NCBI RefSeq assembly: GCF_004104055.1
Contig: NZ_QOVJ01000001.1
Location: 682,001-746,000, forward strand
Direction: 5' to 3'
DNA length: 64,000 nucleotides
From: Leeuwenhoekiella aestuarii
GTDB lineage: Bacteria; Bacteroidota; Bacteroidia; Flavobacteriales; Flavobacteriaceae
The position numbers and the translations under genes were made by a program. Shown here piece by piece: positions 1 to 64,000 of this stretch; within the stretch, counting starts at the first letter, position 1, and each line of letters opens with the position of its first letter. A model generated the notes under the pieces. That model did not search any database and was not told the DNA's origin. It saw only the letters and a list, made by a program, of their open reading frames with translations.

Positions 1-1091
1 AAGTGCTTTATACGCCCTGTGACTACAACTCTATGTGGTTTTATTGAAGTAAACATCACCGTGTCTCCTACATTGTAAGCCCATAAACCTGCTGTAGTAG
101 AAATGATCATTACATAGTTTACACCAGTTTTGACTTCGCCAATGGTTAAACGCTGCGGATTCTCATTAAAAAATTCGTCTGCTTTTATAAACTCATAGAA
201 AATACCCGAATTTAACAACAGCAACATTCCTTTTTCTCGCTGTGAATCCTGAAAGGCAAAAAACCCTTCACTTGCTGGATACAGTTCAATACTGTCTATT
301 TTGCGACCTATGAGGTTTTCAAACTTTTTACGGTATGGCTCGTAGTTCACGCCGCCGTAAATAAACAGATTAAAATTAGGAAAAATGTCTCCTATTTCTT
401 TTTCAGTTTTTGCCTGAAGTTTTTCAAAATACATTTGTACCCAAGGGGGAATACCGCTGATGACACTCATGTCTTCCGGTAGAGTTTCTGATACAATCGC
501 GTCAACTTTAGACTCCCAATCTTCAATACAATTGGTTTCCCAACTGGGAAGACGGTTTTTCTGAAGATAACTCGGTACATAATGTGCCACAATCCCAGAT
601 AATCTTCCAGTTTTGATGCCGTTTTTTACCTGAAGTTTCGGACTTCCCTGTAAGAAAATCATCTTACCGTCAACAAAATTGCTGTTTCCGCTTTCTGCGA
701 TATAATGCAAAATTGCATCACGTGCTGCGTTAACGTGCATAGGCATTGATTCACTCGTAATAGGAATATATTTTGCTCCGGAAGTCGTCCCCGAAGTTTT
801 AGCAAAATACTCCGGTAATCCCGGCCATAAAATATCAGGTTTACCGTTAACTACTTCTTCAACATAGTTTTTTAGAGCCTCATAATCCCTTACAGGTACA
901 TGCTTTGCAAAATCTGAATAAGACTTTATTTTATCAAATTTATGGTCTTTCCCAAAGCTCGTAATCCTAGCATTTTTAATCAAATATTTAAAAACCTTCA
1001 GCTGAGTTTCTTTAGGATTTGCACTCCATTTTCGTGTCTGCTTAGCAATGTATTTGGCAAATATTTTTGCTGAAAAAGATTTAATAGACAT
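1..1091 (-). CDS. GH3-family acyl-adenylate-type protein (3' end outside window)
   Basis: The visible 363 residues read like a GH3 auxin-responsive-promoter family protein, an adenylate-forming (ANL-like) fold. The N-terminal part carries an AKTSGTTSGAKYIP stretch, the nucleotide-binding loop of the superfamily, and further on are YPASEGFFAFQ and a YNVGDTV motif typical of GH3 proteins. Family members are usually about 500 residues, so roughly the last 140 lie beyond base 1. The start codon overlaps the stop of the upstream M23 peptidase gene (TAATG), which suggests translational coupling. In plants the family conjugates amino acids to acyl hormones; the bacterial substrate is unknown. Family assignment is firm, function is not. 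Confidence 0.85.
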   Translation of the reverse strand, partial: MSIKSFSAKIFAKYIAKQTRKWSANPKETQLKVFKYLIKNARITSFGKDHKFDKIKSYSDFAKHVPVRDYEALKNYVEEVVNGKPDILWPGLPEYFAKTSGTTSGAKYIPITSESMPMHVNAARDAILHYIAESGNSNFVDGKMIFLQGSPKLQVKNGIKTGRLSGIVAHYVPSYLQKNRLPSWETNCIEDWESKVDAIVSETLPEDMSVISGIPPWVQMYFEKLQAKTEKEIGDIFPNFNLFIYGGVNYEPYRKKFENLIGRKIDSIELYPASEGFFAFQDSQREKGMLLLLNSGIFYEFIKADEFFNENPQRLTIGEVKTGVNYVMIISTTAGLWAYNVGDTVMFTSIKPHRVVVTGRIKH

Positions 1092-1957
1092 TATTCAAAT
1101 GAAATATAATTAGTAGGATCTATCGGGTACCCATTGTTCCAGAGTTCAAAATGCAAATGTGGCCCTGTAGATAATTTTCCGGTTGAGCCGGCAGTTGCAA
1201 TTACCTCTCCTGCTTTTACCAAGTCACCCTGATCTTTTGTGAGTGAAGCATTGTGTTTATAAACCGAAATCAAATTATTTCCATGATCTAAAATAATTAC
1301 ATAACCGGTTTCTGCTGTCCATTCAGAAAAAATAACCGTTCCGTCTGCGGCCGCCTTTACTGCTTCATTCTTCGGTACAACTACGTCAACTCCATAATGC
1401 TTTTCTTCTGCATCATAACCTTCAGTAATGTTTCCTTTTACTGGTGGAAATAATGAAAAGCTAACCGTTGAAGAGGCTGGTTCAAAAAGATTATAACGGT
1501 CTTCATTAGCAACCTGCTCTCGTAATAAACTATCTTCTTTAGAAATCTGCATAATGAGACCACCAGTATCTCTGGGTTCAATAAGTAAAATAGAATCTTT
1601 ATTAAAATCAACCTCGTCTACATCACCGGTAAGAACCTTTTTTATACTCGCATAATATTGCTCGTTAATATCTAACTGGCGCTTTAAAGAATCGGTTTCA
1701 AACATCAATTCTGTCGCCTGGCGCTTAAGTCTTACAGAAGAATAACCCGGTATATATTCGCGAAGTGGCGTATATGCAATCAAAATGGTGGTTAATGCAA
1801 TAAGAATTATAATCGAAAAACCAACAACTATAAAAACATTGAGGCGTGTAAGTTTAAATGAAACACGTTCTTCAAACGTATCTTCATTAAGAATAAGCAA
1901 CCTGTATTTATGTAAGAGGCGCTTTTTAAACTTCTTTCTTTCTTTAGGTTTTGCCAT
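1091..1957 (-). CDS. M23 family peptidoglycan metallopeptidase, membrane anchored
   Basis: This is a 288-residue protein with a very basic N-terminus, one membrane segment at about residues 44-64, a short coiled coil, and a C-terminal LytM/M23 domain. The domain shows H-x-G-x-D (HYGVDVV), HGN and the HLHFELW signature, which supply the zinc ligands for cleaving peptidoglycan cross-bridges or act in regulation. An in-frame ATG three codons upstream (1966) is possible. I prefer 1957 because the -7 element at 1975-1982 would leave almost no leader for the longer form. It sits upstream of and overlaps the GH3 gene by one base. The most likely role is cell-wall remodelling in the periplasm. Confidence 0.9.
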   Translation of the reverse strand: MAKPKERKKFKKRLLHKYRLLILNEDTFEERVSFKLTRLNVFIVVGFSIIILIALTTILIAYTPLREYIPGYSSVRLKRQATELMFETDSLKRQLDINEQYYASIKKVLTGDVDEVDFNKDSILLIEPRDTGGLIMQISKEDSLLREQVANEDRYNLFEPASSTVSFSLFPPVKGNITEGYDAEEKHYGVDVVVPKNEAVKAAADGTVIFSEWTAETGYVIILDHGNNLISVYKHNASLTKDQGDLVKAGEVIATAGSTGKLSTGPHLHFELWNNGYPIDPTNYISFE

Positions 1958-1974
1958 AAAAATCAATAGTTAAG

Positions 1975-1982
1975 CAAATATA
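1975..1982 (-). promoter_or_regulatory. -7 promoter element for the M23/GH3 unit
   Basis: The minus strand reads TATATTTG, matching the Bacteroidota primary-sigma -7 consensus TAnnTTTG, 18 bases before the chosen M23 start. No convincing -33 element was identified. Confidence 0.45.
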
Positions 1983-2076
1983 AAATTTAAAAGGCGTAAC
2001 CCGACTGCTAAAGTTTTCAAAGGAAATGTCTATTCTTATGATTTCTTGTTATATTTACCATCTAAATTATCATGAT

Positions 2077-2283
2077 ATGAATGCATTAGCAATATTTTTA
2101 GGAATGATAGGGCCTTGGCAGATAGGACTTATCGTGGTTGTAATACTTTTACTTTTTGGAGGAAAGAAAATACCTGAGATGATGAGGGGATTAGGAAGCG
2201 GGATTAAAGAGTTTAAAGATGCTTCTAAAGATGACGATGCTCCACATAAATCTGACGAAACAATCGAAGAGAAAAAGTCTTAA
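2077..2283 (+). CDS. tatA: Sec-independent translocase subunit TatA/TatE
   Basis: This 68-residue protein has the TatA layout: a short N-terminal membrane helix (about residues 12-27), the FGGKKIPE hinge, an amphipathic helix (MRGLGSGIKEFKDA) and an acidic, disordered tail. TatA oligomers form the membrane passage for folded twin-arginine substrates. An in-frame start at 2026 would add 17 residues that do not resemble the family, so the ATG at 2077 is chosen. It is a single-gene unit, divergent from the M23 gene and closed by a strong hairpin; no tatC is in the window. A twin-arginine-like substrate, the Gfo/Idh/MocA protein, is encoded at 40811. Confidence 0.92.
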   Translation: MNALAIFLGMIGPWQIGLIVVVILLLFGGKKIPEMMRGLGSGIKEFKDASKDDDAPHKSDETIEEKKS

Positions 2284-2305
2284 CCCTTACCAAGGTAAGA
2301 GTTTA

Positions 2306-2343
2306 AAAAAAGTCCTTTAAGTTTTACTTAAAGGACTTTTTTT
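2306..2343. terminator. Bidirectional intrinsic terminator between tatA and the DUF4837 gene
   Basis: A perfect 12-bp stem (AAGTCCTTTAAG / CTTAAAGGACTT) with a 5-base loop is flanked by A and T runs on both sides, so it can end transcription from tatA (+) and from the converging DUF4837 gene (-). Confidence 0.85.
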
Positions 2344-2361
2344 ATTGTTTTCTATTTTAGG

Positions 2362-3330
2362 TTAGTCTACAAATTTTACTGAGCGTAAAATAGATTCTAA
2401 TTCAAAAATATTATCTCTTTTATTTGCTGAAGGTTTAAACACAAAACCTTCTAAAACTAAATACCTGTCGTTCTCTTTATCATCAACAGTAAAGTTTACA
2501 AAAGGTCCTGCCATAAAGCGACCTTTTACTTCCCACATACCTTTCATTTGGTAAGCCGGTTTTCCGTCTATTGTGGTTTCGCTTAGATAAGGTGCAAAAG
2601 CTTCTTCTGTAATAAAACGCATTCCTTCACTCACCGTAATGTTATCACCACCTATAGAATCACGCATTTTAATTAGTGATCCTATTGTATTAGAGTCTTT
2701 GTCGATTAAGTTATAAGGCACTTCGTAGACCGTTATATTCATATCTCCATTAGGAATATCTTTTCTAATCCAGTAGAAATTTGAATCTTCTTTTGCATAA
2801 CGATACGCTGACGGAAACTTCATAGTAATCCCAAAAGCTTCAGTTAGAGGTTTATCATCTTTTAGCGATAAACTTATACGTCTGATTTTTTCTGTGAACT
2901 CTGCATCTTTATAGGTATCTACAATCTTCGCACTATCTTTTTTGATAAGATTTATAATGTCTTCTTCGGTAGGTCCTTTAATAATAATTCCCGTTTGAGG
3001 ACGTGCATATTCATCGTAAACAATTTCTAATGATGCAGTATCTGCCTGCTCTACTTTTAAAAATGTACGTTGTTTCCTCATAAAACCAGAAAATGCCTCA
3101 TTAGGCATCTGATTTATCTCAAACATAGGTTCTACCTGAGGCAACCCATTTACAGGACCTGCTAGTTTTTCTCTGATATTCTCACCTACCTGCCCAGACC
3201 ATAAATCATTAGGCATTACAACTGTAAGATTATTTAATCCACCAGAAGAAGCCGATAAAATCTTGCCTTGAGGTTTGTCATTACAAGCTACGAGAGCAAA
3301 AAGAAAGAAGGCTAAAAGTAATTTTTGCAT
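2362..3330 (-). CDS. DUF4837 family lipoprotein
   Basis: This 322-residue protein has a lipobox signal peptide (FALVAC at residues 11-16), so it is expected to be a lipid-anchored envelope protein. The body matches the DUF4837 family of Bacteroidota: a LTVVMPNDLWSG opening, a YARPQTGIIIKGP segment and a long beta-rich C-terminal half with a TTIDGKPAYQMKGMWEVKG motif. No catalytic motif is visible and the biochemical role is unknown. It lies 18 bases downstream of mltD on the same strand, so the two are probably co-transcribed, which hints at an envelope or peptidoglycan role. The assignment rests on sequence recall rather than a search. Confidence 0.8.
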   Translation of the reverse strand: MQKLLLAFFLFALVACNDKPQGKILSASSGGLNNLTVVMPNDLWSGQVGENIREKLAGPVNGLPQVEPMFEINQMPNEAFSGFMRKQRTFLKVEQADTASLEIVYDEYARPQTGIIIKGPTEEDIINLIKKDSAKIVDTYKDAEFTEKIRRISLSLKDDKPLTEAFGITMKFPSAYRYAKEDSNFYWIRKDIPNGDMNITVYEVPYNLIDKDSNTIGSLIKMRDSIGGDNITVSEGMRFITEEAFAPYLSETTIDGKPAYQMKGMWEVKGRFMAGPFVNFTVDDKENDRYLVLEGFVFKPSANKRDNIFELESILRSVKFVD

Positions 3331-3348
3331 AATAAAAATCTATTGTAG

Positions 3349-4959
3349 TTAGTTAGCTATAACCAAGGTCATCCCCGGTTTTAGTTTAGTACCACTAATA
3401 TCGTTCCAAACTTTAAGATTTTCTGCACTTACACCTGGAAATTTACGGGCGATCTTCCATAAGCTATCACCACGCTGTACTACATATTTCTTTTCTCCAC
3501 TACTTGTTACAGATTTTGAACTCGCTTTAGAAGAGCTTGTAGCAACCGGTTGATTTGGGTATAAGCTTAATCGCTGCCCTATTCTTAAATTATTAGATCT
3601 AAGATTATTCCATCGTTTTATCTGGGAAACACCTACACCATAACGAGAAGCTATTTTTCCTAAATAATCACCGCTACGTACACGATAGGTAACGCTTGAT
3701 GGAACTTCTAAATACTGCGGAAGTGTTTTCTCATCACGCTCAAGTTCTTTTTTTGCGGTATTGTAAATGTTTTCTTCATTAGCTACAAAAGGTCCAATTG
3801 CAGTAATAGGCAAACGTAAATAATACTTCTTATCTTCAAGATAAGGAATCACATCTAACTTATAAGCCGGGTTTAAAAACTGAATTTCATCTAACGAAAC
3901 TCCGGTATACGCTGAAACTTGCTGCAAAGTAATAGTTTCCTTTACTCGGATGGTATCGGTCTCAAAATAATTTACATCAGGTTGAGCCGGGTGATATCCG
4001 TGCTCATCTGCATATTCAAATATGTACATCGTGGCTAAAAATGCCGGAATATAACCTGCTGTTTCACGTGGTAAATGATGTCTAATATTCCAATAATTGG
4101 TGCGTCCACCACTACGACGTATCGCTTTACTTACATTACCAGGGCCTGAATTGTAAGAGGCTAATGCTAAATCCCAATCATCAAAAATCTCATAAAGCTT
4201 AGATAAATATTGTGCTGCAGCTTCAGTAGAAAGAATAGGGTCCATACGCTCATCAACATAAGAGCTAACATCTAAACCGTATAATTTACCTGTATTGAAC
4301 ATAAATTGCCACATACCTGTAGCTCCAACTCGAGATTTTGCACGAGGTCTTAAAGCAGATTCTACAATAGCCAAATATTTTAATTCTAGTGGCATATTGT
4401 GCTTATCAAGCGTTTCTTCAAAACCCGGGAAATAGAATTGAGATAATCCCATCAAGCGCTCTAATGTGGGTTTATGGCGCTTTAAATAGCCTTTAATGAC
4501 GTTTTCAAGAGAAGGATTGTACTCTACATTAAAGGGAGTACGTGCATCAAGCTCTGCTAAGCGTTCTTTAAGCACTTTAGTAGTAAGTTCTGGATAATCT
4601 ACATCCTCATACTCCGTATCATCTACGAGAGCGGTGATAGAATCGTATAAGCTACCGTTTGTAAGCTCTTCCATCCAGAGTCTATCAATCTTTGCGGCGT
4701 ATTTTCGATCATTCAGGTTTTGAAGGGTACTATCCCACTCCACTTCTTTATATAAAAAAGGCTGCTTTTTCCGGGCAGTATTGCTTCTCGCAATTTCCTG
4801 TTCCCTCAAAAGCAGCTTCTCTTTTAATTCTATAGTATCAACAACAGGAAGTGTTCTAGACACTTCATATGTTTCAAGATTTGACGATTTTTTCTGAGCA
4901 TTTAAGCCCACTGCGGTCATGAACATAAGTGCACAACCTAGACGATAACGTTTTTTCAT
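3349..4959 (-). CDS. mltD: Membrane-bound lytic murein transglycosylase D with two LysM domains
   Basis: This 536-residue protein has a signal peptide (residues 1-21), a family-1E type SLT domain at about residues 160-330 with the catalytic Glu in AIVESALRPRAKS followed by GATGMWQFM, a LASYNSGPGNV motif and LPRETAGYIP, then two C-terminal LysM modules (about 425-470 and 490-535; each begins YRVRSGD or YVVQRGD). It cleaves the glycan MurNAc-GlcNAc bond to give 1,6-anhydro ends, with LysM holding it on peptidoglycan. It precedes the DUF4837 lipoprotein gene in the same unit. An imperfect parS-like 16-mer lies inside the gene at 4060-4075. Confidence 0.92.
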   Translation of the reverse strand: MKKRYRLGCALMFMTAVGLNAQKKSSNLETYEVSRTLPVVDTIELKEKLLLREQEIARSNTARKKQPFLYKEVEWDSTLQNLNDRKYAAKIDRLWMEELTNGSLYDSITALVDDTEYEDVDYPELTTKVLKERLAELDARTPFNVEYNPSLENVIKGYLKRHKPTLERLMGLSQFYFPGFEETLDKHNMPLELKYLAIVESALRPRAKSRVGATGMWQFMFNTGKLYGLDVSSYVDERMDPILSTEAAAQYLSKLYEIFDDWDLALASYNSGPGNVSKAIRRSGGRTNYWNIRHHLPRETAGYIPAFLATMYIFEYADEHGYHPAQPDVNYFETDTIRVKETITLQQVSAYTGVSLDEIQFLNPAYKLDVIPYLEDKKYYLRLPITAIGPFVANEENIYNTAKKELERDEKTLPQYLEVPSSVTYRVRSGDYLGKIASRYGVGVSQIKRWNNLRSNNLRIGQRLSLYPNQPVATSSSKASSKSVTSSGEKKYVVQRGDSLWKIARKFPGVSAENLKVWNDISGTKLKPGMTLVIAN

Positions 4960-5017
4960 ACCTCTTTACAACGATAAAAACGCTAAAGTCGTATTTTTTA
5001 ATCGAATTCTAAAATGC

Positions 5018-5025
5018 CAAAATTA
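5018..5025 (-). promoter_or_regulatory. -7 promoter element for mltD
   Basis: The minus strand reads TAATTTTG (TAnnTTTG consensus), about 59 bases ahead of the mltD start and just after the pgk stop. Confidence 0.4.
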
Positions 5026-5044
5026 TTCTGTATGGTTATGCTAA

Positions 5045-6232
5045 TTAATCGCGTATAGCAGCAATACCCGGAAGCTCTTTACCTTCAAGCATTTCTAGCA
5101 TTGCACCACCTCCTGTAGACACATAACTTACTTTATCTTCAAATCCAAATTGTTTTACAGCAGCAACACTATCACCTCCACCTACAAGAGAAAACGTTCC
5201 GTTTTTAGTAGCATCTGCAATTGCATTTCCTAAAGCGATTGTTCCTTTTGCAAACGGTTCCATCTCAAAAACACCCAAAGGACCATTCCAAAGAATTGTT
5301 TTGCTGTTTGCTACGACCTGAGCAAAATTCTCTAAAGACTTTGGTCCAGCATCAAGACCTTGCCATCCGTCAGGAATGTTATTTATAGGTTCTACTTTTG
5401 TATTTGCAAATTCAGAAAAACTGTCTGCAGCAAGAACATCAACAGGCAAATGAACATTTACATTCTTCTCCTTTGCTTTTTTAAGTATTTCAAGAGCCAA
5501 TTCTTGTTTATCATCTTCACAGATAGAACTTCCTATCTTTCCGCCTTGCGCTTTGATAAAAGTATAAGCCATACCTCCACCTAAAATCAGGTCATCAACT
5601 TTATCCAGTACATTTTCAATAACTGTGATTTTAGAAGAAACTTTAGCTCCACCTAAAATAGCCAAAACCGGCTTTTCATTATCGTTAAGCACCTTATCTA
5701 TACTCTCAATTTCTTTAGCTAAAAGATAGCCGAAACATTTATTTTCTGGAAAAAACTGAGCGATTATGGTTGTAGAAGCGTGTGCACGGTGGGCTGTACC
5801 AAAGGCGTCATTTACATAGATATCTCCCAATTTTGAAAGCTGTTCAGCAAAACCTTTATCTCCTTTTGTCTCTTCCTCGTGGTAACGCAAGTTTTCTAAA
5901 AGAAGAATTTCTCCCGGTTCTAATTCAGCTGCTGCCTTTTCTGCTGTTGCACCTACACAGTTCTCAGCAAATTTAACCTGAACACCTATGATCTCAGAAA
6001 CCTTAGCAGCGATATGCTTTAAAGAGAATTCTGGTTCGTTATTCTTTGGTCTACCTAAGTGAGACATTAAAATAGCAGAACCACCATCTTCTAAAACTTT
6101 TAAAATTGTAGGTTTTGCAGCTTCAATACGGGTAGCGTCTGTTACTTGATGATTTTCATCTAAAGGAACATTAAAGTCTACACGTATTAGTGCTTTTTTA
6201 TTTTCAAAATTAAAATCTTCGATGGTTTTCAT
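5045..6232 (-). CDS. pgk: Phosphoglycerate kinase
   Basis: This 395-residue full-length PGK interconverts 1,3-bisphosphoglycerate + ADP and 3-phosphoglycerate + ATP in cytosolic glycolysis and gluconeogenesis. Family marks are visible in order: the N-terminal signature [18 protein letters not shown], the [10 protein letters not shown] loop, a GGAKVSSKI segment, the C-terminal nucleotide-binding [11 protein letters not shown] and the GGGDSVAA loop. It looks monocistronic, with its own -7 element about 85 bases upstream. Nothing is unusual about length or motifs. Confidence 0.97.
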
Positions 6233-6316
6233 GAATTCGTTTTTTGTGATTTCAGTAATTAATTAGTTGTTTCTCTTTATGAGAAAACACGGCATTAAAG
6301 CACGTGATGTAACTAA

Positions 6317-6324
6317 CAAATATA
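6317..6324 (-). promoter_or_regulatory. -7 promoter element for pgk
   Basis: The minus strand reads TATATTTG, matching TAnnTTTG, with about 80 bases of leader before pgk. It lies back to back with the holB element at 6359. Confidence 0.45.
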
Positions 6325-6358
6325 ACAGATAGGTTCAAAAAATACGTTACATTTCTGT

Positions 6359-6366
6359 TATATTTG
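6359..6366 (+). promoter_or_regulatory. -7 promoter element almost touching the holB start
   Basis: TATATTTG (TAnnTTTG) ends only five bases before the holB ATG at 6372. Transcription starting at the usual distance would begin at or next to the ATG, so the mRNA may be leaderless. Confidence 0.4.
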
Positions 6367-6371
6367 AGCCC

Positions 6372-7520
6372 ATGTTATTTCAATCTATACTCGGTCAGAA
6401 TTTTATAAAAAAACACCTCACTACCAGTGTTGACCGCAAACGCGTTGCTCATGCCCAATTATTTATAGGTACAAGCGGTAGCGGCGTCTTGCCCTGCGCA
6501 ATCGCTTATGCTCAATATTTAATTTGTAGCAATACCCAAGGTGAGAATACCGGTGGATCTACTTCGTGCAATTTAAAGTTTGACCATCTGGCACATCCTG
6601 ATTTGCATTTTGCCTATCCTGTGGCAACCACAGATAGCATAAAATCGCATCCTGTCTCTGATAATTTTGCAAAAGAATGGCGCAGTTTTATAGAGCAAAA
6701 TCCGTACGGAAGCCTGTATGACTGGCATCAGCATATAGGTATTGAGAAAAAACAAGGTAAAATTGGTGTAGATGAAGCTCACGATATCGTAAAAAAACTT
6801 TCTTTGAAATCTTATGAAGGCGGTTTTAAGTTAATGATCATCTGGATGGCTGATAAGATGAATAGCGCTGCATCTAATAAATTGCTCAAGCTTATTGAAG
6901 AGCCGCCACAAAAAACCGTTTTTATACTCATTGCTGAAAATGAAGACCTCATATTAGACACGATAAAATCTCGCTGTCAAGTGCTACGATTTCCTCCTTT
7001 AGCTGCTGAAGCTTTAGAAACAGCACTTATAAATGAGCATAATTGTAATGCTGCTGAAGCTAAAAAATTGGCTATAAAAGCTCACGGGGATTACAACCTA
7101 GCAATGCATTTGCTAGATCACAGTAGTGATGAAGAAGAGTTTGAAAACTGGTTTGTAAGTTGGGTACGTACGGCATTTAAAGCTCGTGGAAACAAGAAAT
7201 CTATAATTGATCTTATCTCTTGGAGTGAAAGCATTGCCTCAAAAGGAAGAGAAACACAAAAAAATTTTTTAGGCTACTGTGAAGATTTTTTTAGGCAAGC
7301 CATGTTGTTGAATTATGGTGCTGAAGATCTCGTTTATTTGCAACCGGTAACCCAGTTTGAACTTGCTAAATTTGCTCCATTTATTCACGGAAATAATATA
7401 GAATCTCTTATTGAAGAACTGCAAACTGCTGCCTATCACATAGAACGCAACGGGAATGCTAAAATCATTCTTACCGATCTCTCGATAAAGCTTACCCGTT
7501 TATTGCATACTAAAGCATAA
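6372..7520 (+). CDS. holB: DNA polymerase III subunit delta prime
   Basis: This 382-residue clamp-loader subunit belongs to the AAA+ fold. The N-terminus (ILGQNFIKKHL, then AHAQLFIGTSGSG) is the delta-prime/DnaX-type opening, but the P-loop lacks the lysine (GTSGSGVLP), as expected for a subunit that does not hydrolyse ATP. The core shows KIGVDEAHDIVKKLSL, NKLLKLIEEPP and TIKSRCQVLRFPPL (sensor and SRC motif). Only two Cys are visible in the zinc-module area. It works with the tau/gamma and delta subunits to load the beta clamp. It is a single-gene unit closed by a strong hairpin. Confidence 0.92.
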   Translation: MLFQSILGQNFIKKHLTTSVDRKRVAHAQLFIGTSGSGVLPCAIAYAQYLICSNTQGENTGGSTSCNLKFDHLAHPDLHFAYPVATTDSIKSHPVSDNFAKEWRSFIEQNPYGSLYDWHQHIGIEKKQGKIGVDEAHDIVKKLSLKSYEGGFKLMIIWMADKMNSAASNKLLKLIEEPPQKTVFILIAENEDLILDTIKSRCQVLRFPPLAAEALETALINEHNCNAAEAKKLAIKAHGDYNLAMHLLDHSSDEEEFENWFVSWVRTAFKARGNKKSIIDLISWSESIASKGRETQKNFLGYCEDFFRQAMLLNYGAEDLVYLQPVTQFELAKFAPFIHGNNIESLIEELQTAAYHIERNGNAKIILTDLSIKLTRLLHTKA

Positions 7521-7547
7521 AAAAAGCAGCCAAATGGCTGCTTTTTT
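7521..7547. terminator. Bidirectional terminator after holB
   Basis: The hairpin AAAAAGCAGCC-AAAT-GGCTGCTTTTT is flanked by A and T runs and lies between the convergent holB and OmpH-like genes. Confidence 0.85.
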
Positions 7548-7565
7548 TATCTACTCTAAAACAAA

Positions 7566-8129
7566 TTACTCTGCAGCTGTTGTATCTGTTGAAGTTTCTG
7601 TTTTAATAGGTTCAGTCGATCCTGAAGAATATTTTTTATTTAAAGCTTCTAAAACTTTGTCTGTGATATCTAATTCAGATTTGCCATAAAGCACATTACC
7701 ACTTTCATTTTTACCGTAAATAAAATCATAACCGTTTTCTTCACCGTACTTATCAATAAACTTTCTCACTTTAGAGATTACTGAATCTACAGCTGCCTGA
7801 CTTTCTTGCTGAATCTGCCCACCACGATTTTGCTGCATTTGTTGAATTTCTTGTTGAAGTGCTCCAAGTTCCTGCTCTTTAGCTTGGCGTTCTGCCATAC
7901 TCATAGATTGTGCATTTTTCTGATATAAATCTACTTTGATTTGAAATGCCTGAATTTTAGGTTGTAATTCAGCACGCACATCATCAGTAAGTTTTGTGTA
8001 CTTATCTTGAACTTCTGTCATCTCTGTATAATCCTCAAATAATTTTTGAGTATCAACAAAAGCTGATTTTGATTTTGAACAACCGATGAGGGTCAATGTA
8101 ATTAATAAAATGCTAAATGTAGTTTTCAT
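7566..8129 (-). CDS. OmpH/Skp-like periplasmic chaperone, lipoprotein form
   Basis: This 187-residue protein starts at the ATG at 8129. A start 14 codons upstream would bury the signal peptide behind a polar stretch. The N-terminus is a lipoprotein signal (ITLTLIGC). The mature protein opens with FVDTQKLFEDYTEM, the Skp/OmpH hallmark, followed by a long Gln- and Glu-rich coiled coil (about residues 45-125) and a short C-terminal domain with YDFIYG. Skp-type proteins hold unfolded outer-membrane proteins in the periplasm. The lipid anchor is a Bacteroidota variation. The tail is rich in Ser and Thr. Confidence 0.82.
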   Translation of the reverse strand: MKTTFSILLITLTLIGCSKSKSAFVDTQKLFEDYTEMTEVQDKYTKLTDDVRAELQPKIQAFQIKVDLYQKNAQSMSMAERQAKEQELGALQQEIQQMQQNRGGQIQQESQAAVDSVISKVRKFIDKYGEENGYDFIYGKNESGNVLYGKSELDITDKVLEALNKKYSSGSTEPIKTETSTDTTAAE

Positions 8130-8339
8130 AAGGTTTTTAAAATTTGGCGTAAAAGTAATTAGTTGATTCAAATAAGAGCGGAATTCTTCAGAAATAATAA
8201 ATATTTATAAAATCTATTTTCATTTAATTGTAAATAACAATTTTCTATTAAAAATGAATTCAATAGAGCTTATTCAAGAGCGTTTTAAAATTTGCTGAAC
8301 ACATACAAAGTAAAATCTATAAAAGAGTCTTAAAAAGGA

Positions 8340-9182
8340 TTATTCAACGAAATCGGTTCTTTCGAGCACATAAATTAGAGAAGAATACTCGCCAGAGCGG
8401 TTTGCCTTTACATTAGAACGTAACCCATTTAGAAATGCTGAAATAAATTTCAATTGAGATCCTTTATATTTTTCTGAAAGCAAACTCACGTAAAATGAAT
8501 CAAAGATTAAAGGTTTTTGATCTATCACTTCAAATCCATTTTTACTGAAAAGTGTTTTTATACTTTTTGCTGAAAAGTGATGCAAATGTCTAGGCACATC
8601 CCAAGCTGCCCAAAATTCTTTATAAGTTTTAGCATCATATGAATTAAAATTAGGGACTGCGATTATAAGTGTACCATTTTTATCAAGATGATCAGCTAAC
8701 CAATTTATTTGATGTTGAAGATTGGGTACATGTTCTAATACGTGCCACATGGTAATCACATCAAATTTCTGTTCCCCTACTCCACTTTCATCTTCTTTTA
8801 AAATGAGACCTTTTGTCGCAGCATGATTTCTTGCAATTGCGCTAGGTTCAATTCCGTCAACTTCCCAACCTTCATTTTTTGCAACTTTTAAAAAATCCCC
8901 GGTACCGGCACCAATATCCAAAAGCGATCCTATTGCTGAATAATTAGAAATTAGCCTCAGCTTTTTTCTCAACATATAGCTTTTTACTAACTGATACATT
9001 TTTTCAACAATCCCTTTTTGGGAATCGGTATGAGAAATATAGTTATCGCTTAAATAATATTTTTCAATATCCTGAGGAATTGGATCTGTACTATACATAT
9101 CTAATTCTTCATTATAAATAAGATCAAAGTTCTCTTTAGAAACAGAGTAGTCTTTAATATTGATTTTAGATCTATTACTCAA
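8340..9182 (-). CDS. Class I SAM-dependent methyltransferase
   Basis: This 280-residue protein has a UbiG/Methyltransf_23-like fold. Motif I is SLLDIGAGTGDFLKVA, followed by an acidic residue in VDGIEP, and the post-motif is DVITMWHVLEHVPN. The C-terminal part has VPRHLHHFS, typical of methyltransferases near polysaccharide or lipid pathways. The substrate cannot be read from sequence. It lies 56 bases downstream of mnmG on the same strand. It is not RsmG/GidB, the methyltransferase that often neighbours mnmG, because the motifs differ. One parS-like site sits in the gap between the two genes. Confidence 0.85.
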   Translation of the reverse strand: MSNRSKINIKDYSVSKENFDLIYNEELDMYSTDPIPQDIEKYYLSDNYISHTDSQKGIVEKMYQLVKSYMLRKKLRLISNYSAIGSLLDIGAGTGDFLKVAKNEGWEVDGIEPSAIARNHAATKGLILKEDESGVGEQKFDVITMWHVLEHVPNLQHQINWLADHLDKNGTLIIAVPNFNSYDAKTYKEFWAAWDVPRHLHHFSAKSIKTLFSKNGFEVIDQKPLIFDSFYVSLLSEKYKGSQLKFISAFLNGLRSNVKANRSGEYSSLIYVLERTDFVE

Positions 9183-9216
9183 CGAAGGTTTACTTTTTTC
9201 TGAATTCTAAATTGAT

Positions 9217-9232
9217 TGTTTCACGTGGAACT
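9217..9232. promoter_or_regulatory. parS-like ParB (Spo0J) binding site, mnmG downstream side
   Basis: The 16-mer TGTTTCACGTGGAACT matches the Bacillus-type parS consensus (TGTTnCACGTGAAACA, read on the minus strand) at 15 of 16 positions, with an intact CACGTG centre. It lies in the 56-base gap between mnmG and the methyltransferase gene, 1.9 kb from the second site. ParB loads here in chromosome segregation in many phyla. Confidence 0.75.
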
Positions 9233-9238
9233 ATAAAA

Positions 9239-11116
9239 TTACCTTCCCATATAAACTAACATTACCGAAATATCGCTCGGTGAAACTCCACTAACCCGTG
9301 AAGCTTGAGAAATAGTTGTAGGTTGAATTTTAGTTAATTTTTCCCTTGCTTCGTAAGACAATGATTTCAGCTTTGTGTAATCAAAATTATCAGGAATTTT
9401 TATATTCTCTAAACGTTGCAATTTATCTGCGTTTGCTTTTTCTTTTGCGATATAACCAGAATATTTAATTCTAATTTCTGCTTGTTCCAAAACTTCAGTA
9501 TCCAAATTATGTTCTGCAACATAATCTTGAACTTTATTAAAAGATAACATATCATCAAGATCAATCTGAGGCCGACTGAAAATTTTTACCATCTTATCAG
9601 ATTGTTTCATTGGGGTTGTACCTTTTTCTGCTAAAACAGGATTTGCTTCCTCTGGAGTTATACTAGTGTTATTAAAAAAGTCAACAAGATTTTGAGCTTC
9701 GCTTTCTTTTTTCTCTAATGATCGCATACGATCTTCACCTGCAAATCCTATAGCATAAGATAGAGGAGTTAATCTACTATCTGCATTATCTTGACGCAAA
9801 AGCGTTCTATATTCTGCCCGAGAAGTAAACATTCTATAGGGTTCTTTAGTCCCTTTAGTGATTAAATCATCAACTAAAACACCAATATAAGCTTCGTCTC
9901 TTTTTAAAATAAAAGGATCTTTTTCCTGAACTTTCAAGCTGGCATTTACACCCGCAACTAATCCTTGAGAAGCTGCTTCTTCATAACCAGTAGTTCCGTT
10001 AATTTGACCTGCAAAATATAACCCTGAAACCAATTTAGTTTCTAAAGTATGACGCAATTGTGTAGGTGGAAAATAATCATATTCTATTGCATAACCGGGT
10101 CTAAAAAACTTAACGTTTTCAAAACCTGCAACTTGACGCAATGCTTTAAATTGAACTTCTTCTGGTAAAGAAGTAGAGAAACCATTTACATAATATTCAA
10201 TAGTATTCCATCCTTCAGGTTCAACAAAAAGCTGATGACGATCTTTATCTGCAAACCGATTAATTTTATCTTCAATTGAAGGACAATATCTAGGTCCTGT
10301 ACTTTTTATTCTTCCGTTAAACATAGGTGAGCGATCAAAACCTTCACGAAGTAAGTCATGAACTTCAGGACTTGTATAACTCATTTGACAAGATCGCTGA
10401 TTGGCAAGTGGTTTAGTCACGTTACTAAAACTAAACTTCTGTGGATTGTCATCACCAGGTTGCTCAATCATTTTAGAAAAATCTAAACTTCTACCATCAA
10501 CTCGTGGTGGAGTACCCGTTTTCATTCTACCAGAATCAAAACCTAAATCAATAAGTTGTTCAGTAATTCCAGTTGAATTTCGTTCCCCTGCTCTACCACC
10601 TCCAAATTGCTTATCACCAATATGAATAAGTCCATTCAAAAAAGTACCGTTAGTTAGAATAACAGACTTGGCTTTAATTTCAATTCCTAAAGAAGTACGA
10701 ACACCAGTTACGTGATCTCCTTCAACTAAAAGACCACTTACCATCTCCTGATAAAAATCAAGATTAGGTGTATTTTCTAACATCAAACGCCACTCTTCTG
10801 CAAAGCGCATACGGTCACTTTGTACTCGAGGACTCCACATTGCGGGTCCTTTACTTTTATTAAGCATTTTAAATTGTATAGCCGTACGGTCTGAAACGAT
10901 ACCACTATAACCACCCATTGCATCGATCTCGCGTACAATTTGTCCCTTTGCGATACCTCCCATAGCAGGATTACAAGACATTTGTGCGATGTTTTGCAAA
11001 TTCATAGTAACTAATAAGGTGCTGCTTCCAGTGTTTGCTGCGGCAGCTGCGGCTTCACAACCAGCGTGCCCCCCTCCTACTACAATAACGTCATATGTCT
11101 GATCAAAAAAACTCAT
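9239..11116 (-). CDS. mnmG: tRNA uridine-5-carboxymethylaminomethyl modification enzyme MnmG (GidA)
   Basis: This 625-residue FAD enzyme forms cmnm5U34 together with MnmE, using methylene-tetrahydrofolate and glycine at the wobble base of certain tRNAs. An N-terminal dinucleotide motif VVGGGHAGCEAA, the SCNPAMGGIAKGQ signature, KTGTPPRVDGRS with GPRYCPSIEDK, and a C-terminal helical MnmE-binding domain are all visible. Length is normal. Its promoter (-7 at 11162) lies beyond a perfect parS-like site that abuts the ATG, and a second site follows the stop. ParB binding could therefore affect transcription of this gene. Confidence 0.97.
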   Translation of the reverse strand: MSFFDQTYDVIVVGGGHAGCEAAAAAANTGSSTLLVTMNLQNIAQMSCNPAMGGIAKGQIVREIDAMGGYSGIVSDRTAIQFKMLNKSKGPAMWSPRVQSDRMRFAEEWRLMLENTPNLDFYQEMVSGLLVEGDHVTGVRTSLGIEIKAKSVILTNGTFLNGLIHIGDKQFGGGRAGERNSTGITEQLIDLGFDSGRMKTGTPPRVDGRSLDFSKMIEQPGDDNPQKFSFSNVTKPLANQRSCQMSYTSPEVHDLLREGFDRSPMFNGRIKSTGPRYCPSIEDKINRFADKDRHQLFVEPEGWNTIEYYVNGFSTSLPEEVQFKALRQVAGFENVKFFRPGYAIEYDYFPPTQLRHTLETKLVSGLYFAGQINGTTGYEEAASQGLVAGVNASLKVQEKDPFILKRDEAYIGVLVDDLITKGTKEPYRMFTSRAEYRTLLRQDNADSRLTPLSYAIGFAGEDRMRSLEKKESEAQNLVDFFNNTSITPEEANPVLAEKGTTPMKQSDKMVKIFSRPQIDLDDMLSFNKVQDYVAEHNLDTEVLEQAEIRIKYSGYIAKEKANADKLQRLENIKIPDNFDYTKLKSLSYEAREKLTKIQPTTISQASRVSGVSPSDISVMLVYMGR

Positions 11117-11132
11117 TGTTCCACGTGAAACA
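11117..11132. promoter_or_regulatory. Perfect parS-type ParB binding site at the mnmG start
   Basis: TGTTCCACGTGAAACA is identical to the Bacillus subtilis Spo0J parS consensus. It occupies the 16 bases directly before the mnmG ATG, where a ribosome-binding region would be. Confidence 0.85.
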
Positions 11133-11161
11133 TTTAATTACACTTCCTTTAAAAATGGGCG

Positions 11162-11169
11162 CAAAGATA
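11162..11169 (-). promoter_or_regulatory. -7 promoter element for mnmG
   Basis: The minus strand reads TATCTTTG, matching TAnnTTTG, 46 bases before the mnmG start. The perfect parS-like 16-mer lies between this element and the gene. Confidence 0.5.
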
Positions 11170-11195
11170 CTTAAAATAAAGGCGCTAGCAATAAA

Positions 11196-11609
11196 CTAAA
11201 CATTCCAAAGAATAAGACACTCATCTTCCATAGCACGCATCTTCTTCTTTTCTTCTTCTGTCTTATCACCATAGCCACACATATGCAACAATCCGTGAGA
11301 GATTACACGTAATAATTCAGTATTAAAAGATACTTTAAATTGCTCAGCGTTATCAGCTACACGATCTGTACTTATATAGATCTCACCATTCAAAATCTTG
11401 TTTTCTGTATAGTCAAAAGTCACTATATCAGTAAGTGTGTCATGATCTAAAAACCGTTTATTAATGTCTAATAAGAAATCATCAGAACAAAAAACATAAC
11501 TTAACGAATCAATACCGTAAGACTCTTTAAGTGCAATCCCTTTTAACCATTTCTCAACACGCTCTTCGTCATCGAGAACAAAATCATTTTGACTACTAAA
11601 TTCAATCAT
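11196..11609 (-). CDS. ybeY: Endoribonuclease YbeY (16S rRNA 3'-end maturation)
   Basis: This 137-residue protein belongs to the UPF0054 family. The metal-binding signature reads ISHGLLHMCGYGDKT. The first two His are present, but the usual third His (GYDH) is replaced by Gly-Asp, a form I recall from other Bacteroidota. The upstream GEIYIS strand is also typical. YbeY is a zinc-dependent single-strand RNase used in ribosome quality control and 16S 3' maturation. It overlaps the DUF4175 gene by 8 bases, so the two are co-translated, and mnmG follows after 79 bases. Confidence 0.92.
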   Translation of the reverse strand: MIEFSSQNDFVLDDEERVEKWLKGIALKESYGIDSLSYVFCSDDFLLDINKRFLDHDTLTDIVTFDYTENKILNGEIYISTDRVADNAEQFKVSFNTELLRVISHGLLHMCGYGDKTEEEKKKMRAMEDECLILWNV

Positions 11610-14600
11610 TGCTTTCTTTAAAATATTCTTTTACTCTTAGTTTATAATATGCATCTAAAGGCAATTTATCACGATTTAATATCTCCTGAGAATTAAAATA
11701 CTTTTTTATTTCAGGAAGTGCATTATTGGTATCATTTTTAAAGGATGCCGTATTAGAATTAGACTCTCTTTGATTATTTTTGTCCTTTTCATTTTCAGCA
11801 TCTTTAAGTTTTAAAAATTGCTGGATAACATCACTCATACGTTTCTGAGCATTTTGAGAATTACCCGATAAAAGATCTTCCTGTATTTGGTCTAATTGCT
11901 CCAAAGCTTTTTTGGCCTCTTTTCCTAAACCATTCTTGTCAATCAAATCTTGCAATTGATTACGTATAGCCTCTTGCTGTTTGTATACCTCATACTGTCT
12001 TGCCAGTTCTGCTTCAGAAATACCATTTTCTCCATCACCACCAGCACCATTTTGATCTCCAGAATTCTTTCCATTTGCATCTTCTTTTGCACTTCCTTTT
12101 TTTCCGGAACTACCTTCGTTTCCTTGTTCTTTACCTTGACCTTTTTTATCGCCAGAGTCATTTTCTCCTAGTTTTTCTTGTAATTCTTCTTGTGACATAA
12201 TAATGTCTGAAAGTTGTTTTCCAGAACCCCCACCACCTTTAGGAATTGGCAAAGGCATACCATTAGAACCAGAACCCATTGCTAGCGACAACTGCTGGTT
12301 CATATTGTCTAAAATATCAGATAGCATATCTGCTAATTTATTAGCACCGGCAAAAACGTACTGCTGACTAGAAACTCCTTTAACAACATCATTATCCGCT
12401 AATCGCTCTAAGGTTTGATCTAAATTATAAGTAATCGAAGTCAATTCTTTGTTGATGTCTTCTTCAAGAATTGGGTTGCGTAATGAAAGCACAAACAAAC
12501 TATCATCAATATGCTTAAAATTTTCTTTTAAAGTATTCTGACGAACTAAATATTTTGAGAATGCCGGATTTGAATTGTTGATGTTTTGAAACTTATCTTT
12601 CAGATCTTCCTGATCAAAAGAGAACACCATAAGGTTATCTAATATTTGCCGAAGCATTTCAACATCTTCTTCTAATTGTTGAGCACCTCCACCTCCAGCA
12701 CTCATCTGTTGCATCATTTGCTCACCCATTTTTTGCATCTTCTTACCAGCATTTTTTTGGTTTGATTTTGCATCCTTTTGCTCTTGTGATTGAGTATTCT
12801 TGGGATCAGACTCTAATTTATCTAAAGCTTCCTGTTGTTCTTTTTCAATATCCTTTTTCTGATCTTCATTTTCAGGAAGCTTCATAGGTTGTTTTAACTC
12901 CTCATTTTCTGTATCAAGATTATTGAGTTCTTCCTTTAAATCTTGAAAATCTTTATTTAATTCTTTTTGCTTTCCAGAAGAAGAAGCTTCGTTTTTTAAA
13001 CCTTCTTTAGTTTGTTCTTCTCCTATTTTTTTTAGTTGTCTTCCTATACGATCAGCTTTAGTCTGAATAAAAAATCGCTTGGTTAATTCAAGTAACTGCT
13101 CCATACTTCTGCTGGAGTTTTTACTGTTCTTACTCATTTTATCAAGACGTTCTTTAAGCTCTTCGTCATCCATCATGTCTTGTAATTTATCGAGCTCTTC
13201 AAGTAATTTTTCTTGCTCTTCTAACTGCTTCTCATTATTCTCAATTCTCTTTTTTAAAAGTTGACTTGCAGGTGATTTTTCTTCACTTAGCTTATCAAGT
13301 TCGCTAAGACTATTCTTTAATTTCTCAGAATAGCTTTTCATTAAATCTTCCTGAGTTTTTTGTCGCTGTAAAAAAGACTTTAATTTGCGTTTATCATTAA
13401 AATCAAGACTGTTTTTTTCTTTTTGTAAATATTGTAATTCCTTCAGATCGCGTTCCTGTTCCTGCATTTTAGAAACAGATTTATCTAAACCTTTAATACT
13501 GTTTTCCTGAAGTTCTAATTGTTTTTCTATTGCTTCATCTTGAGACAAAGAAGCGTATGTTTGTACTTCTGAACGTGTAGATTTATAACCGTGTGGTGCA
13601 TCATTATCACGAACTTCAAAGTAATAACTATAGCTAACTCCTTTATCCAATTCTAAATTCCCAGGAAATGCAGCGTAAAATTGATCAACTGTGCTTGGAT
13701 TAATTGAAATAAGCTTAGTTTTCTTACTATATAATTGATTATCAATATAATAAACTAATTTTAAGTCTTTCAAGCCATAATCATCAGACACTATTCCTCT
13801 AAAATAGGTTTGAGTGTCATTAACACTATCTTTTTTTATAGTTAACTCCAACTCTGGATACGCATCTCTTATAACGTCAATTTTATAATTCAATTCTTCA
13901 TAGCGCTGTAAGTTAGAATTGCTTGTTGCTATACTGTAAGTTGAATTATTAAAAAAACGTTTTGCAAAACCAAATGTTTCCTTTTGCTGATCAAACAAAT
14001 AAATAGAATCACTAATCCATTCTAGCTTGTCAGCGTTACGTGTATCAATATTCCAAGAAATCTTTGTGCCTTCGGGTATGGTAACCGAACCTGTATTTTG
14101 AATAGTTTCTGAAATTCTATTTAAATAAGCAGGAAAATCTAACTGCATTTTAAAATCTGAAATCAAAGGTGTTTTAACCACCGAAAAATTATAGGTAGAA
14201 GAATTAAAACCATTACCCGAAAACCGAAAGTTTAAATCTTCGTTAGCTTGTTCTACCATGTAAGCAAAACGACCTCCTCCCCTATTCTTCATTAAATATG
14301 TTATGCCGTTAAGCTCAATACTTACTTCTTCAGGAATTTTATCACCTTCAACTTTAGTGAGAATTTCAAAAGACTTTCCTTCTATCACATTTTGATCTTC
14401 ATTGAGTAGCAAAAATTGAAAAGGTGCTGGCGGAATATATTCAGTTTTATAATCGATAACACGTTCTGCACTTTCGCTAAAAAAAGAAGTGCCTTTGCTC
14501 AAACTGATCGCGACAAAAACCAAAACCGGAATCAACGCATATTTAATATACTTTGCATTTTTTTTATAATTGATCGCAAGAGAAAAAGGAACGCGTTCAA

Positions 14601-14994
14601 GCTCTTTACTTTTTTGTAAGATGCTCGCCTCAATCAAATCTGAATCGCCAGGAGTATTTTTAAGCTGTAAGGTGTTTAATAATTTATCACGAACTTCAGG
14701 AAAATGATTTCCTATAAGTTTTGAAGCACTGTTGTAATCAATTCCTTTAGAAAGTTTGAATAATCTAAATAGTGGTACTAAGATCAATCTAAAAATAAGA
14801 AGCATTTCTACACCTACAAAAGACCAAAACAAAAAGGCTCTTCCCCAAGTACTCAACCAGAAAAAATATTCGATACCTACAATGAGTAAAACATAAGTAA
14901 GCCCAATTGCAATAAAAAACAGCAAACCTCTAAGAATTTCATTCTTATAATATTTGTTGATAAATTGTTCTAACTTTTGCTCTAAAGCCTCCAT
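11602..14994 (-). CDS. DUF4175 family large membrane-anchored coiled-coil protein
   Basis: This 1130-residue protein has two N-terminal membrane helices (about residues 22-42 and 50-75), a third near 152-167, then a predicted periplasmic beta-rich region (about 190-480) and a very long helical, charged part rich in Gln, Lys, Glu and Asp (about 490-1060). Low-complexity Gly/Ser/Asn runs near 930-1000 look like a flexible linker. It resembles the DUF4175 family of Bacteroidota; no catalytic motif is visible. It is first in a unit with ybeY (8-base overlap). A scaffold or envelope-tether role is only a guess. Confidence 0.8.
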   Translation of the reverse strand: MEALEQKLEQFINKYYKNEILRGLLFFIAIGLTYVLLIVGIEYFFWLSTWGRAFLFWSFVGVEMLLIFRLILVPLFRLFKLSKGIDYNSASKLIGNHFPEVRDKLLNTLQLKNTPGDSDLIEASILQKSKELERVPFSLAINYKKNAKYIKYALIPVLVFVAISLSKGTSFFSESAERVIDYKTEYIPPAPFQFLLLNEDQNVIEGKSFEILTKVEGDKIPEEVSIELNGITYLMKNRGGGRFAYMVEQANEDLNFRFSGNGFNSSTYNFSVVKTPLISDFKMQLDFPAYLNRISETIQNTGSVTIPEGTKISWNIDTRNADKLEWISDSIYLFDQQKETFGFAKRFFNNSTYSIATSNSNLQRYEELNYKIDVIRDAYPELELTIKKDSVNDTQTYFRGIVSDDYGLKDLKLVYYIDNQLYSKKTKLISINPSTVDQFYAAFPGNLELDKGVSYSYYFEVRDNDAPHGYKSTRSEVQTYASLSQDEAIEKQLELQENSIKGLDKSVSKMQEQERDLKELQYLQKEKNSLDFNDKRKLKSFLQRQKTQEDLMKSYSEKLKNSLSELDKLSEEKSPASQLLKKRIENNEKQLEEQEKLLEELDKLQDMMDDEELKERLDKMSKNSKNSSRSMEQLLELTKRFFIQTKADRIGRQLKKIGEEQTKEGLKNEASSSGKQKELNKDFQDLKEELNNLDTENEELKQPMKLPENEDQKKDIEKEQQEALDKLESDPKNTQSQEQKDAKSNQKNAGKKMQKMGEQMMQQMSAGGGGAQQLEEDVEMLRQILDNLMVFSFDQEDLKDKFQNINNSNPAFSKYLVRQNTLKENFKHIDDSLFVLSLRNPILEEDINKELTSITYNLDQTLERLADNDVVKGVSSQQYVFAGANKLADMLSDILDNMNQQLSLAMGSGSNGMPLPIPKGGGGSGKQLSDIIMSQEELQEKLGENDSGDKKGQGKEQGNEGSSGKKGSAKEDANGKNSGDQNGAGGDGENGISEAELARQYEVYKQQEAIRNQLQDLIDKNGLGKEAKKALEQLDQIQEDLLSGNSQNAQKRMSDVIQQFLKLKDAENEKDKNNQRESNSNTASFKNDTNNALPEIKKYFNSQEILNRDKLPLDAYYKLRVKEYFKESND

Positions 14995-15182
14995 AAACCT
15001 CTTGGTTTTTATGCTTCTTTTAATTAATAACTAAAACTACAATTTTATAGTATAGCGAGTTGTACTAAATGTTACAAGATATAATTGCATAAAATGACTA
15101 TAAAACATCTTTCACTTTTTATAAATCTTGATTATCGCGTAAAACAGAAACATTCTAGTGTGTGTCAATTAGGCTTATTAAG

Positions 15183-15190
15183 TACCTTTG
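15183..15190 (+). promoter_or_regulatory. -7 promoter element for gltX
   Basis: TACCTTTG matches TAnnTTTG and ends 17 bases before the gltX ATG. Confidence 0.5.
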
Positions 15191-15207
15191 CAGCCTAAAA
15201 TTTTACT

Positions 15208-16722
15208 ATGTCTCAAAATGTACGTGTGCGTTTTGCACCCAGTCCTACCGGTCCTTTGCATATAGGCGGTGTACGAACAGCTTTATATAATTATCTTTTT
15301 GCTAAAAAGCACGGGGGAACCTTTGTTTTAAGAATAGAAGATACAGACCAAAACCGTTATGTTGAAGGTGCTGAAAATTATATTATTGAAGCTTTAAACT
15401 GGTGCGGAATACCTTTTGAAGAAGGTCCTGGAAAAGAAGGGGGTTTCGGCCCATACAGACAAAGTGAACGTAAGAATAAATATTTCGCATTCGCGGAAAA
15501 ATTAATCGCTTCTGGTGATGCATATTATGCATTTGATACTGCCGAAGCCCTTGATGCGCATCGTAAAGAGCATGAAGAAAACGGTAAAACATTTATCTAC
15601 AACTGGCACAACCGAAACAAATTAGAAAATTCGCTTACAATTTCTACTGAAGAAACACAGCAACGTATTGATGCAGGCGAGGACTATGTTATTCGTTTTA
15701 AATCTCCAGAAAATGAGATCTTAGAGTTAGAAGATATCATTAGAGGTTCTGTTGAAGTAGATACCAATCTTCTGGATGACAAAGTGCTTTTTAAAGCAGA
15801 TGGGATGCCAACCTATCATCTGGCAAATATTGTAGATGACCATTTAATGGAAATCTCACACGTAATTCGTGGTGAAGAATGGTTACCCTCACTAGCCTTA
15901 CACGTGATGTTATATCGTGCTTTTGGCTGGGAAGCGCCTCAATTTGCACACTTACCGTTAATAATGAAACCGGTAGGAAAAGGCAAATTGAGCAAAAGAG
16001 ATGGTGATAAAATGGGATTTCCCGTTTTTCCTTTAGAGTGGAAAGATCCTAAAACAGGAGATACAGCTGCAGGGTACCGTGAAGATGGCTATTTACCGGA
16101 AGCAATGGTAAATATGCTGGCATTCTTAGGTTGGAATCCGGGAACTGAAAAAGAGATCTATACCCTAGAAGAACTGGTAAACGATTTTGATCTGGAACGT
16201 GTACATAAATCAGGAGCTAAATTTGATCCAGAAAAGACAAAATGGTTTCAACAGCAGCATTTACATAGAGCAACTGATGAATCTTTAGTTTCTGGTTTAC
16301 AGGCAATCTTAACTGAAAAACAAATTAGTTGTGATGATGCTTATGTACAACACGTAATTCATCTGGTAAAAGAACGAGCTGTATTTATTGCAGATTTATG
16401 GGAACAAGGAAATTTCTTCTTTGAAAGACCAACATCTTATGATGAAAAAGCAGCTAAAAAAGCCTGGAAAGAAGATACTGGAAGCATTATGACTTCCTTA
16501 TCAAAAATCGTCGCAGAAACCGAAGATTTTACAGCAGAAAATCTATCTGCAAACGTAAAAGAATGGATTCAATCAGAAGGTCTTGGCTTTGGTAAAGTCA
16601 TGCAACCGCTAAGACTGAGTCTTGTAGGATCTATGTCTGGACCAGATGTATTTGAGATTGCTTCAACTATAGGTCAAGAAAAGACTTTAGAACGCATCAG
16701 ATTTGCAATAGAAACTTTATAG
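15208..16722 (+). CDS. gltX: Glutamate--tRNA ligase
   Basis: This 504-residue class I synthetase charges tRNA-Glu. The HIGH motif is in APSPTGPLHIGGVRTALYNY, the KMSKS equivalent is GKLSKRDGDK (about residues 263-272), and the catalytic core shows RIEDTDQNRY. The helical anticodon-binding domain fills the C-terminal 170 residues. Length is normal. A separate GlnRS is encoded at 19761, so this GluRS need not be the non-discriminating type. Its 3' end overlaps the convergent outer-membrane protein gene by six bases. Confidence 0.97.
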   Translation: MSQNVRVRFAPSPTGPLHIGGVRTALYNYLFAKKHGGTFVLRIEDTDQNRYVEGAENYIIEALNWCGIPFEEGPGKEGGFGPYRQSERKNKYFAFAEKLIASGDAYYAFDTAEALDAHRKEHEENGKTFIYNWHNRNKLENSLTISTEETQQRIDAGEDYVIRFKSPENEILELEDIIRGSVEVDTNLLDDKVLFKADGMPTYHLANIVDDHLMEISHVIRGEEWLPSLALHVMLYRAFGWEAPQFAHLPLIMKPVGKGKLSKRDGDKMGFPVFPLEWKDPKTGDTAAGYREDGYLPEAMVNMLAFLGWNPGTEKEIYTLEELVNDFDLERVHKSGAKFDPEKTKWFQQQHLHRATDESLVSGLQAILTEKQISCDDAYVQHVIHLVKERAVFIADLWEQGNFFFERPTSYDEKAAKKAWKEDTGSIMTSLSKIVAETEDFTAENLSANVKEWIQSEGLGFGKVMQPLRLSLVGSMSGPDVFEIASTIGQEKTLERIRFAIETL

Positions 16723-17376
16723 ATACAAAACGATTCCTGCAGTTATAAGCCCTAGATTTCCTTTGAAGTTTGTTGCTGCAGGATCTTTTAATTGTAAATC
16801 CTGATCATTCAGTTTGTTCAATGCATTTGTGAATCCGTATTGATAATTTGCTGTCAAACGTACTTGCGTAAATCCTACGCTTAAACCAGCCATAACAATA
16901 CCATTTATTCGCGACCATTCTTGTATATCTTCCGTTTGTAAATTAGTATAACCTTTTACGATTAGATTGCCTTGATCTGCATTATCTAATTTCATTTTAC
17001 CATTTACTTGTAAAACAGGTCCTGCTTCTATACTTAGGTGATCTCCTGCAATCAAGTAACTCAATATTAATTTTACCTGTGCCCCACTCCAAGTATATTC
17101 TACTTGTTCAATCGCTGTGGTATTTTCAGCATTCACAGCAATTGAAGTTTGCATAAAATCAACTCCAAAGATCAAATCAAAGTTGTTATAAAAAGCAGAA
17201 CGCTTAGATAAACCAACTAAAAATCCAGATTCCTGAATGGTTTCAAAATTAGATCTATTCAAATCTAATAGAGCATATTGTCCTTGTAAACCTATTCTAT
17301 TAGAAGAGTAATCTTTACGTTGGGCTTGAATTGAAATTGAACAGAAAATCAGTAGAAAAAAGAAAAATTGCTTCAA
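16717..17376 (-). CDS. Outer-membrane beta-barrel protein (PorT-like size), probable TTG start
   Basis: This 219-residue secreted protein has alternating polar/aromatic strands and ends in GLITAGIVLYL, a typical barrel-closing strand. The longest frame starts with ATG at 17448, but that gives 24 polar residues before the signal peptide and leaves only 18 bases to the divergent SPFH gene. A TTG at 17376 starts directly with a classic signal (MKQFFFFLLIFCSISIQAQ), and a -7 element (17404-17411) lies 27 bases ahead. I therefore choose 17376. The substrate is unknown. The gene is divergent from the SPFH gene and overlaps gltX by six bases at its end. Confidence 0.65.
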   Translation of the reverse strand: MKQFFFFLLIFCSISIQAQRKDYSSNRIGLQGQYALLDLNRSNFETIQESGFLVGLSKRSAFYNNFDLIFGVDFMQTSIAVNAENTTAIEQVEYTWSGAQVKLILSYLIAGDHLSIEAGPVLQVNGKMKLDNADQGNLIVKGYTNLQTEDIQEWSRINGIVMAGLSVGFTQVRLTANYQYGFTNALNKLNDQDLQLKDPAATNFKGNLGLITAGIVLYL

Positions 17377-17403
17377 AGCGTTACATATTTTTAAAAAGGG
17401 CGA

Positions 17404-17411
17404 CAAATGTA
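17404..17411 (-). promoter_or_regulatory. -7 promoter element deciding the start of the outer-membrane protein gene
   Basis: The minus strand reads TACATTTG (TAnnTTTG). It lies inside the 5' part of the longest possible frame, which argues that translation begins downstream at the TTG at 17376. Confidence 0.45.
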
Positions 17412-17466
17412 TTGTATTATTGATAATTCTATTCTTTAATTTTTTCAATTAATTAAAACTTAAAAT

Positions 17467-18486
17467 ATGTCATCTACTTTTATCTTACCCATTATTCTCT
17501 TTTTTGGGTTAATCATTTTGATTTCTGCAGTATTTATTGTGAAGCAACAAACAGCTGCTATTATAGAGCGCTTCGGAAAATTTACCAGTGTACGTAATTC
17601 TGGTATTCAATTAAAAATTCCTGTTATAGACAAAGTTGCCGGTCGTGTAAATTTGCGTATTCAGCAATTAGATGTGATAGTTGAAACCAAAACTAAAGAT
17701 GACGTTTTTGTAAGACTGAAAATTTCGGTGCAATTTCAGGTAGTAAAATCTAATGTTTATGATGCTTTCTATAAGCTTGAAGATCCTCAAAATCAGATAA
17801 CATCTTATGTATTTGATGTAGTGCGTTCTGAGGTACCTAAAATGAAATTAGATGACGTTTTTGAACGAAAAGATGATATCGCAATTGCTGTAAAAAGTGA
17901 ATTAAACCAGTCTATGACAGACTATGGTTATGACATCATTAAAACACTTGTTACCGATATTGATCCTGATCAACAAGTTAAAATCGCTATGAACCGTATT
18001 AACGCATCTGAGCGGGAGAAAGTAGCTGCGGAGTATGAAGCGGAAGCAGAACGTATTAAAATAGTCGCTAAAGCGCGCGCAGAAGCCGAAAGTAAGCGTT
18101 TACAAGGTCAAGGTATAGCAGACCAGCGCAGAGAGATTGCACGCGGTCTAGAAGAGTCTGTAGAGGTTTTAAACAATGTGGGTATCAATTCTCAAGAAGC
18201 TTCGGCTTTAATTGTAGTGACGCAGCATTATGATACATTACAGTCTGTGGGAGAAAACACCAATTCTAATCTTATTTTAATGCCTAATTCTCCGCAAGCC
18301 GGTAGTGATATGCTCAACAATATGATCGCGAGTTTTGTCGCTTCTAACAAAATAGGAGAAGAAATGAAAAAGCGTAATGATGAATTAGGTATTAAAGCTA
18401 AAGCAAAAAAGAAATCTGAACCAAAACCACAATCGGGTTATGATGACGACTATACAGATCTAAATGATGATCTTTCAAGTCTATAG
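17467..18486 (+). CDS. SPFH/band-7 domain protein (stomatin/prohibitin-like)
   Basis: This 339-residue protein has one N-terminal membrane helix (residues 4-24) and an SPFH domain (about 26-200: QQTAAIIERFGKF, GIQLKIPVIDKV, VQFQV). A Glu/Ala/Lys-rich coiled coil follows (about 180-235: EREKVAAEYEAEAERIKIVAKARAEAESKR). The C-terminal tail is acidic and low-complexity. Such proteins assemble large rings in membrane microdomains and often regulate proteases. No NfeD partner gene is adjacent. It is closed by a strong bidirectional terminator. Confidence 0.9.
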   Translation: MSSTFILPIILFFGLIILISAVFIVKQQTAAIIERFGKFTSVRNSGIQLKIPVIDKVAGRVNLRIQQLDVIVETKTKDDVFVRLKISVQFQVVKSNVYDAFYKLEDPQNQITSYVFDVVRSEVPKMKLDDVFERKDDIAIAVKSELNQSMTDYGYDIIKTLVTDIDPDQQVKIAMNRINASEREKVAAEYEAEAERIKIVAKARAEAESKRLQGQGIADQRREIARGLEESVEVLNNVGINSQEASALIVVTQHYDTLQSVGENTNSNLILMPNSPQAGSDMLNNMIASFVASNKIGEEMKKRNDELGIKAKAKKKSEPKPQSGYDDDYTDLNDDLSSL

Positions 18487-18502
18487 ATTGATAAATACTA
18501 AT

Positions 18503-18534
18503 AAAAAAACCGAGGCTTTCACCTCGGTTTTTTT
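18503..18534. terminator. Bidirectional terminator after the SPFH gene
   Basis: A GC-rich stem CCGAGG/CCTCGG with loop CTTTCA, extended by seven A and seven T, separates the convergent SPFH and DUF6327 genes. Confidence 0.85.
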
Positions 18535-18557
18535 ATTTTTCTATTTCAATAACAATT

Positions 18558-18800
18558 TTACTTATTCTCGTCGATATTTTTGACCTTAACTTTTTTGATA
18601 CCCAATATCTTATTCACTGCCTTTAAAACCACTGCTTTTTGAACAATAGCTCCTAAAGAGCCTGCTACCAGACTTACAGGTGAGAAAGCATTCTTAGTAT
18701 CATTTATACTCAGCTTCAGTTGCTCTTCATCAATCTGCTGTTGCAACTTTAGAATTTTAAGATCATTATCAATCTGATCAAATGATTTATATTCTTTCAT
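18558..18800 (-). CDS. DUF6327-like small protein of the YtxH/holin-like cassette
   Basis: This 80-residue protein has an N-terminal coiled coil (DQIDNDLKILKLQQQIDEEQ), a central hydrophobic segment rich in Gly/Ala/Val (about residues 42-60) and a basic C-terminus. It resembles small Flavobacteriia proteins in DUF6327, an assignment made from memory with moderate certainty. It is the last gene in a three-gene unit with YtxH and a holin-X-like protein; the gap to the preceding stop codon is two bases. A membrane-associated stress role is inferred from context only. Confidence 0.65.
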   Translation of the reverse strand: MKEYKSFDQIDNDLKILKLQQQIDEEQLKLSINDTKNAFSPVSLVAGSLGAIVQKAVVLKAVNKILGIKKVKVKNIDENK

Positions 18801-18802
18801 AC

Positions 18803-19201
18803 CTATTCTTTTAAGTGTTTAAATTCTTCATCTAAGACCTCTTCCTGAGTAGATTCATTAAAAAAGACTTTAGAATATTTTCTTAAAACAATTTCTGTAA
18901 TAAAAGACTTTCCAAAAAGTTTATAAAGTATAAATATTGCTAGATAAATTCCCGCTACAATAAAATAACCGTAGCTTAAACTTCCTAATGATTCCCCTAT
19001 TGTAATTGCAACCCCAACAGAAATAAAAAGTACAAAAATAATAAAGATACTACCGCTCACCATTAGATTTACTAATGATACAGCACCATCCATCATTTTC
19101 TTAAAACTATCTAATTTGTAATATTCTAAACTACTATTTAGATATTTTTTTGCATCGTCTGATACTTTATTTATGTGTTCTGAAATATTGAATATAGACA
19201 T
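18803..19201 (-). CDS. Holin-X-like (phage_holin_3_6) small membrane protein, not phage-borne
   Basis: This 132-residue protein has a predicted cytoplasmic N-terminal helix, two membrane helices (about residues 46-68 and 78-97), and a charged acidic C-tail (STQEEVLDEEFKHLKE). The layout matches the putative holin superfamily III/Holin-X group found in chromosomal stress operons. Its neighbours are YtxH and DUF6327 proteins, not lysis genes, so a lytic role is unlikely. Its start lies six bases from the YtxH stop. Confidence 0.7.
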   Translation of the reverse strand: MSIFNISEHINKVSDDAKKYLNSSLEYYKLDSFKKMMDGAVSLVNLMVSGSIFIIFVLFISVGVAITIGESLGSLSYGYFIVAGIYLAIFILYKLFGKSFITEIVLRKYSKVFFNESTQEEVLDEEFKHLKE

Positions 19202-19207
19202 GCACGC

Positions 19208-19582
19208 TTATGCTTTTGCAGTTGGTACGTCGATATCTTTTACTTCTTCAACAACGTCATCAGTTGCTTTAGCATTTTTCTTTCTCAATTCTTCTAATTT
19301 CTTTTCCATAGAAACTAAAATATTATCTGCCTTAGAGCTTGCAGTCTTTAGAGTATCTTCTAATTTAGCATCAAAAGATTTTTTTGCGTCTTTAGCAGAA
19401 GCAGACAAATGCTCAGAAGTTTCCTGAATTTGCTTTTCTAATTTCTTTTTAGCGTCCTTAGCATTTTTAGAGATTTTTTTTCTTGTTTTATCTCCACTCT
19501 CTGGTGCGTATAAAAGACCTAAACCTGCTCCGATTGCTGCTCCAGTTACTAATGCTAAAATGGTATTACTTGTTTTTGACAT
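19208..19582 (-). CDS. YtxH domain-containing protein
   Basis: This 124-residue protein has a glycine-rich N-terminal membrane segment (ILALVTGAAIGAGLGLLYAPESG) that is the YtxH signature, followed by a long Lys/Ala-rich amphipathic helical part (about residues 36-105) and an acidic tail. YtxH proteins are general-stress-associated in Bacillus; their molecular job is not settled. It leads the unit with the holin-X-like and DUF6327 genes and has its own -7 element about 23 bases upstream. Confidence 0.85.
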   Translation of the reverse strand: MSKTSNTILALVTGAAIGAGLGLLYAPESGDKTRKKISKNAKDAKKKLEKQIQETSEHLSASAKDAKKSFDAKLEDTLKTASSKADNILVSMEKKLEELRKKNAKATDDVVEEVKDIDVPTAKA

Positions 19583-19604
19583 GGTGATTGTTTTTTGTGA
19601 TGAT

Positions 19605-19612
19605 CAAAAGTA
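19605..19612 (-). promoter_or_regulatory. -7 promoter element for the YtxH-holin-DUF6327 unit
   Basis: The minus strand reads TACTTTTG (TAnnTTTG), 23 bases before the YtxH start. Confidence 0.45.
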
Positions 19613-19680
19613 AGATTGTTAAAATCTAATCTCCGTTAATAACCGGTTAATAAATTGACTATTAACCTTAAAGGTATGCT

Positions 19681-19708
19681 AAAAAAGAGCCATAAAGGCT
19701 CTTTTTTT
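19681..19708 (-). terminator. glnS terminator
   Basis: The hairpin AAAAAAGAGCC-ATAAA-GGCTCTTTTTT lies downstream of glnS on the minus strand. A DnaA-box match (TGTGGATAA) overlaps its glnS-side end. Confidence 0.75.
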
Positions 19709-19716
19709 GTGGATAA
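19708..19716 (-). promoter_or_regulatory. Isolated consensus DnaA-box sequence
   Basis: TGTGGATAA is the exact complement of TTATCCACA. It is a single copy adjoining the glnS terminator with no cluster around it, so chance is possible. Confidence 0.35.
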
Positions 19717-19760
19717 GGTGATCTATAAGTAAAACTTAACTGAAAATACTCTTAAGTTTA

Positions 19761-21791
19761 TTAAAGCTGATTTAAAGATTCTAAGAGTAATTCATTATCA
19801 GACGTTTTCATTTCTTCTAAATAAGCTGCTACTTCAGATTCATTAGCATCTGCCTTTTCTAATTTTATAAGTACGATCAATGTTTCTAAAACAGCTAAAC
19901 GGGTACCTATCTTTTTTGCTGAAGTATTGAACAAGTCTTTTAATTCTTCATAATCTACATCCTTTGCCAATTCTCTAATTCGAGTAATTGCTTTTACACG
20001 TTTCTCATCAGGAAGCTGAGCTAGTTTTTTACCTACTTTTTTTATTTCATTTAAAGCTGGTATCTGCGGAATGTTCTTTTTTGGAGCTGCTTTTTGTTGA
20101 TTTTGAGTAGTTGTCTTTGATTCGACCTTTGCCCAAGTATCACGCAAACCTACCGTTCTGTTGAAGACTATATGATCTGCTGTACTGTCCTTATCAACAT
20201 TAAAATATCCTAAACGCTGAAATTGAAAAATATCACCCGGTTCTACATCACTTAAACTAGGCTCTACATAACCCGTAATCGTTTCTAGTGAATTAGGATT
20301 GAGATGTTGCATAAAATCAACATCTTTATCCCCATCTGGAGACTCATGATTAAATAAACGGTCGTATAAACGTACTTCAGCTTTTACAGCTTGTTCAACA
20401 GAAACCCAATGCAACGTCCCTTTAACTTTGCGCAAGCTCGCTTCTGTACCGCTTCCACTTTGTGAATTTGCATCGTAAGAACAGTGTATCTCTGTAATGT
20501 TTCCTGCATCATCTTTAACTACAGATTCACCTTTTATGATATAAGCATTTTTAAGACGAACTTCTTTTCCTAAAGTAAGTCTAAAGTATTTGCTGTTTGC
20601 AGATTCCTTGAAATCATCTTTTTCTATATAAAGTTCTTTAGAAAAAGGCACTTTTCTGTAACCTGCACGTTCATCTTCCTGATTATTTTCGGCATCCAAC
20701 CATTCTATCTGATCTTGAGGATAATTATCTATGATCAGTTTTACAGGATCTAAAACAGCCATTACACGGGGAGCAGTCTTGTTTAAATCTTCGCGCACAT
20801 TGAATTCTAAAAGCGAAACATCAATTATATTATCACGCTTTGCAACTCCCACGGTATCTATAAAATTACGTATTGCTGCCGGGGTATAACCTCGTCTGCG
20901 TATTCCCGAAATAGTAGGCATCCTAGGATCGTCCCAGCCGCTTACTATTCCCTCTTGTACGAGCTTAAGTAATTTACGCTTACTCATAATCGTATAGCTG
21001 AGATTTAAGCGTGCAAATTCGCGTTGTTTAGGTTTTACCCCATTTGTATAAACGTTGTCTACAAACCACTCATAAAGCGGTCTGTGCGGCTTAAATTCTA
21101 ATGAACATAAACTATGAGAAACTTGCTCTACATAATCACTTTCTCCATGAGCCCAGTCATACATTGGGTAAATATTCCAGGTATTTCCGGTGCGGTGGTG
21201 CGCTTTGTTAATAACCCTATACATTATAGGATCGCGCAATAACATATTAGGCGATTCCATATCTATTTTAGCACGTAAAACATGTACACCTTCAGCAAAC
21301 TCACCTTTTGCCATTTTTTCAAACAACTCCAGATTTTCTGATACAGAACGATCTCGGTACGGACTATTCTTACCCGGTTCTGTAGGAGTTCCTTTTTGTT
21401 CGGCCATAACTTCACTAGATTGTGAATCTATATAGGCTTTATCTTCTTTTATAAGCTGAATAGCCCAATCATATAATTGCTGAAAATAGTCTGAAGAATA
21501 ACAAACTTTGTCCCATTTATAACCTAGCCATTTAATATCTTCTTGAATAGCATCTACATACTCTTGCTCTTCTTTTGAAGGATTAGTATCATCAAACCTA
21601 AGATTTACAGGAGCATTATATTTCTCACCAAGTCCAAAGCTTATACAAATCGCTTTACAATGACCTATATGTAAATAACCATTTGGCTCAGGAGGAAATC
21701 TAAATCGTAAATCAGACTTAGGAAAACCGTTGTTTATATCTTCTTCTACTATTTGCTCTAAAAAATTGAGCGCTACATATTCTTCTGCCAT
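19761..21791 (-). CDS. glnS: Glutamine--tRNA ligase with a C-terminal helical extension
   Basis: This 676-residue class I synthetase charges tRNA-Gln. The HIGH-type motif is PEPNGYLHIGHCKAIC, the KMSKS equivalent is YTIMSKRKL, and the anticodon-binding beta-barrel carries PGDIFQFQRLGYFNVD. Typical bacterial GlnRS ends near residue 555; here about 117 extra residues follow (from about residue 560), starting with a Lys/Gln-rich linker and continuing as a charged helical domain. I do not recognise YqeY, the domain known on Deinococcus GlnRS. It is a single-gene unit with its own terminator. Confidence 0.95.
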   Translation of the reverse strand: MAEEYVALNFLEQIVEEDINNGFPKSDLRFRFPPEPNGYLHIGHCKAICISFGLGEKYNAPVNLRFDDTNPSKEEQEYVDAIQEDIKWLGYKWDKVCYSSDYFQQLYDWAIQLIKEDKAYIDSQSSEVMAEQKGTPTEPGKNSPYRDRSVSENLELFEKMAKGEFAEGVHVLRAKIDMESPNMLLRDPIMYRVINKAHHRTGNTWNIYPMYDWAHGESDYVEQVSHSLCSLEFKPHRPLYEWFVDNVYTNGVKPKQREFARLNLSYTIMSKRKLLKLVQEGIVSGWDDPRMPTISGIRRRGYTPAAIRNFIDTVGVAKRDNIIDVSLLEFNVREDLNKTAPRVMAVLDPVKLIIDNYPQDQIEWLDAENNQEDERAGYRKVPFSKELYIEKDDFKESANSKYFRLTLGKEVRLKNAYIIKGESVVKDDAGNITEIHCSYDANSQSGSGTEASLRKVKGTLHWVSVEQAVKAEVRLYDRLFNHESPDGDKDVDFMQHLNPNSLETITGYVEPSLSDVEPGDIFQFQRLGYFNVDKDSTADHIVFNRTVGLRDTWAKVESKTTTQNQQKAAPKKNIPQIPALNEIKKVGKKLAQLPDEKRVKAITRIRELAKDVDYEELKDLFNTSAKKIGTRLAVLETLIVLIKLEKADANESEVAAYLEEMKTSDNELLLESLNQL

Positions 21792-21972
21792 AGTTTGTGT
21801 TGTGCTATAGTTGAGTCGTTCTTAATTTTGATAAATTAAAGACTCATTAAGTGTGTAAAATTACTAAAAAATACATGTGTTTACGGCTTTTAAAAAGCTA
21901 TTTAAAGCGACTCATTCTCCACATTCTGCAATTAGAAATAATATCTTTACAGTCTTAAAGCGCTAAATAACT

Positions 21973-22329
21973 ATGGGAACTATAAAACTAAACCGGGTTA
22001 AAGTATACGCCTATCACGGCTGTCTTATTGAAGAAGGACAGATAGGGTCTGATTATCTGGTAGATTTAACCATCAAAACAGATCTTAGTAAACCTGCAAT
22101 AACAGATAATTTAAATGATACCGTAGATTATGTGCATCTCAATAAAATAATTAAAGAAGAGATGGCGCAGCGCTCAAAACTTCTTGAACACGTATGTGAT
22201 AGAATCTTAAATCGCTCGTTATCAGAATTATCTGAGATTAGTAAAGCTAAAGTAACAGTACGTAAAATAAACCCGCCTATAGGTGGAGATGTGGCTTCGG
22301 TAGGAGTTACTATGACTAAAAAACGTTAA
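21973..22329 (+). CDS. folB: Dihydroneopterin aldolase
   Basis: This 118-residue protein shows the family start (LNRVKVYAYHGCLIEEGQIG), with the conserved HG pair, and VDYVHLNKII with a downstream LLEHVCDRI. The C-terminus has VRKINPPIGGDVASVGV. It converts 7,8-dihydroneopterin to 6-hydroxymethyl-dihydropterin plus glycolaldehyde in folate synthesis. It is divergent from glnS and is followed 50 bases later by tRNA-Cys. Confidence 0.93.
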   Translation: MGTIKLNRVKVYAYHGCLIEEGQIGSDYLVDLTIKTDLSKPAITDNLNDTVDYVHLNKIIKEEMAQRSKLLEHVCDRILNRSLSELSEISKAKVTVRKINPPIGGDVASVGVTMTKKR

Positions 22330-22355
22330 TAGCTTTTATATCTAAAGAAAAACCT

Positions 22356-22363
22356 TAAATTTG
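22356..22363 (+). promoter_or_regulatory. -7 promoter element for tRNA-Cys
   Basis: TAAATTTG (TAnnTTTG) ends 16 bases before the tRNA. Confidence 0.4.
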
Positions 22364-22379
22364 CAGTCCTAATAAAAAG

Positions 22380-22450
22380 GGTGTCGTGGCCGAGTGGCTA
22401 GGCAGTGGTCTGCAACACCATCTACAGCGGTTCGAATCCGCTCGACACCT
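22380..22450 (+). tRNA. tRNA-Cys (GCA)
   Basis: A 71-base cloverleaf: acceptor GGTGTCG pairs with CGACACC, the anticodon stem GTGGT/ACCAT encloses loop CTGCAAC with anticodon GCA, the T-arm is AGCGG-TTCGAAT-CCGCT, and the discriminator base is T (U), as expected for cysteine. No CCA is encoded. Confidence 0.97.
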
Positions 22451-22456
22451 CAACAA

Positions 22457-22487
22457 AGACTCTTCATAGCTGAAGGGTCTTTTTTAT
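22457..22487 (+). terminator. Terminator after tRNA-Cys
   Basis: The hairpin AGACTCTTCA-TAGC-TGAAGGGTCT (one G-T pair) is followed by a T run. Confidence 0.8.
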
Positions 22488-22506
22488 TTAATAAAGTTAT
22501 AAATAT

Positions 22507-23223
22507 TTAAAGCGTGATTGAATCAGTATCCAGATTAAACTGATTTTCTGGAGCAATCTCTTCAATACGCTTTTCTATCTGATGTATTTTAGAAGGAAAC
22601 AAGCCCTTTGAGATTAGTAACAATCCAAAAAGAAACATTAAAACACTGATAATTTTCTTAATCAATGCAATACGAGTAGGCGTTAATTTACTTCTCAACT
22701 TCTTAGCTAAAAGAATTTTAATAATATCTATAAATAGATAAGTAGCTAAAATTCCACCAAAAAATATAAGTAAGCGATCAGAATTCATATCGAGCTGTGG
22801 CCCGGCAGATATAAGGATAACCAGCCAGAATCCCAGGACTCCTATGTTTATAAAATTCAATAGAAAACCTTTTACAAAAAGGCCTAAGTAATTGCGTTTA
22901 CTCATCACAACAGTAGGATGCTCATCATCATCAAGTTTGTTTTTACGCACTCTTAAAAATGAAATAACACCATACACTGTGAGCAACATTCCTCCAAAAA
23001 TGAATAAAGCGGGATCATCTTTGAGTTTATCAAGCAACTGATTGGTACTGAAATAGGCAATGAGAATAAAGATAGTATCTGCAGTTACAACACCTATATC
23101 AAATATAAAAGCTGCTCTAAAACCTTTTAAAGCAGCTGTTTCTAATAGTACAAAAAACACAGGTCCTACAAGAAATGCGAGTAGAAAACCCAATGGTATT
23201 GCAGTTGATAAGTCTTGTAACAT
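22507..23223 (-). CDS. LysE/RhtB family amino-acid exporter
   Basis: This 238-residue integral membrane protein has about six hydrophobic helices and the LysE-family start PLGFLLAFLVGPVFFVLLETA (the G-P pair is conserved). The middle loop is KNKLDDDEHPTVVMSKRN. The family exports amino acids or related metabolites; the substrate here is unknown. It is a single-gene unit with a possible -7 element at 23323-23330. Confidence 0.85.
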   Translation of the reverse strand: MLQDLSTAIPLGFLLAFLVGPVFFVLLETAALKGFRAAFIFDIGVVTADTIFILIAYFSTNQLLDKLKDDPALFIFGGMLLTVYGVISFLRVRKNKLDDDEHPTVVMSKRNYLGLFVKGFLLNFINIGVLGFWLVILISAGPQLDMNSDRLLIFFGGILATYLFIDIIKILLAKKLRSKLTPTRIALIKKIISVLMFLFGLLLISKGLFPSKIHQIEKRIEEIAPENQFNLDTDSITL

Positions 23224-23322
23224 TTAGGAGTATGAAATCTTTTACCTGATTAGAGGTTAAAAGTATTCTAAGAATAATTCAGTTAAGATTCTCACTTCAG
23301 ATAAACCTGAAGCCTATACTCA

Positions 23323-23330
23323 CAAAAGTA
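23323..23330 (-). promoter_or_regulatory. -7 promoter element upstream of the LysE-type gene
   Basis: The minus strand reads TACTTTTG, 100 bases before the start, leaving a longish leader. The match is plausible but not proven. Confidence 0.3.
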
Positions 23331-23346
23331 ACTAAATTGAATTAAA

Positions 23347-24015
23347 TCACTTCATAACGGTTACACGACCTCCAATAAATTTATCTTTTATAAGCTCTGT
23401 AGGATTACCATAAACGTGAACATCACCACCGGCTCTGATCTTTACTTCTGCAGTTCTTCTTGCAAAAATATCTGCCTCTCCCCCTGCCTGAATGCGTAAG
23501 TAAGTGTCTGTAGTTTCTAAAGATTTTCCTTCATAAATACCACCTGTATTCACTTCTACATTTTGATTTTTAGCAGTTCCACTAGCATTTATAATGCCGC
23601 CGGTAACCGCACGCATTTCGGCATTTTCTACTTCAAGACCAGCTTTTACCTGTGCTCCTTCCTGAACCCTTATTTCTATCTTAGGCTGTTCTATAAGTTC
23701 ATTAACAACGATTTCTGCTCCTTCATTACCATCAATAACCCTTAGGTTGTTGTAGTGTATTTCAACAAAGGTCTCATTACCGTCAAAGATCTTATCAATA
23801 TCCATACGAATCTTTAGGACTCCGTCTTTGTTAACCAGTTCGATATCTTCGGTATCTTTTCCTTTTAGGATAACTTTATTGTCTGAAGACTTGATGAGGT
23901 TTACACGCATACGGTCAAACACTTTAACCTCGGTAAAATCGCCTACATCTCTAGTTTCTTGTGCATAAGTACCGGTTGTAGCAACCAGTAGCAATGCAAT
24001 GATTAGTTTTTTCAT
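23347..24015 (-). CDS. Head-GIN domain (DUF2807) secreted protein
   Basis: This 222-residue protein has a signal peptide (ALLLVATTGTYAQ, cut after Gln), then a beta-helix-like repeated body: DVGDFTEVKVFDRMRVNLIK, a VELV-type strand pattern, NTGGIYEGKSL and RAGGDVHVYGNP. This matches the DUF2807 'putative auto-transporter adhesin, head GIN domain' family common in Bacteroidota. Its function is unknown. It forms a single-gene unit on the minus strand between the LysE-type gene and rnr. Confidence 0.88.
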   Translation of the reverse strand: MKKLIIALLLVATTGTYAQETRDVGDFTEVKVFDRMRVNLIKSSDNKVILKGKDTEDIELVNKDGVLKIRMDIDKIFDGNETFVEIHYNNLRVIDGNEGAEIVVNELIEQPKIEIRVQEGAQVKAGLEVENAEMRAVTGGIINASGTAKNQNVEVNTGGIYEGKSLETTDTYLRIQAGGEADIFARRTAEVKIRAGGDVHVYGNPTELIKDKFIGGRVTVMK

Positions 24016-24163
24016 AAGATTTTAATTTTAGTCAACTACCTCGAGGCAAGCCTACGAGACTTTGGTAAAAAACAAATTTTCAATTTTAAGGAAAGCCAAG
24101 GGAGCTAAACCCTTTGGCGGTGCCAATAGAGAGACAATACAAAACTCAATTTGTTACAGTTGT

Positions 24164-26368
24164 CTAAGCTTCTATTGCACTCTTTACCTCTACTAACGTA
24201 AAATCTAAATGTTTCTTGACTAAATCTGCTTCTTTAACTTTTACTAACACTTCATCACCTAGGGTGATTACTTGTTTAGTCTTTCGACCTACTATTGCAT
24301 ATTGCTCTTGGTCAAAGTCAAAATGATCGCCTTTAATATCACGCAAGCGAATCATACCCTCACATTTGTTATCTATGATCTCAACATAAATACCCCATTC
24401 TGTAACACCAGAAATAACCCCCAGAAAAGTTTCATCTTTGTGGTCCTGCATAAATTTAACCTGCATATACTTAATAGAATCACGCTCTGCACTAGTAGCC
24501 AGATATTCCATATCGCTGCTGTGCTTACATTTTTCTTCGTATTCTTCTTCATTTGCAGATTTTCCGTGATCAAGATAATGCTGTAATAATCTATGAACCA
24601 TAACATCTGGATAACGACGTATGGGAGAAGTAAAGTGAGAATAATAATCAAAAGCCAAACCATAATGGCCTATATTATCTGTGCTGTACACCGCTTTACT
24701 CATGGTACGTATGGCAAGTGTATCTATTAAATTTTGTTCTTTTTTACCGGCAACATCAGTCAATAAATTATTTAAAGATGCTGTTGTGCTTTTTCGGTCT
24801 TTAAGATTCATTTTATAACCAAAACGACCTGCAATGGTTTGTAAAGCAGCAAGCTTTTCATCATTGGGTTCGTCATGTATTCTATATACAAATGTTTTCT
24901 TAGGACTTTGCTTACCAATAAATTCTGCAACTTTCTTATTGGCCAAAAGCATAAATTCTTCAATTAGTTTATTGGCATCTTTAGAAGTTTTAAAGAAAAC
25001 TCCAACAGGATCATTTTCCTGATCCAATTCAAATTTTACTTCAACTTTATCAAAAGAAATAGCTCCATTCTTCATACGTTGTCTACGCATAATTTTTGCT
25101 ATTCTGTCTAACTCTAAAGTTGCATTTACTATAGCGGGATCTACGTTATATGATTTTCCGGTAAGGGAAATTTTTGCAGGAATGGTTGCTTCTCGAGTTT
25201 CTATAATTTGTTGTGCTTCTTCATAAGCAAAACGCGCATCACTGTAAGTTACTGTACGACCAAACCACTGTCCTTTTACTTTACCTGAAGATTTATCTAA
25301 TTCAAAAACTGCAGAAAATGTATATTTTTCTTCATGAGGTCTCAACGAACACGCATTGTTAGATAAAATCTCAGGAAGCATAGGAACCACACGATCTACC
25401 AGATAAACCGAAGTAGCACGTTCATAAGCCTCATCATCTAATATCGTTCCTGGAATTACGTAATGTGATACGTCTGCAATGTGAATACCTACTTCATAAT
25501 TCCCATTTTCTAAAACCTGAAAACTCAAAGCATCATCAAAATCTTTCGCATCCTTTGGGTCAATCGTAAAAGTGAGCACATCACGCATATCACGGCGTTT
25601 TGCAATCTCATCTTTTTTAATACTGGTATCTATATTATTAGCGTATTCTTCTACCTCATTCGGAAAATCATGCGGTAAACCATATTGAGCTAAAATAGAG
25701 TGAATCTCTGTATTGTGCTCACCAGGCATACCTAAAACCTTAATGACTTTACCAAAAGGTGAATCTGCTTTCTCTGGCCAGTCTTCAATTTTTACTAAAA
25801 CTTTCTCACCATCTTCAGCCCCATTCAATTTATTCTTTGGAACAAAAACATCGGTACGCATTTTCCCCTCTGCAGAAGTATTTACAAAAGCAAAGTTTTT
25901 TTGCATTTGAACAACACCTACAAATTCATCTGTCTTGCGTTCTACTATTTCTACAATCTCTCCTTCATGTTTCTTGCTTCGGCGTTGTTTGTAAACATAA
26001 ACTTTTACGATATCGCCATTTAAAGCTTTATTCATATTGTTTTTAGGAATGTAAATATCATTTTCCATTCCTTCAACAATTACATAACCATCACCTTTAC
26101 TGGTACAATCTAATTTACCATTGTGATAATGAGATTCTGCGCTAAATACATATTTACCGCGTTCTTTCTCCTGAATGTGTTTTTTTGCTGTAAGCTGTGC
26201 TAATTCTCTGACGATCTCATTGCGGCTGTTAGGATCGTCTACTTGTAGTTTTGCCGCAATCTGTTTATGGTTGAATAATTTACCGGGTTCCCGTTTTAAA
26301 ATAGAGATAATTTTCTGAGTAAGGTTACCGATTTTTGTATTGGATCTTCGTCTTTTTTTATTTGGCAT
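24164..26368 (-). CDS. rnr: Ribonuclease R
   Basis: This 734-residue 3'-5' exoribonuclease degrades structured RNA. An N-terminal winged-helix region (ILKREPGKLFNHKQIAAKL), cold-shock-type OB domains, the RNB catalytic domain with DPKDAKDFDDALSFQ (metal-binding aspartates) and HYGLAFDYYSHFTSPIRRYPD, and a C-terminal S1 domain (ISGVTEWGIYVEIIDNKCEG) are visible. The tail is short and lacks the long Lys-rich end of E. coli RNase R. A -7 element lies 24 bases upstream. It flanks the candidate origin region on its left. Confidence 0.96.
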   Translation of the reverse strand: MPNKKRRRSNTKIGNLTQKIISILKREPGKLFNHKQIAAKLQVDDPNSRNEIVRELAQLTAKKHIQEKERGKYVFSAESHYHNGKLDCTSKGDGYVIVEGMENDIYIPKNNMNKALNGDIVKVYVYKQRRSKKHEGEIVEIVERKTDEFVGVVQMQKNFAFVNTSAEGKMRTDVFVPKNKLNGAEDGEKVLVKIEDWPEKADSPFGKVIKVLGMPGEHNTEIHSILAQYGLPHDFPNEVEEYANNIDTSIKKDEIAKRRDMRDVLTFTIDPKDAKDFDDALSFQVLENGNYEVGIHIADVSHYVIPGTILDDEAYERATSVYLVDRVVPMLPEILSNNACSLRPHEEKYTFSAVFELDKSSGKVKGQWFGRTVTYSDARFAYEEAQQIIETREATIPAKISLTGKSYNVDPAIVNATLELDRIAKIMRRQRMKNGAISFDKVEVKFELDQENDPVGVFFKTSKDANKLIEEFMLLANKKVAEFIGKQSPKKTFVYRIHDEPNDEKLAALQTIAGRFGYKMNLKDRKSTTASLNNLLTDVAGKKEQNLIDTLAIRTMSKAVYSTDNIGHYGLAFDYYSHFTSPIRRYPDVMVHRLLQHYLDHGKSANEEEYEEKCKHSSDMEYLATSAERDSIKYMQVKFMQDHKDETFLGVISGVTEWGIYVEIIDNKCEGMIRLRDIKGDHFDFDQEQYAIVGRKTKQVITLGDEVLVKVKEADLVKKHLDFTLVEVKSAIEA

Positions 26369-26391
26369 TCAATGCTTTGTATTAATTAGTA

Positions 26392-26399
26392 CAAAATTA
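26392..26399 (-). promoter_or_regulatory. -7 promoter element for rnr
   Basis: The minus strand reads TAATTTTG (TAnnTTTG), 24 bases before the rnr start. Confidence 0.45.
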
Positions 26400-26537
26400 G
26401 CTTTAAAAGCTGAAAAACTTAGCTGTATTACGTGAACTTTAAGTTAATCTTAGTCCTTAAAAATCAAATAAATACAGATTTAACGGTTACATGACCAATA
26501 TTTAATTTTAAAAAGCAGTCAATTGTTAAATAAATAC

Positions 26538-26545
26538 TAAATTTG
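26538..26545 (+). promoter_or_regulatory. -7 promoter element for the 34-residue membrane protein gene
   Basis: TAAATTTG matches TAnnTTTG and ends 28 bases before the small ATG at 26574. Confidence 0.4.
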
Positions 26546-26573
26546 TTCTATTCATTAATCAAACTTTTTCAAT

Positions 26574-26678
26574 ATGAAAACGTTTTTGTTGAAGCGCTAT
26601 ACGATAATTATACTCTTTCTAAGTATCTTTATTTTAGGATTATTAGGAGTTTTGTCGTACGTCAATTCAATTTTTTAA
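26574..26678 (+). CDS. 34-residue single-helix membrane protein
   Basis: ATG at 26574 opens a 34-codon frame: a basic start (MKTFLLKRYT), a hydrophobic helix of about 20 residues (IIILFLSIFILGLLGVLSYV) and a short polar end. Support for a real gene comes from a TAnnTTTG element just upstream and a terminator just downstream, with nothing else to transcribe in between. A longer overlapping frame in another phase has no such layout. I do not recognise a family. It lies beside the candidate origin. Confidence 0.55.
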   Translation: MKTFLLKRYTIIILFLSIFILGLLGVLSYVNSIF

Positions 26679-26701
26679 AAGATACATCAATTTTAAAAAT
26701 C

Positions 26702-26738
26702 AAAAAAAGGAACTCTCTAAAAAGGGTTCCTTTTTTTT
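26702..26738 (+). terminator. Terminator after the 34-residue membrane protein gene
   Basis: The stem GGAACTC/GGGTTCC (one T-G pair) with an 8-base loop is flanked by seven A and eight T, a complete intrinsic terminator. Confidence 0.75.
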
Positions 26739-26740
26739 GA

Positions 26741-27464
26741 GTTCACTCTAAACTTTCAAAAAATCAATTTCAAATTTTCAGTTGTTAACAGTATATATAA
26801 TTATCATTTTTCTTTTTTAAAATTTAAATTAAATCTGATGCTTATTATTGTTTGTTAATAGCGGTATAAGTTTACTTATTTAAAGTTTGGATTTTTAATT
26901 ATTGGTAGATATTAACGCCTTATACAGACGTTTTCAGATTAGATAAGTCTTGATTCTCAACGAATTTTAAAACGCTGTTAACAATTGTTGATAACAGTAA
27001 TCAATAGTAGTTTTTGAATAAAATTTTACTAACATTTATTAAAAATAAAGGTTTGAATTGCTCATAAACTGCCAACAAAATTTAGAAAGATTTTCTTGCA
27101 TGGTATTACCCATGATCTGCTTTGTAATTTTTTTGATAGAAAGCAATTTTCATTTTACTTTTTTGATGACAACTTATAAACATTTATGTTAACTAAGTGT
27201 TAACTCATTTTATTCGAGCTATTTAAGTTCAATAAATAGCTGTAAGCTCTTTAAAACTAGTGATCAGAATAAATACGGTTATTCACACAGTGTTTTACTC
27301 GATAATTGAGTTTTAAATATTACTAGGCTTTCTTCTATAAATAAACTAGTTCGCCTTAATTTCTTACAGTCTTACCTAAAACTGTCTTAACAGAGTTTAA
27401 AGCGTTGTTTTCTAAGGAATATTTTTAAAAGATGCAGATATTGCATCACCTCAAAAAGTAACTT
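26741..27464. other. AT-rich 724-bp non-coding region, candidate replication origin or regulatory region
   Basis: No credible gene is seen. The stretch is very AT-rich and holds four GTTAAC words (two of them 12 bases apart near 27187-27206), an imperfect palindrome at 26975-26997, two TTTTTTGAT copies, a relaxed DnaA box TTATTCACA (27279-27287) and a one-mismatch box TGTTGATAA (26986-26994). It lies between rnr and an acetyltransferase gene, 15-18 kb from two parS-type sites and 4 kb from rnpA. This is consistent with an oriC, but a long regulatory leader or an ncRNA is possible. Confidence 0.4.
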
Positions 27465-27905
27465 ATGGAAATTAAAATACTAAGCTTTGAGCAATTAACA
27501 ATTCATACATTATATGAATTACTACAGCTACGTGCTGAAGTATTTGTTGTTGAACAAAACTGCCCCTATCAAGATGTAGACGGTAAAGATCAGAAAGCTT
27601 TACATGTTTTAGGATATAAAGAAGGTTCACTAGTTGCATATACTCGATTGTTTGAACCCGGTGCATATTTTAACAATGCAAGTATAGGGAGAGTTCTGGT
27701 TAAAGAAAACCAGCGTCAATACGGTTATGGTAAAGTAATAATGCAAGCTTCTATAACTCATATAGAAACTGATTTAAATACAAAAACTATAGAGTTATCT
27801 GCGCAAACGTATCTTAAGAAATTTTATAACGAACTTGGTTTTCGAGCAGTTGGAGAAGGATATCTCGAAGATGATATACCACACATGCGCATGATTAAAT
27901 CATAA
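27465..27905 (+). CDS. ElaA-type GNAT acetyltransferase
   Basis: This 146-residue protein opens with the ElaA pattern (LLQLRAEVFVVEQNCPYQDVDGKD), has IGRVLVKENQRQYGYGKVIM, which contains the acetyl-CoA-binding pyrophosphate loop (R/Q-x-x-G-x-G/A), and ends with YLEDDIPHMRM, also ElaA-like. GNAT enzymes move an acetyl group from acetyl-CoA to an amine; the substrate of ElaA is not known. It is a single-gene unit closed by a strong hairpin. A short inverted repeat (27431-27447) lies just before its start. Confidence 0.9.
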   Translation: MEIKILSFEQLTIHTLYELLQLRAEVFVVEQNCPYQDVDGKDQKALHVLGYKEGSLVAYTRLFEPGAYFNNASIGRVLVKENQRQYGYGKVIMQASITHIETDLNTKTIELSAQTYLKKFYNELGFRAVGEGYLEDDIPHMRMIKS

Positions 27906-27932
27906 AAAACCGCCAACTGGCGGTTTTTTTTT
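27904..27932. terminator. Bidirectional terminator after the ElaA-type gene
   Basis: The hairpin CCGCC-AACT-GGCGG with six A before and nine T after separates convergent genes. Confidence 0.85.
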
Positions 27933-27951
27933 ATGTTATGTAAGATGCCAT

Positions 27952-28329
27952 TTAAATCTTAACAGGGGTTTTATTTAAGTTGATACTATTTAAAGTCTCA
28001 TCGGTAAATTTATAATGTCCTCTTGTGGTAAAAATTTTAAATTTAAAATTCTTCATACCGCTCAGAGTATCTAAAAATAACCATTTAGACTTTAATAATC
28101 TGGGCTTCTTAGATTTTAAACTCAATTCAAAAATGTGTTTCTCGCCATCGCGTTCTGCTACTATGTCTGGGGTTATAGACACTTCACTTCCGCGTCTGAT
28201 ATACGATTTAGGAGATTCAAATCCGTCAGTATCAGCTTTGATATTTTCAAATCCTCTATCTTCTAAATAGTTTATCGCAGTTCCTAAAATTTCTGTGTTC
28301 TTATCGGTATCCTTATCTATAGTTATCAT
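27952..28329 (-). CDS. Conserved small protein, possible degenerate PD-(D/E)XK fold
   Basis: I do not recognise a named family. The 125 residues start with an alpha-helical part (ILGTAINYLEDRGFENI), then a beta strand ending in TPDIVAERDGEKHIFELSLK. The spacing Pro54-Asp55 to Glu68 resembles the PD-(D/E)XK nuclease core, but Ser70 stands where the catalytic Lys would be; Lys72 could have migrated. The C-terminal half (KWLFLDTLSGMKNFKFKIFTTRGH) is a plausible beta-alpha-beta finish. It is a single gene between the ElaA-type gene and the S41 unit. An inactive nuclease-fold or DNA-binding role is a hypothesis. Confidence 0.6.
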   Translation of the reverse strand: MITIDKDTDKNTEILGTAINYLEDRGFENIKADTDGFESPKSYIRRGSEVSITPDIVAERDGEKHIFELSLKSKKPRLLKSKWLFLDTLSGMKNFKFKIFTTRGHYKFTDETLNSINLNKTPVKI

Positions 28330-28472
28330 ACCTATAACATAAGAGATAGATATTAAAAAATTCTTAAATTAAGGTTAAATACTTGATTTTCAATGTTAAT
28401 TACTAAGATGATTATACTATATTCTAAAAAAATTCTAGTATATTTTATTTTTTTGATTAATTAAGCGTAGAA

Positions 28473-30098
28473 TTAGCGATTTAATACTTTTAAGTATCTA
28501 ATGCTGTTATTTAAAATAGATTTAGCTTCGGCAATCTCCTCATTGTGTGTAAGTTGATATTCATACAAACCTTCTCTGTAAAAATATCTTTTGATCAATT
28601 CGTCAATAATCAATTTTGAAATTTCGCGTTCCTTTATATCTAACTGCTGTTTTTTAGCAGCATCTATTGTTTTCATGAGATTGGCATATTCGGTACTGAT
28701 CTCACTTTGTAGATTATCTTTTTCAGCAATGATATACGCTTTTTCCAGATCTCTTTCTGTTTGAGTTTGATAGGCAAATCCTTGTTTATCGAGAAAACTT
28801 TTAAAGGCTGCGTAATCTGAAGCAGTAAAATCAAAATCTTCCAACTTACTGTAATTATGCTTGTAGAAGTAATCTGTAGCGAAATCAAAAATCGCCTGAT
28901 CCCGCAATAAAGCTTCTGTGATGGCACTCATTCCTGCAGATTCTATCTGAATATCCGGTAAGACTCCACCACCATCGTAAACTTTTCTACCAGTACTGGT
29001 TTTAAACTCATTATAATCAGCCACATTTGTACGCACTGCGTTTCCGCTTTCATCACGATTCCAATAATCTAAGGCCTGTATGCAACGTCCGCTAGGTGTA
29101 TAATATCTTGAGATAGTAATCTTCAATTGGGTACCGTAAGTAAGCTCTTTAGGGCGTTGTACAAGACCTTTACCAAAACTACGAGCACCTACAATTACCG
29201 CACGGTCATAATCTTGCAGAGAGCCCGAAACGATCTCACTTGCAGAGGCACTGCGACCATTTATTAACACAGCAACCGGTATTTCTGTATCTAAAGGCTC
29301 GTTGCGTGTATGATATTCCTGATTGTATTTCTCAATTACTGATTTTGTGGTGGTAATTAATTTTCCTTTTGGTAGAAATAAATTACTCACATTTATGGCT
29401 TCGGTTAATAAACCACCGGGATTTCCTCTCAGATCTAAAATGATCGAAGTTGCTCCTTCACTTTTCAATTCTTTTACTGCAGCAGCAGTTTCTGAAGATG
29501 CTTTTTTATTAAACTTAGAAAGAACAATATATCCTACTTTATTGTCAATAAGTGTATAAAAAGGTACAGCTTCAATATCAATTTCTTCACGCTTTAAAGA
29601 GGTGGTTTGCAATTTTCCCTGGCGTTTATAGGTGATAGGAATACTGGTACCGGGAGCACCTTGTAAAAGGTCACCTGCATCATCTTCAAAATCTGCAATG
29701 TTGATATCACCTATTTTTATCAACTCATCACCGGCTTGTAATCCGGCTTTATCAGCAGGATAATCTTTATAAGTTTCAAGAATAGTGATGGTTTTATTAC
29801 GCGTCAAAACCGAAGCACCAATGCCGGTATATTCACCGGTGTTGCTGATGCGAGCATCTTCTACTTCTTGTTCTGTCCAGTATTTAGTATAAGGATCCAG
29901 ATCTGCAAGCATACCTTCAATCGCGCTATCCATCAACTCAGCAGGGTTTACTTCATCAACATAATTCATGTTGAGTTCTTTAAACAGCGTGGTAAAAATT
30001 TCGATTTGCTTAGCGATTTCAAAGAAATCACTTTTAAAACTAACGGTCGTAAACAAGATCACTACAGCAGTAGCCGATATGAGTATGCGCTTTTTCAT
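28473..30098 (-). CDS. S41 family C-terminal processing protease
   Basis: This 541-residue protein has a signal/anchor (about residues 5-20), an N-terminal helical part, a PDZ domain (about 85-170: YTGIGASVL, YPADKAGLQAGDELIKIGD) and the S41 catalytic domain with LDLRGNPGGLL, the Ser in NGRSASASEIVSG and the Lys in GARSFGKGLVQ. CtpA-type proteases trim or degrade periplasmic proteins from the C-terminus. It is last in the rnpA-DUF4349-S41 unit, three bases after the DUF4349 gene. Confidence 0.93.
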   Translation of the reverse strand: MKKRILISATAVVILFTTVSFKSDFFEIAKQIEIFTTLFKELNMNYVDEVNPAELMDSAIEGMLADLDPYTKYWTEQEVEDARISNTGEYTGIGASVLTRNKTITILETYKDYPADKAGLQAGDELIKIGDINIADFEDDAGDLLQGAPGTSIPITYKRQGKLQTTSLKREEIDIEAVPFYTLIDNKVGYIVLSKFNKKASSETAAAVKELKSEGATSIILDLRGNPGGLLTEAINVSNLFLPKGKLITTTKSVIEKYNQEYHTRNEPLDTEIPVAVLINGRSASASEIVSGSLQDYDRAVIVGARSFGKGLVQRPKELTYGTQLKITISRYYTPSGRCIQALDYWNRDESGNAVRTNVADYNEFKTSTGRKVYDGGGVLPDIQIESAGMSAITEALLRDQAIFDFATDYFYKHNYSKLEDFDFTASDYAAFKSFLDKQGFAYQTQTERDLEKAYIIAEKDNLQSEISTEYANLMKTIDAAKKQQLDIKEREISKLIIDELIKRYFYREGLYEYQLTHNEEIAEAKSILNNSIRYLKVLNR

Positions 30099-30101
30099 AT
30101 A

Positions 30102-30920
30102 TTATTTTTTTAATGCTTTTTTACGTTGCCAGCGTCGTATTAGAAAGATAGCAAGAATCAATAAGATTATAAAAGGCCATATATAAAGTATGCCTAATAA
30201 GAACGTTGAAATACCTTGCCAGCCCCCTTTTAAAGCTTGAATAATTTTAGAACCGTAAGAATGCGTTACTCCACTTTCTACAGTAGTTTTATAAAAATAA
30301 ACAGTGAGCGTACTGTATGAAACCTGCTTTTTTAGGTAATTGAGTCTGCCTTCTTTGGCTTCTATTTCTTCACGTATTGTGGAAAGTTCTCGTTCTATTT
30401 CAAGAATTTCTTTTACTGATTTGGCTCTTTCTAAAAGTTGAAGGTATCTGTTTTCAAGTTCTCGTTTTGCTTTTAAGCGTGCTTCTAAATCAATAAATTC
30501 TTCAGTTACATCACGTTGACTGATTGATTTCTCATCATAAAATTCAATGCCTTTTGAAATGATCGTTAATGCCTGCTGAAAATTTTTAGAAGGAATGCGT
30601 AACTGTAATTCCTGATAATTGCTTTGATAATCTTTACCCGAACGTTCATTCTGAATATATCCATCTGTAGCTTCAACTGCTTTTAAAATAGTTGATTTGG
30701 TTTCAGAAAGATTTTGAGTTTCAAAACGCAGATTTCCGGTTTTGATAATTTGCTGCTCTAAATTTATATCAGAATCTGTAGATGAATTTTGCTTTTGATA
30801 CGATAAATCATTGTATGCAGCTTCTTCCATTTCAAGAGCTCCAATATCTATGCTGCTTTCAGACCCACCACTTGAGCACATATAAACCATACTCAACATT
30901 AAAAAACCAAGTATTTTCAT
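30102..30920 (-). CDS. DUF4349 membrane protein
   Basis: This 272-residue protein has a lipoprotein-like signal (FLMLSMVYMCSSGG), the DUF4349 body (IIKTGNLRFETQNL, YIQNERSGKDYQ, LQLRIPSKNFQQAL), a coiled coil (about residues 150-195) and a C-terminal membrane helix (about 240-262) ending in RRWQRKKALKK. The family's function is unknown. It lies between rnpA and the S41 protease gene with short gaps (17 and 3 bases), so the three are one transcription unit. Confidence 0.88.
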   Translation of the reverse strand: MKILGFLMLSMVYMCSSGGSESSIDIGALEMEEAAYNDLSYQKQNSSTDSDINLEQQIIKTGNLRFETQNLSETKSTILKAVEATDGYIQNERSGKDYQSNYQELQLRIPSKNFQQALTIISKGIEFYDEKSISQRDVTEEFIDLEARLKAKRELENRYLQLLERAKSVKEILEIERELSTIREEIEAKEGRLNYLKKQVSYSTLTVYFYKTTVESGVTHSYGSKIIQALKGGWQGISTFLLGILYIWPFIILLILAIFLIRRWQRKKALKK

Positions 30921-30937
30921 AGGTGCTGCATTTTAAT

Positions 30938-31321
30938 TTAAAGGTTTTCAGGCAGGTGTAGCTTATTAAACTTCTCAGCGAGTTTCAACATCGCTTTATC
31001 AAGTTCTTCAATAGCCATCACTTCTCTGCCGGTATAGATAAACATAAACGCAAAAGTCTTGTCATTTGTTTGAAACTGCGTCTTGTTTTTTCTGTAAACT
31101 TCGCGCATTAAGCGTTTTATGCGGTTGCGGGTAACGGCAAGTTTGTAATTGCGTTTTGCTACCGAAACCCCGGTTTGTATAGCAATATTTTCTTCTGACA
31201 ATGGAGTTTCTACATAAAAAAGCAGCAGCGGATAAGCACTCACTTTTTTACCGGTACTGAATAATTCATCCAGCAATTTCTTACGCTTTAAATGCTCTTT
31301 TTTAGGAAAGGTTTGCTTCAT
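30938..31321 (-). CDS. rnpA: Ribonuclease P protein component
   Basis: This 127-residue protein shows the signature RNR region: SVAKRNYKLAVTRNRIKRLM, with the basic helix that contacts RNase P RNA, and an N-terminal RLKRKKLLDELF-like start (KKEHLKRKKLLDELFSTG). It aids the catalytic RNA in maturing tRNA 5' ends. In many bacteria rnpA sits near oriC beside rpmH; rpmH is not in the window, and here rnpA leads a unit with DUF4349 and an S41 protease. Confidence 0.93.
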   Translation of the reverse strand: MKQTFPKKEHLKRKKLLDELFSTGKKVSAYPLLLFYVETPLSEENIAIQTGVSVAKRNYKLAVTRNRIKRLMREVYRKNKTQFQTNDKTFAFMFIYTGREVMAIEELDKAMLKLAEKFNKLHLPENL

Positions 31322-31398
31322 TTTTTTGCCGAAGGCGAAATTTTAAAGTGTAAAGATAACCAACTTCCCGGGCAATCCTCAGAAGCTTGTATTGCTCA

Positions 31399-33972
31399 TT
31401 AATCTTCAAGTTGTGAACGCATACGATGCAAACGATCCAGATCATCAGTGGCTTGATACAATTTGTTTTTCAACACAGGATTTAAATCAGAATTATTCTC
31501 TAAAAACGCTTCTCGTATTTGATAGGCTCCTTCTGAAGAATAATTGCCTATAGTTGCATTCAACCAGTTTTTAGGAAAGAAAATATCACCCGTCAATTGT
31601 ATTTCTTCTAGCAATTCTAAGCTAGTTTTAAGATGTTTAACGCTGCTTTCTTGGCGCAATGGATGATTGATATACCCTAGAGCAGAAAGTACCCAGGATT
31701 CTTTTTCTCTATTCTTAAAATCCTTCAGACTTTCAAAAAATCTATCTCGTGTAGTTTCATCAGCAGACAAGGCAGGTTGTAAAAACTGAAACCTTTTTTT
31801 CTTATCTGGATTTGTGATTGCAGCTTCTGCTTTTTGTAGAATTTCAGTTGTATTCTCGTGACCGTAAAGTGCTAGAGTCATTGCCATACTGGTATAATCG
31901 TCTTCGTTGAGTTTGAGATTAGTTATTTCAGTTTCTTGATTCCAGATAGCATACAAACGCTCTTTCCCACTTTTTGAATAGGCCACAGCTTTAAACAGAC
32001 CAAAAAGTGTTTTTTTACTATTTGCAGGCAGGTCTTTTTGAAGTTGGTTGTAAACTAAATCTTCCAGTTCTTCTTGATGACTTTCCCGTTGCATTTCGGT
32101 AAAATAAGTCCAGAATAAATTTTGAGTCTGACTTGAAATCCGGTTGAGGATCAGCGCATTTTTTTCGGCAATTAATCCTTTTTTATACAGATCAAAAACT
32201 GCTACTGGATCAAGGCGAGCATTTAATAGATTTTCGTGCGTGTTGATGTAGCCGTAACCGCGAGCCACCTCATCGTTTAAAAAAGCAATTTTTAATAAAT
32301 CTTCTTCTTGCTGCGGAAAAACACCATAACCCATCCCGTCATAATTGTAAATGATCTGCTGAGGTTTGGGTAAACCTTCGGCCTTTTTCAATTGTAGTTT
32401 TTGATCAACAAATGCAGCAGTAATAACTTGAGTAGAATTTGGGTATACCAAGCCTATTTTAAATGTTTGAGGCCAGATTTTGTCACTCCCATCTTCGGCT
32501 TGTTGCGTTAAATAAAAAGACTGAATACTTCCATCTTCAGCATAGATCAATTCTTCAGAAATAACAGGTCTTCCACTTTGATTAACCCAGACTTCACTCC
32601 ATTTCTTGAGATCAACATCGGTCTTTGTATCTAAAATCGAAACAAGATCATTCCATACTGCATTGTCATTTGCATAGGTTTTAATATACTCTTGAATTCC
32701 TTCTTGAAATGCTTCTTTACCAGTTGCAAGTTCGAGCTGGCGCATCATAATTGGCGCTTTGTTGTAGATGATACTTCCGTATAAAGAACCGGCATTTTTC
32801 AGGTTATCCAGTTGCTGCCTTATGGGATTAGAACCTTGTGTGCGGTCTTCCCCATACGCACTGGGATAGTGGCTCAATACAAAAAGCAGCTCGTGATTCA
32901 CATCAGGAAAAGCCGGATTCACAATTTTATCTGCCATAAAATTGGCAAACACTTCTTTCATCCAGACGTCGTTAAACCAGTTCATCGTTACCAAGTCGCC
33001 AAACCACATATGTGAGGTTTCGTGGGCGATGAGTTTCGCTCTGCTGAGTTTTTGACTTTCTGTGGCAGTGTTGTCTAAAAACAAAGAAGATTCGCGGTAT
33101 TGAATAGCACCTACGTGTTCCATACCTCCGTATTGAAAAATAGGAATTGCAGCAAAATCTAATTTCTGAAATGGAAAATCATAAGCGGTATAATCTTCTA
33201 AAAAATCTACAGCACCGGCGTGAAGTTCAAAAATAGGATTAAGACTTGCTTGTATCTTGGCACTATCGGTCTCGCGGTAGAGCATGTTCATATCCAGGTC
33301 AGCTATTTTCTGATTGGCTACGCTGAATTTACCGGCGACAAATGAAAACAAATACGAGCTCATTTTATCTGACGTGCCAAAGTTGTGTGTTATAAAATCT
33401 CCTTCTGAAATTTGATCAACCTCAGGAGCTCCTGCCAGTACTTCCCAGTCCTTTGGTGCGGTAATACTTAAGTTATAAACCGCTTTTAAATTAGGCTGAT
33501 CAAAAACCGGAAACAACGTGCTCGCACGATCTGGAACCAATAAGGTGTATAAGAAATCTTCGTTACGGTTTAGGGATTGTTCGCCTGCAATAAATTCAAT
33601 AGTAACGTTATTAACACCGGTTTTTAAATGTTCTGAAGGAATGATAATATGCTCTTCTTTATGCTGAATAGTGATTTCTTCAGCATTTGCCACTACTCTA
33701 TTTACGTGACCTTTTTCAACATTAAAATCAAGATAAAGCGGTTCTGAAGTATTGCTAATAGTAACTTCTAAATCTAATCTTGCCGGGATTGAATCTTCAA
33801 TTTTTTCAGGAATGGAAAAACTCAAATTGTAGTTAATAGCACTCAGTTGTTCTTTTCTAAAATCTGCCAGTTCTTTAGAAATACCGGGATTGAGTAGTGT
33901 TCTTTCTTCTGAAGCATTCTGGCAAGAAAACAGGCTTAAAACTAAAATTGAAACTAAAATTCGGGTTGTCAT
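31399..33972 (-). CDS. M1 family metallopeptidase, lipoprotein, with altered substrate motifs
   Basis: This 857-residue protein has a lipobox (LSLFSC) and an M1 layout: an N-terminal beta domain, the catalytic domain with zinc motif HETSH (residues 317-321) and the third ligand Glu340 at the normal spacing, then a long alpha-helical C-terminal domain (about 540-857). Two family motifs differ: the GxMEN exopeptidase motif reads GGMEH (282-286) and the NEGFA motif reads KEVFA. The zinc site is therefore intact but N-terminal recognition may differ. It is a separate unit from the next M1 gene, whose terminator lies upstream of it. Confidence 0.88.
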   Translation of the reverse strand: MTTRILVSILVLSLFSCQNASEERTLLNPGISKELADFRKEQLSAINYNLSFSIPEKIEDSIPARLDLEVTISNTSEPLYLDFNVEKGHVNRVVANAEEITIQHKEEHIIIPSEHLKTGVNNVTIEFIAGEQSLNRNEDFLYTLLVPDRASTLFPVFDQPNLKAVYNLSITAPKDWEVLAGAPEVDQISEGDFITHNFGTSDKMSSYLFSFVAGKFSVANQKIADLDMNMLYRETDSAKIQASLNPIFELHAGAVDFLEDYTAYDFPFQKLDFAAIPIFQYGGMEHVGAIQYRESSLFLDNTATESQKLSRAKLIAHETSHMWFGDLVTMNWFNDVWMKEVFANFMADKIVNPAFPDVNHELLFVLSHYPSAYGEDRTQGSNPIRQQLDNLKNAGSLYGSIIYNKAPIMMRQLELATGKEAFQEGIQEYIKTYANDNAVWNDLVSILDTKTDVDLKKWSEVWVNQSGRPVISEELIYAEDGSIQSFYLTQQAEDGSDKIWPQTFKIGLVYPNSTQVITAAFVDQKLQLKKAEGLPKPQQIIYNYDGMGYGVFPQQEEDLLKIAFLNDEVARGYGYINTHENLLNARLDPVAVFDLYKKGLIAEKNALILNRISSQTQNLFWTYFTEMQRESHQEELEDLVYNQLQKDLPANSKKTLFGLFKAVAYSKSGKERLYAIWNQETEITNLKLNEDDYTSMAMTLALYGHENTTEILQKAEAAITNPDKKKRFQFLQPALSADETTRDRFFESLKDFKNREKESWVLSALGYINHPLRQESSVKHLKTSLELLEEIQLTGDIFFPKNWLNATIGNYSSEGAYQIREAFLENNSDLNPVLKNKLYQATDDLDRLHRMRSQLED

Positions 33973-34032
33973 TAAGGAAGCATAAAGTTTAATGAGCTAA
34001 ATATCGGGAAAACCTGTGGTTCTAAGAATTAA

Positions 34033-34064
34033 AAAAGCCGCTTTCACAATTGAAAGCGGCTTTT
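34033..34064 (-). terminator. Terminator of the S8-M1 unit
   Basis: A 14-bp perfect stem (AAAAGCCGCTTTCA / TGAAAGCGGCTTTT) with loop CAAT is followed by a T run on the minus strand. Confidence 0.85.
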
Positions 34065-34102
34065 AAATTATTTGCTAAAAGTGAATCTCGTTCACTAAGT
34101 AC

Positions 34103-35947
34103 TTACTCGGTTTCTTTTGACCAGCTATTGTTAGTACGGTCAATATCTGCCATCAATTGCTGTGCATCTATCGTCATTGCCTTGATCTCAGCAAGAGGTT
34201 TGTCTATCGTATACGTATAAGTAGGATTAGCCCAAGTCCAATCTTCTAATTGCGTACGCTTCATTTCTGGAAATGGATTTGCCTTCTCTGCACGCATCAT
34301 ACGTAAGGGAATATAATAGGCTTCATTCTCATCGTTTGTAGTATTGATGTAAAAATCTATAGGCATAGGCATAAGCCCTTTGCGTTCCAGAGTTACCTGA
34401 GTTTTACCATCTACTTCTTCAACGTTTTTAATAGCATAGTCTATGGTGTTTATAGTCTGTGTCCAGTCTACTAAATACCAGTCTAACTGCATCCCGCTCA
34501 CTTTTTCTGCTACACGCTTAAAATCGTTAGGCGTAGGATGTTTAAAATGCCATTTGTCAAAGTATTGCTTGAGCGTTTTATCAAGGTTCTCTTTACCAAT
34601 AATATAACCTAATTGTGCTAAAAAGACTGCACCTTTAGAATAAGCAGAAGCTCCATAAGCTGCATTTAATGCATAACGATCTGCATAGGTAGTTTGTGGT
34701 TGTTCAAAACCACTTTTAGCCAATCTGAAGTATGAATTGTAATTACCTGCTTGAGGATTAGGGTTGTTTTGTTCCATAACGGTATTCATCGCTTCATCAG
34801 AAATGTAAGAAGTAAAGCCTTCGTCCATCCACTCATGTTTTTGCTCATTGGTAGCCATTAAAAACTGAAACCACGTATGTGCAAATTCGTGAGCAGTAAC
34901 ACCTACTAAACTTCCAAAGCTTCTTTCACCAGTAATAAGCGTACACATTGCATACTCCATTCCTCCATCACCACCTTGTATCACCGAATATTGATCGTAA
35001 GGATACTGACCAATATGCTCGTTGTAATAGGCTAAAAGTTCTGCAGTTTTAGGCTGTAATTTTTTCCAGTTATCAATAATCTCTTTATTGTCTTTGTAGA
35101 AAAAGTGCAGTACGGTACCGTCTTCAGCAGTTAGTTTATCATGAATATACTCAGGATCTGCCGCCCAGGTAAAATCGTGTACATTAGGCGCAATAAAATG
35201 CCAGGTATATTTTCCTTTTTTAGGCTTCACCGCTTTTTGACCCGGCTCGCCGTAACCGTGACCTATTTCCGTATTTTGTAAATACCCGGTACCTCCTATG
35301 GTATAATCTGAATCAATTGTAATCTTCACATCAAAATCTCCCCAAACTCCATGAAATTCACGCGCGATATAAGGATCTGCATGCCATCCTTCAAAATCAT
35401 ACTCCGCTAATTTAGGATACCATTGAGTCATAGACAGTGCTACACCTTCAGCGTTATTGCGACCACTTCTTCTGATTTGAACCGGCACCTGACCGTTAAA
35501 ATCCATTTTAAAAGTAGTGCTTTCGCCGGGTGCGATAGGTTTTGCAAGATTTACTTCAAGAACAGTTCCGGCAACATTATACGTTAGCGCAGAGCCATCC
35601 TGAGAAAGTGTATTTACTTTTAAAAACCCAATTTCATCCGGCTCTAATTTAGAGATGCGATCTACCACACGACGATCTGGATCTTTGATCGTTAATGATC
35701 GTATATCCATCTCACTATCTGGCTGAAATGCATTAAAATATAAATGGTAAAACACCTGATTTAAGGTATCTGGAGAATTGTTAGTATAAACCAGTTCTTG
35801 TTTTCCGGTGTAATTATAGTCTTCAACATTCATATCAACTTCCATCTTATAGTCAACATGCTGTTGCCAGTAAGCGGTATTATTTTGTGCTTGTGTCAAT
35901 GCGAAAACACTAAAGAATGAAAGACTTAATAACGTTTTTAGCTTCAT
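34103..35947 (-). CDS. M1 family metallopeptidase
   Basis: This 614-residue protein has a signal peptide (FFSVFALTQAQ). The zinc site is HEFAHTWF with the third ligand in DEGFTSY, and QGGDGGMEYAM stands in for the GxMEN motif. There is no long C-terminal alpha-helical repeat domain, so it belongs to the short M1 branch common in Bacteroidota and probably acts on peptides in the periplasm or outside. The start is eight bases after the S8 protease stop, so the two are one unit, most likely for extracellular peptide use. Confidence 0.9.
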   Translation of the reverse strand: MKLKTLLSLSFFSVFALTQAQNNTAYWQQHVDYKMEVDMNVEDYNYTGKQELVYTNNSPDTLNQVFYHLYFNAFQPDSEMDIRSLTIKDPDRRVVDRISKLEPDEIGFLKVNTLSQDGSALTYNVAGTVLEVNLAKPIAPGESTTFKMDFNGQVPVQIRRSGRNNAEGVALSMTQWYPKLAEYDFEGWHADPYIAREFHGVWGDFDVKITIDSDYTIGGTGYLQNTEIGHGYGEPGQKAVKPKKGKYTWHFIAPNVHDFTWAADPEYIHDKLTAEDGTVLHFFYKDNKEIIDNWKKLQPKTAELLAYYNEHIGQYPYDQYSVIQGGDGGMEYAMCTLITGERSFGSLVGVTAHEFAHTWFQFLMATNEQKHEWMDEGFTSYISDEAMNTVMEQNNPNPQAGNYNSYFRLAKSGFEQPQTTYADRYALNAAYGASAYSKGAVFLAQLGYIIGKENLDKTLKQYFDKWHFKHPTPNDFKRVAEKVSGMQLDWYLVDWTQTINTIDYAIKNVEEVDGKTQVTLERKGLMPMPIDFYINTTNDENEAYYIPLRMMRAEKANPFPEMKRTQLEDWTWANPTYTYTIDKPLAEIKAMTIDAQQLMADIDRTNNSWSKETE

Positions 35948-35955
35948 ATTAAATT

Positions 35956-37614
35956 TTAGTTTTTACTTGATAATTCAGCCATTTTAAAGGCGTTATACAT
36001 GTTAACCATTTTTCCTGATTTTGAAAGGCTAGAAAATGATTTTACATTTTCAGCATCGCCACCTGCAGCAACCTGAATGTTAGTACTTACACCGGTTTGC
36101 ATAATGATTTGTTTGATCTGAGCTGCAGAAAACTGTGGGTAGTATGAGCGTAACATAGCTGCTACACCTGCAACTTCTGGAGATGCCATTGAAGTACCTT
36201 GTAAAAAGCGATATTCATTTCCCGGTACTGTTGACCAGATTTGAACCCCCGGTGCAAAAACATCGACGTTAGATTTACCGTAGTTTGAGAAACTAGCAAC
36301 CAACTTACCACCATAAATATCATTTAACGCACCTACTGAAATTACATTGTCAGCAAACTCGGTAACATTGTCTAACTGATCGTTAGGGTAAACAGTATCA
36401 CCATTATCCAGGTCAATACCTTCATTACCGGCAGCATTTACAATCAATACATCTTTTTTAGCTGCATATTTGATTGCGTCATATACCCACTCCGGATTGG
36501 TTGCAAAATACTTACCAAAACTCGTGTTGATCACTTTTGCACCATTATCAACAGCATAACGTATTGCCAATGCGATGTCTTTATCACGCTCATCACCGTC
36601 TGGCACTGCACGTACGCTCATGATCTGTACATTGTTTGCAACACCGTTCATCCCTATACCATTATTACGCTCTGCCGCAATAATACCGGCAACATGCGTT
36701 CCGTGCATTGCAGATTCAGGATCTGGACCGATAACATTGTTATTACCATAGTTGGTATCTTTTATATCATCAGGATTGTCTCCCAAAGCTGCACGGTAAT
36801 TTCCGTTTAAATTGTAGTTGTTATTCAAACGATCTGTCATACTCTCTAATTGCTCACCTATCATAGTGATAAACTCAGGGATCGTATCTTCATAATTAAG
36901 CATCTGTGTTAAGATAGCTTTATTACGCTGTTCCATATCTGTTGCAGCCTCTAAAGCCTCCACTTCTTCTGCAGTATAATCTTCTTTACCTAATTTTTGA
37001 GAGACAGCGGTATGCGCACTCTTAACAGCAGCAAGTATTTGCTCATATTGTGTTTTTTGCTGAATTAGCTCCTCTTTTTCGGTTTCAACTTCTTTTTTCG
37101 CTTTGGTATAGGTCTTAAAAAGTTCTTTTTGTGCCGAAGGAATCTGCTCTAAAGTTTTCCCTTTAAACTGCGCATCATATTTCTGAACGATTCTACTTTT
37201 TTCTAACTGCTCCTGAACGATATCTCCTAAGAAATTCCATCCGTGTACGTCATCTATATATCCGTTTTTATCGTCATCGATTCCGTTTCCGGGAATTTCA
37301 TCAGTATTGGTCCAGATTACTGCTTTAAGATCTTCATGCTCAATATCTACACCGCTATCAACAACTGCAACAATTACCGAAGCACCTTTCCCTTTAATAA
37401 GTTCGTCATAGGTTTTTTCAACACTCATTCCTGGGATCGTATCTTTTTGAATGTCTTTAGCAGGCCAATCTTTAAGTTGATCTTCAGATAAATCTGATAC
37501 TTTTAAAGGAAGTTGATCTACGTTTTCTGCAGGGATACTTATTAAAGGTGCTGTAGTATCACAGCTTGACATAAGCAAAGCAGCGCTAAGGGCTGCAAGA
37601 AATATTCTTTTCAT
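35956..37614 (-). CDS. S8 family serine protease with a long helical insertion
   Basis: This 552-residue lipoprotein (LMSSC lipobox) has the subtilase triad: Asp86 (AVVDSGVD), His304 (HGTHVAG) and a Ser in QGTSMASPEVAG. Asp and His are usually a few dozen residues apart; here about 218 separate them because a helical, Lys/Glu/Gln-rich insertion (about residues 135-270) splits the domain. Calcium-site-like GIDDDKNGYIDD precedes it. It leads the unit with the M1 gene at 34103. The insertion may be an inhibitory or substrate-selecting element, which is inference. Confidence 0.9.
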   Translation of the reverse strand: MKRIFLAALSAALLMSSCDTTAPLISIPAENVDQLPLKVSDLSEDQLKDWPAKDIQKDTIPGMSVEKTYDELIKGKGASVIVAVVDSGVDIEHEDLKAVIWTNTDEIPGNGIDDDKNGYIDDVHGWNFLGDIVQEQLEKSRIVQKYDAQFKGKTLEQIPSAQKELFKTYTKAKKEVETEKEELIQQKTQYEQILAAVKSAHTAVSQKLGKEDYTAEEVEALEAATDMEQRNKAILTQMLNYEDTIPEFITMIGEQLESMTDRLNNNYNLNGNYRAALGDNPDDIKDTNYGNNNVIGPDPESAMHGTHVAGIIAAERNNGIGMNGVANNVQIMSVRAVPDGDERDKDIALAIRYAVDNGAKVINTSFGKYFATNPEWVYDAIKYAAKKDVLIVNAAGNEGIDLDNGDTVYPNDQLDNVTEFADNVISVGALNDIYGGKLVASFSNYGKSNVDVFAPGVQIWSTVPGNEYRFLQGTSMASPEVAGVAAMLRSYYPQFSAAQIKQIIMQTGVSTNIQVAAGGDAENVKSFSSLSKSGKMVNMYNAFKMAELSSKN

Positions 37615-37698
37615 TTCTTAGGGTTATTTGTTTAAATTTTGATTCTTAAACCTGAAATAGGTTGAGGTATTTTTTATAATTTCTTTAAAGCCTCATTT

Positions 37699-38556
37699 TT
37701 AAAGAACTTCTGCAATATTAAATTTTTCAGATAAGCGCACGCCTTTTTCAGTATGTTTTACCGTGATTATAGGATTATGTGCATCGTGCTGTAACCAGAG
37801 GTAATACTCTTGATCTGCTGCTTTATTCAGAAAGGATTCTTTTTCGCCTAAAGTCAACAAAGGTCTGGTATCAAAACCCATCACATATGGTAAAGGTAAA
37901 TGTCCTGCAGTAGGTAATAAATCTGCTGCAAAAACCAGAGTCTTATCATTGTAGGTTATGTGGGGAATCATTTGCTTATCAGTATGACCATCTACAAATA
38001 AAATACCAAAATCTAATTCTGATGTTTCGGTGAAGCCCTTTTCAGGCTTATCTACAAAACGAAGCTGACCGCTTGCTTCGATAGGTAAAATGTTTTCTTT
38101 TAAGAAGGAAGCTTTCTCACGGGCATTGGGTTTTGTAGCCCATTCCCAATGATCTTTATTACTCCAATAGAAAGCATTTTTAAAAACAGGAACTAATGTT
38201 TTACCATCTTCTGCCCATTTTATACAACCGCCGGAGTGGTCAAAATGCAAATGTGTTAGAAAAACATCGGTAATGTCATCTGGGTGAAACCCTTTTTCTT
38301 TCAGTGAATTTTCTAATGTAGCTCCACCCCAGGGATGATAATAACCAAAGAATTTTTTGCTTTGTTTATCACCCATTCCGGTATCTATTAAAATAAGTCT
38401 GTTGCTGTGTTCTATAAGCATACAACGTGCACCAATATCTATCATATTGTTGCTGTCTGCAGGATTTGTACGCGTCCACAACGTCTTAGGAACTACACCA
38501 AACATAGCACCGCCGTCTAATTTGAAGCTGCCGGCATCTATCTCGTGTATTGTCAT
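37699..38556 (-). CDS. MBL-fold metallo-hydrolase
   Basis: This 285-residue protein has the HxHxDH signature in THLHFDHSGG and further metal ligands in the later DGHTDKQMIPH and LQHDAHN stretches. There is no signal peptide, so it is cytoplasmic. The family spans quorum-quenching lactonases, glyoxalase II-like and other hydrolases; the LILIDTGMGDK opening suits the lactonase-like group, but the substrate cannot be assigned. It lies 84 bases upstream of the S8 unit without an obvious terminator, so partial co-transcription is possible. Confidence 0.85.
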   Translation of the reverse strand: MTIHEIDAGSFKLDGGAMFGVVPKTLWTRTNPADSNNMIDIGARCMLIEHSNRLILIDTGMGDKQSKKFFGYYHPWGGATLENSLKEKGFHPDDITDVFLTHLHFDHSGGCIKWAEDGKTLVPVFKNAFYWSNKDHWEWATKPNAREKASFLKENILPIEASGQLRFVDKPEKGFTETSELDFGILFVDGHTDKQMIPHITYNDKTLVFAADLLPTAGHLPLPYVMGFDTRPLLTLGEKESFLNKAADQEYYLWLQHDAHNPIITVKHTEKGVRLSEKFNIAEVL

Positions 38557-38782
38557 AAAGTATTGATTCTAGAACTTATGATAAGTTCGTCTATTAGAAG
38601 TTTTATTTTTCTGAGGAAACCTCAAATTACCCATGTTCACAAGGGTAAAGTCTTGCAAATTACTAAAACGGCGTTAAATCAAATTTTCTGACAGGTGTAA
38701 TTAAGCTATATTTAACAAAGAATGAATCGTATGGGCTTTAAAATCGAGGAATAAAGCCGTATCATAGCAAAAAATTGAATTC

Positions 38783-40660
38783 ATGTTAGAATTAGGAGGA
38801 ATCATTATTTTGGGCATACTGGCTCAATGGGTTGCCTGGAAATTTAAAATACCGGCAATTTTACCCCTTATATTAATCGGACTTTTTGTGGGTCCTATAT
38901 CCACACTTTTTACCTACGACGGGTCTAAGTGGATAGAACCGATCTGGGATGGTGAAGTAGGTATTTTTCCCGGGGAGCGGCTTTTTAACTTTGTATCGCT
39001 TGCCATTGGGATAATACTTTTTGAAGGCGGACTTACCTTACGCTTTAGCGAGATTAAAAATGTAGGGCCAGTTATTACCAAACTTATTATCATAGGTTCG
39101 CTGGTTACCTTTTTTGGAGCCGGCGCTGCTGCGTATTATATTTTTGACCTAAGCCTAAGAATTTCTTTTCTTTTTGCAGCCTTGATCATTGTGACGGGAC
39201 CTACCGTTATTACCCCCATTCTGCGTAACATTCCACTTAAAAAAGATATATCAACTATTTTAAAATGGGAAGGAATTCTCATAGATCCAATTGGTGCACT
39301 CGTTGCCGTATTGGTTTTTGAGTTTATCAGCGTAGGTGCCGGTAGCGAGTTTACATTGACGGCATTAGAAGAGTTTGGTAAGATTGTTCTTTTTGGTTTC
39401 ACCTTCGGTTTTACGTTTGCACACGCTTTAGCGCTGTGTATCAAACGCAATGTGATTCCACATTATCTATTAAATGTATTTACGCTGGCTTGTGTGCTGG
39501 GCGTTTTTGTACTTTCAGATATGTTTGCCCACGAGAGTGGATTACTTTCTGTAGTAGTTATGGGGATGGTTATGGGAAATATGAAATTGCCCAACATCAA
39601 AGAACTGCTTTACTTTAAAGAATCATTAAGTGTCCTACTAATATCACTTTTATTCATCCTGCTTTCTGCAAATATAGAAATGCAAGACCTGTATCTGGTT
39701 TATACCTGGAAGGCAGCCTTGCTCTTTGCAGTTGTAGTTTTTGTACTTCGACCAATAGGAGTTTTCCTGAGTGCAAAAGGTTCTGGTTTAAAGTTTAATG
39801 AGAAACTTTTTGTGAGTTGGGTAGGACCACGTGGTATTGTTGCTGCGGGTATCGCTTCTCTCTTTGGTTTGCAGCTGGTGAGTGAAGGTGTAGAAGGAGC
39901 AGAATACATCACACCATTAGTGTTTATGATCGTGCTGGGAACCGTTTTATTAAACGCGACCACTGCACGACTTTTTGCAAAAATAGTAGGCGTTTTCCTT
40001 ACGGAATCTAAAGGTATTGTTATCATAGGTGCTTCAAAAGCTTCTCGTATTATAGGTGAATATCTAATGCAAAACGGGCGTCACGTTGTACTTGTAGACA
40101 GCAACAGTTATAATATCGAAAAAGCAAAAGAACGCGGTCTGGAAGCTATTGAAGAAAGTATTTATTCTGACAGTTTGATGAATAATATAGAGTTGAATGA
40201 TGTGGGGTATTTAATGGCCTTGACCGGAAACGGAGATATTAACGATTATGCGATAAACCGCTTTAAAGATGTCTTTGGAGAAAACGGGTCGTTTAGACTG
40301 ATCACACCAGAAGAAATGAGAAGTTCTGATGCTTCCCCGCAAGAAGGACTCTTCTCTCCTACTGACGATTTTATACGCCTTACTGAAGTTGCCCGTGCAC
40401 ATCCTACAATTCAGGAAATTGAAATCGAATCTAAAGAAGCTTTTGAAAGGCTGGTTAAAAGCACGCGAGCTGACAAAAATAGTATTCCGATTTTCTTGAA
40501 GAAAGAATCTGGCGAACTTGAGATTCTTAAGTCTAATCTGGATGAGGTAGATGTAGATAGTTTTACGGATACGAAGTTAGTTTACTTAGGTAAACCTTTT
40601 GATCCTGAAAAAGTAGCCGTTGCTAAAAAAGAAATTGAAGAGTCAGATATTGATTTGTAA
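38783..40660 (+). CDS. CPA1-type sodium/proton antiporter with a C-terminal TrkA-N domain
   Basis: This 625-residue protein has about twelve membrane helices in the first 400 residues, with FEGGLTLRFSEI, GPTVITPILR and a WVGPRGIVAAGIASLF motif of the CPA1/CPA2 superfamily. After residue 410 a Rossmann-type TrkA-N domain follows (GIVIIGASKASRIIGEYL, VVLVDSNSYNIEKAKERG), which binds nucleotide and gates ion transport. It exchanges protons for Na+ or K+ across the inner membrane. Single-gene unit with a hairpin after it. Confidence 0.9.
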   Translation: MLELGGIIILGILAQWVAWKFKIPAILPLILIGLFVGPISTLFTYDGSKWIEPIWDGEVGIFPGERLFNFVSLAIGIILFEGGLTLRFSEIKNVGPVITKLIIIGSLVTFFGAGAAAYYIFDLSLRISFLFAALIIVTGPTVITPILRNIPLKKDISTILKWEGILIDPIGALVAVLVFEFISVGAGSEFTLTALEEFGKIVLFGFTFGFTFAHALALCIKRNVIPHYLLNVFTLACVLGVFVLSDMFAHESGLLSVVVMGMVMGNMKLPNIKELLYFKESLSVLLISLLFILLSANIEMQDLYLVYTWKAALLFAVVVFVLRPIGVFLSAKGSGLKFNEKLFVSWVGPRGIVAAGIASLFGLQLVSEGVEGAEYITPLVFMIVLGTVLLNATTARLFAKIVGVFLTESKGIVIIGASKASRIIGEYLMQNGRHVVLVDSNSYNIEKAKERGLEAIEESIYSDSLMNNIELNDVGYLMALTGNGDINDYAINRFKDVFGENGSFRLITPEEMRSSDASPQEGLFSPTDDFIRLTEVARAHPTIQEIEIESKEAFERLVKSTRADKNSIPIFLKKESGELEILKSNLDEVDVDSFTDTKLVYLGKPFDPEKVAVAKKEIEESDIDL

Positions 40661-40684
40661 GAAACAAATTGGCTTTCAAGTTTT

Positions 40685-40712
40685 AAAGGATGCTCACGAG
40701 CATCCTTTTTTT
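40685..40712 (+). terminator. Terminator after the antiporter gene
   Basis: The hairpin AAAGGATGCT-CACG-AGCATCCTTT is followed by a T run. Confidence 0.8.
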
Positions 40713-40810
40713 ATGAAATATCAGATTTTCAGTCTATTAAAATTTTATTAATGCTTGGTTTTTAAGTATTTGATTAAAAATAGTTGAGTAACTTTCTAAA
40801 AAACATTGTC

Positions 40811-41905
40811 ATGAAAAACAGACGTACTTTTCTTAAAAATACCACACTCGCATTAGCCGCAACCACATTACCACTACCTTACTTTGCCTGTTCAAAACCT
40901 CAGAAAAAGCTTGGTATTGCGCTTTTAGGTTTAGGTGACTATGCGACTAATAACCTCGCTCCTGCCTTGATGCAAACAGAAAATATAGAATTGCGCGGTA
41001 TCGTAACCGGAAGCCCTGAAAAGATTCCGGTTTGGCAAGATAAATATGGTATTAAAGATGAGAATGTTTATAACTATGATACTTTAACTGAGATTGCAAA
41101 CAATCCCGAAATAGATGTTGTGTATATTGTAACACCTACTTTTCTTCATAAAAAATACGCTGTGATGGCTGCTAACGCGGGTAAACACGTTTTTTGCGAA
41201 AAACCGATGGCAATGACGGTAGAAGAATGTCAGGAAATTATCTCAGCTTGTGATCAAAACAAGGTTAAGCTCGCTATTGGGTATCGTATGCAACACGAAG
41301 AGAATACCCAAACCATTATAAAATGGGCAGACACAAAACCTTATGGAACTTTAGAAAATGTACATACCGAAGCTGGATTTAGAATTGGTTCAAGCGGTGG
41401 CTGGCGTTTAGATGGTGCTAAAGGTGGTGGTGCGATTTATGATATGGGCGTATACCCTATAAATGCGATGCGTTACGCAACGGGATTAGAGCCTGTGTCC
41501 CTTACTGCCACACATGAAACAGAGCGACCCGATTTGTTCTTAAATGGTGCTCCTGAGATTACGTACTTTGATATGGAATTTCCTAACGGAATAACAGCTA
41601 AAGGTCGGGTTACCTATGCAGATAACGTCAATTTTCTAAAAGTGAATTTTGCTGATGGAAACTATGAGTTATCACCTTTTCAGAGTTATAACGGCGTTCA
41701 GGGAAGTACAAGCGATGGTAAAACGTTGGCTCCGTGTAATTGCAATCAACAAGCGATACAAATGGATGACGATTCGCTGGCAATACTGAATGATGAACCT
41801 TTAATAGCTCCCGGTATTGAAGGATTACGCGATATTCAAATTGTTGAAGCTGCTTTAGAATCCGGTCGTAATGGTGGTAAAAAAATAGAACTGAAACAGT
41901 ACTAA
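40811..41905 (+). CDS. Gfo/Idh/MocA family oxidoreductase, exported via twin-arginine-like signal
   Basis: This 364-residue protein starts at the ATG at 40811 (an ATG nine codons upstream adds a non-signal stretch). The N-terminus is a twin-arginine-like signal (NRRTFLKNTTLALAA) followed by a Cys near residue 27 (PYFACSK), so a lipid-linked form is possible. The Rossmann core has GIALLGLGDYA and CEKPMAMTVEEC (the EKP catalytic motif). Such secreted members act on sugars with NAD(P) tightly bound. The window also encodes TatA. Substrate unknown. Confidence 0.88.
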   Translation: MKNRRTFLKNTTLALAATTLPLPYFACSKPQKKLGIALLGLGDYATNNLAPALMQTENIELRGIVTGSPEKIPVWQDKYGIKDENVYNYDTLTEIANNPEIDVVYIVTPTFLHKKYAVMAANAGKHVFCEKPMAMTVEECQEIISACDQNKVKLAIGYRMQHEENTQTIIKWADTKPYGTLENVHTEAGFRIGSSGGWRLDGAKGGGAIYDMGVYPINAMRYATGLEPVSLTATHETERPDLFLNGAPEITYFDMEFPNGITAKGRVTYADNVNFLKVNFADGNYELSPFQSYNGVQGSTSDGKTLAPCNCNQQAIQMDDDSLAILNDEPLIAPGIEGLRDIQIVEAALESGRNGGKKIELKQY

Positions 41906-41912
41906 ATGCAAA

Positions 41913-41945
41913 CACCCTTACAGAACTACCGTAAGGGTGATTTTA
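41913..41945 (+). terminator. Hairpin after the Gfo/Idh/MocA gene
   Basis: A nine-bp stem (CACCCTTAC/GTAAGGGTG) with a 9-base loop is followed by a short ATTTT tract; a weak-tract terminator. Confidence 0.6.
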
Positions 41946-41966
41946 GATTGTATTATTTTAATTAAA

Positions 41967-42134
41967 TTATTCTTTCTTAGCCGAAAAATATTCTGAAATT
42001 ACCATTAAAATCCCCACTACTGCACCAATGGCTAATAACCAGACCGCAAGCTGATTTTGATTTGCAGCCGTCCATTGACTGATAGCCCCACAAATAATGA
42101 TCAGGCCAAGCCCGATAAGTTGAATACGCTTCAT
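41967..42134 (-). CDS. 55-residue two-helix membrane protein translationally linked to lepA
   Basis: The ATG directly follows the lepA stop (TAAATG, no gap), a strong sign of translational coupling. The 55 residues comprise a short basic start (MKRIQLIGLG), two membrane helices (about residues 6-19 and 28-47) and a charged tail (SEYFSAKKE). I do not recognise a family. The tight linkage and full hydrophobic pattern make it a likely real gene. Its proximity to lepA, a translation factor with membrane association, is suggestive but not evidence of function. Confidence 0.7.
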   Translation of the reverse strand: MKRIQLIGLGLIIICGAISQWTAANQNQLAVWLLAIGAVVGILMVISEYFSAKKE

Positions 42135-43931
42135 TTAATCGTTCAGTTTCAATACCGCCATAAATGCTTCCTGCGGGATTTCAACATTACCTACCTGACG
42201 CATACGTTTCTTACCTTTTTTCTGCTTTTCGAGTAGCTTTCGCTTACGCGAAATATCACCACCATAACATTTTGCGGTAACATCTTTACGAAGTGCTTTT
42301 ACGGTCTCTCTTGCAATAATTTTTGCTCCGATAGCCGCCTGAATAGGAATATCAAATTGTTGACGAGGAATGAGTTCTTTCAATTTTTCACACATCTTTT
42401 TACCAATGTCGTATGCATTGTCTTTATGCAGCAATGCCGAAAGTGCATCCACAACATTTGCATTCAACAGGACGTCAACTTTCACAAGGTGTGAAGCACG
42501 CATCCCTATTGGGGCGTAATCAAACGATGCATACCCTTTAGATACCGTTTTAAGACGATCGTAAAAGTCAAAAACGATTTCTGCCAGAGGCATATCAAAG
42601 CTCAATTCAACACGCTCTGGAGTCAGATATGTTTGGTTTGTGATCTGGCCACGTTTTTCAATACAAAGTGACATAACCGGTCCTACAAAATCTGCTTTGG
42701 TAATGATCGAAGCTTTAATAAAAGGCTCCTCTACACGATCCATTCCAGAAGGGTCTGGCAGATCTGAAGGGTTATTAACCAGTATCGGTGTTTCTTTATC
42801 TTTTATAGTATAGGCTTGATAGGATACGTTAGGTACCGTAGTGATCACGGTCATATCAAACTCACGTTCCAGACGTTCTTGAATGATTTCTAAGTGCAAC
42901 ATTCCTAAGAATCCACAACGGAAACCAAAACCTAAAGCAGCAGAACTTTCGGGTTGAAAAACCAGAGAAGCATCGTTTAGCTGTAGTTTTTCCATAGAAG
43001 AGCGTAAATCTTCGTAATCTTCAGTATCTACAGGATAAATACCGGCAAATACCATAGGTTTTACGTCTTCAAAACCTTCAATCATATTGGTAGTAGGATT
43101 TTTAGCATCGGTGATGGTGTCCCCTACTTTTACTTCTTTTGCTTCTTTTATACCGGTAATGAGGTAACCCACATCACCTGTTTTAATCACTTTTTTAGGA
43201 GTTTGTTTCAGGTTTAACGTTCCTACTTCATCTGCATAATACGTTTTTCCGGTAGCCATAAACTTGATATGCTGCCCTTTTGTGATCTCCCCATTAAGCA
43301 CTCTAAAATAAGTTTCTACTCCTCTAAACGGGTTGTAAACCGAATCAAAGATAAGCGCCTGCAAGGGTTCATCAACAACACCTTTAGGAGCCGGAATACG
43401 CTCGATAATAGCATTTAATATTTCCTGAATTCCCAAACCGGTTTTTGCACTGGCAGGTATCACATCTGAAGCATTACAACCTAGAAGATCTACAATATCA
43501 TCGGTAACTTCTTCAGGATTTGCGCTAGGTAAATCTACCTTGTTCAACACCGGAATAATTTCTAGATCATTCTCTAAAGCCAGATATAAGTTAGATATAG
43601 TTTGCGCTTGTATGCTTTGTGCAGCATCAACGATAAGCAACGCTCCTTCACAGGCAGCGATACTTCTAGAAACCTCATACGAGAAATCTACGTGACCCGG
43701 AGTGTCAATAAGATTTAAAATATAAGGCTCACCGTTGTGTATATAATTCATCTGAATGGCGTGCGATTTAATGGTAATACCACGCTCGCGCTCCAGATCC
43801 ATACTATCTAATAATTGCTCTTGTTTTTCACGTACAGTTACAGAGCCGGTAGCATCGAGTAAGCGATCTGCCAGAGTACTTTTACCATGATCAATGTGAG
43901 CGATAATGCAAAAATTGCGAATGTTCTTCAT
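42135..43931 (-). CDS. lepA: Elongation factor 4 (LepA), back-translocation GTPase
   Basis: This 598-residue protein has the G1 motif [15 protein letters not shown], the switch II region [12 protein letters not shown] and the NKVD motif, then the domains of translation GTPases and the LepA C-terminal domain ending [17 protein letters not shown]. It acts on ribosomes, with proposed roles in initiation fidelity and stalled-translation recovery. A -7 element lies 44 bases upstream. The 55-residue membrane protein follows with no gap. Confidence 0.97.
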
Positions 43932-43974
43932 AGACGTTCTTCATCAATGTTCGCACTAAGCGAACTTTAGCCTG

Positions 43975-43982
43975 CAAATATA
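43975..43982 (-). promoter_or_regulatory. -7 promoter element for lepA
   Basis: The minus strand reads TATATTTG (TAnnTTTG), 44 bases before the lepA start. Confidence 0.45.
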
Positions 43983-44085
43983 CAGTTTAGGTTATGCATT
44001 TTCTAATAAATATATTTTCAAACGAAATAGGGGCTTTATTGCTAAAAATCTGCTGTTTAATTTTATTTTAACACTGATTTTACAT

Positions 44086-44093
44086 TAGTTTTG
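44086..44093 (+). promoter_or_regulatory. -7 promoter element for the beta-barrel receptor gene
   Basis: TAGTTTTG (TAnnTTTG) ends seven bases before the ATG at 44101, implying a very short or absent leader. Confidence 0.4.
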
Positions 44094-44100
44094 AAAATAT

Positions 44101-46512
44101 ATGAAGTATCCCATATTATTCTCCATTTTCATTACGCCTTTTGCACTTTTTGCACAGTCAAATGCTGTAGAAAGTAAGGTCTTAGATGATAAGAAAAAGG
44201 CCATTGCTTATGCAAATGTATTGCTCCTCAAGGCAGCAGACTCCAGTTTTATAAAGGGTACTATTAGCGAAAAAAATGGAAGTTTTAGTTTTAATGATAT
44301 TGCTCAGGGTAGTTACATTATTAAAGCCAGTTTTATTGGCTACACAGATGTATATAGCGACATTTTTGAAGTTCAAAATACAGTTGAGCATCCTCCCTTA
44401 ATTTTAGCAGAGAATCCAGAGTTTTTAGACGCTGTGACTCTTACAGCAAAACGCCCTGTGATACAGCGTAAAATTGACCGCTATATTTATAATGTTGAGA
44501 ATACTGTTGTATCATCGGGTACTACTTTCGATATTTTAAAACGCACTCCCGGAGTTATCGTCAATCAGGGACAACTTTTAGTAAAAAACAGGCCAGCCCA
44601 GGTATATATAAATGATAGAAAGGTTTATTTAACCAGTGATGAATTGCAACAACTGTTAGAAGGTTTTGCAGGAGTTAATGTAAAATCTGTTGAGGTAATC
44701 ACCACGCCTCCGGCAAAATACGATGCAGAAGGAGGAGTGATCCTAAATATTGTTACCTCAAAAAACCTTTCCATAGGGTATAAGGGAAGCATTAACGCTT
44801 CTAATACAGTTGGAATCAAACCAAAATATAATGTAGGAACCGGCCAATACTACAAAACCGACTGGTTAAATGCTTATGCCAGTTATAATTTTAATTCACG
44901 TTTTGACGTAAAAACAGACGAAGGATTTGTTCAGTTTTACAACGCTAACGGAGGTGAAAAAGCAACTTGGGAAGATCTATTTAGACGGGATACCCGTACC
45001 ATCTCGCACAGTTTAAATACGATTTTAGATTTCACGTTGAGTGAGACCGAATTGTTGAGTTTTAGTGCCAATGTGTTGCACACACCAAAGGCGAATTCAG
45101 ACATTACCGGAAGAACCGAAACGTATAATCCGCAAGGACAATTAGATTCGTTATACACTACGCAGAGCAGATTAGAGAATCAGAACGATAATTTACTATT
45201 TAATCTGAGTTATGAAAAACAGCTAGGAGAAAATGGAGCAAGTTTATCTGCTAACGCCAATTATATTGATTACACTAACGACCAGACCCAAACTGTTGCT
45301 ACGCGTTATCTTTCGCCGCAAGGCAATCTCTTAAATGCGAATGCATTCAATACCATACCTACTCAAAATTCTAAGATTTATACCGGTCAGTTAGATTATA
45401 CCGGTAATTTAGGCAGCTGGGCATTTGAAGCCGGTGGAAAGTTTTCCGGGATTAATTCTGAAAGCAGACAAGAGTTTTTTAATACTGCAGGAAACGTAAG
45501 TGATGCTGATGCGATACTCAATGATAATTTTGACTATACCGAAGCTATTTACGCATCCTATTTCAGCTTTGCTAAACATTGGAAAAAATGGAGTTTTAAA
45601 GCCGGTCTGCGCGGAGAGTACACTGATGCCAATGGTAACTCCAGGACTCTGGGTGTTGTAAATACTCAGGAATATTTTGAGCTTTTCCCAACTATTTACC
45701 TGATAAATACTCTTTCTGATAATCATTCTTTTGGAGTTGAATACAGCCGTAGAATTGACCGCCCGCGTTTTCAGAGTTTAAACCCGTACCGGTATTTCTT
45801 AAATGAAAATAATTTTAAAGAAGGAGATCCTAACATTCAACCTGCTATCGCTAATAAAATAAAATTCAATTATACGTTTAAGAATAAGTTGAGTTTTGAT
45901 CTGTATTGGGACCGAATTGATAATGCGATGAAAGCGTTACCATTTCAGGATAACGAAAACCTCACGTTACGAAGTGTGAACACTAATTTAAATTATGAGC
46001 AACAGTTTAGTTTTGATGTTATTTATAGTGAGTTTGTAAATAACTGGATGTGGATGAGTGTATATGCTTCTGGTTTTAGAATTGAAAATGAATTCAATAC
46101 ACTTAATAATTCAAATGAAAATATAGTAAAATCTGTAACGGGTGTTTTCTTAAATACTCAGAATTATATAATTTTTAAACCTGATTTAAGGGTAACGGTG
46201 GCAAATGATTTTTTGAGTAATTTTTTATCGGGATCTTATGAATATGGTCGACCGCAATACAGACTTAATATAGATATTCAAAAGACTTTTATGGATGGAA
46301 GATTGATTTTAAATCTGGCATCAGAAGATCTGTTCAACACGTATAATATTCCGCTTACTTCAAGATATTTAAATCAGAATAATTCTTTTTTTGCAATGCC
46401 TGAATCTCAAAAGATACGCGTGGGCTTAAGTTATAAATTCGGAAATTTTAAGTTGAACGATAACAGCAGAGAAACTTCTGTAGAAGAAGAAACGCGCCTT
46501 CAAACAAATTAG
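44101..46512 (+). CDS. TonB-receptor-like outer-membrane beta-barrel protein with carboxypeptidase-regulatory domain
   Basis: This 803-residue protein has a signal peptide (FITPFALFAQ), a CarboxypepD_reg-like domain (residues 20-105: VLDDKKKAIAYANVLLLKAADS), then a plug-like section (about 115-215: RTPGVIVNQGQLLVKNRPA) and a long barrel ending in GLSYKFGNFKL. This is the OMP_b-brl type of Bacteroidota, which lacks a clear SusD partner here. It probably takes up a small nutrient or serves adhesion. There is no neighbouring SusD or anti-sigma gene to suggest a substrate. Confidence 0.87.
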   Translation: MKYPILFSIFITPFALFAQSNAVESKVLDDKKKAIAYANVLLLKAADSSFIKGTISEKNGSFSFNDIAQGSYIIKASFIGYTDVYSDIFEVQNTVEHPPLILAENPEFLDAVTLTAKRPVIQRKIDRYIYNVENTVVSSGTTFDILKRTPGVIVNQGQLLVKNRPAQVYINDRKVYLTSDELQQLLEGFAGVNVKSVEVITTPPAKYDAEGGVILNIVTSKNLSIGYKGSINASNTVGIKPKYNVGTGQYYKTDWLNAYASYNFNSRFDVKTDEGFVQFYNANGGEKATWEDLFRRDTRTISHSLNTILDFTLSETELLSFSANVLHTPKANSDITGRTETYNPQGQLDSLYTTQSRLENQNDNLLFNLSYEKQLGENGASLSANANYIDYTNDQTQTVATRYLSPQGNLLNANAFNTIPTQNSKIYTGQLDYTGNLGSWAFEAGGKFSGINSESRQEFFNTAGNVSDADAILNDNFDYTEAIYASYFSFAKHWKKWSFKAGLRGEYTDANGNSRTLGVVNTQEYFELFPTIYLINTLSDNHSFGVEYSRRIDRPRFQSLNPYRYFLNENNFKEGDPNIQPAIANKIKFNYTFKNKLSFDLYWDRIDNAMKALPFQDNENLTLRSVNTNLNYEQQFSFDVIYSEFVNNWMWMSVYASGFRIENEFNTLNNSNENIVKSVTGVFLNTQNYIIFKPDLRVTVANDFLSNFLSGSYEYGRPQYRLNIDIQKTFMDGRLILNLASEDLFNTYNIPLTSRYLNQNNSFFAMPESQKIRVGLSYKFGNFKLNDNSRETSVEEETRLQTN

Positions 46513-46560
46513 AAGACTTCCTTATAATTTTTCAACTGCTATACTTACCGAAACATTGCT

Positions 46561-46568
46561 TAATTTTG
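46561..46568 (+). promoter_or_regulatory. -7 promoter element for dusB
   Basis: TAATTTTG (TAnnTTTG) lies about 110 bases before the dusB TTG start, giving a leader of roughly 100 bases. Confidence 0.4.
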
Positions 46569-46677
46569 CCCCGATAATCGGGATTTAAATAGTTTGAGAT
46601 TAGTCTTGAATTAAAAATTTCACGGTATTAACAGCTTCGGCTCTGCGTCGAGGCATTTCATTTAAAAAATTATTGCT

Positions 46678-47682
46678 TTGGCTAAAATAGGAGATATAGA
46701 TGTAGGAGACTTCCCGTTGCTTTTAGCACCTATGGAAGATGTGAGTGACCCACCTTTTCGTGCACTTTGTAAAGAACAGGGAGCAGATGTGGTTTATACG
46801 GAATTTATCTCGAGTGAAGGTTTGATTCGCGACGCTGCAAAAAGCGTTATGAAGTTGGATATCTATGAGAAAGAACGCCCTGTAGGCATTCAGATTTTTG
46901 GAGCTAATCTAGAATCAATGCTTCAAAGCGTGGAGATTGTTGAAGCATCAAAGCCAGATATTATTGATATCAACTTTGGTTGCCCGGTAAAGAAAGTAGT
47001 TTCTAAAGGAGCTGGTGCAGGTATTTTAAAAGACATCGATTTGATGGTCTCGCTTACCGAAGCCATGGTAAAACATACTAATCTTCCCATTACAGTAAAG
47101 ACCCGTTTAGGCTGGGATCACGATTCTATTAAAATTGTTGAGGTTGCTGAGCGCTTGCAAGATGTGGGTTGTAAAGCGATCGCGATTCACGGTAGAACGA
47201 GAGCCCAGATGTATAAAGGTGATGCCGACTGGAGACCAATTGCTGAAGTTAAAAACAATCAACGTATGCATATTCCGGTATTTGGTAATGGAGATGTTGA
47301 TACTCCAGAACGTGCTGTAGAGATGCGTGATGAATACGGTTTAGATGGCGCAATGATAGGTCGTGCAAGTATTGGCTATCCTTGGTTTTTTAGGGAAGTA
47401 AAGCATTATTTTAATACCGGAGAACATCTTGCTCCACCCACAATGCAAGAACGTGTAGACGCTGCTCGCAGACACCTTAAAATGTCTATAGACTGGAAAG
47501 GAGAGAAGCTAGGTGTTTTTGAGACGCGTCGTCATTATACCAACTACTTTAAAGGCATTCCTGGTTTTAAACCGTATCGTATGAAAATGGTGACCAGTGA
47601 TGCTCCTGAAGATGTTTTTGCAGCTTTTGATGAAGTTGAAACGCTTTTTGCTGATTACGATTTTGCTCAACAAACTATTTAA
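46678..47682 (+). CDS. dusB: tRNA-dihydrouridine synthase B, TTG start
   Basis: This 334-residue FMN enzyme reduces uridines in the D-loop of tRNA. The DUS signature is visible: LLLAPMEDVSDPPFR near the N-terminus, the INFGCPVKKV catalytic loop with its Cys (about residue 103), GRTRAQMYKGDADW and IPVFGNGDV. No ATG fits ahead of the conserved APMEDVS segment, so the TTG at 46678 is the start (AKIGDIDVGDFPLL follows, a family-typical beginning). The 3' end overlaps the convergent permease gene by four bases. Confidence 0.93.
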   Translation: MAKIGDIDVGDFPLLLAPMEDVSDPPFRALCKEQGADVVYTEFISSEGLIRDAAKSVMKLDIYEKERPVGIQIFGANLESMLQSVEIVEASKPDIIDINFGCPVKKVVSKGAGAGILKDIDLMVSLTEAMVKHTNLPITVKTRLGWDHDSIKIVEVAERLQDVGCKAIAIHGRTRAQMYKGDADWRPIAEVKNNQRMHIPVFGNGDVDTPERAVEMRDEYGLDGAMIGRASIGYPWFFREVKHYFNTGEHLAPPTMQERVDAARRHLKMSIDWKGEKLGVFETRRHYTNYFKGIPGFKPYRMKMVTSDAPEDVFAAFDEVETLFADYDFAQQTI

Positions 47683-48881
47683 TCTACAAGCAATTTAGGA
47701 CGTATAGTAGACGACGCCAGATACGACGCTAGAATTCCTAAAATTGAAATTGTAAAGAAGACTGCTAAGAAGTTCACCAGTGTAAATTCCATAGGGTAGG
47801 GAAGTGTAGGTGTGATCATTTTAAGCTGAAATTGTAATTGTGCCCCAACGATCAATGCTCCTAAAAAGATGCCTATAAGTCCGCCAAAAACGGTCATCAT
47901 GGCTCCTTGTAAAAAATAGATTTTCTTGATCTCTTTTAAGGAAGCACCCAGACTGTGCAAAGTTTTGATATTTGCCTTCTTATCAATGATAATCATAATA
48001 ATACTTCCCACAAGATTGAAGAGCGCAATAATCAATACCAGTGTAAAAATCATATAAACCGCAAGGTTTTCAGCATTCAACATCTTATAAAGCTTGTCAT
48101 TCAACTGAAAGCGTGTTTTTACTTCAACTTGATCTCCAAAGAGTTTTTGAACGGAATCTTTAACAGCCAGTGGATCTGCACTTGGCTTGATTTTAAGTTC
48201 TAGTGCACTAAGTGTAGAATCATTATACCGCAACAATTGACGTACATATTCCAGATTGGTAAAGATGTATTTTTGGTCAATTTCTTCATTCACCTGAAAG
48301 ATATCTGAAACCACCAATTGTGAACTGTTAAATGCCTGACTAGGATCTGTAAACTGGCCGGTTCCCGGTTTAGGAACCATAACGCGTAGTAAGTCTGTAT
48401 AATTATTAACGCCAAGTGAAAGTATACGAGAAATACCAAAACCTATGGCAGCTACCGGTTCTTCAGGAGTGATCCAGTTTCCGTAAAGTAAGGTACTGTC
48501 TATGTTATTGACACGCATATAATTTTCGTCAACCCCTTTTACATAAGCGATGTGATTTTTTCCTCTAAATTCAAGAAAAGCCCGTTCTTCTATAATTTGC
48601 GTATAGTAAGCTACGCCTTCAATATTCTTAAGATCTTCGGCCTGTTTTTTAGAAAAGGAAATGGTTTTTCCGCTTGCGGGAATCACTTTTAAATCAGGAT
48701 CAAAAATGGAGGAAAAAGAGAGGCTGAAATCTTTCAACCCTGAAAACCCAGATAGCACGATAAATAGTGCAGCAGAGCCGGCAATGATACTGATAGCTGA
48801 AATCAGGGTAATGATATTTATAGCATTGTTACTGCTTTTTGTAAACAGGTAACGTTTTGCGATAAATACTGAGAACTTCAA
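47679..48881 (-). CDS. LolC/LolE-type ABC transporter permease (FtsX family)
   Basis: This 400-residue protein has an N-terminal membrane helix (about residues 21-48: IITLISAISIIAGSAALFIVL), a large periplasmic domain, and three C-terminal helices (about 270-400). The FtsX-like C-terminal pattern HSLGASLKEIKKIYFLQG is clear. Lol permeases release lipoproteins from the inner membrane with an LolD ATPase; no ATPase is adjacent, and many Bacteroidota encode it elsewhere. It follows rbfA with a nine-base gap, so the two are one unit. Confidence 0.85.
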   Translation of the reverse strand: MKFSVFIAKRYLFTKSSNNAINIITLISAISIIAGSAALFIVLSGFSGLKDFSLSFSSIFDPDLKVIPASGKTISFSKKQAEDLKNIEGVAYYTQIIEERAFLEFRGKNHIAYVKGVDENYMRVNNIDSTLLYGNWITPEEPVAAIGFGISRILSLGVNNYTDLLRVMVPKPGTGQFTDPSQAFNSSQLVVSDIFQVNEEIDQKYIFTNLEYVRQLLRYNDSTLSALELKIKPSADPLAVKDSVQKLFGDQVEVKTRFQLNDKLYKMLNAENLAVYMIFTLVLIIALFNLVGSIIMIIIDKKANIKTLHSLGASLKEIKKIYFLQGAMMTVFGGLIGIFLGALIVGAQLQFQLKMITPTLPYPMEFTLVNFLAVFFTISILGILASYLASSTIRPKLLVD

Positions 48882-48890
48882 AATGTGGTC

Positions 48891-49283
48891 TTATGATTTT
48901 TTACGACGCGGAAGCAAATCGGGATTTTCTATAGGATCTTCAGTTCCTTTTAAAGACTTGTCAATACCGTCTATATACTCTAAAGAGTCATCTATAAAAA
49001 ACTGAAGTTCAGGCATACGACGCAACTGATGTCTGGTGCGGTTTGCAATTTCGTGTTTGATAAAAGGCTTTACAGCTTTAACCTCTTTAAGCATAGCTTC
49101 GGCCTGATTATGCGGAAAAACACTCATATACACTTTAGCCTGAGATAAATCTGTAGTCACATTTACTTTACTAACAGAAACAATGATGCTTTTAGCGCCG
49201 GCTTGCATCAATGCTTTTTGAATCACATCTACCAAGTCACGTTGCAGAACACCTGCTACCTTTTTTTGTCTGTTTGTTTCCAT
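48891..49283 (-). CDS. rbfA: Ribosome-binding factor A
   Basis: This 130-residue protein has the N-terminal METNRQKKVAGVLQRDLVDVI, a central ITVSKVNVTTDLSQAKVYMSVFP-like strand set (here IVSVSKVNVTTDLSQAKVYM) and VKPFIKHEIANRTRHQLRRMPELQF, all RbfA marks. It assists late 16S processing in the 30S subunit and cold growth. The -7 element begins five bases before the ATG, so the mRNA may be leaderless. It is the first gene of a unit with the Lol-type permease. Confidence 0.93.
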   Translation of the reverse strand: METNRQKKVAGVLQRDLVDVIQKALMQAGAKSIIVSVSKVNVTTDLSQAKVYMSVFPHNQAEAMLKEVKAVKPFIKHEIANRTRHQLRRMPELQFFIDDSLEYIDGIDKSLKGTEDPIENPDLLPRRKKS

Positions 49284-49287
49284 ACTG

Positions 49288-49295
49288 CAAAAGTA
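49288..49295 (-). promoter_or_regulatory. -7 promoter element touching the rbfA start
   Basis: The minus strand reads TACTTTTG (TAnnTTTG), ending four bases ahead of the rbfA ATG. The usual start site would fall at the ATG. Confidence 0.4.
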
Positions 49296-49461
49296 CGTTT
49301 TTTCTTATTGCATTTACTTTAGCACTAGTGTCATTTACTCGATGATCGAGATTTAAATGCTCCGATTCCCAATAGCTACCGGTATGTTTCATTCAATTTA
49401 ATGTTTGGTGGCCTGCTCTAATGTAGTTTACTATCTTTCTACAGTTTTAATACCATTAGAG

Positions 49462-49881
49462 ATGAAAAAAATAGAACATATAGGGATTGCAGTAAAAAGT
49501 CTTAAAGATTCTAATTTGATGTATGAGAAGTTACTGGGAGTAAAGCCCTATAAGGTTGAAGAACTTCCTTCTGAAGGCGTGAATACTTCGTTTTTTAAAA
49601 TGGGAGAAAGCAAGATAGAATTGCTTGAAGCGACTAAAGATACTAGTGCAATAGCAAAATTTTTAGAAAAGCGTGGGCCTGGAGTACACCATATTGCCTA
49701 TGCTGTAGAAGACATTGAGCAGGAGTTGAAACGCCTAAAATCTGAAGGTTTTGAATTGATTAATGAAGAACCTAAGAAAGGAGCAGATCATAAATGGGTA
49801 GCTTTTTTACATCCCAAAAGTACCGATGGTGTTTTAATAGAATTATGCCAAGAAAGAACACCTGAAAAAGATAAGGACTAA
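49462..49881 (+). CDS. mce: Methylmalonyl-CoA epimerase
   Basis: This 139-residue protein of the vicinal-oxygen-chelate (glyoxalase) fold starts at ATG 49462 (KKIEHIGIAVKSLKDSN). An upstream in-frame start adds a non-family stretch. Key marks are the metal-binding His in IEHIGIAV and GPGVHHIAYAVEDIE, and the C-terminal GVLIELCQ with its Glu. It interconverts (R)- and (S)-methylmalonyl-CoA in propionate/odd-chain metabolism. No methylmalonyl-CoA mutase gene is in the window. It is divergent from rbfA and precedes a tRNA. Confidence 0.9.
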   Translation: MKKIEHIGIAVKSLKDSNLMYEKLLGVKPYKVEELPSEGVNTSFFKMGESKIELLEATKDTSAIAKFLEKRGPGVHHIAYAVEDIEQELKRLKSEGFELINEEPKKGADHKWVAFLHPKSTDGVLIELCQERTPEKDKD

Positions 49882-49911
49882 TTAATGCTTGTAGTAAATA
49901 AAAAATAATGT

Positions 49912-49919
49912 TATTTTTG
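49912..49919 (+). promoter_or_regulatory. Promoter for the CAU-anticodon tRNA
   Basis: TATTTTTG (TAnnTTTG) lies 35 bases before the tRNA, with a TTG about 20 bases upstream as a possible -33 element. Confidence 0.5.
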
Positions 49920-49954
49920 CGCCCGCTTTGATGCTGAAATACGCATTGCAAGCT

Positions 49955-50028
49955 GGTCCTATAGCTCAGTTGGTTAGAGCACCTGACTCATAATCAGGTG
50001 GTCCCTGGTTCGAGCCCAGGTGGGACCA
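49955..50028 (+). tRNA. tRNA with CAT anticodon (elongator Met or lysidine-modified Ile2)
   Basis: A 74-base cloverleaf: acceptor GGTCCTA pairs with TGGGACC, the D-loop contains TTGGTTAGA, the anticodon stem CCTGA/TCAGG encloses CTCATAA (anticodon CAT), and the T-arm is intact with A as discriminator. It resembles both elongator Met and Ile2, which share CAU; the call depends on TilS/MetRS identity elements that I cannot separate by eye. The acceptor is fully paired, so it is not initiator-type by that criterion. No CCA is encoded. Confidence 0.93.
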
Positions 50029-50033
50029 CTACT

Positions 50034-50064
50034 AAAAAGCCTTACATTCGTGTAAGGCTTTTTT
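50034..50064 (+). terminator. Terminator after the CAU-anticodon tRNA
   Basis: The stem AAAAAGCCTTACA-TTCG-TGTAAGGCTTTTT (13 bp, UUCG loop) is followed by a T run. Confidence 0.88.
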
Positions 50065-50256
50065 ATTTTTTATAGAATAATCAAATCTCTAAAGAGGTTT
50101 GTTACGTATATGGGTTAAATAACTATAATTTGAGGGTTAAGTAAGTAAAGAATTGTTATTTCCAATCACTTTATCGACAAAGAGCATCGTTAGTCTGTTG
50201 AAAATCTGTATTTTTTCTTAATTTAGCATCCTCAACTAATTGAAGACCCTACTTCT

Positions 50257-50499
50257 ATGAATTTTAGACTATATACTAAATATGTAGTTGCCTTAGCTTT
50301 TGCAATAGGGTTTGTATGTATGGGTTATGCTGAGAAAACACCTCCTGCACCTGAAGCAAGAGCAGCAGCTCCACCACCATTACCTCCTGGTTTAATGGTC
50401 CCTATTGACGATTACATACCTTATTTACTTATAATAGCTTTTTTTGCGGGTGTTTATTTTTACAGTAAACATAATAAAAATCAAGCTACAAATTCATAA
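50257..50499 (+). CDS. Small secreted protein with a PID-type C-terminal sorting-like tail
   Basis: This 80-residue protein has a signal peptide (VALAFAIGFVCMGYA, residues 10-24), an Ala/Pro-rich middle (APEARAAAPPPLPPG), the motif Pro49-Ile50-Asp51, a membrane helix (about 53-69) and a basic tail (KHNKN). The order motif, helix and basic tail matches the tripartite C-terminal sorting signals that sortase- or exosortase-type enzymes use, and resembles the PID-CTERM signals described for Bacteroidota. No processing enzyme gene is in the window. The last 14 bases overlap the convergent ribE gene. Confidence 0.7.
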   Translation: MNFRLYTKYVVALAFAIGFVCMGYAEKTPPAPEARAAAPPPLPPGLMVPIDDYIPYLLIIAFFAGVYFYSKHNKNQATNS

Positions 50500-51070
50500 G
50501 GCGTTTCACATATTTGCCAATAACGTCAAATTCTAAGTTTACGCTTGTTCCTACTTTAAATGAACTAAATGTAGTATGCTCGTACGTAAAGGGTATTATA
50601 GCAACGCTAAAACTGTTTTTTTGAGAATTAACAACAGTCAAACTCACTCCATTTATTGTTATAGACCCTTTTTCTATAGTAACATTTTTTAAAGAGGAAT
50701 CATATTCAAAGGTGAAAATCCAGCTTCCGTCTTTTTGTTCTATGTTGATGCATTTTGCTGTTTGATCTACATGACCTTGTACAATATGCCCGTCAAGTCG
50801 TGTACCTAATATCATTGCTCGTTCAAGATTGACAGAATTATTTACCTGTAGGATATTTAGGTTTGTCTTTATAAGGGTTTCTTCTATTGCGGTTACAGTA
50901 TATTCATCTCCATTTATAGAAACTACTGTAAGACAAACGCCATTATGCGCAACACTTTGGTCTATTTTCAATTCAGAAGTTAATCTGCTTGATACGGTGA
51001 TGTGCAGATTAGAGCCCTCAGTATGTAAATTTTTAACGATACCTAAATCTTCAATAATACCTGTAAACAT
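50486..51070 (-). CDS. ribE: Riboflavin synthase alpha subunit
   Basis: This 194-residue protein begins MFTGIIEDLGIV and has two lumazine-binding repeats (about residues 1-95 and 96-190), with the sequence pairs VAHNGVCLTVV and ITINGVSLTVV and the ligand region GHIVQGHVDQTAKC. It dismutates two 6,7-dimethyl-8-ribityllumazine molecules into riboflavin. It is divergent from pdxA, with a 63-base shared region. Confidence 0.95.
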   Translation of the reverse strand: MFTGIIEDLGIVKNLHTEGSNLHITVSSRLTSELKIDQSVAHNGVCLTVVSINGDEYTVTAIEETLIKTNLNILQVNNSVNLERAMILGTRLDGHIVQGHVDQTAKCINIEQKDGSWIFTFEYDSSLKNVTIEKGSITINGVSLTVVNSQKNSFSVAIIPFTYEHTTFSSFKVGTSVNLEFDVIGKYVKRLMNL

Positions 51071-51133
51071 GTTTGCGTTTTAATTGAGTACTTTTACATT
51101 TCAATTTACAAAAGAAAGCCAAAGCAGTCTAGC

Positions 51134-52204
51134 ATGAAAGGACAAAGCATAAAATTAGGAATTAGCGTAGGGGATTTAAACGGAATAGGGGGTGAGGTCA
51201 TTTTAAAGACTTTTGAAGACTCAAGAATGCTTGATTTCTGTACCCCGGTAATTTTCGCATCTGCGAAAACTATAAGTTTTCTTTTAAAGCATTTTGATCT
51301 TGATATTAATTTTCAAGGGGTGAAGAGCGCTGACAAAGCCATTCACGGAAAGATAAATGTGGTGAATGTATGGAATGATAATCCGCATATAAAATTTGGA
51401 GAAGAAACCCCTGAAGGAGGAAGTTACGCCATTCAATCTTTAAGAGCTGCAGTAGATGCTTTAAAGAAAGATCAAGTAGATGCGTTGATCACGGCACCTA
51501 TTAATAAGGCTAATATTCAAGCAGAAGATTTTAAATTTCCGGGACATACAGATTTTCTGAATCAAGAGTTAGCAGGAAATAGCTTGATGTTTATGGTTTC
51601 CGAAAAGTTAAAAGTTGGTCTTTTGACAGATCATGTTCCTGTAAAAAATGTTTCAGATAAAATTACTGAGGAATTAATTAGGCGAAAGTTTCAGACTATC
51701 CATCATTCATTAGTTCAGGATTTTGGGATACGTAAACCTAAAATTGCGTTCTTAGGTATAAACCCGCATGTGGGTGATAACGGCGTGATAGGCAAGGAAG
51801 ATGATGAAGTTTTGATTCCCACCTTAGAAAGTTTACGCGATAAAGGACACTTATGTTATGGTCCTTATGCTGCAGATAGTTTTTTTGGTAGCGGAAATTA
51901 TAAAAACTTTGATGCGATTATTGCCGCTTATCATGATCAAGGCCTAATTCCATTTAAAACCTTGGCTTTTGGCAAGGGTGTAAATTATACAGCCGGACTT
52001 AATAAAGTACGCACATCACCAGATCACGGTACTGCATTTGAGATAGCAGGTAAAGGAGAAGCTGATATAGGTTCATTTAAAGAAGCGGTTTTTGTTGCTC
52101 TTGATATTTACAAAAAGCGTTCTGAATATGAAGAATTAATCGAGAATGTGCTGCAAAAGCAGCCTAGAAAAAAGCAATTTTCGGGACGCTCCCGTGGAAA
52201 ATAA
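51134..52204 (+). CDS. pdxA: 4-hydroxythreonine-4-phosphate dehydrogenase
   Basis: This 356-residue enzyme oxidises 4-phosphohydroxy-L-threonine in the DXP-dependent pyridoxal-phosphate pathway. Conserved metal-site histidines occur in FPGHTDFL, LTDHVPVKNV and AYHDQGLIPFK, with GISVGDLNGIGGEV at the N-terminus. The Arg/Lys-rich tail (KQPRKKQFSGRSRGK) is a short extension beyond the usual ends. It is followed after 100 bases by the DUF177 gene, which has its own -7 element. Confidence 0.95.
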   Translation: MKGQSIKLGISVGDLNGIGGEVILKTFEDSRMLDFCTPVIFASAKTISFLLKHFDLDINFQGVKSADKAIHGKINVVNVWNDNPHIKFGEETPEGGSYAIQSLRAAVDALKKDQVDALITAPINKANIQAEDFKFPGHTDFLNQELAGNSLMFMVSEKLKVGLLTDHVPVKNVSDKITEELIRRKFQTIHHSLVQDFGIRKPKIAFLGINPHVGDNGVIGKEDDEVLIPTLESLRDKGHLCYGPYAADSFFGSGNYKNFDAIIAAYHDQGLIPFKTLAFGKGVNYTAGLNKVRTSPDHGTAFEIAGKGEADIGSFKEAVFVALDIYKKRSEYEELIENVLQKQPRKKQFSGRSRGK

Positions 52205-52219
52205 AGATATTTAAAAAAT

Positions 52220-52228
52220 TTATCCACA
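52220..52228 (+). promoter_or_regulatory. Isolated consensus DnaA-box sequence
   Basis: TTATCCACA, an exact consensus DnaA box, lies in the gap between pdxA and the DUF177 gene. A single copy, so chance is possible. Confidence 0.35.
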
Positions 52229-52255
52229 CTTAATTAACAGCTTAATAAAAATTTA

Positions 52256-52263
52256 TATCTTTG
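52256..52263 (+). promoter_or_regulatory. -7 promoter element for the DUF177-rpmF-fabH-accB-accC unit
   Basis: TATCTTTG (TAnnTTTG) lies 45 bases before the DUF177 ATG. Confidence 0.5.
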
Positions 52264-52308
52264 CACCCGCCTTTTGCGGAAGAGAGGATTATAGGAAAGA
52301 GAAAGGTA

Positions 52309-52863
52309 ATGAAGCATTTGAAAACGTATACCATTCAATTTGTTGGTTTAAAACAAGGGGAACACGATTTTCAATTCAAGATTGATAATACGTTCTTTGA
52401 GCATTTTGAATATGATGATTTTAATTCTATAGATATAGATTTAAAAATCAAACTCATTAAAAAGTCCACCTTTTTGGAATTTTATTTTGATGCTAAGGGA
52501 AGTGTGAATGTTAATTGTGACATCACTAATGAGCCTTACGATCAACCTATTGAAGCTACTTATAAATTAGTAGTAAAATTTGGGCAGGACTATAATGATG
52601 AGATAGATGATATTTTAATTATTCCTCACGGGGAGTATGAAGTGAACATCGCTCAATATATATATGAGTTGATCGTATTAGCTATGCCGGCTAAGCGGAT
52701 ACACCCTGGTGTTGAAGACGGCACATTAGAATCAGATATACTTGATAAGCTCGAAGAGTTAAGCATAAAAGATAAAGAGGCAGATTCAGATGAAGAGCCT
52801 CAAGAAAAGGAAATTGACCCACGTTGGGAAAAACTAAAAGATTTTTTAACAGATAATAAATAA
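52309..52863 (+). CDS. DUF177 (YceD) family protein
   Basis: This 184-residue protein belongs to the YceD/DUF177 family that is near-universally paired with rpmF. It starts at ATG 52309; an alternative TTG at 52261 is likely untranslated because a -7 element overlaps it. It has a strand-rich core and the typical acidic, Asp/Glu-rich C-terminal end (DKEADSDEEPQEKEID). YceD is linked to 23S rRNA or large-subunit accumulation. The gap to rpmF is nine bases. Confidence 0.9.
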   Translation: MKHLKTYTIQFVGLKQGEHDFQFKIDNTFFEHFEYDDFNSIDIDLKIKLIKKSTFLEFYFDAKGSVNVNCDITNEPYDQPIEATYKLVVKFGQDYNDEIDDILIIPHGEYEVNIAQYIYELIVLAMPAKRIHPGVEDGTLESDILDKLEELSIKDKEADSDEEPQEKEIDPRWEKLKDFLTDNK

Positions 52864-52872
52864 TAAACGGTA

Positions 52873-53073
52873 ATGGCACATCCTAAAAGAAAAATCTCGA
52901 AAACTAGAAGAGATAAGAGAAGAACACATTACAAAGCTGCAATGCCAAAAATTGGTGTTGACGCCACTACTGGTGAAGCTCACCTTTACCACCGCGCTCA
53001 CTGGCACGAAGGTAAACTCTATTACAGAGGGCAGATTGTAATTGATGCTACAGCAAACGAAGAGGTTGCTTAA
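52873..53073 (+). CDS. rpmF: 50S ribosomal protein L32
   Basis: This 66-residue protein begins [20 protein letters not shown], the L32 signature. The usual zinc-binding cysteines (CxxC) of some L32 proteins are absent, so this is the Cys-minus type. It lies between the DUF177 gene and fabH. Transcription partly ends at the hairpin after it. Confidence 0.96.
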
Positions 53074-53093
53074 GAAAGACTTATAGATTAGTG

Positions 53094-53122
53094 AAACTCC
53101 CATTAAAATGGGAGTTTTTTTT
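53094..53122 (+). terminator. Terminator (or attenuator) between rpmF and fabH
   Basis: The stem AAACTCCCA / TGGGAGTTT with a 6-base loop is followed by a T run. It may lower, not abolish, read-through into fabH. Confidence 0.75.
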
Positions 53123-53235
53123 ATTTTTTGGAATGAGCAAAAAAAGTTAATTGTAGGCTTTGTTTGCGCTATTTTTAGTACTTTTCCTTCCATTTTTAAG
53201 CGAAAAACCTTGTTTTTTGCAGAAACCAGATTTAT

Positions 53236-54231
53236 ATGAGTAAAATCACTGCAGCCATAACTGCTGTTGGCGCTTACGTGCCAGAATATGTGCTTACCAA
53301 TGAAATTTTGGAAACAATGGTTGAGACCAATGATGAATGGATCACAACCAGAACAGGAATTAAAGAACGCAGAATTCTAAAAGATCCTGATAAAGGAACT
53401 TCTTATTTAGGAATTAAAGCTGCCGAAGATTTAATCAGCAAAAGCGGTATTGACCCTTCAGAAATTGATATGGTCATTATGGCTACTGCAACTCCAGACT
53501 TACCCGTAGCATCCACAGCGGCATATGTTGCCACTCAAATAGGAGCTACCAATGCATTTTCTTACGATTTACAAGCTGCTTGTTCAAGCTTTTTATATGG
53601 GATGTCTACTGCTTCAGCTTATGTGGCATCCGGAAAATATAAAAAAGTACTACTTATAGGAGCAGATAAAATGTCTTCTATAATTGATTATACAGACCGT
53701 ACCACGTGTATCATTTTTGGTGATGGAGGCGGGGCTGCACTTTTTGAACCCAATGAAGAAGGTTTGGGACTGCAGGACGAGTATTTGCGATCAGATGGCA
53801 TAGGACGTGATTTTTTAAGAATTGAAGCAGGGGGGTCATTAATGCCGCCTACCGCAGAGACTGTAGCTAATAACAAACATTTTGTATATCAAGACGGTAA
53901 AACAGTTTTTAAATTTGCCGTTTCTAATATGGCAGATGTAAGCGAGCGTATCATGCAGCGCAATAATTTATCGCATGATGACGTTAGCTGGCTTGTAGCA
54001 CATCAAGCTAATAAACGTATAATAGATGCTACTGCAAGACGTATGCAACTTGATGACAGCAAGGTGCTTATGAATATTCAGCGGTACGGAAATACTACAT
54101 CTGCGACATTACCCTTATTATTGAATGATTTTGAAAAGCAATTTAAAAAGGGAGATAATCTAATATTTGCCGCTTTTGGAGGCGGATTTACTTGGGGTTC
54201 CATATACCTAAAATGGGCCTACAATGCTTAA
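53236..54231 (+). CDS. fabH: 3-oxoacyl-ACP synthase III (KAS III)
   Basis: This 331-residue thiolase-fold enzyme starts fatty-acid synthesis by condensing acetyl-CoA (or branched starters) with malonyl-ACP. The triad is visible: Cys in LQAACSSFLYG, His in VAHQANKRIID and Asn in GNTTSATLPL. Near the C-terminus is FGGGFTWGSIYLKW. The common plsX gene between rpmF and fabH is missing here. It follows rpmF at 162 bases and precedes accB at 27 bases. Confidence 0.95.
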   Translation: MSKITAAITAVGAYVPEYVLTNEILETMVETNDEWITTRTGIKERRILKDPDKGTSYLGIKAAEDLISKSGIDPSEIDMVIMATATPDLPVASTAAYVATQIGATNAFSYDLQAACSSFLYGMSTASAYVASGKYKKVLLIGADKMSSIIDYTDRTTCIIFGDGGGAALFEPNEEGLGLQDEYLRSDGIGRDFLRIEAGGSLMPPTAETVANNKHFVYQDGKTVFKFAVSNMADVSERIMQRNNLSHDDVSWLVAHQANKRIIDATARRMQLDDSKVLMNIQRYGNTTSATLPLLLNDFEKQFKKGDNLIFAAFGGGFTWGSIYLKWAYNA

Positions 54232-54258
54232 TTTTTAATCTAACTAACGTTATTAATT

Positions 54259-54759
54259 ATGGATTTAAAAGAAATTCAGAATCTTATCAAGTTTGTTGCT
54301 AAATCTGGCGCGAGCGAGGTAAAACTTGAGATGGATGATGTAAAAATCACTATTAAAACAGGAGAGGAAAGCAAAGGAGAGACTACAATTCTTCAGCAAG
54401 TTCCTATGATGGGTTCTGCAATGCAACAACCAGCTGTACCAGCAGCTCAACCTGCTGCAGCTGCACCTCAAGCACCTGCTCAAGAGGCCGAAAAACCCAA
54501 AGCAGATGAAAGCGACAAATATATTACTGTAAAGTCGCCAATCATTGGTACATTCTACCGCAAGCCTGCTCCAGACAAACCTACATTTGTTGAGGTGGGT
54601 GCAAGTATTAAAGAAGGAGATGTATTGTGTGTGATTGAAGCGATGAAATTATTCAACGAGATAGAAAGTGAAGTTAGCGGTAAAATCGTTAAGGTTCTTG
54701 TTGATGATTCTTCTCCGGTTGAATTTGATCAGCCATTATTTTTAGTAGATCCTTCGTAA
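54259..54759 (+). CDS. accB: Biotin carboxyl carrier protein of acetyl-CoA carboxylase
   Basis: This 166-residue protein has an N-terminal dimer/linker part, a Pro/Ala-rich hinge (about residues 48-80), and a C-terminal biotinyl domain (about 85-166) with the biotin-accepting Lys130 in EAMKL (VIEAMKLFNEIE). Biotin carboxylase (accC) carboxylates it, and carboxyltransferase makes malonyl-CoA. The accA and accD genes are elsewhere. Confidence 0.96.
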   Translation: MDLKEIQNLIKFVAKSGASEVKLEMDDVKITIKTGEESKGETTILQQVPMMGSAMQQPAVPAAQPAAAAPQAPAQEAEKPKADESDKYITVKSPIIGTFYRKPAPDKPTFVEVGASIKEGDVLCVIEAMKLFNEIESEVSGKIVKVLVDDSSPVEFDQPLFLVDPS

Positions 54760-54931
54760 CTTTAGGTAAAAGAAGTTCTTAAGACTATCGGGATATTTTT
54801 ATTGAATTATGCTAAAGACTTGCTTCCAATATTTTCGGGTAAGACTTAGTAGATAAAGTCTCGATATCGAATAAACCAGATCAAATTTAAAGGTTAAAGT
54901 CTCACGACTTCAACTTTAATGCACAATAGAT

Positions 54932-56284
54932 ATGTTTAAAAAGATACTTATAGCAAACCGAGGTGAGATTGCTCTTAGAGTTATTAGAACCTGTAAAGAA
55001 ATGGGCATCAAAACAGTAGCGGTATACTCTACTGCAGATGCAGAAAGTCTGCACGTACGTTTTGCTGATGAAGCAGTTTGTATTGGTCCGGCTCCCAGTA
55101 GTGAGTCTTACCTGAAGATTGCAAATATTATGGCTGCTGCCGAAATTACAAATGCAGACGCTATTCATCCCGGTTATGGATTTCTTTCAGAAAATGCCCG
55201 TTTTTCAAAAATTTGTGAAGAGCACGGTGTGAAATTTATTGGAGCTTCTCCAGATATGATTTCAAAAATGGGAGATAAGGCTACAGCCAAAGCAACTATG
55301 AAAGCTGCAGGTGTACCTTGTGTACCGGGTAGTGATGGAATTCTTGAGAGTTTTGAAGATTGTGAGCGTGTAGCTCAAGAAACCGGATTTCCTGTAATGC
55401 TTAAAGCAACTGCAGGTGGTGGTGGTAAAGGTATGCGTGCTGTATGGAAAAAAGAAGAACTGCGTAAAGCATGGGATTCTGCTCGTCAGGAAGCTTCAGC
55501 TTCTTTTGGTAATGACGGGATGTATATGGAAAAGCTTATCGAAGAGCCTCGCCATATTGAGATTCAGGTTGTAGGAGACAGCAATGGTAAAGCCTGTCAT
55601 CTTTCTGAGCGTGATTGTTCGGTGCAAAGACGTCACCAGAAACTTACTGAAGAAACTCCATCTCCATTTATGACCGATGAACTTCGTGATAAAATGGGAG
55701 CTGCAGCCGTTCGTGCCGCAGAATTTATCAAATATGAAGGAGCAGGTACGGTAGAATTTTTAGTAGATAAGCACCGTAATTTCTACTTTATGGAAATGAA
55801 CACCCGTATTCAGGTAGAGCATCCTATTACCGAACAAGTAGTAGATTATGACTTGATTCGTGAGCAAATCTTGGTTGCTGCAGGTGTTGCGATTAGTGGT
55901 AAAAACTATTATCCGCAACTGCACTCTATTGAATGTCGTATCAATGCAGAAGATCCTTATAACAACTTTAGACCGTCACCAGGTAAGATAACTAACTTAC
56001 ATGCACCGGGTGGTCACGGAGTTCGTATAGATACACATGTGTATAGCGGGTATTCTATTGTGCCGAATTACGATTCTATGATTGCCAAATTGATCACTAC
56101 TGCTCAAACCCGTGAAGAGGCGATCAATAAAATGAAGCGTGCATTAGACGAGTTTGTTATTGAAGGCATAAAAACTACGATTCCGTTCCATAGACAGTTG
56201 ATGGATGATCCTGCATACATTTCAGGAAATTACACCACTGCATTTATGGATACGTTTGTGATGAATCCTCCTGTAGAAGAATAA
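54932..56284 (+). CDS. accC: Biotin carboxylase subunit of acetyl-CoA carboxylase
   Basis: This 450-residue ATP-grasp enzyme carboxylates biotin on AccB using bicarbonate and ATP. Marks: [22 protein letters not shown] at the N-terminus (read as adjoining shorter motifs), the glycine loop [25 protein letters not shown] and [18 protein letters not shown]. The ATG is 172 bases after the accB stop, longer than usual, and that gap carries alternative hairpins. It is the last gene in the unit and is followed by a terminator. Confidence 0.96.
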
Positions 56285-56304
56285 AGATCACATAACTATA
56301 GTTT

Positions 56305-56340
56305 AAACCCTGAGCAGAATGCTCAGGGTTTTTGTTTTTT
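56305..56340 (+). terminator. Terminator after accC
   Basis: An 11-bp stem (AAACCCTGAGC / GCTCAGGGTTT) with loop AGAAT is followed by T-rich sequence. Confidence 0.85.
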
Positions 56341-56464
56341 AGGTATTTACTTCTGCATTCTCGTTCGGATTGGGATTACACGTATCAGTTTCTAACATAA
56401 AAAGGCAGAAGAGCTCAATCAATCCGCTCAATCTCTAATGTATTTCTGCTATCTTTAGTTTGTT

Positions 56465-57604
56465 ATGAATGCAAACGCACCAAATCTTTCCTATTGGGAA
56501 TATAAATCCTGGTTTTCTAACGTAGATTTTACAATCGTTGGTAGTGGGATTACCGGTCTCAATTGTGCTTTACGTTTGCGGGCACTTCACCCTTCAGCAA
56601 AGATACTAATTGTAGAACGTGGTAATCTTCCGCAGGGAGCAAGTACAAAAAACGCTGGTTTTGCTTGTTTTGGCAGCCTTTCAGAGCTGATTGCAGATCT
56701 AAACACACATAGTGAAGCCAAAATGCTAGAGCTTGTATAAATGCGTGTGAATGGCTTGAAGCTTCTTCGGGAAACCTTAGGTGATAAAGCAATTGGCTAT
56801 AAAAATAATGGAGGATACGAATTATTTTTTAAGAATAAAGAAGCGTCTTATAATACCTGTTTAGAGAAGCTTAATACAATAAGTACTTTCCTATATCCAG
56901 TATTTAATATTGAAGTTTTCAGCGAGGTTGATAATAAGTTTGGATTTAAGAATATTCAACCCAAACTTATTTTTAATAAAGCCGAAGCTCAATTGGATAC
57001 CGGGAAAATGATGCAAAGTCTTATGCAAAAAGCGTGTTCAGCAGCTATTCTTATACTTAATAATAGTACAATAACTGGTTTTGAAGATGTGAAAAACAGC
57101 GTTAAAATCTTATTGGATCAAATGGAGTTCACAACAAAAAAACTCTTTATAGCAACAAATGGCTTTGCCAGCCAGTTGGGAATAGCTCAGGTTAAACCGG
57201 CTCGAAATCAGGTATTAGTTACAAAACTAATTGAAAATTTAAAAATTAAAGGGACTTTTCACTTGGATGAAGGCTATACCTACTTTAGAAATATCGACAA
57301 TCGTATTTTACTCGGAGGTGGACGAAATTTAGATTTAAGCGGTGAACAAACAGCGGTTTTTGGCACTACATCACAGATTCAAAATTATCTAGAGAATATG
57401 CTCTCTGAAACTATTTTACCTACTATTCCTTTCGAAATCGAACATCGTTGGAGTGGGATTTTAGGTGTAGGAAATCAGAAAAAACCAATTATTAAAGAGC
57501 TTAGTAATAATGTATATTGTGGCGTACGACTCGGCGGTATGGGAATTGCCATGGGTAGTTTGGTAGGACAGGAGTTGGCAAAATTACTTGATAGTCAAGG
57601 TTAA
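56465..57604 (+). pseudogene. FAD-dependent oxidoreductase interrupted by one in-frame TAA
   Basis: Two adjacent frames in the same phase together make one DAO-type FAD oxidoreductase of about 380 residues. The first part (56465-56740, 91 residues) holds the dinucleotide motif TIVGSGITGLNCALR and the GASTKNAGFACFG loop. A TAA at 56738-56740 ends it; ATG follows at once (TAAATG), and the second part (56741-57604) continues the fold through LLGGGRNLDLSG to the family-like end RLGGMGIAMGSLVGQELA. There is no shift, only the stop codon. Either a recent nonsense mutation, a sequence error, or a split protein made by re-initiation. Confidence 0.75.
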
Positions 57605-58527
57605 GCTTTAATTTTAAAAAAAATCTTCTTGTTTGCTCCTAAGTCTTCAGAGGCATTAAAATAAATCTTTCTACTATTGAGTAGTGCTTCAACTAAATAG
57701 TAACTTCCTTTAAAATAGCTTTTTAAAACTTCAGCTTGAATAGCTGTTTCAGTCTTAGAAACTACAAGCTGATGCGGCATCAAAAGTCTGGTTTTACCAT
57801 CAATTTCTAAGGAGTTGACATCTCCAAAAAACGAAGCCACATACGCATCTTTTGGATTCTGAAATAAGGTTTCGGGAGTTGCGGTTTGTATAAACGTACC
57901 GTCACGCATCATCTTGATTTCGTCAGAAAAAGAAAGTGCTTCTTCACTGTCGTGGGTAGCCGTGATACAGGTAATGCCTTCTTTTTTTAGATACGCGTAT
58001 AGATTCCGCCGTAAGGCATTCCGCCTAAAATTATCGATATGGCTAAAGGGTTCATCCAGCAGTAATAATTCGGGTTCTTTCGCAATAGCTCGGGCCAAAG
58101 CCACACGTTGTTTTTGACCACCACTCAGCAGTTTTACGTGTACATCTGCAAAAGCAGTCATATCTACCACTTCCAGTAATTCAGCAATACGTTCTTTACG
58201 ATGCTGCATAAAACGACGCGAAAGGTGTTTCCCAATATTATCACCTACCGAAATAAACGGCATTAAATCAAAATCTTGAGCCAAATATTTAATAAACGGT
58301 TCACCAGGCACCAGATTAAAGTCAGGTCCCAGAAGTTCTTGTTCTTTCCAGAAAATGCTTCCGTGTTCTACGTGAAGTAGTCCATAAATTATTTTGAGCA
58401 GCGTACTTTTACCACAACCGCTTTCGCCCAAAATAGAAATGTGCTTTCCTTTTTCAACAGAAAAATTGAGATTTTTTAAAACCGTTTTTTCGGTATAAGA
58501 AAATGAGTCGATGTTTACTTTTAGCAT
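57601..58527 (-). CDS. ABC transporter ATP-binding protein
   Basis: This 308-residue protein has the Walker A motif GESGCGKST, Q-loop (YLAQDFDLMPF), signature LSGGQKQRVALARA and Walker B LLLLDEPFSHID, with the H-loop His in TATHDSEEALS. The C-terminal 90 residues (from about 220) may be a TOBE-like regulatory domain. No permease or binding protein gene is adjacent, so the transported substrate cannot be named. It overlaps the split oxidoreductase gene's end by four bases. Confidence 0.92.
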   Translation of the reverse strand: MLKVNIDSFSYTEKTVLKNLNFSVEKGKHISILGESGCGKSTLLKIIYGLLHVEHGSIFWKEQELLGPDFNLVPGEPFIKYLAQDFDLMPFISVGDNIGKHLSRRFMQHRKERIAELLEVVDMTAFADVHVKLLSGGQKQRVALARAIAKEPELLLLDEPFSHIDNFRRNALRRNLYAYLKKEGITCITATHDSEEALSFSDEIKMMRDGTFIQTATPETLFQNPKDAYVASFFGDVNSLEIDGKTRLLMPHQLVVSKTETAIQAEVLKSYFKGSYYLVEALLNSRKIYFNASEDLGANKKIFFKIKA

Positions 58528-58618
58528 ATATTAAAATTATTCAGAGGATGGCTTTCAAATTCTGATAGGATCTCCTTATATTAAACATACTTAAAGAGAA
58601 TTTAAAACAGAACTTCTT

Positions 58619-58825
58619 ATGGATAATTTTATAATAGTATATCTAATACTTGGTTTTTCTTTGATGATCTGGGCTGTAATTGACCTAATTAGAACTGGTT
58701 CACTAAAAGGAAATCACAAAATACTATTGCTTATACTTTTAGTTGCATTACCTGTTATAGGTTCAATAATCTATTTTCATTACAAGAATACTAACCGAAA
58801 GAGAAGTACTTATTTCTCAAGATAA
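58619..58825 (+). CDS. PLDc_N-type small membrane protein
   Basis: This 68-residue protein has two membrane helices (about residues 4-24 and 34-52) separated by a short polar loop, in the pattern of the 'phospholipase D nuclease N-terminal' domain seen alone in many Bacteroidota (WAVIDLIRTGSLKGNHK then LPVIGSIIYFHYK). It has no catalytic HKD motif. Function unknown. Transcribed alone on the plus strand; the next gene is convergent. Confidence 0.8.
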   Translation: MDNFIIVYLILGFSLMIWAVIDLIRTGSLKGNHKILLLILLVALPVIGSIIYFHYKNTNRKRSTYFSR

Positions 58826-58828
58826 GAC

Positions 58829-58862
58829 AAAAAAACCTCACTACATTTAAAATGTAGTGAGG
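58829..58862 (-). terminator. Terminator of the S9 peptidase gene
   Basis: A perfect 12-bp stem (CCTCACTACATT / AATGTAGTGAGG) with a 3-base loop is followed by T-rich sequence on the minus strand; the plus side lacks a T run. Confidence 0.85.
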
Positions 58863-58897
58863 CTCTACGTTGATTATAGGTTCTGCGTCCTCCGCAG

Positions 58898-61063
58898 TTA
58901 ACCTTTGATTTCAGATTTCGTTTTTTCAGGAAGCACTTCAAATCCCATATTGTAGAGCGTAAAGGCAAAAATGTCTGCGGTTTGCTCTATTTGCTTGCTT
59001 ACGGGAGTTCCTGCACCGTGACCGGCATCAGTCTCAATACGAATCAATACCGGCGCGTAACCGGCCTGTTTTTCCTGTAATTCAGCAGCAAATTTAAAGC
59101 TGTGTGCAGGGACAACTCGGTCATCATGATCACCCGTCGTTATTAGCGTTGCAGGATAATCTACACCAGCTTTTACATTCTGAACGGGCGAATAGCCTTT
59201 AATGTATTCAAACATTTCTTTGCTATCTTCTGAAGTACCATAATCGTAAGACCAGCCGGCTCCAGCGGTAAACGTATGATAGCGCAACATATCCATCACG
59301 CCCACAGCGGGTAGGGCTACCTGCATCAAATCGGGTCTTTGGGTCATTGTGGCACCAACTAGTAAACCACCGTTAGAACCACCACGAATGGCTAAATAAT
59401 CACTCGAGGTATAGTTTTCTGCGATAAGGTATTCGGCAGCAGCGATGAAGTCGTCAAAAACATTTTGTTTTTGCATTTTGGTTCCGGCATCGTGCCATTC
59501 TTTACCGTACTCACCACCACCACGCAGGTTAGGAACGGCATAAACGCCGCCCATTTCCATCCAGATCGCGTTGGTGATGCTGAAAGAGGGTGTAAGCGAA
59601 ATATTAAACCCGCCGTAACCGTAAAGGATGGTTGGGTTTTTTCCGTTGAGTTCAAGTCCTTTTTTGAAGGTGATGATCATTGGGACTTTGGTGCCATCTT
59701 TTGAAGTATAAAATACCTGCTTACTCTCGTAATCTTCCGGATTAAAATTAATCGCCGGTTTACGGAATAACACAGACTCACCCGATTCAATATCATATTT
59801 ATAAATGCTTCCGGGAGTGGTATAATTGGTAAAACTGTAATACAGTTCTTTTTCATCTTTTTTGGCTCCAAAACCACCAGCACTACCTATTCCGGGAAGT
59901 TTAACCTCACGTACTAAGTTTCCATCATAATCATATTGCTTGACCTGAGAAACCGCATCAACCATATACTCGGTAAAGAAATACCCACCACCGGTAGAAG
60001 GCGAAAGCACATTTTCGGTCTCCGGAATAAAATCTACCCAGTTTTCAGGCGTAGGATTAGACACATCAACAGTCACAATCTTTTTGTTAGGCGCATCTTT
60101 ATCGGTAACCAAAAAGAGTTTTGAACCTACATTTTCAATGATTGAGGTATTGGTATCGTCAGTATCCAGAATGGTAACGAAATCAGCATTGGGTTTTGTA
60201 AGGTCTTTTATATACAGTTTATTTCCCGAGGTCGCGTTACTGGCGCTTACGATAAGGTAATTGTTATCTTCGGTAGTACCCGCCCCAATATAGCGATGCT
60301 TTTGTTCGGGCGTACCGCCAAAAATCAACGCGTCTTCCTTTTGAGGCGTGTTCAGCTTGTGATAATACACTTTATGCTGATCTGTTTTTGCTGAAAGTTC
60401 GCTGCCCTCAGGCTTGTCGTAACTCGAATAATAAAAGCCATCATTATCTTTCCAGGAAATACCACTAAACTTGATATCTACCAAAGTATCTTCGGTAATT
60501 TCTCTGGTCTCCGCATCCATTACCAAAACCTTACGCCAGTCGCTTCCGCCTTCTGAAATGCTGTAAGCAGCCAGTTTTCCATTGTCTGAAAAGCTAAGTC
60601 CACCCAGGGAAATGGTTCCATCTTCAGAAAAGGTATTGGGATCTAAAAATACTTCGGCAGTTGAAGGGTCTGCATCGGTTTTATAGCGGTAGATAACGTA
60701 TTGATTTTGGAGTCCGTCATTTTTATAGAAATAGGTATAATCTCCTTCTTTAAACGGAGCGCCAATTTTCTCGTAATTCCAGATTTTTTCAAGCTTTTTC
60801 TTGATGTCATCCTTAAATGGAATTTTAGATAAATACGACTGTGTAACTTCATTTTCAGCCTTAACCCAGGCTTCGGTTTCTGCACTGCGGTCGTCTTCAA
60901 GCCAGCGATAGGGATCGGGAACTTCAGTTCCAAAATAGGTGTCTACCGTATCTACTTTTTTGGTTTCAGGATAGGTCATTGCCATATCAGATTCTTTTTT
61001 TTCTTGGTTTTCGCAGGCGCTGAAGAGTAGCGTGAAGGCGCCCAGATAAACTATTTTTTTCAT
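58898..61063 (-). CDS. S9 family prolyl oligopeptidase, lipoprotein
   Basis: This 721-residue protein starts at ATG 61063: the -7 element at 61085-61092 lies within the first 18 codons of a longer frame, and [20 protein letters not shown] is a classic lipoprotein signal. An N-terminal seven-bladed propeller (about residues 80-430) precedes the alpha/beta hydrolase domain with the nucleophile in [13 protein letters not shown], an Asp in [13 protein letters not shown] and the His in DAGHGAG. It cleaves after Pro in short peptides, here anchored in the envelope. A monocistronic gene. Confidence 0.92.
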
Positions 61064-61084
61064 TTGAAGCAAATTGAATTCCCT

Positions 61085-61092
61085 CAAATATA
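61085..61092 (-). promoter_or_regulatory. -7 promoter element deciding the S9 peptidase start
   Basis: The minus strand reads TATATTTG (TAnnTTTG), 22 bases before ATG 61063. It adjoins the asd terminator. Confidence 0.45.
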
Positions 61093-61095
61093 GGC

Positions 61096-61133
61096 AATAA
61101 AAAAACCTCTGAAACATCGCGTCTCAGAGGTTT
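61096..61133 (-). terminator. asd terminator
   Basis: The hairpin AAACCTCTGAGAC / GTTTCAGAGGTTT with loop GCGAT (minus strand) is followed by T residues; it abuts the S9 promoter. Confidence 0.75.
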
Positions 61134-61157
61134 GTATAATTAGTTAGTTCTTTTGAA

Positions 61158-62147
61158 TTAAACCAATTCTTTAGCGGCTAAATATTCTGCGATTTGTACT
61201 GCATTTGTAGCAGCACCTTTACGTAAATTGTCTGCAACCACCCACATATTTAAGGTGTTAGGTTGTGAATAATCGCGACGGATACGTCCTACAAACACAT
61301 CGTTTTTACCTTCGGCATAAATAGGCATTGGGTAAGTATTCGTGTCCGGGTTATCCTGTACAGTAATACCATCCTGGGCCTGTAAAAGTTGACGTACTTC
61401 AGAAAGCTCAAAATCATTTTCAAATTGCACATTGATCGCTTCAGAGTGACCACCCACAACCGGAATACGCACGGCAGTGGCAGTTACAGCAATTGTTTTA
61501 TCACCTAAAATTTTCTGAGTCTCGTTAACGAGTTTCATTTCTTCTTTGGTGTAGCCATTTTCGGTAAACACATCACAGGCAGGGATTGCGTTTCGGTGAA
61601 TAGGGTAGTTATAGGCCATCTCGCCTTTCTCGCCCTTATATTCATTTTCTAGCTGCTGTACCGCTTTAACACCGGTACCGGTAATTGATTGGTAAGTTGA
61701 AATTACCAAACGCTTGATTTTATATTTTTTGTGCAAAGGAGCCAAAGCCAAAACCATTTGTATGGTAGAGCAGTTGGGGTTCGCAATAATTTTATCGGTA
61801 TCCTCTAATTCAGAAGCATTGATTTCAGGAACAATGAGTTTTTTGTCAGGATCCATTCTCCAGGCCGAAGAGTTGTCTACAACAGTAGTACCTACATCAG
61901 CAAACTTGGGAGCAAACTCCAAAGAAGTACCGCCACCAGCCGAAAAGATAGCGATATCCGGGCGTGCCGCAATCGCATCTTCCATAGAGACGATGGTATA
62001 TTCTTTACCTTTATAAGAAACCGTTTTCCCCACAGAGCGCTCACTTGCAACAGGAATTAATTCGGTTATTGGGAAGTTGCGTTCTGCTAATACTTGCAAC
62101 ATTACATGGCCTACCATCCCGGTAGCGCCTACAACAGCTACTTTCAT
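61158..62147 (-). CDS. asd: Aspartate-semialdehyde dehydrogenase
   Basis: This 329-residue enzyme reduces aspartyl-phosphate to aspartate-semialdehyde for lysine/DAP, threonine and methionine. Marks: VVGATGMVGHVMLQVL (NADP-binding), IANPNCSTIQ with the catalytic Cys near residue 128, and GTGVKAVQQLENE. The end shows VWVVADNLRKGAATNAVQIAE-like segments (NMWVVADNLRKGAATN). It is a single-gene unit. The leader is about 120 bases from the proposed -7 element. Confidence 0.96.
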   Translation of the reverse strand: MKVAVVGATGMVGHVMLQVLAERNFPITELIPVASERSVGKTVSYKGKEYTIVSMEDAIAARPDIAIFSAGGGTSLEFAPKFADVGTTVVDNSSAWRMDPDKKLIVPEINASELEDTDKIIANPNCSTIQMVLALAPLHKKYKIKRLVISTYQSITGTGVKAVQQLENEYKGEKGEMAYNYPIHRNAIPACDVFTENGYTKEEMKLVNETQKILGDKTIAVTATAVRIPVVGGHSEAINVQFENDFELSEVRQLLQAQDGITVQDNPDTNTYPMPIYAEGKNDVFVGRIRRDYSQPNTLNMWVVADNLRKGAATNAVQIAEYLAAKELV

Positions 62148-62273
62148 AATCTATTATTTAGCGTATCTAAAATCTCAAACAGTTGAGTGTACTAATTGGT
62201 TTTATTTTTAAAACTGAAAAATCAGTTAAACCCTGAATGTTATTTTATTACAAAGTCAACTCCTCAGGGAGGC

Positions 62274-62281
62274 CAAAAGTA
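62274..62281 (-). promoter_or_regulatory. -7 promoter element for asd
   Basis: The minus strand reads TACTTTTG (TAnnTTTG), 127 bases before the asd start. Confidence 0.35.
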
Positions 62282-62385
62282 GCAACACTTTATAAGATAG
62301 CAGACTAAGTTCTTAAAAATATACACATTTGTTTAAAAAGTGACATTTTGTATATTTCAAATACATTATGTTATTTATATAACAA

Positions 62386-62413
62386 AAAGAACCCCCGAAT
62401 TTTTTCGAGGGTT
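62386..62413 (-). terminator. mscL terminator
   Basis: The stem AACCCTCGAA / TTCGGGGGTT (one T-G pair) with a short A/T loop is followed by CTTTTTG on the minus strand. Confidence 0.7.
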
Positions 62414-62467
62414 TAATTAAAATTAAGTCTGCAGTGCAGCGGTTTGTGCCCTTAAGCACGTTTATTT

Positions 62468-62887
62468 TTATTTCTTTCTCAATTCGTCACGAATCTCGAT
62501 AAGCAATTCTTCCTGAGTAGGTCCTTTTGGAGCGGCAGGTTTTGCTTCTTCTTTCTTTTTGGTTTTTTCGTAACCTTTCAGCAACCAGAAAATCACAAAA
62601 CCAATGATAATAAAATCGATTACTGCTTGTAGAAAGTTACCGTAGGTCAGAATTGCACCTCCGGCTTCAACAGCTGCATCAACGGTCTCATACTCGCCAC
62701 CGTCTAGTGAGAAAAAGAGATTGTTAACGTTTTTACCACCCATTAATACCCCGATAACGGGCATAATGATATCTTTTACTAATGAGCCTACAATTTTATT
62801 AAATGCTCCACCTACTATCACCGCTGTAGCAAGAGCAATGATGTCGCCTTTCATTAAAAAGGCTTTAAAATCTTTTAAAAATGCCAT
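62468..62887 (-). CDS. mscL: Large-conductance mechanosensitive channel
   Basis: This 139-residue protein has the MscL start ([31 protein letters not shown]), read as an N-terminal amphipathic helix plus TM1 with the glycine/alanine-rich pore face, a periplasmic loop with [11 protein letters not shown]2 ([19 protein letters not shown]) and a charged C-terminal helix ([13 protein letters not shown]). It opens under membrane tension to release solutes on osmotic downshock. A monocistronic gene. Confidence 0.95.
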
Positions 62888-62963
62888 AAGTTTAGTTGGT
62901 TTTAGTTAATGAGAGGACTAATATATTGAAATTAAAAAAAAATATAAAAGTTATAGTTGTTAC

Positions 62964-64000
62964 TTATTCTATAATTTTTCGTTTTACACGTTGAGAAATC
63001 GCTGTGATTAATTCATAAGGAATGCTGTTAATACGTGCAGAGAGCGCTACTGCAGAAGCATCTTTTCCAAAAACAATAACCTCATCTCCTTCTTGACAAT
63101 CTATTTCGGTAACATTTACCATGATCATATCCATACAAACGTTACCTATAATTGGAGCTTTTTTACCGTGAATCATAACGTAGCCACGCCCTTTTCCATA
63201 AGTACGTGCGATACCGTCTGCATGACCTATGGGTAGTGTAGCACTGCGCTCTAATTTTGCAGCCGTGTGTGCCCTGTTGTAACCCACAGTTTCATTTACA
63301 GCCACATCGTGTATTTGTGAAATAACGGTTTTTAAAGTCGCAACCGGTTTTAGCTTAAGGTCTTCTTCTTGCGTGTTTCCATACCCGAAAAGACCAATAC
63401 CACTGCGCACCATATCAAATTGTGCTTCAGGATAATTGATAATTGCCGAAGTGTTGCTCTGATGCATCATAGGGGCATAGCCCAATCCTTCAATCATATG
63501 CTTTGCATTCTTCTCAAAGGTTTCGATCTGATACTGCGTAAACCTGCGTTCGTTCATATCTTCACTAGCAACCAGATGTGAGAATAACGATATAACTTTT
63601 AAAGCTTTTGTAGCATTAAGTTGATCTAGAATATCTTTCTCATTTACGTCTTTAAAACCCAGACGGTTCAACCCGGTATTGAATTTAATATGAATAGGAT
63701 ATTCCTTTATTCCTTTAGCTTCAGCTATTTCAGTAAAAGCTTTTAGTACTCTGAAACTATAAATACTAGGCTCTAGGTTGTACTCAATTATTTCGGCAAA
63801 ATTTTCAATTTGCGGATGCAGCACCAAAATAGGTGTTTTGACGCCTGCTTCTCTTAGCGTGATTCCTTCTGCGGTATATGCAACAGCAAAATAATCAACT
63901 CCTTTTTCTTCTAGTTTTTTAGCGATGGCTACAGACTCACTTCCATATGCATAAGCCTTAACTACAGCTAGCATTTTTACCTCTGGTCTCAATTTAGACC
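62964..64000 (-). CDS. alr: Alanine racemase (5' end outside window)
   Basis: The visible part covers about 345 residues. The PLP-lysine region is MLAVVKAYAYGS, preceded by SKLRPEV, so the real N-terminus lies past base 64000 (an apparent TTG start inside this segment is not the true one). Further marks are HLVASEDMNERRFT, MVRSGIGLFGYG and the C-terminal VGYNRAH with the catalytic Tyr, then NVCMDMIMVNV. It makes D-Ala for peptidoglycan. Some Bacteroidota fuse MurF to Alr; the fused part, if any, is outside the window. Confidence 0.92.
   Translation of the reverse strand, partial: SKLRPEVKMLAVVKAYAYGSESVAIAKKLEEKGVDYFAVAYTAEGITLREAGVKTPILVLHPQIENFAEIIEYNLEPSIYSFRVLKAFTEIAEAKGIKEYPIHIKFNTGLNRLGFKDVNEKDILDQLNATKALKVISLFSHLVASEDMNERRFTQYQIETFEKNAKHMIEGLGYAPMMHQSNTSAIINYPEAQFDMVRSGIGLFGYGNTQEEDLKLKPVATLKTVISQIHDVAVNETVGYNRAHTAAKLERSATLPIGHADGIARTYGKGRGYVMIHGKKAPIIGNVCMDMIMVNVTEIDCQEGDEVIVFGKDASAVALSARINSIPYELITAISQRVKRKIIE

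Follow-up and report, generated by a model that had tools for sequence, protein, structure and literature searches.

The 16-bp palindromes at the two ends of mnmG in Leeuwenhoekiella aestuarii are most probably the chromosomal centromere (parS) of this bacterium, loaded with ParB, moved by ParA and left at the edges of mnmG after parAB had departed; we put the probability of this reading at roughly 0.88. As parS is a known element, what appears to be new is that most sampled families of the phylum have it bracketing mnmG, away from parAB. It is unusual for a centromere to sit on both ends of one gene while parAB and, mostly, dnaA are at other places, and this suggests a rule for a large phylum in which origin calls based on dnaA can go astray: mnmG would be the marker of the centromere and be close to the origin. 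The arrangement also makes testable the effect of ParB spreading on a conserved translation gene, and the question of why parS does not follow parAB. The bracket was not found in the open-access literature searched; the survey by Livny et al. (2007) may list such sites.

By analogy with characterised partition systems, the single chromosomal ParB would load on both 16-mers as a CTP-dependent clamp and spread over mnmG and its flanks, and ParA, encoded with ParB elsewhere, would separate the origin-proximal domain after replication. The history that we infer is of an ancestral origin cluster which joined mnmG, parAB and parS, and from which parAB and mostly dnaA would have left while parS remained at the mnmG edges.

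Two 16-mers at the ends of mnmG and the host ParB

The window (the whole stretch of 64,000 nucleotides that was analysed) carries mnmG, also called gidA, on the minus strand at 9239-11116, encoding 625 amino acids and matching NCBIfam TIGR00136 with 840 bits (cut-off 524.85). The leader 16-mer at 11117-11132 is TGTTCCACGTGAAACA, lies directly beside the start codon (11114-11116, minus strand) and has no mismatch to TGTTNCACGTGAAACA, while the trailer 16-mer at 9217-9232 lies 6 bp beyond the stop codon, its plus-strand letters being TGTTTCACGTGGAACT and its minus-strand letters AGTTCCACGTGAAACA. Against the 16-bp parS consensus TGTTNCACGTGNAACA the leader has no mismatch and the trailer has one. 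The initial annotation had placed ParB/parS-type 16-mers at both of these positions, bracketing mnmG, and the coordinates are confirmed; its description of the trailer as a 15/16 match is right for the minus strand compared with TGTTNCACGTGAAACA, but not for the strict palindrome TGTTTCACGTGAAACA, from which the trailer differs at two positions.

Matches of this quality are rare in the host. Three with at most two mismatches occur in the window, against 0.17 expected (three were reached in 0 of 100 shuffles), and the 464 kb around the sites holds three with at most one mismatch, compared to a mean of 0.10 and a maximum of 2 in simulations of the same length (first-order Markov, n = 100). The 30 contigs of the genome (4.43 Mb in all) hold one perfect site and two one-mismatch sites, and as one of the latter, TGTTTCTCGTGAAACA at C1:838765 on the contig of the window, has a broken CACGTG core, the mnmG pair are the only sites in the genome with an intact core and at most one mismatch. 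Two sites within 1.9 kb, near a local skew minimum, agree with the few copies usual for a chromosomal parS. Chance alone would give a genome of this size about one match with one mismatch or none (0.95, scaled from the 464-kb simulations), but not two of them 1.9 kb apart at the ends of a single gene and recurring over the phylum, so that uniqueness in the host genome and the comparisons with relatives below rule out chance, to which we give a negligible probability.

The third match in the window (4060-4075, two mismatches to TGTTNCACGTGNAACA) falls on the HLPRET codons of an mltD-like gene. The codons CCA CGT GAA ACA are used in 7 of 29 PRET motifs, the host copy counted, where about 0.55 would be expected from codon usage. 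A parS-like site lies on the mltD-like LPRET codons at L014, L015, L021, L022, L024, L028, L029, L033 and L034, and LPRET codon choice in those related genomes fits parS oftener than codon usage predicts. Because the PRET sequences are related and the host copy has two mismatches, 4060-4075 is possibly, and with some uncertainty, a degenerate parS. An Rfam scan gave two tRNAs as its only matches at gathering scores.

A single ParB match above the family cut-off was found in the host genome, at 497 kb on contig C2, and this protein of 301 amino acids adjoins a ParA of 271. It matches PDB chains 7bnk (4e-52), 1vz0 (1e-50) and 6sdk (7e-49), which we take to be from M. xanthus, T. thermophilus and B. 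subtilis respectively, and it has the sequence GERRFRA, presumably the CTP-pocket motif. In Caulobacter numbering, assigned by spacing from the conserved helix-turn-helix Q taken as 162 rather than by direct alignment to the Caulobacter chain, it has Q162, G170, K171, R173, N178, G201 and R204. Passages of PMC7383237 describe R173 and G201 as contacting parS, as absolutely conserved in extant ParB and as altered in Noc. The host protein departs from that of Caulobacter at 172 (N instead of S) and at 184 (K instead of A); the same passages give K at 184 as typical of Noc and the position as variable among ParB proteins (PMC7383237). Thus ParA and a ParB with the parS-recognition residues, as placed by spacing, are encoded in the same genome as the two 16-mers.

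Conservation beside mnmG, and exceptions to it

The comparison with relatives that the initial annotation had proposed found a site beside mnmG in 79 of 80 loci (77 had one upstream, 72 had one downstream and 70 had both), the sole locus without one being from a Capnocytophaga MAG (L074). These 80 loci are the best matches to the host MnmG out of at least 592 and so not a random sample, and a site was counted at no more than two mismatches with an intact core, or at no more than one mismatch. Sites with at most one mismatch were concentrated around mnmG, with 187 in 382 kb there compared to 9 in 1192 kb farther out, and five of those nine were the mltD codon site. Upstream sites lay within 20 bp of the ATG in 49 of 77 cases (0 to 120 bp was the full range from leader site to start codon) and downstream sites within 10 bp of the stop codon in 44 of 72.

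Perfect sites were present in 55 of 60 genomes of the host's family (0 of 60 with a reversed-pattern control) and in 96 of 148 genomes sampled across the class (control 2 of 148). Among the class matches listed, 75 perfect sites from 47 of the 96 matching genomes, 61 were inside mnmG or no more than 3 kb from it. A site with at most one mismatch lay within 1.5 kb of mnmG in 48 of 60 class regions (57 families and 3 second members), and such sites numbered 84 in the 228 kb of the family sample within 1 kb of mnmG versus 6 in the 758 kb farther away. Of 20 families from other classes, 18 had a site with at most one mismatch in the stretch reaching about 2.5 kb either side of mnmG. Several families had trailer sites only.

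The genes next to mnmG vary between families. Over 69 of the 77 other families (the host's family was left out and eight with short flanks were dropped), the upstream neighbours fell into 42 clusters, the largest of 21 and including the host YbeY, and the downstream neighbours into 33, the largest of 22; these counts are upper estimates of turnover, as the ORF calls were mechanical and the clustering used BLAST with a threshold of 1e-4. In 57 of the 69 families mnmG still has a site no more than 2 kb away with one mismatch or none, and so the sites are conserved, with exceptions, despite a changing gene context. This suggests that parS has probably been tied to mnmG from an early point in the history of the phylum, separated from parAB, though parS may instead have been gained repeatedly beside mnmG and not inherited. 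Together, the unique pair in the host genome, a ParB with parS-reading residues and the recurrence across the phylum uphold the ParB/parS-type identity that the initial annotation had given to the 16-mers.

CACGTG is a common core of dimer binding sites, and the pattern could in principle belong to a dimeric regulator other than ParB. Conservation extends from the core into both arms of the parS consensus, however, with positions 2-4 and 13-15 each retained in at least 192 of 194 sites (a set restricted to an intact core and at most three mismatches). Perfect sites are few per genome, from none to a few and twelve at most in the class, and a ParB was found in 146 of the 148 genomes of the class (and in 20 of 20 genomes of other classes), all of which makes another regulator very unlikely.

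We also considered that the palindromes could act in the mnmG transcript as RNA hairpins, controlling translation from the leader and termination or stability from the trailer, as the 16-mer is self-complementary and the sites hug the gene ends at the distances given above. For a hairpin, T..G at positions 5 and 12, which would form a U-G pair, is expected over a C..A mismatch, but on the sense strand T..G was found in 18 upstream sites versus 22 with C..A, and in 7 downstream sites versus 25; the distances to the gene ends also vary. The lack of a T..G preference argues against a hairpin and for a site read in duplex DNA, and as no stem-preserving variation was seen on the transcript strand, the hairpin was rejected as highly improbable.

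Two further features of the site letters were recorded. The 7 to 25 split among trailer sites amounts to an orientation bias (p = 0.002, uncorrected for kinship among the 80 loci, L013-L092). At the outermost dyad positions, 1 and 16, both letters were changed in 15 of 194 sites, 12 of the 15 being complementary; the odds ratio for joint change was 2.35 (p = 0.036, uncorrected for kinship), and this covariation is weak.

Some Flavobacterium mnmG leaders are expanded into arrays of parS (L031 at 8812-9938, from Flavobacterium sp. MC2016-06, and L036, L037 and L040). The L031 leader has 12 upstream matches with at most two mismatches, several about 117 bp apart and some with CACATG for CACGTG. 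In the leaders of L041 (Kordia) and L058 the sites are TGTTCCACATGGAACA, the CACGTG core being altered in repeated copies, which suggests either a shifted ParB preference or decay.

Exceptions to the bracket were found at each level of sampling. No perfect site was found in 52 of the 148 class genomes, and 12 of the 60 family-level regions lacked any site of one mismatch or fewer in the 1.5 kb next to mnmG; two of the 12 were on short contigs, and five (f11, f36, f39, f45 and f54) had a near site with two mismatches. Perfect sites were present but off mnmG in G026 (two sites, none within 8 kb), G035, G055 (on a short contig) and G052 (25.5 kb away, at C11:196332), and were on contigs other than that of mnmG in G089 (C1:545) and for nine of the twelve in G031. 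Seven perfect sites spaced by 98-99 bp lie in G031 at C24:13202-13810, on a contig without an mnmG match, and a search of this genome (family f31) with the ParB model gave no match. Outside the class, perfect sites were on contigs other than that of mnmG in G217 (C2:70233-70294) and in G299, where they (C42:67753-74328) share a contig with parB (C42:14064), 53-60 kb apart. G299 may represent a relocation of the centromere, and the sites off mnmG in G217, G052, G089, G026 and G035 are possibly relocations or assembly breaks. These exceptions suggest that the centromere can move and that, in one case, it may have come nearer to parB.

Position relative to the origin, dnaA and parAB

The cumulative GC skew reached its minimum at position 38544 of the window (C1:720544) in a scan of C1:482001-946000, that is 464 kb of a 1.38-Mb contig, and the minimum is therefore a local one; the mnmG site pair lies 27-29 kb from it. 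With the genome scan, this skew check bears out the origin-proximal position that had been proposed for the pair. Left of the minimum most genes are on the minus strand, and to its right most are on the plus strand as far as about 57 kb. The top-scoring loose cluster of DnaA-box-like sequences in the 464 kb, at 26986-27286, is 11 kb off the skew minimum and lies within a 1.1-kb gap (26369-27464) that separates ORFs of 120 amino acids or more, and which on this weak evidence is a candidate oriC. For the strict DnaA-box pattern the window showed no enrichment, with 5 matches against 3.3 expected, and a search of plasmids with the gap gave no match. The gap is AT-rich, with repeated GTTAAC words, and is flanked by a gene with an RNB domain (ribonuclease R type) and an ORF of 146 amino acids.

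In four of five complete relatives (G116, G131, G096 and G001) the sampled skew minimum was no more than one sampling step from mnmG, and in G145 it was not at mnmG; the sampling was coarse (in each genome the mnmG stretch and 10-20 others), and G001 was noisy. The dnaA gene is not at mnmG and parS in the host, being on another contig (C2:299.7 kb), and among seven genomes it was at least 309 kb from mnmG in six and 16 kb away in G036.

Nor does a parA-parB pair adjoin mnmG and parS in the host, whose parB is on C2. The distance from parB to mnmG was 300 kb to 2.2 Mb, or 8-47% of the chromosome, in all 15 single-contig genomes with both positions (G251, G286 and G293 were among those left out), and the closest parB seen in draft genomes was 55 kb from mnmG (G128). 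The mnmG stretches of 6.8-6.9 kb from the 20 families of other classes gave no parA or parB match.

The mnmG leader, and comparison with known systems

A predicted -7 promoter box of the Bacteroidota type, TATCTTTG, lies on the minus strand at 11162-11169 and precedes the leader parS by 29 nt; a TTG at 11189-11191 (minus strand) is 19 nt farther upstream. We take TATCTTTG to fit the Bacteroidota promoter consensus TAnnTTTG. The initial annotation had suggested that ParB loading and mnmG expression could interfere with each other, and by way of this predicted promoter such interference is at most plausible. ParB bound at the leader or spreading from it might then also regulate mnmG, by blocking RNA polymerase in the 5' UTR, and the output of mnmG would report the ParB occupancy of the origin; this would add to the parS reading and not replace it.

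The leader site often falls within a few tens of nucleotides downstream of the predicted transcript start, where a protein bound to it could stand in the way of the polymerase. Of 76 leader sites (from the 80 loci and the window), 24 have a strict TAnnTTTG no more than 60 bp upstream, compared to 4 of 75 trailer sites, and the motif is 17-36 bp ahead of parS in 18 of the 24. Spacing is tighter between motif and parS (sd 13) than between parS and ATG (sd 19), and the motif lies between the ATG-proximal parS and the ATG in only 1 of the 76 leaders. In the family set (44 loci chosen for an expected leader site, 40 of which had one in the 250 bp scanned), 11 of 40 leader sites had the motif no more than 60 bp upstream.

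Two thirds of the leaders lack the motif, however; 3 of the 24 motifs overlap letters of parS, and only 6 of the 24 have a TTG 17-23 nt farther upstream. The trailer sites used as control are inside coding sequence or close to it, the distance from site to start codon is loose, and some families have trailer sites only. The same geometry could arise simply from there being little intergenic room. For the gidA promoter region of P. aeruginosa, passages of PMC3909081 give, as unpublished, that no ParA/ParB regulation was detected in E. coli. On balance we allow regulation of mnmG by ParB a small but real chance. A stronger version, to which we give a slim chance, is that the centromere is tied to mnmG by function, ParB at the leader throttling mnmG from downstream of the promoter so that the decoding capacity supplied by MnmG tracks origin segregation, and the trailer site closing a ParB domain of gene length.

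Taken as a centromere, the mnmG pair can be set beside three bodies of earlier work. According to passages of PMC10197239, Hi-C of 12 gut bacteria, including Bacteroides caecimuris, found parS clustered at ori and dnaA not always there. The ori in that study was chosen from the skew and the parS cluster, and read coverage agreed (PMC10197239, in part); because the parS cluster was used in choosing ori, we count the study as support and not as independent proof. The two Bacteroidetes in it are described in those passages as having no recognised condensin. The host resembles those bacteria, among them Bacteroidetes, in having parS at the skew-defined ori and dnaA not necessarily there, but the passages seen of PMC10197239 make no mention of mnmG or of a bracket.

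The sites also resemble those of Bacillus Spo0J/parS and Caulobacter ParB/parS in being a 16-bp palindrome, present in few copies, origin-proximal and accompanied by a ParB with the same DNA-reading residues; unlike in those ParABS systems, the sites here hug both ends of mnmG, and parAB is elsewhere. An ancestral origin cluster of gidA-gidB-parA-parB and other genes is attributed to Ogasawara and Yoshikawa 1992, as cited in a passage of PMC2099444. The arrangement described here is like that cluster in having mnmG (gidA) near the origin with parS alongside, and unlike it in that parAB, and dnaA in six of seven genomes, are elsewhere, while mnmG and parS are still together.
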